Assembly: GCA_019745005.1 (NCBI GenBank)
Contig: JAIETO010000112.1
Coordinates: forward strand, 1-32,345
Origin: Burkholderiaceae bacterium
Lineage (GTDB): Bacteria; Pseudomonadota; Gammaproteobacteria; Burkholderiales; Burkholderiaceae_D
Reading direction: 5' to 3'
DNA length: 32,345 bases
Shown here: positions 1-32,345 of the stretch, piece by piece
Position numbering within the stretch: the first letter of the stretch is position 1
How the letters are laid out: each line of letters starts with the position of its first letter
Made by a program: the position numbers and the translations under genes
Notes under the pieces: model-generated
Seen by the model: only the letters and a program-made list of their open reading frames with translations
Databases searched by the model: none
What the model was told of the DNA's origin: nothing

Positions 1-267
1 TGCTCGTGCACTCCCAGAAAATGGCAATGCCTTAGCTTAATGAAGCGACTTGAAGCTATCTAGTAAAAAGGGGCGAACTGAGTATTGGATGGGGTGAAAT
101 GGATGCGTCGGTTGGGCGTTACTCACAACTTATTGTTCGACCGGATTTTGGTTTGTGATGCTCGTTGCGATGCTCGCCGAGCATGTCGATCATGCGTCAC
201 TAATAAGTACGACATGGGTTTTGCGCTTGCATTCTTTTTACCAATACCCTTATCTGTATTTATACAA

Positions 268-288
268 TGCGCTTTAAATATAAGCGCA
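268..288. repeat. Inverted repeat TGCGCTT-TAAATAT-AAGCGCA in non-coding DNA
   Basis: Perfect 7-bp arms read directly; function unknown. Confidence 0.4.
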
Positions 289-403
289 ATTAAGTATATC
301 TTTTAAAAAAACACGGGAGTATATGGATTTTACAGATTAAAAGTGTCGTGAAAAAATGTGAAACCGACTTGCAGGTTCGCACACAATAACGAATTTTCCT
401 TGC

Positions 404-430
404 CTCCGATTACGCTGACGCTAATCGGAG
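404..430. repeat. Hairpin CTCCGATTA-CGCTGACGC-TAATCGGAG, REP-like intergenic palindrome or terminator
   Basis: Perfect 9-bp arms, intergenic, followed by GCTACG. Confidence 0.5.
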
Positions 431-512
431 CTACGCGGGCTGTGCAATAGATAAAGCCCATTGCGCCCTACCATTGCGGGCTACGAACGCGACGGCAATT
501 TGCAAGACATGA

Positions 513-1385
513 TTAATCCTTGACGATGTAAGATTTGATTTCAGCGGTAACGGCATTGGTGATTGGGGTGGCTATATCGAAAAAATGGTCGCCAAATATA
601 TCAAGACGACCTCCGCTTCCGTAAGCGAAATAGACATAGCCTTGACAATTTGTACCTGAATCTCTGTATACCACCTCGACATCAATTCGATTTCCGTTCG
701 GTTTGAGTTTTATGGGATCGCAATAAAAAATTGCACCATTTCCAGCAGGATCTGGCGCATCCTCTAACATAATGGCCGGCCTAAAATTCTTCGGATTTTC
801 TCTGTCTGCTGGTATGTATTTTGGATCCGCCACACTGCCATAAGGTAAAAGCCAAATTTTTTCATGTTCAGGTATTTTGAAAGCTCCCCCAAATTTCCAT
901 TGGCGATAAATATAACTTTTGACACCATCGACCACTGGCGGATTAAACGAAACAAAATATTTCACCCACGTTCCTTCGGTGCGAGGATAACCAGTTTTCA
1001 AATCGTAATAACTGAGTAGCTTTCCATCGACCCACTTGAATTCGAAAATCGCTGCTGCCATTTCACATTTTTCGCTTCTGTGGCTGACACCACCAACACC
1101 CGCCGGAATACGCATGGTGTATCCTGCAGTTGTCTTCCACTCCTCCCAGCTATCCATTGATTTCTGCTCTGACCGTGGACTGGCTTCGGGGTAGTAGATG
1201 GGCGGCCCTACAGGATTCGTGCCTCGCTTACAATTAACATTTGAGTCATCTTTCAAGTCAACTTGTTCCCGCTCACCGCATGCTTGAAGAGCAAAGATCA
1301 CAAAAAATAAAAAAATTACGAAGACGAAGCTTTTGACGCCGTTTTTTATATAGATTGAATTCATTCTTTTCTCATACCTAATCAC
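513..1385 (-). CDS. Putative lipoprotein of unknown function
   Basis: ORF of 290 aa; hydrophobic N-terminal segment ending in lipobox-like FALQAC-GE; start may be internal Met at about 1361. Confidence 0.7.
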   Translation of the reverse strand: MIRYEKRMNSIYIKNGVKSFVFVIFLFFVIFALQACGEREQVDLKDDSNVNCKRGTNPVGPPIYYPEASPRSEQKSMDSWEEWKTTAGYTMRIPAGVGGVSHRSEKCEMAAAIFEFKWVDGKLLSYYDLKTGYPRTEGTWVKYFVSFNPPVVDGVKSYIYRQWKFGGAFKIPEHEKIWLLPYGSVADPKYIPADRENPKNFRPAIMLEDAPDPAGNGAIFYCDPIKLKPNGNRIDVEVVYRDSGTNCQGYVYFAYGSGGRLDIFGDHFFDIATPITNAVTAEIKSYIVKD

Positions 1386-1410
1386 GCTTATTTTAATCCT
1401 TGCAGATTAC

Positions 1411-1432
1411 ATCAAGCCTCGCAAGGCTTGAT
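1411..1432. repeat. Hairpin ATCAAGCCT-CGCA-AGGCTTGAT, possible terminator or REP-like element
   Basis: Perfect 9-bp arms between two minus-strand genes; no T-tract; followed by TGCTACG. Confidence 0.5.
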
Positions 1433-1443
1433 TGCTACGGAGG

Positions 1444-2205
1444 TTAGAATTGCGTTGAAGTCTCCCGCATCAATTCCAACAATTGTGCCCGATATTGCCT
1501 ACTACACGGAACGCGTGCGTCGCTTGTAAGCTGTAATTCGGCGTCGCCTTTGTCGAGCGTGATGATTTTTTTGATGGACGATAGTCGAACCGCAGCGCGT
1601 CGGTGGCAGCGAAAAAAATCGCGCCCCAGTTTATTGACCAAACTTTCTAGCGTTTGGCGCATGAGGGTTTGTTCTTTGCCCGTATGCAGCACGACATAGT
1701 TGTCTGCTGTTTCTATCCAATCGATTTTTGCAACGAGAATAATTTTGCTCACACCGCGATCTGGCACGATCAATTGCTGGATGGGGTAATGCGCTAAACC
1801 TGCCTGCAAGGTGCTTGGCTTGGTTAACGATAATTTGGCGCTTGCGCGCTCTTTTAATCTTTCTCGCAGCCGCTGCAAGGTTTTTTGCAAACGGGTTTGA
1901 TCAAAGGGCTTTAATAAATAATCGACTGCATTGGTTTCAAACGCTTGGATCGCAAACTGGTCGTATGCGGTGACAAACGCAATTAACGGTGTGGGTGGCG
2001 TGAGCGAGGCGGCTAATTCGATACCGCTTAGTTCAGGCATTTGTATATCAAAAAAAGCTACGTCGGGCGGATCTTCGTTAATCATGCTTAAGGCGTCGAC
2101 CGCGTCTTTTGCTTCCGTGATTTTGGCAATGTCGGCCTCTTGCATCAGCAAGCGGCGCAATTTGTCTCGCGCTGGGCGTTCGTCATCAACAATCAACACG
2201 TGCAT
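1444..2205 (-). CDS. LytTR-family response regulator
   Basis: REC domain (MHVLIVDDERPARDKL, FFDIQMPELSG) and C-terminal LytTR domain (YVVLHTGKEQTLMRQTLESL...FFRCHRRAAV). Confidence 0.93.
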   Translation of the reverse strand: MHVLIVDDERPARDKLRRLLMQEADIAKITEAKDAVDALSMINEDPPDVAFFDIQMPELSGIELAASLTPPTPLIAFVTAYDQFAIQAFETNAVDYLLKPFDQTRLQKTLQRLRERLKERASAKLSLTKPSTLQAGLAHYPIQQLIVPDRGVSKIILVAKIDWIETADNYVVLHTGKEQTLMRQTLESLVNKLGRDFFRCHRRAAVRLSSIKKIITLDKGDAELQLTSDARVPCSRQYRAQLLELMRETSTQF

Positions 2206-3251
2206 GGCAAGCGCATTTCCATTGCGACACCGGCGGGTGACAATTGTTGTAACTGCAGGCTGGCAGCGTCGCCATAACGAAGCTGCAAGCGTGCACGCAG
2301 ATTGCGCATGCCCATGCCCGCGTGGCCTTCTTTGATGTCAAGCCGCCCTTGGTCATCGGCTATGCGTACTTGCAGTGTTTGTTGGTGAAGTGAAGCGCTA
2401 ATGACGATCTTGGTGGGCTGGCGGCAATGTTCAACCGTATGCTTAAACACGTTTTCTAGCAAAGGCTGCACGCTCATGACGGGAATGAGGCAATTGAGTG
2501 CTGCTTCATCAATTTGCCAGGTAATCGTCACGCGGTCTTCGTAGCGGGTTTCCATGAGTTGGGCATACGCTCGCACTAAGCGCATTTCTAAGGCTAAGCT
2601 GGCTTCGTGTAACTCACTCATTTCTAGGGTTGCGCGTAGCACGTCGGCAAGTTGAATTAAGGTGGCGTCCGCTTTTTCAACATTGCTGTGCATGAGCGAG
2701 GAAATGGCGTTCAGCGCATTAAATAAAAAATGCGGTTGCATTTGTTGCGTGAGGCGTTGTAGCTGCGCTTGACGTATGAGCGAAGTCGATTGCTCGGCCG
2801 CCAGCTTTGCTTTGAGCAAATTAAAGTACGACAACACACCAAACAAAATTACGGTAAATAAGCCTAAAAAAATCGACAGTTTTAGAGCCTCGTAGAGAAA
2901 AATATTCCCCCACGAATCATGGTAATAAGTTTCGCCCATCCAAGCGTACACGGCGTGCCGAATGCCAAACACGATGGGAATGAAGGTAATCCAAATCAGG
3001 GGAAAACAAGCGAGTTGAACGCAGAACCAGCGCCAAGGGGTTTCCAACAAATGATCAAACCTCCTTGTGGCGACGCGCATGCTTATCCATAAGCTTAAGC
3101 CCGTAATGGCGGACGAACCTTCCCACAACACAGGCTGCCAAATCGTGGTGCCGCCGCTGCGCCAAAAATCTTGAATGGCGACAAACACCATCAAGCCGAC
3201 AAAAATCAACCATGCGGTGGCGATGGTAAAAATCGTGCGTTTATTTAGCAT
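2193..3251 (-). CDS. LytS/YehU-type sensor histidine kinase
   Basis: N-terminal TM segments, His_kinase motif QMQPHFLFNALNAISSL, ATPase part GMGMRNLRARLQLRYG; overlaps the regulator. Confidence 0.93.
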   Translation of the reverse strand: MLNKRTIFTIATAWLIFVGLMVFVAIQDFWRSGGTTIWQPVLWEGSSAITGLSLWISMRVATRRFDHLLETPWRWFCVQLACFPLIWITFIPIVFGIRHAVYAWMGETYYHDSWGNIFLYEALKLSIFLGLFTVILFGVLSYFNLLKAKLAAEQSTSLIRQAQLQRLTQQMQPHFLFNALNAISSLMHSNVEKADATLIQLADVLRATLEMSELHEASLALEMRLVRAYAQLMETRYEDRVTITWQIDEAALNCLIPVMSVQPLLENVFKHTVEHCRQPTKIVISASLHQQTLQVRIADDQGRLDIKEGHAGMGMRNLRARLQLRYGDAASLQLQQLSPAGVAMEMRLPCTC

Positions 3252-3306
3252 TGGACGGCATGCTCATTCAGATTCTTTCTTACTAGCAGAAGAGTTCGCC
3301 TAGAAA

Positions 3307-3501
3307 CTATTTTCCTTTTTTCGCGCCCTGCTTTTCGCCAATTTTCCGATCTTTATAGGTTTGGCGCGCTTTGGTGAAACGCTCCTTGGTTTTCTCCTCA
3401 TCGCGGTCACCAAATGCGTAATTCGCTTCTAGCCACATGACATTAATAATGCCGAAGGCTAATGCCAAGCCCAAACCTAGTATCCAGTTGAAGTACCACA
3501 T
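3307..3501 (-). CDS. cydX: Cytochrome bd oxidase small subunit CydX
   Basis: MWYFNWILGLGLALAFGIINVMWLE is the CydX/YbgT signature; lies just downstream of cydB. Confidence 0.9.
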   Translation of the reverse strand: MWYFNWILGLGLALAFGIINVMWLEANYAFGDRDEEKTKERFTKARQTYKDRKIGEKQGAKKGK

Positions 3502-3558
3502 AGTTTCCCCTTTTTAAAGATTTTCGAAGGAAGCGCTGATAAAGTTAATCAGCTTTTC

Positions 3559-4698
3559 CTAATACGCTGAATGCGTGTTTTCTTCGATGTGTTGTGCGTC
3601 GACCTTGCCTTTTAACACACGGTAAATCCAAGCCGTATAAAACATCACAATTGGTAAGAAAATCACTACGACCCAAAACATAATCCCCAAGCTCTTGTGA
3701 CTCGCCACCACATCCCACACCGTTAAACTGCTGCGCGGGTCTAGCGAGGAAGGCATGACGAAGGGGAACATGGATGCACCTGCCGTCAATATTATCCCTG
3801 CAACCGAAAGACCACTGCTGAGAAACGCGAGCACAGGCCGTTTTAGCATACTCAAGACCATGCTCCCAAGCGCACCGACAAAGCCCGCTGCAGGAAACAC
3901 CCAGAGCCAAGCGCTGCGTGCGTAGTTGTCCATCCATGCGCCGGCAGATTGCGTGACCGTTTTTGCCAAAGGCATAAACGCCGTGTTGACATCGGGAATA
4001 CTGGTGATGCGGTAGCCGACAAAACCGTTTGATATCCACACACCACCTGCGGCGAACAGAATAATGGTGAGTAGCGCGGCAAAGATTGCCACCCTGCCCG
4101 CCCGCTCTGCCACCACGCCGCCCGCTTTGGTGCGCAAAAAGGTCGCGCCGTGCATGAGTAACATCGCCACGCTGAGCAGACCCGCTAACAAACCAAACGG
4201 ATTTAACAAGCCAAAGAAGCCGCCGATGTATTCCAGGCGCATGGTGTCGTCAAAGCGAAACGGCACGCCTTGCAACAAATTGCCAAACGCCACCCCAAAA
4301 ATCAGCGCGGGTACAAAACCACCGGCAAACAAAGCCCAATCCCAAAACGAACGCCAGCGCGGGTCTGCGATTTTGCTGCGGTAATCAAAACCCACGGGCC
4401 GAAAAAACAGCGAGAACAATAACAACATGAGCGCCACGTAAAAGCCAGAGAACGCCGCCGCATACGCCAAGGGCCACGCGGCAAATAAAGCGCCGCCCGC
4501 CGTAATCAACCAGGTTTGGTTGCCTTCCCAAGTCGGGCCAACCGAATTGATGATAATGCGGCGCTCCACATCGTTTTTACCCAAAAAAGGCAGCAACATG
4601 CCCACGCCAAAATCAAAACCGTCCGTCAGCGCAAAGCCGATTAACAGCACGCCGACAAAACACCACCAAATAATTTTTAAGGTTTCGTAATCGAACAT
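3559..4698 (-). CDS. cydB: Cytochrome bd ubiquinol oxidase subunit II
   Basis: 379 aa multi-TM, MFDYETLKIIWWCFVGVLLIGFALTDGFDFGVGMLLPF and EGNQTWLITAGGALFAAWP. Confidence 0.97.
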   Translation of the reverse strand: MFDYETLKIIWWCFVGVLLIGFALTDGFDFGVGMLLPFLGKNDVERRIIINSVGPTWEGNQTWLITAGGALFAAWPLAYAAAFSGFYVALMLLLFSLFFRPVGFDYRSKIADPRWRSFWDWALFAGGFVPALIFGVAFGNLLQGVPFRFDDTMRLEYIGGFFGLLNPFGLLAGLLSVAMLLMHGATFLRTKAGGVVAERAGRVAIFAALLTIILFAAGGVWISNGFVGYRITSIPDVNTAFMPLAKTVTQSAGAWMDNYARSAWLWVFPAAGFVGALGSMVLSMLKRPVLAFLSSGLSVAGIILTAGASMFPFVMPSSLDPRSSLTVWDVVASHKSLGIMFWVVVIFLPIVMFYTAWIYRVLKGKVDAQHIEENTHSAY

Positions 4699-4710
4699 AG
4701 TCTTTCCTCT

Positions 4711-6279
4711 TTACCCATTAACGGCGCTAGGATTTTCGAAATGGTATTTACCCGTATGCAAGCTACTTGGGCCTAAGCGGGCGTACTTGAACATCAAAAA
4801 TAACTCGACCGCCAGCAACAAGGTATAGAAGCCCATAAAACCCGCCAAGCTGAAATACAGGTCATTGGCTTGCAGCGTAGAGGCGGACAAATGTGTGGGC
4901 AAAATGCCTGAAATGGTCCACGGTTGCCGCCCGTATTCCGCCACCATCCAACCCACTTCGATTGCCACCCAAGGCAGGGGAATACTGAACAACGCCAATT
5001 TCAATAACCAGCGGTGCTTGGATAAACGCCGCGTAATCAAGAAGAAAAACGAAATACTAAAGATGAACAAAAATAAAACACCCAAACCCACCATCAACCG
5101 GAAACCTAAAAACAGCGGCGCAACCTTAGGGATAGAGTCGTTAGTGGCTTTGGTGATTTGCTCTGGCGTGGCATCAACCACGTTCGCCGTGTATTTCTTG
5201 AGCAGTAAGCCGTAGCCCAAATCTTTCTTCAGCGCTTTAAACTCGGCTTTCGCTTCCTCAGAGGTATCGCCAGATTTGAGGCGGGTTAATGCCGCGTAGG
5301 CTTTCATGCCGTTAATGATGCGCTCTCGATTTTGTATTTTGTGGTCTTTAATGCCCACCACTTGCGTGTCGGTTGAACGGGTTGCAATCAAGCCCATCAG
5401 GTAGGGAATTTTAATCGCGTAATCGGTGCGCTCTGCTTCATCATTGGGCAGACCAATTACCGTGAAGGCTGCCGGCGCTGGCTCGGTATGCCATTCTGCT
5501 TCGATTGCCGCGAGCTTCACTTTGTTGACTTCACCCGCTGTATAGCCAGACTCATCGCCTAGCACGATCACAGATAAAGTCGATGCCAATCCAAACGCCG
5601 CAGCAATCGCAAACGAGCGAATGGCAAATGCGGTATCACGCACTTTAAGCAAATAGTACGAAGACACGCCCAGCACAAACAGCGATGCCGCGACATAGCC
5701 CGATGCCACCGTATGCACAAATTTGACTTGGGCCACCGGATTAAAAATCACGTCAGCAATACTGACTAATTCCATGCGCATGGTTTCGTAATTAAACTCG
5801 GCGCCGACTGGGTTATTCATCCAACCGTTGGCAATTAAAATCCACAAGGCGGAGAGATTTGAGCCCAGAGCCACCAAAAATGTCACGCCTAAATGGGCAG
5901 GTTTGGATAATTTATTCCAGCCGAAAAACATCAAGCCGACGAAGCTCGATTCCAAGAAAAACGCCATCAAGCCTTCAATCGCTAAGGGCGTACCGAAGAT
6001 ATCGCCCACGTAATGCGAGTAGTACGACCAATTTGTTCCGAATTGAAACTCCAACGTAATGCCTGTGGTTACGCCCATGGCAAAATTAATTGCAAAAAGC
6101 TTGCCCCAAAACTTGGTCATATCGCGATAAATTTCCCGCCCCGTCATCACATATACCGATTCCATGATGACCAAAATCCACGATAAACCTAGCGTGAGCG
6201 GTACAAACAAAAAGTGATACATCGCCGTGGCGGCGAACTGCAGGCGCGATAAATTGACAACTTCTTCTATGGGAGCCAT
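4711..6279 (-). CDS. cydA: Cytochrome bd ubiquinol oxidase subunit I (long Q-loop type)
   Basis: 522 aa, LSRLQFAATAMYHFLFVPLTLGLSW, GRQPWTISGILPT; long Q-loop between GEVNKVKLAA and the GFRLMVGLG helix. Confidence 0.97.
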   Translation of the reverse strand: MAPIEEVVNLSRLQFAATAMYHFLFVPLTLGLSWILVIMESVYVMTGREIYRDMTKFWGKLFAINFAMGVTTGITLEFQFGTNWSYYSHYVGDIFGTPLAIEGLMAFFLESSFVGLMFFGWNKLSKPAHLGVTFLVALGSNLSALWILIANGWMNNPVGAEFNYETMRMELVSIADVIFNPVAQVKFVHTVASGYVAASLFVLGVSSYYLLKVRDTAFAIRSFAIAAAFGLASTLSVIVLGDESGYTAGEVNKVKLAAIEAEWHTEPAPAAFTVIGLPNDEAERTDYAIKIPYLMGLIATRSTDTQVVGIKDHKIQNRERIINGMKAYAALTRLKSGDTSEEAKAEFKALKKDLGYGLLLKKYTANVVDATPEQITKATNDSIPKVAPLFLGFRLMVGLGVLFLFIFSISFFFLITRRLSKHRWLLKLALFSIPLPWVAIEVGWMVAEYGRQPWTISGILPTHLSASTLQANDLYFSLAGFMGFYTLLLAVELFLMFKYARLGPSSLHTGKYHFENPSAVNG

Positions 6280-6288
6280 TTGGTTTCC

Positions 6289-6651
6289 TCAATTTGACTT
6301 TATGTTCTTTGACGACGCCGCTTCATTAATAACAGCGGCGGGTTTTGTGGGCGTGGCGGTATTCGTTTCAGCAGCTTGCTGCGATTTTTTTTGCGATTCT
6401 GTGTTCAGCGTTTGATTATTCGCCTGCAGCGCATTGGCCTTGCTTGTCGCAGGCTGCGCAGATAAAAAATGCTCCTCAACCACAGGTTTTGGTAGGCTCA
6501 TATGCTTGGTTTGTGGATGCGAAAAGAAGAACTTCCATAGCCCAAATAGAAAAGCAATTTTCACCAACAAAATAAGACTAATTTCGACCCAAAGCGGCAG
6601 TCCTGTATGCCGCGTCTTTTTAAATAATTTGTTGGTCGAAAAAATAGTCAT
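6289..6651 (-). CDS. CydP-like putative small subunit of cytochrome oxidase
   Basis: One TM segment (LPLWVEISLILLVKIAFLFGLWKFFFS) after a basic N-terminus, directly upstream of cydA, start overlaps the upstream stop (TAATG). Confidence 0.65.
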   Translation of the reverse strand: MTIFSTNKLFKKTRHTGLPLWVEISLILLVKIAFLFGLWKFFFSHPQTKHMSLPKPVVEEHFLSAQPATSKANALQANNQTLNTESQKKSQQAAETNTATPTKPAAVINEAASSKNIKSN

Positions 6652-7256
6652 TACGATGCTTTTTTAGCCGCGCGTTTCGTCACGTTACTGGTTTTCTCTT
6701 TGCCGCCGAATCGAAACGTATCGCGAAAATCTAATAACTTGCCCACGCCGGAGCCCATTTTCATCAACGATGCCAAAGTCTCAGGCGATAGCCTTTGCAC
6801 GTCATCAAACCAAGAGCTAGAAAGTTCTATCAGTTGGTACATCTCGCGCATGCGCTCTTGTGCCAAGCGGTCTTCCTCTGACGCGGGGCTTTCTAGCAGT
6901 GCATCACGCAACATTGATAGAGTTGGTTCGATTTCGCGCCGACGCCGCTCTTCTAATAATGCTTTAAAAATCTCCCAGATGTCTTTTGGCGGCTCGAAGT
7001 AATCACGCCTATCGCCTGGCTTGTGCATCAATTTGACAAGACGCCACGCCTGTAATTCTTTCAAGCCCATACTTACGTTTGAGCGGGAGAAAGCCAACAA
7101 CTCAGCAATTTCGTCCGCATTTAGGGGCTTGCCCAACACATACAGCAAAGCATACATCTGCCCCACTGTGCGGTTAATACCCCAACGACTACCCATCTCG
7201 CCAAAATGAAGGATAAAGCGCTGACTAAGCGGGCTTAAGGGGCTCAAGGACTCCAT
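6651..7256 (-). CDS. GbsR/MarR-family transcriptional regulator
   Basis: GSRWGINRTVGQMYALLYVLGKPLNADEIAELLAFSRSNVSMGLKELQAWRLVK winged-HTH; GDRRDYF wing. Confidence 0.88.
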   Translation of the reverse strand: MESLSPLSPLSQRFILHFGEMGSRWGINRTVGQMYALLYVLGKPLNADEIAELLAFSRSNVSMGLKELQAWRLVKLMHKPGDRRDYFEPPKDIWEIFKALLEERRRREIEPTLSMLRDALLESPASEEDRLAQERMREMYQLIELSSSWFDDVQRLSPETLASLMKMGSGVGKLLDFRDTFRFGGKEKTSNVTKRAAKKAS

Positions 7257-7280
7257 AATTTGTCTTTCAATAAATTACTG

Positions 7281-7304
7281 TAATTTCACGAATTCCTGAA
7301 ATTA
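7281..7304. promoter_or_regulatory. Near-perfect 24-bp palindrome TAATTTCACGAATTCCTGAAATTA, candidate operator
   Basis: 11 of 12 base pairs symmetric; 25 bp upstream of the GbsR start codon. Confidence 0.6.
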
Positions 7305-7448
7305 TAGAAGATTCTTGAAAACTTCGTCGAACTCCGACAAATGGACAAACCAACTCAGGGTGCTCACTGGCTCAAGTTTTTAATCCAGATTTGCTTGGTA
7401 GTGACGCGAATGCAATATCATGCTGATTTTTACTTTGAGGTTATCGAA

Positions 7449-7916
7449 ATGAAGTTTCATCTCGCGTTCGCAATTATTGCCATTAGCTTCTCTTCGCTGT
7501 TGCATGCCCAAACCGCGCCAGCAACGCCCGCTTCCTCGACACCAGCACCAAATTCGCCCGCCCCATTGCACATCACTGCACTAGGGAAAATTGATACAGA
7601 AGTCGGCACAGGCGCGGAAGCGGTGTACGGCTCACAAGTTGAAGTGCACTACACGGGATGGCTATATGACCCGAAAGCACCGAATTTGCATGGCGCTAAA
7701 TTTGATAGCTCACGCACATCTGGCTCACCGTTTTCTTTTCAAGTCGGTGCCCGACAAGTCATTAAAGGTTGGGACTTAGGCGTTGTAGGCATGAAGGTTG
7801 GCGGAAAACGCACGCTGATGATTCCAAGCTACTTGGGCTACAGCACGGCGGGTTCGGGCTCAATTCCACCGAATACGCATTTGGTGTTTGATATTGAGCT
7901 ATTGAGCGTGAAATAA
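7449..7916 (+). CDS. FKBP-type peptidyl-prolyl cis-trans isomerase, exported
   Basis: VEVHYTGWLYDP, FDSSRTSGSPFSFQVGARQVIKGWDLGVVGMKVGGKRTLMIPSYLGYS; ATG at 7449 gives a signal peptide (tracked ORF starts at 7341). Confidence 0.93.
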   Translation: MKFHLAFAIIAISFSSLLHAQTAPATPASSTPAPNSPAPLHITALGKIDTEVGTGAEAVYGSQVEVHYTGWLYDPKAPNLHGAKFDSSRTSGSPFSFQVGARQVIKGWDLGVVGMKVGGKRTLMIPSYLGYSTAGSGSIPPNTHLVFDIELLSVK

Positions 7917-7942
7917 AAGCTTGAACGCCGTGGCAACAGCTT

Positions 7943-9013
7943 CTACGAAATCATCCGCTCAATAATTGCAACTGCGTCGTCAACATCTTTTTCAGAGCTA
8001 AAAGGAGCGGGGGAAAGACGCACTCGCCCCAAGCCTGATGTAAGGATCAATCCGTGATCTTCTGCAGCGCTACCAAAATCGGCAAATGGCATCTGGAAGC
8101 AAACCATGCTCGCGCGATTTGCCGGTAAAAGTTGGACGTTAAGGTGGCTAAGCTTTGACCGCAGCGAGGTCGCCAATTCGACGACATGGTTTTCAACTGC
8201 TGCGCGCCCGACCGACGCCAGCAAGGACAAACTTTGGTGCAGCAAGGCGAGGTTAAGATAAGGATTGCCACCACCTCCTGCATCTAGGCGCGCGGCCGTA
8301 GGTTTAAACGAAAATGTATCCAATGGTAGGCGCCAACCACGGTTCAATGACTCCGTTCCTGAGCGGCCATCTAGCGGAAAACTTTCGGGAATCATGCCGA
8401 TCGCTATGCCGTTTGGGCCACCCGCCCACTTGTGTCCGGCAAAAATAATCGCCATGTTTTCTTGCAAATGCAAATTTGGCGCAGGCCATTGACTGGCATC
8501 CAAAATAACACTCAAGCCTTTGCTTGCCGCAGCGGCTTGAATGGCGTTGATGTCATACCGTCGCCCAGAAAGATAGTCACATCCTTCGATTAACACTATG
8601 CCTGTGCCTGAGCAAGCGGCAATCGCTTCAAGATAGCCCGCATCGGTCGCGTGCACCCAATGTGTTTGAACGGCTTGCCCCGCAAGAACTAATGAAGGAT
8701 AACTTTGCCGCGTCTTGATGATCGTGCTATTCGGATGACGAAGAAGCCACCGATCAAGCACGTCGAGTAAGGCAGAGGTGGCGTTGGCTGCGATAAAAAC
8801 GCGCGACGATTCGCACTGAAACAAACGGCCAACCAAGCTTCTCACTTCATCATCAAGAAAATCGTAATACGCGTTTTTTTCGCGATTAAGACTCTTCATT
8901 TTTCGATATTCAAAAAATGCAGAAGTATCCGCCAGCGCTGGGCAACTCGCTGCCCAATTCAGATAAATTTTGCCCTCTGGCAGAACGTAATGCTGTTTTC
9001 CGATTAATTCCAT
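7943..9013 (-). CDS. Class-V aminotransferase-fold PLP enzyme
   Basis: IYLNWAASCPALAD N-terminus, VILDASQWPAP, likely PLP-Lys motif AGHKWAGGPNGIAIG. Confidence 0.82.
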   Translation of the reverse strand: MELIGKQHYVLPEGKIYLNWAASCPALADTSAFFEYRKMKSLNREKNAYYDFLDDEVRSLVGRLFQCESSRVFIAANATSALLDVLDRWLLRHPNSTIIKTRQSYPSLVLAGQAVQTHWVHATDAGYLEAIAACSGTGIVLIEGCDYLSGRRYDINAIQAAAASKGLSVILDASQWPAPNLHLQENMAIIFAGHKWAGGPNGIAIGMIPESFPLDGRSGTESLNRGWRLPLDTFSFKPTAARLDAGGGGNPYLNLALLHQSLSLLASVGRAAVENHVVELATSLRSKLSHLNVQLLPANRASMVCFQMPFADFGSAAEDHGLILTSGLGRVRLSPAPFSSEKDVDDAVAIIERMIS

Positions 9014-9463
9014 GTTCGTCGCTCGTTTTTAATCAAGGGGTGTGAACCGCTTACCCTCGACACTTTAACGAATTGCGTGGGCATAAAGCAAAAAAGTTTA
9101 CTCGAAAGGGAGCGCATTAATCGCTTATTTCACTCTAAGCCGCAGCGCAGAGGCCTTCAGGATTGCTTGCGTTGTGCACCCAATTACCAGCGCTAATTCG
9201 TTTAACAGCGGCGCTTCAAAAAATCCGCCCGCAAATGTGGGCAATTAGTGGTTCCAAGTGCGCTCAATAGTTTGTGTAAATGTATACAGTGTTAGAACGA
9301 ACCTTGTTGGCAGAATTCGCGTTCATTTTTATTTGCGCTTCAACAAACCAATTTGCCCTCTCCTCCCAGCGCGCCACAATGCAGCATCAAATAATCAAAA
9401 TACCTTGTTACCTCAAGCATTACGGTTTATCTTCTAAAAAAACTCACACTTCACGGAGACATC

Positions 9464-10894
9464 GTGCTTAAGAACGCCCTTACCTCTTTTATCGCCGCAT
9501 TGGTTCTAATGTTTACAGGTACAAGCATTACCCATGCCGCAACACCAGCCACAGTGCGTGTTGATTATGTTCATTCAGGAAACGCAAGCTCTGAACACTA
9601 CGCCATTGAACGCGTAGTGATAGAGCCTTTACCTTGGCCCGGCAAGCTCTCGCGCAATATTGACGACAGCGACCGTGGCGTGAACAAGTTTGAAATTTTA
9701 GATGCGCAATCCGGTGAACTCTTGTATTCACGCGGCTTCTCAACAATTTTTGGTGAATGGAGTAGCACCGAAGAAGCGAGCAAGCTGCAACGCGCATTCC
9801 AAGAATCGGTGCGTTTTCCTAAACCAGAGAAACCTGTGCGCGTGCGCATCTTAAAGCGTGACGACAAGAACAAATTTGTTGAAGTCTGGAATGTGACCGT
9901 CGATACCGACGCGCAAGACGTCGTGCGGCATCAAGCCCCTGCCCCCACCAAAGTTATCCCCATTCGCGTCAGTGGCCCTTCAGAACAAAAGGTTGACCTG
10001 CTGATCATTGGAGACGGCTACACCAAGGCGGACATGAAAAAGTTTGAACGCGACGCACGCAAGTTGTCCGATCATTTGTTTCAGGTATCGCCATTTCGTG
10101 AACTCGCTAAAGATTTCAATGTCTGGGCGATGGCCGTGCCCACGGCAAAGTCTGGCGTATCGCGCCCATCCACCGGCGTGTACCACCCATCACCATTAGG
10201 CGCACGCTACGACATTTTCGGCAGCGAACGCTACATCCTCACCACAGACAACCGCGCCTTGCGCGAAATCGCCCAACATGCACCCTATGAATTTATCGAA
10301 ATTTTAGTCAACAACGAAACCTACGGTGGTGGCGGCATTTTCGGCCAATTTAGTACGGCAGCAGCCAGCAACGATTGGGCCAATTACCTGTTTGTGCATG
10401 AATTTGGCCACCACTTTGCAGGTTTGGCGGACGAATATTACACATCGCCCGTCGCCTACCAATCCAGCGCAACGCGGCAAGAACCTTGGGAACCAAACGT
10501 GACAGCACTGCTCGACCCAGCAAATCTAAAATGGAAAAGTAAAGTCGCCGCAGGCACCGCGCTGCCAACGCCGTGGCCAAAAGACGTGTACGAGGAACAT
10601 TCCCGCGAATATCAAAAAAAGCGCGCCGCAATTCGTGCAGCAAACCGACCAGAATCGGAAATGAGCGCGTTATTTAAGCAAGACCTGCAATACAACACGG
10701 AGCTATTTTCAAAAGCCCCAAACCAGCACGTCATCGGCGCGTTTGAAGGCGCGAACTACGAAGCCAAAGGCTATTACCGCCCCGAAATGCAATGCATCAT
10801 GTTTGATCGTAGCGAACGCTTTTGTCATGTTTGTAGCGATGCGATTAGTACGATTATTGATCTTTATGCTGGGGTTGGTAAGGCTGCGAAGTAA
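9464..10894 (+). CDS. Exported M64-family (IgA peptidase M64-like) zinc metallopeptidase
   Basis: Signal peptide; KVDLLIIGDGYTKADMKKF; HEFGHHFAGLADEYY zinc motif; C-terminal CIMFDRSERFCHVC. Confidence 0.88.
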   Translation: MLKNALTSFIAALVLMFTGTSITHAATPATVRVDYVHSGNASSEHYAIERVVIEPLPWPGKLSRNIDDSDRGVNKFEILDAQSGELLYSRGFSTIFGEWSSTEEASKLQRAFQESVRFPKPEKPVRVRILKRDDKNKFVEVWNVTVDTDAQDVVRHQAPAPTKVIPIRVSGPSEQKVDLLIIGDGYTKADMKKFERDARKLSDHLFQVSPFRELAKDFNVWAMAVPTAKSGVSRPSTGVYHPSPLGARYDIFGSERYILTTDNRALREIAQHAPYEFIEILVNNETYGGGGIFGQFSTAAASNDWANYLFVHEFGHHFAGLADEYYTSPVAYQSSATRQEPWEPNVTALLDPANLKWKSKVAAGTALPTPWPKDVYEEHSREYQKKRAAIRAANRPESEMSALFKQDLQYNTELFSKAPNQHVIGAFEGANYEAKGYYRPEMQCIMFDRSERFCHVCSDAISTIIDLYAGVGKAAK

Positions 10895-10945
10895 AGCCTT
10901 GAACCCGCAGAAGATTTTTTGACAGACGAAGCAATTTCACACGCC

Positions 10946-11098
10946 ATGGCGGAAGCGTTTGAAACCAATGCCGTGAACTAGGTCCCGCATGCACTGCGCG
11001 TCCCAGCACATGCAAAGCAAATGCCTGAAAATATTACTGGCGAAACAGTATTAACAGGTGTGCGCTTTCTTGCTCGTTCATTGCAATGGCAAACCTAA
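10946..11098 (+). pseudogene. Short ORF remnant interrupted by an in-frame TAG (10979-10981)
   Basis: Reads MAEAFETNAVN*VPHALRVPAHAKQMPENITGETVLTGVRFLARSLQWQT* with frame kept on both sides of the TAG. Confidence 0.35.
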
Positions 11099-11273
11099 CG
11101 CTCAAAACGGCCTAAGCAAATATGAATGCTTTAGGTTTAAACTTAACGGCGCAATTGAGTGCGTCTTAGTAAGATCGATACGACCACGTTAAATGTTCTT
11201 ATTCAAAGACGCTTTAACTAAATGGGTTCGATTTAATTACTGCAAGCCTTTTAAGAAGTCGGAATAGAACGGT

Positions 11274-11564
11274 ATGACTGCCAGAGAATTAGAAGCCGCA
11301 CTTTTATTACGATGTGTCACTGTCGCTAGAGAGGCCGGTAGAGTCGCGCAAGATCAATGTGAAGCCAACGTGTTTCGCTTGGCAGCGGCTGTAATTCGCT
11401 CGCAATTTCCTCAGCAGGCTACAAACCTCATGCAAGCAAGCAACCGTTATTTCGCGGCAAACCCGAATGAACAATTAGCTTCTGCTGAGGTGGTAAGAAA
11501 CGGCTGGGTATCAGGCCTTCCGCGCCTACGCGATGCGTTGAGCCAGCAATTGGCGAGGAAATAA
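11274..11564 (+). CDS. Hypothetical protein, 96 aa
   Basis: Ala-rich soluble ORF with coding-like composition; next ORF starts 3 nt after its stop. Confidence 0.55.
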   Translation: MTARELEAALLLRCVTVAREAGRVAQDQCEANVFRLAAAVIRSQFPQQATNLMQASNRYFAANPNEQLASAEVVRNGWVSGLPRLRDALSQQLARK

Positions 11565-11566
11565 AC

Positions 11567-11734
11567 ATGCCAACGGCACATCAATTTCAGCTTCACACAC
11601 CGCTTGCAAAAGGTTTGCGAGAGCTACTCAAACAACTTGAGGCGCGCCTTGCACTTGACCGTCCCCTGAATGTGTATTTGGCGGACTGCATGCCCGTTCA
11701 AAAAGAGGATTTAATTGATGAAGTGCCGTCCTAG
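11567..11734 (+). pseudogene. Probable truncated remnant, N-terminus resembling DUF6036/nucleotidyltransferase-type proteins
   Basis: MPTAHQFQLHTPLAKGLRELLKQLEARLALDRPLNVYLADCMPVQKEDLIDEVPS*; resembles the start of a longer family, then loses coding continuity. Confidence 0.4.
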
Positions 11735-11938
11735 GAACTGAACTTTGAGATATTGTTGCTTTCCCCCGAAGGGTAAATTGAACGGGTGGTATCGATTTTG
11801 AACATTGCTTACCCATTGAGGGATGATCTGTTAGAACAACCCTTGCTTTCGAGTTATAGTGCCTAATGATAGAGATACGCAGTTTTTATAGATTGATTAC
11901 GTCAATTAACACGGCGACCCGATCAGAAAGGGAAAGTA

Positions 11939-12955
11939 ATGGCTATTAAACGAATTAAGCATGGCGAAGAGGCTGCAGAAGTAGCAATAGGCGATAGGCT
12001 TCGATTTTCGACAAGTTTAGTCACACAAGGAGATACAAAATTCTACACGTTGACTATGCCGTCCGACATTTTAGCGAACTGCTGCTTCGCAACAAGTCGC
12101 GATGAAGATCCAATGTTAGGTTTTCAGCGAGTCTTAGATGAAAAGCGAGCTCAAGAAATCGCTGACTATATGGATTTAGGCTTCGGCACAATCCCAAGTT
12201 CGATAATCTTATCTGCTCAACTTCAAGCGAATTTTCAATTTGTGGGTGGTGGTAAAACAATCGAATTCACATACGATCCTCACGCGTTCCTGATCATCGA
12301 TGGACAGCATCGTGTGTTTGGATTCTCAAAGGCACGCACCAAACTTCGTGTGCCAGTTGTAATTTATAACGGTTTAACCAAGCAGCAGGAATCCCGTTTG
12401 TTCATCGACGTAAATACAAAACAGCGCCCTGTCCCGAGCGAACTTTTACTCGATCTCAAGAAGCTGGCTGACCTTGAAAGTGACGAAGAAGGACTTTTGC
12501 GCGAACTCTTTGACGCGTTTGGTGAGGATAATGATAGCCCCTTGCTCGGCCTGACAAGTTCTGCCGCAAAGGCAAAAGGGAAGATTTCGAGGGTGACCTT
12601 CAATGCTGCAGTAAGACCAATTTTAAGCGTATTTGTTAGTCAATCCAGCTCCACTATTTATCCGGCAATCAACAGCTATCTGAAGGCAGTAAATAAGGGA
12701 TTGATTCTGATCGGTGCTCGTGAAGCACTTATCTCACCCACTGTCTTTCGAGCGTTCTTCGAAATATTTCCGGATGTAGCGCAACGAGTCGTTGACAGAT
12801 CCGGAACAACTTTTGCCGAACACAATTTTGTCGACGTCTTAAATCCGCTTTTTGAAAAAATTAAAGCAGTAAAATTTAAGGCGCCGCCAAAGTCGCATAA
12901 GGAACTCGCTAGCGACATGCAGAAGGCTTTTAAAACAGGGTTTCTTATTGGATAA
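11939..12955 (+). CDS. DGQHR-domain protein (DndB-like superfamily)
   Basis: FLIIDGQHRVFGFSKA (DGQHR at 12299-12313) and second motif LFIDVNTKQRPVPSELLLDL. Confidence 0.88.
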   Translation: MAIKRIKHGEEAAEVAIGDRLRFSTSLVTQGDTKFYTLTMPSDILANCCFATSRDEDPMLGFQRVLDEKRAQEIADYMDLGFGTIPSSIILSAQLQANFQFVGGGKTIEFTYDPHAFLIIDGQHRVFGFSKARTKLRVPVVIYNGLTKQQESRLFIDVNTKQRPVPSELLLDLKKLADLESDEEGLLRELFDAFGEDNDSPLLGLTSSAAKAKGKISRVTFNAAVRPILSVFVSQSSSTIYPAINSYLKAVNKGLILIGAREALISPTVFRAFFEIFPDVAQRVVDRSGTTFAEHNFVDVLNPLFEKIKAVKFKAPPKSHKELASDMQKAFKTGFLIG

Positions 12956-12957
12956 GT

Positions 12958-13941
12958 ATGACGGATCTTAGCTCTTACTTTTCAGAATACCTAAGACACC
13001 GTTGGATTAAGAATATCCAAAAAGTAGAATATGATTCTTCAACCGGAATAGATGGATGGCTTGCAGAAGGCGCTTACACTTGGCTCGATGCTGGAGTGGG
13101 TGGCGCAGTATTGCAAACATCGTTGTCGTCTAACACCCTTGCGGAAGCGTTTGCGAGTGAAATCGCACGCTTCGCGTGCGCCACCTTTGAATCCCTGCTC
13201 GACACCGAAGCGGCTCCGCACAGCCCAAGTGCTCTGAGTTGGGGTCTAATTAGGTACTACTACGCGTCATTTTATGCTGCGCATGCGCTATTACGCGTAT
13301 CTGGCAAGGCGCTAACAATGATTTCTCAAAAAACAGCCAACATTATGAATTCGGTAGGTGGGTGTTACCTAGGTGTATCTCCTAATATCTCGCCAGCACT
13401 TTATCTTGTAAGCAGCGATCGCCATACCCCAGAACAACTACGACTGACAAAAGTTGGTGGCAGGGGCGGTTCGCATGAGGAAATGTGGCAGCATTTTTTG
13501 ACTCTCCTTCGCGCAGCAGAAAACGAAATCTTAGTCAAATACTCTGGTTCGACGGCCGCTTCGGAAGCATTGGAAGAGCTAAAAGACTTGCAAACAAATT
13601 TGTGTCATGACGGAAAGGTGAACGGTGCATGGCTTTCGATGGTTCGCAATAATTTGAATTATCGACACGACTACGGTGTTTGGTTTCCCTTTGGCGGGAA
13701 GAAGAAGTTCGCACAATCTTTGAGCGCTCGTATGTTGGAGTGGAAGCCATCGGCAGTTAGAACTCGAGTTGCAAAAGGCGAGCATCAACTTGGCTCTTTT
13801 GTCACCGCATGCAACGTCACCGTAGGTCTTTTGAACGGCGCGTTGGCGGATATTTCGATGCGGTCACCAAAACCAAACGCAAGTTTTGTTTCACGCTATC
13901 CATATCGACTACTGAAGCTCAGAATGATTAAGATTCCTTAG
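12958..13941 (+). CDS. Uncharacterised protein with HEPN-like features, partner of the DGQHR protein
   Basis: ATG 2 nt after the upstream stop; SWGLIRYYYASFYAAHALLRVSGK helix and MVRNNLNYRHDYG (R-N-x5-H, 13645-13668). Confidence 0.7.
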   Translation: MTDLSSYFSEYLRHRWIKNIQKVEYDSSTGIDGWLAEGAYTWLDAGVGGAVLQTSLSSNTLAEAFASEIARFACATFESLLDTEAAPHSPSALSWGLIRYYYASFYAAHALLRVSGKALTMISQKTANIMNSVGGCYLGVSPNISPALYLVSSDRHTPEQLRLTKVGGRGGSHEEMWQHFLTLLRAAENEILVKYSGSTAASEALEELKDLQTNLCHDGKVNGAWLSMVRNNLNYRHDYGVWFPFGGKKKFAQSLSARMLEWKPSAVRTRVAKGEHQLGSFVTACNVTVGLLNGALADISMRSPKPNASFVSRYPYRLLKLRMIKIP

Positions 13942-14138
13942 ACCACTTTGGCACGTTTTGTAATGCTTTGGTTATAGCGTTATCTAAATCACGCCTTAGT
14001 TGAAAATGGCAGGCACAACTTACGCTTCAAAACTCTTAACAATCTATATCAAATTGAACTATTCGCGTTTTGAAGCTAATAAAACTCGACCAACAAGGCG
14101 CGCAAATTTCCTGCGGCGCAGGCTTCACCCATCCCACA

Positions 14139-14489
14139 TCACTCAAAAATAATCGCCTCAATACGTGCAGCAATATCATCAACAATCTCAAGCGGCACCT
14201 TTTCTTTGAACTTCGCCTTGCGAATCTTCCAGTCCAGTGACTTCATTTGATGGCAATGCACAGCGCCTTGTGTGCTCAACCCCAAGCCCATCAGCGTCAC
14301 AACCGTACCGTGCGTTCTTGCGATATCAGCAGCGCCTTGTGAAATCGGGCATATCATCGCTAACCCGCGTTGATTAAACGCTTTTTGGCTGATTACCAGT
14401 CCAAAATGATTGCCCTTCATTTCGTGCCCAGATGCTGGGTCAAATTGCAGGTGGACGATGTCGCCGCGATTAGGAACATATGCTGCCAT
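14139..14489 (-). CDS. MazF/PemK-like endoribonuclease toxin
   Basis: MAAYVPNRGDIVHLQFDPASGHEMKGNHFGLVISQKAFN...ICPIS; internal ATG at 14489 overlaps the antitoxin stop (TAATG). Confidence 0.9.
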   Translation of the reverse strand: MAAYVPNRGDIVHLQFDPASGHEMKGNHFGLVISQKAFNQRGLAMICPISQGAADIARTHGTVVTLMGLGLSTQGAVHCHQMKSLDWKIRKAKFKEKVPLEIVDDIAARIEAIIFE

Positions 14490-14737
14490 TAGAGCACTTC
14501 CAATCCTACTGCTGGCGTGTTGTCCCATCCTTCAACCTTTGGTAGTTTGCCTTCCGGCATTTCCGCCAATAAGTCTTCCAGCTTGTATCGGCGCTTAGTA
14601 GGCGCTTCGATTGTCATGCGAGAGCCTTCCAAAGAAAGTTCAACCTGTGAGCCGTCTTGCAGATGATTTTGCTCAATAAATGCTTTGGGCACCGTCATGA
14701 CGAGAGAGCCGCCAGCGCGTCTTAAAGTTTGTAACAT
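14489..14737 (-). CDS. MazE/ChpS-like AbrB-type antitoxin
   Basis: MLQTLRRAGGSLVMTVPKAFIEQNHLQDGSQVELSLEG swapped-hairpin N-terminus; upstream of and overlapping the MazF-like toxin. Confidence 0.9.
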   Translation of the reverse strand: MLQTLRRAGGSLVMTVPKAFIEQNHLQDGSQVELSLEGSRMTIEAPTKRRYKLEDLLAEMPEGKLPKVEGWDNTPAVGLEVL

Positions 14738-14763
14738 GTTACCTCCTACGTACAATAAGTTTT

Positions 14764-14792
14764 ATTTTAGTAGGACTTGGAGTTTTACACAA
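14764..14792 (-). promoter_or_regulatory. Candidate sigma-70 promoter of the mazEF-like pair
   Basis: Minus strand TTGTGT-17 nt-TAAAAT; TCCTACT repeats overlap both elements. Confidence 0.45.
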
Positions 14793-14934
14793 GTAGGATA
14801 TGTGTCATTTGAGACTCCGGATCGTGTCCATCAATCGGACTCTGAGGCATTCTTTGCACAAGTCAAATGCAATTTACATAGTTGGTCATCTTAAGAAACC
14901 AACTTTTGTCCTTAACGCATAGTAAAACACTAAC

Positions 14935-14962
14935 TTGACATGGCGCATGTAACACATAGAAT
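14935..14962 (+). promoter_or_regulatory. Candidate sigma-70 promoter of the parDE/relBE-like pair
   Basis: TTGACA-16 nt-TAGAAT, about 54 nt upstream of the antitoxin ATG. Confidence 0.55.
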
Positions 14963-15015
14963 GAACGCGTAATACAAAGAGTTAAATCCTCAATCTCGCT
15001 CACTGAGAGGCAATC

Positions 15016-15264
15016 ATGAACAACACAACCGCCGAAAAGCCACTTAATGTTCGACTTCCCAAAGAGCTTGCCGCTCAATTAGACGCGCTCACAAAAGCGA
15101 CTGGACGCACCAAAAGTTTTCTGGCTGTTGAGGCACTTGAGGCATATATCGATCAACAGAATTGGCAAATTGCAGAGGTGAAAGCAGGGATCGAAGAAGC
15201 CGATAGAGGTGAATTTGCGACCGATGCCGAGATGAAAGCAATCTTCGCCAAATATGCAAATTAA
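15016..15264 (+). CDS. RHH antitoxin (ParD/RelB/CopG-like)
   Basis: KPLNVRLPKELAAQLDALTKATGRTKSFLAVEALEAYIDQQNWQIAEVKAGIEEADRGEFATDAEM; overlaps the toxin ORF. Confidence 0.9.
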   Translation: MNNTTAEKPLNVRLPKELAAQLDALTKATGRTKSFLAVEALEAYIDQQNWQIAEVKAGIEEADRGEFATDAEMKAIFAKYAN

Positions 15265-15526
15265 GTGGACTAAAAGGGCTGCTCAAAATTTTGAAAAAAT
15301 CCTCGTCCACATCGCCGAAGACAAATCCAGCGCATCCAAAAAATTTTTGCTGGATGCGCTTGATCAAATTGCGAACCTTAAAAATTATCCCATGCTTGGC
15401 CGCGCTGGTCTGGTGCCGTTGACTCGAGAGTTAGTTATTTATGAGAATTACGTGGTTTACTATCGCATCAAAAAAGAGCACATTGAAATATTGCGTGTTC
15501 TTCATGCTCGTCGAAAATTCCCATAA
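15254..15526 (+). CDS. ParE/RelE-superfamily toxin
   Basis: IKWTKRAAQNFEKILVHIAED...NYPMLGRAG...RELVIYENYVVYYRIKKEHIEILRVLHARRKFP. Confidence 0.93.
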   Translation: MQIKWTKRAAQNFEKILVHIAEDKSSASKKFLLDALDQIANLKNYPMLGRAGLVPLTRELVIYENYVVYYRIKKEHIEILRVLHARRKFP

Positions 15527-15575
15527 GTGGTAGCGAAGCTGACATAGTGTATTGAGGGCGGCGGCTTGCACCGCG

Positions 15576-17789
15576 CTACTTTGTTGCTTGTTTACCTGTA
15601 GTAATTTTACCCCGCGCCAAATGCAACTTCCGATAACTATCAATCAAACGCTGATGCCGATCTAATCCTTCCAGCTTCATGCTTGTCGGCGTTAAACCAA
15701 AGAAGCGCACGCTGCCGTTCACTGAGCCTAGCACCGCATCCATGCGCTGGTTGCCGTACATGCGGCGGAAATTGGTTTCGTAGTCTTCTAGCGCTAGGTC
15801 GTCATCTAGCGTTACTTCTAGCACCACGTTTAAGGCTTGATAGAACAAGCCGCGTTCTACCGTATTGTCGTTGTAGTGCAAAAACGCGCCGACAAGTTCG
15901 TGGGCTTCTTCGAAATCTTTTAGGGCTAAGTTAATCAGTAGTTTTAGCTCTAGCACTGTGAGCTGACCCCAGATGGTGTTTTCGTCGAACTCGATGCCGA
16001 TTAAGGTGGCGATGTCGCTGTAGTCGTCTAGCTCGTTGTTCTCTAGCCGCTCTAGCAGTGATTGAAGTGCCTCATCGTCCAATTGATGCAAATTCAAAAT
16101 ATCGCTGCGGAATAACAGGGCTTTGTTGGTGTTGTCCCAAATCAAATCTTCGACTGGGTAAACTTCCGAATAGCCTGGCACCAAGATGCGGCAGGCGGTG
16201 GCGCCCAGTTGGTCGTAGACTGCCATGTAGACTTCTTTGCCCATGTCTTTGAGTAGGCCAAACAAGGTGGCGGCTTCGTCTGCGTTGGAGTTTTTTCCTT
16301 GGCTGGTGAAATCCCACTCCACAAATTCGTAATCTGCCTTGGCGCTGAAAAAGCGCCACGAGACGACGCCGCTGGAATCAATAAAATGTTCGACAAAGTT
16401 GTTTGGTTCGGTAACGGCGTTGGAGACGAAAGTGGGTTGCGGTAAGTCGTTCAAGCCTTCAAAACTACGGCCTTGCAATAGCTCTGTGAGGCTGCGTTCT
16501 AGCGCCACTTCTAAACTTGGGTGCGCGCCAAACGAGGCGAACACGCCGCCTGTGCGTGGGTTCATCAAGGTCACGCACATGACTGGGAATTTGCCACCGA
16601 ATGAGGCGTCTTTTACCAGCACGGGAAAGCCCTGCTCTTCCAAGCATTGAATACCTGCCACGATGCTTGGGTATTTTGCCAGCACGTCTTGCGGCACATC
16701 GGGCAAGGCGATTTCGCTTTCGATGATTTCGCGCTTGACAGCACGTTCAAAAATTTCAGACAAGCATTGCACCTGCGCTTCTGCCAGCGTATTACCTGCA
16801 CTCATGCCGTTGCTGGCAAAAAGGTTTTCAATCAGATTCACAGGGAAGTACACAACTTCGCAATCCGATTGCCGCACATACGGCAGCGAACAAATGCCAC
16901 GCGCCAAATTGCCGGAGTTGGTGTCGATTAAATGCGACCCACGCAATTCCGCATCAGGGTTGTAAATCGAGCGGCAATGCTCATCCAAGATTTCTTTCGG
17001 TAGCGCGTCTTTTTTGCCCGGCTTGAACCAACGCTCGTTGGGGTAATGCACAAACGCGGCATTGGCAAGATCTTCGCCCCAGAACGAACCCGCATAAAAA
17101 TGATTGCAGCTTAGCCGCTCAATGTATTCGCCCAAAGCTGACGCCAAAGCGCTTTCTTTGGTCGCGCCCTTGCCGTTGGTAAAACACATGGGCGAATGCG
17201 CATCGCGAATATGCAGTGACCACACATTGGGAATGATATTGCGCCACGAAGCGATCTCAATTTTGATGCCCAAGCCCGCTAGAAGACGCGACATATTGGC
17301 GATGGTTTGCTCCAAAGGCAGGTCTTTACCGACAATATAGGTCGCGGCATCTGTCGCTGGATTTAAGCTTAGTAAGGCCTGAGCATCGGCATCTAAATTA
17401 TCAACTTCTTCAATCACAAACTCAGGCCCCGCCTGCACGACTTTTTTGACCGTGCAACGTTCAATAGAGCGCAAAATGCCTTGACGGTCTTTGTCAGATA
17501 TATCCGCAGGCAACTCTACTTGTATCTTGAAGATCTGTTGATAACGGTTTTCTGGGTCAACGATGTTGTTCTGCGAGAGCCGGATATTCTCAGTCGAAAT
17601 ATTGCGCGTATTGCAGTACAACTTTACAAAATACGCCGCACACAACGCCGATGAGGCCAAAAAATAATCAAAAGGCCCCGGCGCAGAGCCATCGCCTTTG
17701 TAGCGAATTGGTTGATCAGCGATGACCGTGAAGTCGTCAAACTTAGCTTCGAGGCGAAGTTTATCGAGAAAGTTGACCTTGATTTCCAT
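15576..17789 (-). CDS. OsmC-domain/YcaO-domain fusion protein
   Basis: N-terminal OsmC-like part (DQPIRYKGDGSAPGPFDYFLASSALCAAYFVKLYC) fused to YcaO part (GKGATKESALASALGEYIERLSCNHF, EALERSLTELLQGR). Confidence 0.92.
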   Translation of the reverse strand: MEIKVNFLDKLRLEAKFDDFTVIADQPIRYKGDGSAPGPFDYFLASSALCAAYFVKLYCNTRNISTENIRLSQNNIVDPENRYQQIFKIQVELPADISDKDRQGILRSIERCTVKKVVQAGPEFVIEEVDNLDADAQALLSLNPATDAATYIVGKDLPLEQTIANMSRLLAGLGIKIEIASWRNIIPNVWSLHIRDAHSPMCFTNGKGATKESALASALGEYIERLSCNHFYAGSFWGEDLANAAFVHYPNERWFKPGKKDALPKEILDEHCRSIYNPDAELRGSHLIDTNSGNLARGICSLPYVRQSDCEVVYFPVNLIENLFASNGMSAGNTLAEAQVQCLSEIFERAVKREIIESEIALPDVPQDVLAKYPSIVAGIQCLEEQGFPVLVKDASFGGKFPVMCVTLMNPRTGGVFASFGAHPSLEVALERSLTELLQGRSFEGLNDLPQPTFVSNAVTEPNNFVEHFIDSSGVVSWRFFSAKADYEFVEWDFTSQGKNSNADEAATLFGLLKDMGKEVYMAVYDQLGATACRILVPGYSEVYPVEDLIWDNTNKALLFRSDILNLHQLDDEALQSLLERLENNELDDYSDIATLIGIEFDENTIWGQLTVLELKLLINLALKDFEEAHELVGAFLHYNDNTVERGLFYQALNVVLEVTLDDDLALEDYETNFRRMYGNQRMDAVLGSVNGSVRFFGLTPTSMKLEGLDRHQRLIDSYRKLHLARGKITTGKQATK

Positions 17790-18220
17790 GAGGGTTCCAG
17801 AAGAGCGTTGCAAGTGAGTTAGCCGCTATTGTCGGTTCTTTTGAGGTTGCGGTGCAGGGATTTAGGCTGCATTTCGATCGCTCTCACGAAGAAACATTCG
17901 TTATTGCTTACGGCAACTGTAGGAAGTTTCTTGCGTATCGATTAACTACAGCGTTCCGACCATCTTCTGAGCATTACACGATCGCAAAAATGTATTATTT
18001 ACCCAAATTCTGAAAAAACATTATTGGCTCCCGAAAAAGGCCGGTATTACATGTAACGAGACTTTTCGTATTATTCGAATCGTTTATTCATTTTAATTTG
18101 TTGTGTCCACAAACAAGCGTGGATAGATTTGTCGCCGCAAAAAATTATAAAAATTAACTTTTCTCTAATTTGCGAAGATAATACGCAGCATAACTAATGC
18201 TGTCTGAACGGGAGAGAAAA

Positions 18221-19240
18221 ATGGTGAAACAGTATACAAATTTTGTACATTGCGCTCGACTAGTCGTAATTCTTAAGTTGTTTTTTTTTGCGACCTTTGC
18301 TGACGCAAAATCCGACATAGCAAGCATCAATTCGTTCGATGAGACGTCGCGTCAAATTCAAGTGCTTTATCAATCGGAGCAATTTTCTAGCTTAGAAGAA
18401 GCGATTAATGCGCTTGTTTTTAGTACTGAAAAATTTTCATCAGGAAAACCGAAAGCGAGTGCCGTATATTGGGCATTTCGGCAGCAAATGCCGGCGCCTG
18501 GGGTAGATATCAATGAAATAGAGCGAATAAGACGATGGCGTGGCCAAGTTCCACTTTCTCCTTACACTGACTTTGCTGAAAGTCGATATTGGTATGCACT
18601 CGCTTGGAACGCTCGTGGGAATGGTTTCTCCAACAATGTCACCAATAAATCATGGCAAGCATTTAATACAAATTTGCTACAAGCAGAAAAAGTCTTGTTA
18701 GAAAGTTCTGCGTCGCTCAAAGGTACACCGCTTTGGCATCATCTACTTTTAGCAATTGCGCAAGACTCCGAAGAAACCAAGAGTAATGCAAACGACGTAT
18801 TAGTAGCCGCTGCACTTAAGTGGCCCCAATACTACGATCTGTACGAACTTCGCCTAACCCGATTAGTTCCCAAATGGGGTGGTGATTGGCAGACGGTCGA
18901 CACATTTATCGCGGCCTGGACGAATAAACAGTTCGACACCGAAGGTAGGTCGCTTTACGCACGTCTTTACATCAGTATGCAAATAAAGAATCCAGTACCC
19001 GTCAACGAGATTAGGCTGCATTGGAACGAGCTGAAAAACAGCTTCAACGACCTGATAAAACGCTATCCAGATCCAAAATTTAAAAATCTATTTGCAAGCT
19101 ACGCCTGTCTGGTTGGAGATAAAATTCAATATCGCAAATCGATCAGTGCGCTCAATTCAAAAGAATTAAATGCTAACGATTGGCTTCCAGAGGCCAGCGC
19201 GGCAAATTGCACGAGTTTAAATCAGTTCATTAATTCGTAA
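18221..19240 (+). CDS. Exported protein of unknown function (possibly DUF4034-like)
   Basis: Signal-peptide-like N-terminus, SD GGGAGAG before ATG 18221; helical repeats; ESRYWYALAWNARGNG segment; family assignment uncertain. Confidence 0.65.
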   Translation: MVKQYTNFVHCARLVVILKLFFFATFADAKSDIASINSFDETSRQIQVLYQSEQFSSLEEAINALVFSTEKFSSGKPKASAVYWAFRQQMPAPGVDINEIERIRRWRGQVPLSPYTDFAESRYWYALAWNARGNGFSNNVTNKSWQAFNTNLLQAEKVLLESSASLKGTPLWHHLLLAIAQDSEETKSNANDVLVAAALKWPQYYDLYELRLTRLVPKWGGDWQTVDTFIAAWTNKQFDTEGRSLYARLYISMQIKNPVPVNEIRLHWNELKNSFNDLIKRYPDPKFKNLFASYACLVGDKIQYRKSISALNSKELNANDWLPEASAANCTSLNQFINS

Positions 19241-19272
19241 GTCCTAAAAATATTTTTTAATAGAAGATAAAT

Positions 19273-19941
19273 ATGCTAAAAGCTTTGTTAATTTTAATCG
19301 CTATATTTTATGGAAATTTTTCCAACGCTAAGCAGCCTATCGAGGTGCTCCCGCCTGACTATGTGCTGAATGGAAAAACGAAGGCTGATTTGTCCGCGAC
19401 TTGGTGGCAGTGGGCGTTTTCAACGAATGATGAAATAAATCCTGTGCGCGACAAATCCGGGATTAATTGCGGCGTCGGGCAGAATGGAAATGTATGGTTT
19501 CTCGCTGGCGGATTTGGCTCGTCCAAAATTTCTAGGCGTTGCGAAATTCCTTCAAATAAATACGTATTTTTCCCGGTAATAAATATGGCATATTGGCCAA
19601 GACAAGGAAGCGAAAATTACACATGCGAACAAGCCAAAATAAACGCTTCATCGAACAACAACAACGCGATCAATTTGTTTGTCGAAATTGATGGCGTTCA
19701 GTTAGAAAATGTCCGGCAATTTAGAGCCAGAACCGAAGAGTGCTTTGATATTTTCGCGAAGGTCGATAGATCCTTAAATCCCTATAATGCATATCCATCG
19801 GCGTCAGATGGATATTGGGTTTTGCTTAAACCGCTGTCGAAAGGTAAGCACACTGTAAAGTTTGGCGGGGGCTATAACGCAGCGGGAAATCCGCTTGGCC
19901 GTATGCTTCAAGATATTGAATATGAAATCACGGTCAAATGA
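19273..19941 (+). CDS. Exported Cys-containing protein of unknown function
   Basis: Signal peptide, then DLSATWWQWAFSTNDEINPVRDKSGINCGVGQNGNVWFLAGGF...RRCEIPSNKYVFFPVINM. Confidence 0.7.
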   Translation: MLKALLILIAIFYGNFSNAKQPIEVLPPDYVLNGKTKADLSATWWQWAFSTNDEINPVRDKSGINCGVGQNGNVWFLAGGFGSSKISRRCEIPSNKYVFFPVINMAYWPRQGSENYTCEQAKINASSNNNNAINLFVEIDGVQLENVRQFRARTEECFDIFAKVDRSLNPYNAYPSASDGYWVLLKPLSKGKHTVKFGGGYNAAGNPLGRMLQDIEYEITVK

Positions 19942-20404
19942 ACTAATGACACCACCGTAAAGTCTCACAAATCGACTCTGAAGCATTTCGTAAGCGAATT
20001 TAATATCCAAAGAAAGCTAGTTTGCTTTCACCGTGAACGATTTCTCAAAAAACTCTATAGGTTGCATTTGAAGCTTTCATATACTGGCACCAGTAATTTA
20101 TTTACATGCAATATTTCAAAGGCGCAAAAAGGCAAAGTTTCTACAAAAAAATGGCAGTATCGATAAAGTGGTGTAAATAAGTAACCGGTGAAATTGGATC
20201 GTAATTTCTGAATTTGTAGTTGGTCGAAAGAAGAAAAAAATATCCCAAATGAAGTAACGAAATCTAACCAGCACTCTCCAATTTTCCGAAACCTCAGACT
20301 CAATTCAAATCGAATTCCGACAAGCCGCACCTTGCAGCGCAGCATAAAAAACCTCGCTTCGAATGAAATCAAGCACTTAGCCTTTTACGCCACAAAAGCA
20401 TGAT

Positions 20405-20421
20405 TGGGCACACTGTTTGCT
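20405..20421 (+). promoter_or_regulatory. Candidate sigma-54 (-24/-12) promoter
   Basis: TGGGCACACTGTTTGCT: invariant GG and GC separated by 10 nt; close to YTGGCACGrNNNTTGCW; upstream of the ABC/TCS operon. Confidence 0.6.
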
Positions 20422-20640
20422 ATACGATAGAAGCAAGCATCAGTTTCTTCCTTGCGCGGAATACGTTGAGGTTGAGTACGGTTTGGCTTCAAATAAATCA
20501 TGCATCTGACTTCAATGTTGTTTATGAATTGCGTTCGTGAAGAAAAATAAAAAATCAAATTGGGTGCGAGTCTGTGATTGACCTTATTCACAAACTGACG
20601 TATTCGCATTTGTAAATCCACCTAAAAACTAGGAGACACC

Positions 20641-21615
20641 ATGACTAAAATTTTTACCTCGCTTTGTGCCATTACGCTCGCGTTTTCGGCCTTCACCGCC
20701 CACGCTGCAGACGATGTGATCCGCCTTGGCAATTTGAAGCTCGCTCATTTTGCGGCCGTGTCCTACATTAAAGAGATCGCGCCGAAATGTGGCATTACCG
20801 TGCAAGAAAGCACGTTTGCTAAGGGGCTGGATATTATGCAAGCGATGATTGCGGGCGAACTTGATGTGGGTGCGACGGCTTCTGAGGCGGCAATTTCTGG
20901 TCGTGCGAAAGGTGTGCCGATTTACATTGTGGCGGGATTTGCAAAGGGTGGCGCACGCTTGGTGGCGCGCCCTGATTTGGGCATTAAAACAGTAAAAGAT
21001 CTCAAGGGCAAAAAAGTCGGCGTAACGCGCGGTAGCATACAAGAAGTTTTGTTGGCGGCAGAGTTGTCTCAAAATGGTTTGAGTTCTGCCGACGTACCGG
21101 GCAAAGACGTGCAAATTATTTACTTGTCTTACCCCGACCTAAACCAAGCGCTGCTCGGCAAGAACGTTGATGCAATCATGCAAACCGAACCGCAATCATC
21201 ACAGGCGATTAATAAGAATTTTGGTGTGGAGATCATCAAACCTTACGACACGCCGATTGGCTCGCCAATTCGCACTTTGGTGATGACAGAGAAGTTTTAC
21301 AAAGAGCGCCGCCCTCTGGCAGAAAAATTTATGCGTTGTTTTGTTGAAGCCACAAAAACCTTTATTGACGATAAAGCCATTGCGCAAAAATACGTCACAC
21401 AGACGATTTTTAAAGGGCAAATTACCGCCGATGATTTTAACGATGCCATCGATAATTCGGGCTACACCTACGACATTACCGCCGCACACATTCAAACTAC
21501 GACGGATGTCATGGCACAGCATGGCATAGGCAAAATGATGCCGCCGCCAATAGCGAAAGATTGGGTAAAAACCGATTTGCTTGATCAAGCGAAAAAATCG
21601 CTCAATATCAAATAA
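20641..21615 (+). CDS. ABC transporter periplasmic substrate-binding protein (NMT1/SsuA/TauA-like)
   Basis: Signal peptide ending AHAADD; IRLGNLKLAHFAAVSYI...GELDVGATASEAAI...KDLKGKKVGVTRGS; SD AGGAGA. Confidence 0.9.
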   Translation: MTKIFTSLCAITLAFSAFTAHAADDVIRLGNLKLAHFAAVSYIKEIAPKCGITVQESTFAKGLDIMQAMIAGELDVGATASEAAISGRAKGVPIYIVAGFAKGGARLVARPDLGIKTVKDLKGKKVGVTRGSIQEVLLAAELSQNGLSSADVPGKDVQIIYLSYPDLNQALLGKNVDAIMQTEPQSSQAINKNFGVEIIKPYDTPIGSPIRTLVMTEKFYKERRPLAEKFMRCFVEATKTFIDDKAIAQKYVTQTIFKGQITADDFNDAIDNSGYTYDITAAHIQTTTDVMAQHGIGKMMPPPIAKDWVKTDLLDQAKKSLNIK

Positions 21616-21626
21616 GGGGATACGTA

Positions 21627-22448
21627 ATGAGTCGTTTTCAATGGCGCGACATCGGCGTCGGTTTAATTGTGCCCGTGCTGTTAATCGGCTTGTGGCAAGT
21701 GGCTGCGCAGATGGCATGGGTGAACCCACAAATTTTGCCCTCGCCTTATGCGGTAGCGCATAAATGGGTGCAGTATCTTTTACCGCAAACACCGTTTGAC
21801 CAAGCAAATATGAGTTGGATTAAATGGGTGTTTTCTGGTGAACTGATTATCGATTCATTTACCAGTATGGTGCGCGTGGTTTCAGGCTTTGCCCTCGGTG
21901 CAGGCTTGGCACTGCCCTTAGGTTTGTTGATGGGTGCCAGCGCGCGCATGTATTCATTGTTTAACCCGATGATGCAAGTGCTCCGCCCTATTCCGCCGAT
22001 TGCCTATATTCCTTTGGCGATTTTATGGTTTGGCTTGGGCAACCCGCCTGCGATATTTCTGATTGCAATTGGCGCGTTTTTTCCTGTGTTGATCAACACC
22101 ATTGCGGGTGTTCGGCATGTCGATGGTATCTATATTCGTGCCGCACGTAATCTGGGTGCCAACCAAACCACCATGTTTATGCGAGTGATGTTGCCTGCCG
22201 CCGTGCCCTATATTTTGTCTGGCGTGCGCATCGGTATCGGCACCGCATTTATTGTTGTGATTGTCTCCGAAATGATCGCCGTCAATAACGGTTTGGGTTT
22301 TCGTATTCTCGAAGCGCGTGAGTATTTTTGGTCGGACAAAATCATTGCCGGCATGATCAGTATCGGTATGCTGGGTTTGGCAATCGATTTGGCAATGAAC
22401 AAGCTCAATAACTATCTTCTCAGATGGCATCGTGGATTGGAACATTAA
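21627..22448 (+). CDS. ABC transporter permease (SsuC/TauC-like)
   Basis: Multi-TM; EAA-loop-like YIRAARNLGANQTTMFMRVMLPAAVPYILSGVRIGIGTAFIVVIVSEM. Confidence 0.94.
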   Translation: MSRFQWRDIGVGLIVPVLLIGLWQVAAQMAWVNPQILPSPYAVAHKWVQYLLPQTPFDQANMSWIKWVFSGELIIDSFTSMVRVVSGFALGAGLALPLGLLMGASARMYSLFNPMMQVLRPIPPIAYIPLAILWFGLGNPPAIFLIAIGAFFPVLINTIAGVRHVDGIYIRAARNLGANQTTMFMRVMLPAAVPYILSGVRIGIGTAFIVVIVSEMIAVNNGLGFRILEAREYFWSDKIIAGMISIGMLGLAIDLAMNKLNNYLLRWHRGLEH

Positions 22449-23258
22449 ATGAACTCGACACAAATGAACGCGACACAAATACATATTAACGATGTACACA
22501 AAGTCTTTAAGAGCAATGAACGCGATGTGGTGGCGTTAAAGGGTATTAACTTAGAGATACCGGAGGGTCAATTCGTTTGCTTACTTGGCCCTTCTGGCTG
22601 CGGCAAATCAACTCTGTTGAATGCCATTGCTGGTTTCTCTTTACCCAGTAGCGGCAGCATTACCGCGAACAAACAAACCGTGCAGGCGCCAGGGCCAGAT
22701 CGCGGCATGGTTTTTCAGGAATATGCGCTGTTCCCTTGGATGACGGTTGAAAAAAACATTGCCTTTGGATTGGAAATTAAGGGCAGCGATAAAAATACAA
22801 TTGAGCCGATAGTCAGTAAATTATTGGACAAGCTGGGTTTGACTGAGTTTCGCCAACGCTTCCCGAAAGATTTATCGGGCGGTATGCGCCAACGTGTTGC
22901 CATCGCGCGAGTGCTGGCACTGGATTCACCCATCATGCTGATGGACGAACCCTTTGGTGCACTAGATGCGCTAACCCGGCGCAATCTGCAAGACGAGCTT
23001 TTGCGCATTTGGTCGGAGCTGGGCAAAACCGTCATTTTTGTCACGCATAGTATTGAAGAAGCGATTTACCTTGCTGACCGCATCATTGTGATGACCTACC
23101 GCCCCGGTACCGTGAAGCGCGATATTTTGGTTGACTTACCCCGTCTACGCGATCCGGCTTCGGCTGAATTTAATACCTTAAAACGTGAACTCGGACAATT
23201 GGTGATGGAGGAGCAGCAACGGCATCATCAATCCGAAATGATGGCGGCGGTGGACTAA
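22449..23258 (+). CDS. ABC transporter ATP-binding protein (SsuB/TauB-like)
   Basis: Walker A GPSGCGKST, signature LSGGMRQRVAIARVL, Walker B IMLMDEPFGALD, H-loop VTHSIEEA. Confidence 0.97.
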   Translation: MNSTQMNATQIHINDVHKVFKSNERDVVALKGINLEIPEGQFVCLLGPSGCGKSTLLNAIAGFSLPSSGSITANKQTVQAPGPDRGMVFQEYALFPWMTVEKNIAFGLEIKGSDKNTIEPIVSKLLDKLGLTEFRQRFPKDLSGGMRQRVAIARVLALDSPIMLMDEPFGALDALTRRNLQDELLRIWSELGKTVIFVTHSIEEAIYLADRIIVMTYRPGTVKRDILVDLPRLRDPASAEFNTLKRELGQLVMEEQQRHHQSEMMAAVD

Positions 23259-23812
23259 TGGCGCCCCGCATCCCCAGCGTGCCAGACGCGCAACTACAAC
23301 CTGCCGACGTGGTTGACACAATTAAAAAACGCCGTGGCGGCAAATTGCTTAACCTTGATCGCATGTTGTTAAACAGCCCACCCTATGCCGTGGGGTGGAA
23401 TACTTTCTTGGGTGCAGTGCGAACGGGGCTGACGCTTGACCCTAAGCTACGTGAGCTAGCCATTTGCGCCGTTGCCGTGCTAACGCGCGCGAAGTATGAG
23501 TACGACCAACATGCGCCAGAGTTCTTGATTAACGGTGGTTTGCAAACCCAACTCGATGCGCTGCGCGGCTTTGAGTTTAAATATCTTTTGCAAAAAGATT
23601 CGCCTCTGTTTAACCAAGTCGAACAGGCAACCTTGGCCTTAGCGCAAGAGATGACGCAAAAAGTGCAAGTCAGCGACGCCTGTTTCGACGAAATCAAAGC
23701 ATGTCTGAACGACACGCAGCAATTAGTTGAATTGGTTGGCGTGATTGCGGCGTACAACATGGTCGCTCGCTTTTTAGTTGCCCTAGAGGTTGCGGATGAA
23801 AACAGCAAATAG
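23258..23812 (+). CDS. Carboxymuconolactone decarboxylase (CMD)-family protein
   Basis: KLRELAICAVAVLTRAKYEYDQHAPEFLINGG; start overlaps the ATPase stop (TAATG). Confidence 0.85.
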   Translation: MAPRIPSVPDAQLQPADVVDTIKKRRGGKLLNLDRMLLNSPPYAVGWNTFLGAVRTGLTLDPKLRELAICAVAVLTRAKYEYDQHAPEFLINGGLQTQLDALRGFEFKYLLQKDSPLFNQVEQATLALAQEMTQKVQVSDACFDEIKACLNDTQQLVELVGVIAAYNMVARFLVALEVADENSK

Positions 23813-23845
23813 CTATCGCCTCAAAACACTGAAGTTAATAATGAA

Positions 23846-25777
23846 ATGAACCGTCTTCTCGCTTGGTGGCAACTACGCCAAGTTAGTAGGCGGCTGCGCA
23901 TATTTACTTATGCCACTTTATTTGCAGCGGTGCTTGCCATCAGCTACTTCGTTGGGGCACGCGTGGCAACGCAAAACGTGGTAGATGCAAGTACGCGGCA
24001 ATTACAAATTCTGAGTGGTGACGTTGAGTCAATCTTAGAGCGTTACGAATCGCTACCCTACTCGCTCTCAGTACAATCATCTACGGCGCTTGCCTTGCAA
24101 CACCCGAATAGCGAAGCAAGCCAACGGCTTAACCAAATTCTTAGCGCCGTGCAAAGCCAAGCAAAAGTGGCGGCAATTTATCTCATGAACAAGGATGGCG
24201 AAACCATTGCCACGAGCAATTGGAATACACCACAAAGTTACATCAACAAAAACTTCGGTTTCCGCCCTTACTTCATTGAAGCCATGCAGGGGCGAACGGG
24301 GCGCTTTTATGGCATAGGCAGTACCACTGCCGAGCCGGGTTATTTTATTGCGCAGCCAGTGTATGCGGAGGACGACCCGACAAACGACGCAACCGCTTTT
24401 GCGAAAGACAGTGCGACTGTTCTTCAACAATTTCCAGCAATTTCCTCTGAAGAAAATCAAGAAAAAAAAGCGCAAGGTTATAAAAAACCCATAGGCGTGC
24501 TTGCCGTCAAAATCAGCCTGAAAGATTTCTCTACGGCGTGGCGCGGCATTGTTGAGCCGATTGCGCTCGTAGATAAATGGGGCGTGATTTTTTTAAGTAA
24601 TCGCTCTGAATGGCAGTACAGAAGTTTAGGCATACTCGACGTTGATGCCCAACAAGAAATGCAAAAAAGCTTGCAATACGTGGGGCAAGTCATCACCCCG
24701 CTTGCTGCAAAAGATTTGCGGTTAGCCAGCACGAGTGAAACAGAACTCAAGATGGCGATAAGTCGCAAGCTCGGCAGACTGGATTGGCGCTTATTGATGT
24801 TGCCCAACCAGAACGCAATCAATCGAAGTGCGGGGCTTTGGGCGCTTGGCGCTGCCCTAATCATGCTGTGTTTAGGGCTATGGCTGCGTATTGTTGCGCA
24901 GCGCCAGCGGCAGTTGGAAGAACGCGGCTTAGCACGCGCCGCCTTGCAAGCAGCGGCAGATGAATTGGAGCATGAGATCGCGAAACGGACGATGGAACTC
25001 ACCGAAGCAAACCAATCTATTGCTGTGAAATATGCCAAGCTAAAAGAAACAGAGCAACTACTGCGCGTGACGCAAAATGAATTGGTGCAAGCGGGAAAAC
25101 TCACTATGTTGGGTCAGATGGCGGCGGGCGTCACGCATGAGCTTAATCAACCCCTGACGGCGATACGGGCCTTTTCTGAAAACGCCGCCACATTCTTAGA
25201 ACGCGGTGAGCCGCAAAGGGCGCAAGAAAATTTGCGCATGATTAATGCGGCGAGCGCGCGCATGGGTAGCATCATTGCGCAACTCAAAGGCTTTGGCGAG
25301 CGCAAGGACAATGAACTGGATGACGTTGTATTGGCGCAAGTCATTTATAGCGCGGCAAAGCTCCTGGAAAACGACTTCGACACACAAAAATGTGCGTTGC
25401 ATATTTTTGTGCAAGACGAAGTATCAATCAAAGGTGATGCGGTACGAATCGAGCAAGTGTTGATTAATCTGTTAAAAAACGCGCTCGACGCTTCAGAAAA
25501 AGCGAATGAAAAGCTCGTCACGGTAAAACTTGAAAAACAAAAAGACAAGGCGGTGATTACGATAGAAGACCGCGGTGAAGGCTTGACCGACATGGTGGCG
25601 GCCAAATTGTTCGAGCCGTTTTTTACGACCAAAGAATCCGGTAAAGGTTTAGGTTTGGGGCTGGCAATTTCTTCTTCCATCATACAAGCCATGAATGGAA
25701 GTTTGCTTGCAAAAAATCGTTCTGAGAATAATACTGAATTAGGCGCGATGTTTATCCTTACCCTACCGATAGCCTGA
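23846..25777 (+). CDS. DctB-like sensor histidine kinase
   Basis: Two TM segments flanking a cache-like domain, HisKA GQMAAGVTHELNQPLTAIRAFSENA, HATPase NLLKNALDAS, GKGLGLGLAISSSI. Confidence 0.94.
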   Translation: MNRLLAWWQLRQVSRRLRIFTYATLFAAVLAISYFVGARVATQNVVDASTRQLQILSGDVESILERYESLPYSLSVQSSTALALQHPNSEASQRLNQILSAVQSQAKVAAIYLMNKDGETIATSNWNTPQSYINKNFGFRPYFIEAMQGRTGRFYGIGSTTAEPGYFIAQPVYAEDDPTNDATAFAKDSATVLQQFPAISSEENQEKKAQGYKKPIGVLAVKISLKDFSTAWRGIVEPIALVDKWGVIFLSNRSEWQYRSLGILDVDAQQEMQKSLQYVGQVITPLAAKDLRLASTSETELKMAISRKLGRLDWRLLMLPNQNAINRSAGLWALGAALIMLCLGLWLRIVAQRQRQLEERGLARAALQAAADELEHEIAKRTMELTEANQSIAVKYAKLKETEQLLRVTQNELVQAGKLTMLGQMAAGVTHELNQPLTAIRAFSENAATFLERGEPQRAQENLRMINAASARMGSIIAQLKGFGERKDNELDDVVLAQVIYSAAKLLENDFDTQKCALHIFVQDEVSIKGDAVRIEQVLINLLKNALDASEKANEKLVTVKLEKQKDKAVITIEDRGEGLTDMVAAKLFEPFFTTKESGKGLGLGLAISSSIIQAMNGSLLAKNRSENNTELGAMFILTLPIA

Positions 25778-25795
25778 CCTACCGAAAAACCAAGC

Positions 25796-27178
25796 ATGAA
25801 AGAAAACCAAGCTACTACTTTAATTGCACGAATTGATGTCATCGTGGTGGAAGACGAAGACGCCGTGCGCCTTGCGACGCTACAAACCTTGGAGCTGGGC
25901 GGCTTTAAGGCAATCGGTTTCGCAACTGCTGAACAAGCCTTAGCAAACATTACCGCCAACTTTGGCGGCATCATCGTCAGCGACGTGCGTTTGCCGCATG
26001 CCTCCGGCCTCGACCTGCTTGCGCAAGTCGTCAAGCTTGATGCAGACTGCCCTATCATCATGATGACGGGTCATGGGCACATCGAAATGGCGGTGGAAGC
26101 CATGCGCCAAGGTGCGTATGATTTTATTGAAAAGCCATTTTCTTCTGATCGCCTGATTGCTTCCGTAAAGCGTGCCTATGAGAAACGGCGACTCGTGATA
26201 GAGAATCGCCGCTTAAAACTTGCGTGGACTTTGCATCCTGATTTACCGCCACTCATCGGCCAATCACTAAGCATTGAACAATTACGCAAGCAAATTTCTA
26301 TGCTGGGCAGTGTCGCCGTTGACGTGCTGATTAATGGCGAAACCGGTACGGGCAAAGAAGTGGTGGCGCGCCATTTACACGCTGCCAGCGGCTGTAAAGG
26401 CCCATTCGTTGCGATTAATTGCGGTGCCTTGCCAGAGGCAATTTTCGAGAGTGAAATTTTTGGGCACGAAGCCGGCGCCTTCACCAATGCGCAAAAAAAA
26501 CGCATAGGAAAATTAGAGTTCGCTGATCAGGGCACTGTTTTTCTTGATGAGATCGAGAGCATGCCAATCGCGCTACAAATCAAGATGCTGCGCGTGCTAC
26601 AAGAAAGAGAAATTGAACGGGTAGGTAGTAATCAAATCATTCCGCTTAACTGCCGCGTCATTGCAGCGACCAAAGAGAACTTGCTGGCCCTGAGCCAAAA
26701 AGGTTTGTTCCGTGCAGATCTCTATTACCGCCTCAACGCCGTACAAATTTCTTTGCCGCCATTACGCGAAAGGCGCGATGATATTCCGGTTTTACTTGCG
26801 CAATTTTTTCAGTTTGCCGCGCAGAGGTTTTCTCGCCCACTTCCGACGTGGAACGCACAACAAATGCAGACTTGGCAGGCACAAGATTGGCCGGGCAATG
26901 TCAGGGAATTGGCGCATTTTGCTGATCGCTACGTCTTGGGCTTAGAGTTTAGCGATGCCACCAACCAAGCACCTAAGAGCGTGCTTTCTTTGGTTGATGC
27001 GATTGATCAGTTTGAACGTGACATGATTCAAAAAACCTACGACACGCACGACGGCAATGTCGCAGAAACGGCACTTGCCTTAAACATGCCGAAAAAAACG
27101 CTCTATGACAAACTCAAGAAATACCAAATTCACGCTAGCGCGGAAAGCACCAAGCTTGTAGATCGACCTATGCTATGA
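25796..27178 (+). CDS. DctD-like sigma-54-dependent response regulator
   Basis: REC domain, Walker A GETGTGKE, variant loop GAFTNA, GTVFLDEIESMP, Fis-type HTH at C-terminus. Confidence 0.95.
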   Translation: MKENQATTLIARIDVIVVEDEDAVRLATLQTLELGGFKAIGFATAEQALANITANFGGIIVSDVRLPHASGLDLLAQVVKLDADCPIIMMTGHGHIEMAVEAMRQGAYDFIEKPFSSDRLIASVKRAYEKRRLVIENRRLKLAWTLHPDLPPLIGQSLSIEQLRKQISMLGSVAVDVLINGETGTGKEVVARHLHAASGCKGPFVAINCGALPEAIFESEIFGHEAGAFTNAQKKRIGKLEFADQGTVFLDEIESMPIALQIKMLRVLQEREIERVGSNQIIPLNCRVIAATKENLLALSQKGLFRADLYYRLNAVQISLPPLRERRDDIPVLLAQFFQFAAQRFSRPLPTWNAQQMQTWQAQDWPGNVRELAHFADRYVLGLEFSDATNQAPKSVLSLVDAIDQFERDMIQKTYDTHDGNVAETALALNMPKKTLYDKLKKYQIHASAESTKLVDRPML

Positions 27179-27981
27179 AATGGTTGAAGTTTTTATTGAT
27201 CCCAACGTTCTTTTTTGCGACCACGTTGTCCCGCGAATGCTTGGCGCAAGAAGAAACAAGCACGGCAACGGAAAGCACAGAACCAGCGGAACAAGCCATA
27301 GAAATTAGTGGCACCAAAGACCCGGATTGGAAACGCTATCGAGCCATGCTAAAGGGCTTAAATGCGTTTGACAAATATCATGCCCTTGCCCCCAACGCTG
27401 CACATAAATACATCTTAAGACCACGCCATGAAGGGGTTGCGCTACAAGGTGTGAGCTTACGCTTGGCCTATAACGACATGAGTCTGCCGATTCCCATCGC
27501 CGAAGATGGCAGCTTCAGTTTGCCGCGCGATGAACAAGCCCAGCAACACGATGCCGAAGTGCTTATTAATCGTAAGAAGAACCTGTTTCGCTGGTGGCCG
27601 CATATCCGCAGCCCAGGCTTGCAAGCAAACCAGCGCCGGCTTGGCGACTTGCGTCTCGAATGTCAAATATTTTGGGCTGTTTACTACGACGACATTCCTT
27701 TCGTTGCCCGTAACCTCGTCAGCTTAATGGGCGGACCTTGCACCACTTCAAAAATTTCGCTGCGTTTTCCTGCTGATTTTCGCGGCTTGCAAAGTGCAAC
27801 GCTAAAGCACGGTGAAATCAATTTGCCACTGCAAATCGATGAGAAGGAATCAAGTTTTACCGCACCGCTTGCGAACAAAAATATCAGCGACGACGCAGTA
27901 ATTGACTTGCACTATCAAGACGACAGCGACGTGCCGCGTGTGAAAAATTACACTGGCCTCGCTGTCAGCGCGAAATTCTAA
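27175..27981 (+). CDS. Exported protein of unknown function, last gene of the operon
   Basis: Signal peptide ending CLAQEE; ATGA overlap with the regulator; C-terminal beta-rich segment. Confidence 0.75.
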   Translation: MKWLKFLLIPTFFFATTLSRECLAQEETSTATESTEPAEQAIEISGTKDPDWKRYRAMLKGLNAFDKYHALAPNAAHKYILRPRHEGVALQGVSLRLAYNDMSLPIPIAEDGSFSLPRDEQAQQHDAEVLINRKKNLFRWWPHIRSPGLQANQRRLGDLRLECQIFWAVYYDDIPFVARNLVSLMGGPCTTSKISLRFPADFRGLQSATLKHGEINLPLQIDEKESSFTAPLANKNISDDAVIDLHYQDDSDVPRVKNYTGLAVSAKF

Positions 27982-28268
27982 ACGCCCATTTCACTCGCGC
28001 TGCATAAAGTAGACCGCACGCTCATCTGGGTTTCAACGCAGTTGCACGGCAAAATTGTTATTGCAAAATCAAGCCCAGAAATTTCACGTTTGTTCACAAA
28101 TTCTCTTTCTATGGCTAGCGCCGCCAAAGTAAACTTAACGTCGAATACCTTGGCCTAATGACGAACATTTTGCGCAAAATTCTGCGCCTCGTTTATTCGC
28201 ACAACGGAATAAAAAGAGATCAGCAGATCCATAAAAATTCATATACTCACCTCAGTAATTTTTTGTTG

Positions 28269-28285
28269 CGCATTAATTTAATGCG
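28269..28285. promoter_or_regulatory. Palindrome CGCATTA-ATT-TAATGCG upstream of the MCP gene
   Basis: Perfect 7-bp arms, intergenic, AT-rich surroundings. Confidence 0.4.
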
Positions 28286-28321
28286 AAAATGAATAAAAAA
28301 ATGATAAAAAATGAGGAGTAT

Positions 28322-28360
28322 ATGAAAATTCTCGTATTAATACCTCACATTATCGACTGA
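28322..28360 (+). CDS. Candidate 12-aa leader peptide MKILVLIPHIID
   Basis: Strong SD GAGGAG before ATG; stop 6 nt before the MCP ATG. Confidence 0.35.
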   Translation: MKILVLIPHIID

Positions 28361-28366
28361 GAACCT

Positions 28367-30022
28367 ATGTCATTTAAGCCCATGAAGTTGAGTAAAAAAC
28401 TGCCACTTGCTTTTGCAATTGTGATCGGACTTGTCATTTTGCCTGCGGCGTTTGGCGTGTTCCAACTCAATGATTCCTTAAAGACGTTTCGCGATGAAGT
28501 ACTGCCAGCGGCCAAACAAGAAACACAAATGAAAGAGATCAGCCTTGCATTTAAGACGCAAGTGCAAGAGTGGAAAAACGTGCTTTTGCGCGGCAAAAAC
28601 CCAGAACAATTAACAAAATACTGGGACGCTTTTACTAAAGAAGAAAGCCTCGTGCAGCGCGAGGCAAGCGACATGGAAACCAGAGCGACATCGGATGCAG
28701 AGAAAGCGCTGATTCATAAGTTCATCGAAGCGCACCAAACGCTAGGAAAAAAATATCGTGATGCGTTGGAAAAGTTTAAGAACGCTGAATTTTCGGCCGA
28801 AGTTGGCGACACGGCTGTCAAAGGCATAGATCGCGAAGCGAGCAACCTTCTCAATGAAGCCTCAAACTTGTTTTCTAAAAAACGTGATCTGACGCGAGAA
28901 ACCGCACTGAATGCGGCAACCTTTGCGTCTTCGTTAAGCATCATCGCACTGCTCGTAATGACCCCCGTGGCACTGTTTGCGGGATTGTTCATTAGCCGCC
29001 GTATCGTTAATCTGATAGGCGGTGATCCGGCTGATGTGGCACACATTGCGTCCAATATTGCGGCTGGAAATTTGACGCAAGATATTCCTCTGAAAGCGAA
29101 TGATCAGACCAGTCTGATGTATTCGATGAAGGAAATGAATACCAGTCTCACCAATATCGTAAATAGCGTACGTGGCAGCACGCGCACGATTGTTGCAACT
29201 TCGAGCCAAATTGCCGAGGGTAATTTAGATTTGTCAGCACGCACCGAGCACCAAGCAAGCTCATTAGAAGAAACCGCTTCGTCAATGGAAGAATTGACGA
29301 GCACAGTCAAGCAAAATGCCGACAACGCCAGGGAGGCAAATCAGCTTGCCAGTTCGGCGTCGAATGTGGCTATCAAAGGCGGCGCGGTGGTCTCTCAAGT
29401 GGTCGACACGATGCACGCAATCAACGCTTCATCGCGCAAGATCGTCGATATCATCAGCGTAATTGACAGCATTGCGTTTCAAACCAATATTCTGGCTTTA
29501 AATGCCGCCGTAGAAGCAGCGCGCGCAGGTGAACAGGGTCGTGGATTTGCGGTGGTGGCATCGGAAGTACGCAATCTGGCGCAACGCTCGGCAAGTGCCG
29601 CCAAAGAAATAAAAACCTTGATTAACGAATCTGTTGAGAACGTCGACATAGGTACGAAGCTTGTGGCAGACGCTGGTTCGACCATGTCAGAAATAGTCAG
29701 TAGCGTGAAGCACGTTACCGACATCATTAGCGAAATCAGTGTCGCCAGTAATGAACAAAACCAAGGCATCCATCAAATCAATATTGCCGTTAGCGAGATG
29801 GATAATGGGACGCAACAAAACGCAGCCTTAGTGGAGGAAGCAGCGGCGGCATCGAGCGAATTGCAGCGCCAAGCGGAAGAACTTCTCGCCTTAGTTAGCG
29901 TGTTTCAATTGCATGGCGATACAAGCTTGCACAGTATGTCGTCTAATGTGAGGAAAGCCAGTGTTAGCAACATCAAGCAATTTGCTCAATCCTCAAAAGT
30001 AAAACGTCTTCGCGCTGAATAG
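28367..30022 (+). CDS. Methyl-accepting chemotaxis protein
   Basis: N-terminal TM, second TM plus HAMP, hairpin tip [44 protein letters not shown]. Confidence 0.96.
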
Positions 30023-30028
30023 GTGTGG

Positions 30029-30679
30029 CTAATGGTTAGCGCCCGCCGCGAGCTTCACATCCTCTTTGCGATTGAGTGCCGTATCTATCATGCAGACAAC
30101 GCCTGCCCTCATCACGTCAAATGACATACTGGGCGCTTGGGGAAATTTAATCGCTTGGCTTGGCAAATACGGAATGTGTACAAAGCCCGCTTTTTCTATG
30201 CATTGATGCGTCGTAGCCACGTGCATCAATCCGAAAAACACATGATTGCAAACGTAAGTGCCCGCTGTTTGCGATATCGCAGCGGGTATGCCCTGCTTTT
30301 GTAACGACTGCATCATGGCTTTAATTGGCAATGTACTGAAATAGGCGGCGGGCGCATCAGGAATAATCGTGTTGTCGATAGGCTGCGCGCCAGCATTGTC
30401 AGGAATACGCGCATCATCAAGATTGATGGCGATGCGCTCTAAGCTCATTTCTGCCCTGCCCCCCGCTTGCCCTAAACAGATCACCATGCTTGGTTGTAGT
30501 TCGCGTAGAGCTGCCTCAAGCAAATGTAGCGAGGTACCAAACTCGCAGGGCAATTGGCGGCTGATGATTTGCGCGCTCTTACCTATTTTCATTCCATCTA
30601 GCGACTTGGCGATTTCCCATGAGGGATTAATTTTTTCGCCGCCGAAGGGGTCAAACCCTGTGAGTAAAATTCGTTTCAT
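30029..30679 (-). CDS. pcp: Pyrrolidone-carboxylate peptidase (pyroglutamyl peptidase I)
   Basis: MKRILLTGFDPFGGEKINPSWEIAKSL; GTYVCNHVFFGLMH catalytic Cys region; tracked ORF start at 30721 is probably too long. Confidence 0.94.
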   Translation of the reverse strand: MKRILLTGFDPFGGEKINPSWEIAKSLDGMKIGKSAQIISRQLPCEFGTSLHLLEAALRELQPSMVICLGQAGGRAEMSLERIAINLDDARIPDNAGAQPIDNTIIPDAPAAYFSTLPIKAMMQSLQKQGIPAAISQTAGTYVCNHVFFGLMHVATTHQCIEKAGFVHIPYLPSQAIKFPQAPSMSFDVMRAGVVCMIDTALNRKEDVKLAAGANH

Positions 30680-30684
30680 GGGTT

Positions 30685-31716
30685 TTAAAATACAAAAAAG
30701 TGAATCAATAAAATATTGCAAAGCAAAACCGCAATGGCGGTGGGAATTTGCGTCTTAATGACTAAGTACTTGTCTTTTAGCTCCAGCAAAGCAGCAGGCA
30801 CAATATTAAAATTCGCCGCCATAGGCGTCATCAGCGTACCGCAATAGCCAGACAACATGCCAATAGCGACCAAAGCGGCAGGATTGGCATGATGCTGATT
30901 GATGAGAAACGGTAAGGCAATTCCCGCCGTCATAATGGGGAACGCAGCAAAGGCATTGCCCATCAACATGGTGAGTCCCGCCATGCCACAACAATACGTA
31001 ATGATTAGTATCAAACGACTATCGGCTTGAATAAACTGACCGACCAAGTCTTGTATAGACTGCCCTGTCTTCGCCGCTACAAAGACGCCTCCCAACATGG
31101 CCAACATTTGCGGCAATATCAAAGCCCAGCCAATCGCATCAACTAAACGCCGCGCTTCACGCACTGCACCTAATGGAGACTCGCGGGTCAGCACGCTTGC
31201 GTAAAACACAGCGCATACACAAGCAACGCAAAGCGCCGTGAGGCTGATATTTTTTTGGTCTAAAACAAAGCTATCACCTAACTTCAGGTCTTTGAGTAAG
31301 AGCGAAAACAAAATGGTAACGAAAGGAATCACCAGTGCAGGTAAGAAAATCTTATTGCCAATTCTTGCCGTGATTTTCTCTAATTTCTCGGCGCGACGAA
31401 ATTCAGTTTGCGTTTGAATTTCGTCGCCGCCATTTTGCGCAAGCGCGTGCTCGGATTTACCTGCGCCTAAAAAATTAAAGCCAGCAATCAAACTTAAAAG
31501 CAGCACGATAACGCCGGTTACTTGGTAGGTGAGGTTTTTTCCAAATACGAGCAACATGACATCGCCAAACAAAAACGGGCAAGCAAACAAGAACCAAAAA
31601 ATCGCCGTTGTGAAGCGTTTTGGGTTGGAGCGGTCGCGCAAATTAAAAGCGGCGATCAGCATCACGATTGCGCCTATCAAATAAAACACAAAGTCAATCG
31701 TAACCAGGCTGCTCAT
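30685..31716 (-). CDS. DUF979-family membrane protein
   Basis: Multi-TM; GMLSGYCGTLMTPMAANFNIVPAALLELKDKY; between pcp and the DUF969 gene. Confidence 0.8.
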   Translation of the reverse strand: MSSLVTIDFVFYLIGAIVMLIAAFNLRDRSNPKRFTTAIFWFLFACPFLFGDVMLLVFGKNLTYQVTGVIVLLLSLIAGFNFLGAGKSEHALAQNGGDEIQTQTEFRRAEKLEKITARIGNKIFLPALVIPFVTILFSLLLKDLKLGDSFVLDQKNISLTALCVACVCAVFYASVLTRESPLGAVREARRLVDAIGWALILPQMLAMLGGVFVAAKTGQSIQDLVGQFIQADSRLILIITYCCGMAGLTMLMGNAFAAFPIMTAGIALPFLINQHHANPAALVAIGMLSGYCGTLMTPMAANFNIVPAALLELKDKYLVIKTQIPTAIAVLLCNILLIHFFVF

Positions 31717-32345
31717 GCGTTTTTCTCCTTCTGCAGCGCCTTAGCAATGGCCGCTTGCGCAGCGCGCCACGCAAGGATCTCTCGCGCAATACGTGCGTCA
31801 AGCCGCGACAAACGGAACAAATGAATCAGTAAGGCGCAAAAGGCGGTCGGCAAACCCCACAAACCGATATGAAGAGGTTCTATGCCAACAATGCCATTTT
31901 CTTTTAAGAACGACGACATGAGCAACACGGCACCAAACGCGATAAACACATCTTCGCCAAAAAACAGTGCGACATTTTCGCAAGCGGCAGCGTGCGCCGC
32001 AATGCGGTCATTCAGCTCGGGTGGCAAGTCACCGTGATCTTTATTCGCTGCGCCTTCTGCCATAGGCGCGAGCAAGGGTCGCACCGTTTGCGCGTGCCCG
32101 CCCAAACTCAGCAGACCCAGCGTGGCACTTATTTGGCGCACCACAAAGTACAACATGAGTATGCGCGACGTGGTCGCGGCACGAAAACCCGCTACCCACG
32201 ACTGCGCACGCGTGCGCAAGCCATATTTTTCTAATAAACCGATGACAGGAATAATCAGCAAAGTGCTGGTAAGTTGGCGGCTATTGAAGAATTTTTCGCC
32301 AAAAATTTCTAATAACTTCGCTGCGTCAATACCCACAGCCAGCCC
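31713..32345 (-). CDS. DUF969-family membrane protein, 5' end truncated by the window edge
   Basis: LTSTLLIIPVIGLLEKYGLRTRAQSWV; frame stays open to 32345, so the GTG at 32336 is probably not the true start. Confidence 0.78.
   Translation of the reverse strand, partial: GLAVGIDAAKLLEIFGEKFFNSRQLTSTLLIIPVIGLLEKYGLRTRAQSWVAGFRAATTSRILMLYFVVRQISATLGLLSLGGHAQTVRPLLAPMAEGAANKDHGDLPPELNDRIAAHAAACENVALFFGEDVFIAFGAVLLMSSFLKENGIVGIEPLHIGLWGLPTAFCALLIHLFRLSRLDARIAREILAWRAAQAAIAKALQKEKNA

What the first reader, a model, noticed from the sequence alone, without database searches (positions are those of the whole stretch)
11939..13941. Two-gene DGQHR + HEPN-like module, candidate undescribed defence or toxin system
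A DGQHR-domain (DndB-like) protein is followed 2 nt later by a 327-aa partner with a helix-rich YYYASFYAAHALLRVSGK segment and VRNNLNYRHDYG. The latter fits the Rx4-6H signature of HEPN RNases, with the polar Asn after Arg that is typical of active members. Established knowledge: DndB is normally linked to DNA phosphorothioation genes (dndCDE) and HEPN proteins are common RNase toxins. No dnd or ssp genes are visible here, so this DGQHR protein is not in its textbook context. Inference: a DNA- or nucleotide-sensing DGQHR protein controlling a HEPN RNase.
Basis: partly seen in the sequence, partly recalled or inferred. Interest (0 to 1): 0.8.

Follow-up and report, generated by a model that had tools for sequence, protein, structure and literature searches.

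The report
DGQHR–HEPN-like two-gene defence module
Two adjacent bacterial genes, one DndB-like and one for a probable HEPN-type toxin, travel together on phages, plasmids and restriction operons (often in a known anti-phage gene slot), so they probably form a still unnamed defence or toxin module.

Summary
Window 11939-12955 encodes a true DGQHR-domain protein; 2 nt later, 12958-13941 encodes a 327-aa partner with no curated family hit. The adjacency is strongly conserved: 28 intact pairs, gaps -44 to +13 nt, and the two proteins diverge in step (Mantel r 0.93, 0 of 2000 permutations). The pair lies in the gpA-gpQ slot of at least eight P2-like prophages (three confirmed by profile), a known anti-phage hotspot. 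It also occurs in Pf phage PfAC19, on Providencia, Burkholderia and Acinetobacter plasmids, and three times beside DNA methyltransferases.

The partner is probably a HEPN protein, but not the kind claimed. The Rx4-6H histidine (H237) is kept in only 11 of 28 pairs. Invariant are W95, Y101-Y102, H173, W177, R230 and Y235, the pattern of RX4H-less class II/UPF0332/AbiV-like HEPNs. The partner profile matches a UPF0332-HEPN profile better than 200 of 200 column shuffles. Foldseek found no match to two confident AlphaFold2 models, so the fold is not proven.

Best reading: an abortive-infection or toxin module in which an NTP-binding DGQHR regulator restrains a HEPN effector. It is a new variant of the known ParB-superfamily + HEPN theme. 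Activity, toxicity and defence are inferred.

The parts
11939..12955 (+). DGQHR-domain (DndB/ParB-Srx superfamily) protein, 338 aa; proposed sensor/keeper
   Evidence: TIGR03187 150 bits (cut-off 58.85), PF14072 54.8 bits; DGQHR, QR and FxDxN invariant in 28 homologues
12958..13941 (+). 327-aa probable HEPN-type effector, RX4H-less class II/UPF0332-like
   Evidence: Conserved partner in 28 pairs; profile similarity to UPF0332 HEPNs; mostly helical AF2 model
13258..13311 (+). Helix with YYYASFYAAHALLRVSGK (Y101, Y102 invariant; H109 in 24 of 28)
13474..13476 (+). Invariant His173, candidate alternative catalytic His between helix 2 and the R-motif helix
   Evidence: 28/28; position compared with the AbiV/AF0298 alternative His
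13645..13668 (+). R230-N-N-L-N-Y235-R-H237 motif; R230 and Y235 invariant, H237 not conserved
   Evidence: R and Y 28/28, H 11/28

Best explanation
The two genes form one mobile toxin/abortive-infection module. The upstream DGQHR protein has a ParB/Srx-type NTP-binding fold and acts as sensor and keeper. The downstream protein is a HEPN effector of the RX4H-less type (H173, R230, Y235). In uninfected cells the DGQHR protein, made first from the same operon, holds the effector inactive by complex formation gated by bound nucleotide or DNA state. Infection changes that input, the effector is released, and it stops growth, most likely by attacking RNA. Shown here: the genes, their near-obligate pairing and co-divergence, the invariant residues, and the phage/plasmid/R-M settings. 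Inferred: HEPN fold (about 0.75), defence role (about 0.7), RNase activity (about 0.5), direction of control (about 0.5).
For: Every IMG/VR contig that carries this DGQHR subfamily and enough downstream sequence has the partner directly downstream; in L042 the partner is broken. Across 28 pairs the Mantel r is 0.926 with 0/2000 permutations, and the partner evolves faster (23% mean identity against 43%), as effectors tend to. The pair lies between gpA (phrog_91) and portal gpQ (phrog_68) in P2-like prophages, the old/tin anti-phage hotspot of PMC9122126. It is also in Pf phage PfAC19, on plasmids, beside a MobA-like relaxase gene in L016, and beside MTases. A UPF0332-HEPN profile against the partner profile scores 38.6; the best of 200 column shuffles is 22.1, the reversed profile 18.2 and a DGQHR decoy 16.8. 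A DndB-like protein binds ATP/GTP (PMC12704722). PF05168-type class II HEPNs paired with MNT lack RX4H but keep a modifiable Tyr (PMC7641770).
Against: No member reaches a Pfam HEPN cut-off; the best is PF05168 at 19.5 bits against 22 in the distant L028 partner, and none for the window protein. Foldseek of two confident models finds nothing, with E >= 0.18 and TM <= 0.27 against PDB. The UPF0332 similarity covers mainly helix 2. In the window itself the pair is not in a recognisable phage or R-M locus. No toxicity or defence data exist.
Confidence: 0.5

Rival explanations
1. Plain toxin-antitoxin addiction module: the partner is a toxin, the DGQHR protein its antitoxin and autorepressor; the function is stabilisation of mobile elements and phage defence is incidental.
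For: Two short coupled genes on plasmids, prophages and mobile islands; MazEF and ParDE pairs lie next door in the window; DndB is an autoregulating repressor (PMC4507180).
Against: The antitoxin would be as long as the toxin and far better conserved, unlike typical type II antitoxins; enrichment in the P2 old/tin slot points to phage exclusion.
Confidence: 0.22
2. The DGQHR protein is the effector (ParB-type NTPase or nuclease on DNA or nucleotides) and the HEPN-like protein is a non-catalytic structural or sensing partner.
For: ParB/Srx-family relatives DndI and SspE carry ATPase domains that gate nucleases (PMC11662687); the DGQHR motifs are fully invariant while the HEPN His is not.
Against: The partner keeps invariant polar residues (H173, R230, Y235), which suggests a site under selection.
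Confidence: 0.17
3. Accessory of restriction-modification systems: the pair guards methylation status, as HEPN backup effectors do in R-M operons.
For: Three same-strand MTase neighbourhoods: L004 with NotI-type REase, L009, L008; HEPN backups in R-M operons are documented (PMC3710099).
Against: Most of the pairs found, including the window and the P2-like ones, have no MTase nearby.
Confidence: 0.1
4. One reading: a canonical HEPN RNase using R230 and H237.
For: R-x6-H is present in the window protein and H237 is kept in 11 of 28 homologues.
Against: H237 is replaced by F, R, K, Q or A in 17 of 28, although pairing and all other invariant residues persist.
Confidence: 0.08

Closest known systems
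MAE_28990-type HEPN in operon with a ParB-superfamily protein and a DNA methylase (Anantharaman et al. 2013, PMC3710099)
   Same: Same logic: ParB/Srx-superfamily gene directly followed by a HEPN gene, sometimes beside a DNA MTase. Two DUF262-like/MAE_28990 operons were found here, one with a C5-MTase-like ORF upstream (L036, L037).
   Different: There the ParB-type protein is DUF262-like and the HEPN has the canonical motif. Here the first gene is DGQHR, the partner does not match PF18737 and lacks a conserved Rx4-6H.
HEPN/MNT toxin-antitoxin, class II (PF05168/UPF0332 HEPN; PMC7641770)
   Same: Partner shares the YYA-x-F helix, an alternative His, and R-x3-[D/N]-Y with no conserved RX4H; the profile match is significant.
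   Different: The partner gene is a DGQHR protein, not an MNT nucleotidyltransferase. The partner is about 200 aa longer, with a beta-containing insert between helix 2 and the R-motif helix.
DndB / DpdB (phosphorothioation and 7-deazaguanine systems)
   Same: DGQHR/ParB-superfamily domain (TIGR03187, PF14072).
   Different: Far below equivalog cut-offs (DndB 12.8 against 328 bits, DpdB 44 against 300); no dnd genes in the window and no dndC in the genome.
AbiV and AF0298-type HEPN
   Same: No Rx4-6H; [quoted passage not shown]
   Different: No detectable similarity to the one AbiV member fetched, by single-sequence hhalign; AbiV is not described there as paired with DGQHR.

Membership tests
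DGQHR domain (TIGR03187 / PF14072 DndB) | Score above curated cut-off; DGQHR pentapeptide, QR pair, FxxxN | tested here: met
   150.2 bits against 58.85; 54.8 against 29.1; motifs 28/28
DndB (equivalog) | TIGR03233 cut-off and dnd operon context | tested here: not met
   12.8 against 328 bits; no dndC in the genome
DpdB (equivalog) | NF041060 cut-off | tested here: not met
   44 against 300 bits
HEPN superfamily | Match to a curated HEPN model above cut-off | tested here: not met
   None for the window protein; best relative 19.5 against 22 bits for PF05168
HEPN superfamily | Profile similarity to HEPN proteins beyond shuffled controls | tested here: met
   hhalign 38.6 against a maximum of 22.1 in 200 shuffles, mainly over helix 2
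HEPN superfamily | Four-helix HEPN fold by structure comparison | tested here: inconclusive
   AF2 pTM 0.87 (pLDDT 82, core 86.5), mostly helical, R-motif at the end of helix 225-235, but no Foldseek match
Canonical HEPN RNase | Conserved Rx4-6H | tested here: not met
   R 28/28, His 11/28
[quoted passage not shown]
   R230, H173, Y235 all 28/28; helix positions
HEPN/MNT toxin-antitoxin | Adjacent MNT nucleotidyltransferase (GSX10DXD) | tested here: not met
   Adjacent gene matches DGQHR/DndB models, no nucleotidyltransferase model
MAE_28990 HEPN | PF18737 match | tested here: not met
   No hit in any scanned member
Known PADLOC defence system | Model hits for both genes | tested here: not met
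   DGQHR gene only weakly DpdB/DndB; partner none
Anti-phage defence system | Protects cells from phage | not testable with these tools
   Only context evidence

The most novel reading that the evidence does not exclude
The DGQHR protein is an enzymatic keeper. Like MNT on HepT, but from an unrelated fold, this ParB/Srx-fold NTP-binding protein covalently modifies the invariant Y235 of the HEPN partner, or gates it with bound NTP. Phage-induced change in nucleotide pools or DNA modification reverses this and releases the toxin. That would be a new class of modifying antitoxin and would give a function to the orphan DGQHR family.
Probability: 0.12. Interest if true: 0.85.

Novelty: new variant of a known kind. 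Interest (0 to 1): 0.62.

Why it matters
Orphan DGQHR proteins outside dnd operons have no known job. A recurrent two-gene partnership in the P2 old/tin hotspot, a filamentous phage and R-M operons gives a concrete, cloneable hypothesis. It also supplies a new test case for how HEPN proteins without Rx4-6H act, and for how ParB/Srx-fold NTP-binding proteins gate toxins.

Tried and rejected
Foldseek of the full model and of the 248-aa core against PDB (and BFVD for the full model): no usable match. phmmer/hmmsearch against PDB sequences: nothing significant. Pfam, NCBIfam, PHROGs and PADLOC scans of the partner family: no family. Single-sequence hhalign of HEPN-T, AbiV and MAE_28990 members against the partner profile: no signal over background; only a 10-member UPF0332 profile gave one. 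Operator palindromes upstream: only short or imperfect repeats, no clear operator; promoter/terminator scan: not above chance. Rfam: nothing. tblastn of the partner against phage records: none for the window protein or a P2-type partner; the PfAC19 pair was found through the DGQHR gene. Distant blastn of one P2-type pair in complete E. coli genomes: none. Phosphorothioation link rejected: no dndC in the genome. The one-member Sden_1164 hit (E 0.16) was discarded as chance.

Full report
Observation. ORFs 11939-12955 (338 aa) and 12958-13941 (327 aa) are exactly as described, with TAA, 2 nt, then ATG between them. The first is a DGQHR protein well above curated cut-offs (TIGR03187 150 bits, PF14072 55 bits) but far below the DndB and DpdB equivalog cut-offs. 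The second has no Pfam, NCBIfam or PADLOC family. It is a single copy in the genome, the first gene is the only DGQHR gene there, and no dndC is detectable (the assembly is about 84% complete).

Recurrence. Homologues of the partner were found in a few percent or less of sampled gammaproteobacteria and other Pseudomonadota, on three plasmids, in a deltaproteobacterial MAG and in IMG/VR contigs. Where the upstream side is intact, the neighbour is a DGQHR gene: Acinetobacter pTR3_4, G087 and G023, G338, G823, G917. Exceptions are a Tritonibacter plasmid copy with an IS21-like pair upstream, a Microvirga fragment near transposase genes, and contig ends (L002, L020). In reverse, a search with the DGQHR profile found 20 viral-contig loci. 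All with readable downstream sequence have the partner at -44 to +12 nt; L042 carries a broken partner and L045 is cut by the contig end. In bacterial genomes 5 of 8 DGQHR hits have the partner. One close DGQHR is solitary (L025), one is fused to a restriction-endonuclease-like domain (L027), and one is remote (L029).

More distant pairs extend the family. These are a Providencia plasmid lineage (15 plasmids), Burkholderia glumae plasmids, Pf filamentous phage PfAC19, G738 and G849. Their partners align to the window family by profile (Providencia, E 6e-6; G738, 8e-8; PfAC19, 8e-9; G849, 2e-5). Over 28 intact pairs the distance matrices of the two proteins correlate at r = 0.926 (0 of 2000 permutations reach it), with mean identity 43% for DGQHR and 23% for the partner. 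The two genes therefore move as a unit and the partner evolves faster.

Setting. At least eight viral loci (L046-L052 and L057) have the P2 order with a gpQ-like portal gene downstream. In the three tested by profile, the flanks are gpA (phrog_91, origin nicking) and portal gpQ (phrog_68). That interval is the cos-proximal old/tin hotspot that Rousset et al. showed to carry many anti-phage systems (PMC9122126). Other settings: a filamentous phage next to the repressor gene, a locus beside a MobA-like relaxase gene (L016), and three same-strand DNA-methyltransferase neighbourhoods. Those are N6/N4 MTase + NotI-type REase + pair (L004), N6/N4 MTase 3 nt upstream (L009), and EcoRI-type MTase + GmrSD_N/HNH protein downstream (L008). 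In the window the pair is alone, between a peptidase M64 gene and MazEF/ParDE genes. The M64 gene is common in the genus, the pair is rare, and the M64 neighbours vary among relatives, consistent with acquisition.

What the partner is. AlphaFold2 gives a mostly helical protein: main helices at 60-81, 94-114, 172-194, 199-216, 225-235, 249-262 and 277-301, with a beta-containing insert at 117-165 (pTM 0.87, pLDDT 82; core with 25 homologues pLDDT 86.5). Foldseek found no match for either model, so the fold is not confirmed by structure. Sequence evidence favours HEPN. A profile of ten UPF0332/HEPN-T proteins scores 38.6 against the partner profile, against at most 22.1 in 200 column shuffles, 18.2 for the reversed profile and 16.8 for a DGQHR decoy. 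The distant L028 partner scores 19.5 bits against PF05168 (cut-off 22). The motif order YY-x2-[FY] ... H ... R-x3-[N/D]-Y is the same in both families.

The catalytic claim. W95, Y101, Y102, H173, W177, R230 and Y235 are invariant in 28 of 28; N231 is kept in 22 and N234 in 24. H237 is F in 12, H in 11, and R, Q, A or K in the rest. So the Rx4-6H pair is not the conserved site. Anantharaman et al. [quoted passage not shown] H173 sits in that interval. Class II HEPN/MNT toxins (PF05168) also lack RX4H but keep a Tyr that could be adenylylated (PMC7641770). In a Legionella HEPN, R and H of RX4HXY were dispensable for RNase activity (PMC11586414).

How it most likely works (inference). DGQHR is related to the ParB/Srx-fold DUF262 domain (PMC4619093), DndB is classed in the ParB superfamily (PMC10853773), and a DndB-like protein binds ATP and GTP (PMC12704722). 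DndB represses its own operon (PMC4507180). The simplest model is an NTP- or DNA-gated keeper that restrains the downstream HEPN effector and releases it on infection. TA-style addiction, DGQHR as effector, and R-M guarding remain live rivals.

Novelty. No paper in the searched library mentions DGQHR together with HEPN. ParB-HEPN-methylase operons and HEPN-MNT modules are known. This is therefore a new variant of a known kind, with an unassigned first component and an unresolved active site. The library lacks most subscription papers and all preprints, so prior description cannot be excluded.

Noticed in passing
window 14139-14755 (-): MazF/PemK toxin gene with an overlapping MazE antitoxin gene, just downstream of the pair.
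   Followed up: partly
window 15016-15526 (+): RHH antitoxin and ParE toxin genes, overlapping ends; a second TA pair next to the module.
   Followed up: partly
window 10895-11938: About 1 kb between the M64 peptidase gene and the pair holds only a 96-aa ORF and what looks like gene debris; possibly an insertion scar.
   Followed up: no
L017:8000-8956 (+): A 318-aa protein with an RNAFYGH (Rx4-6H-like) motif lies convergent to the pair in G823; possible second, unrelated HEPN protein (no Pfam hit).
   Followed up: partly
L027:787-3072 (+): 761-aa fusion of a restriction-endonuclease-like N-terminus to a DGQHR domain, directly after what looks like a Dam-type adenine methylase gene.
   Followed up: no
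L028:2498-3046 (+): Partner gene in G849 is interrupted by an apparent frameshift right after the RNQVNYRE motif; mutation or sequencing error unknown.
   Followed up: partly
L021:6871-11367: On a Providencia plasmid the pair sits between annotated umuD and umuC genes.
   Followed up: no
L036:415-2193 and L037:1462-3224: DUF262-like gene directly followed by MAE_28990 HEPN, one with a C5-methylase-like ORF just upstream: a parallel ParB-HEPN arrangement.
   Followed up: partly
window 18197-19240 (+): DUF4034 protein of unknown function, PF13226 26 bits.
   Followed up: no
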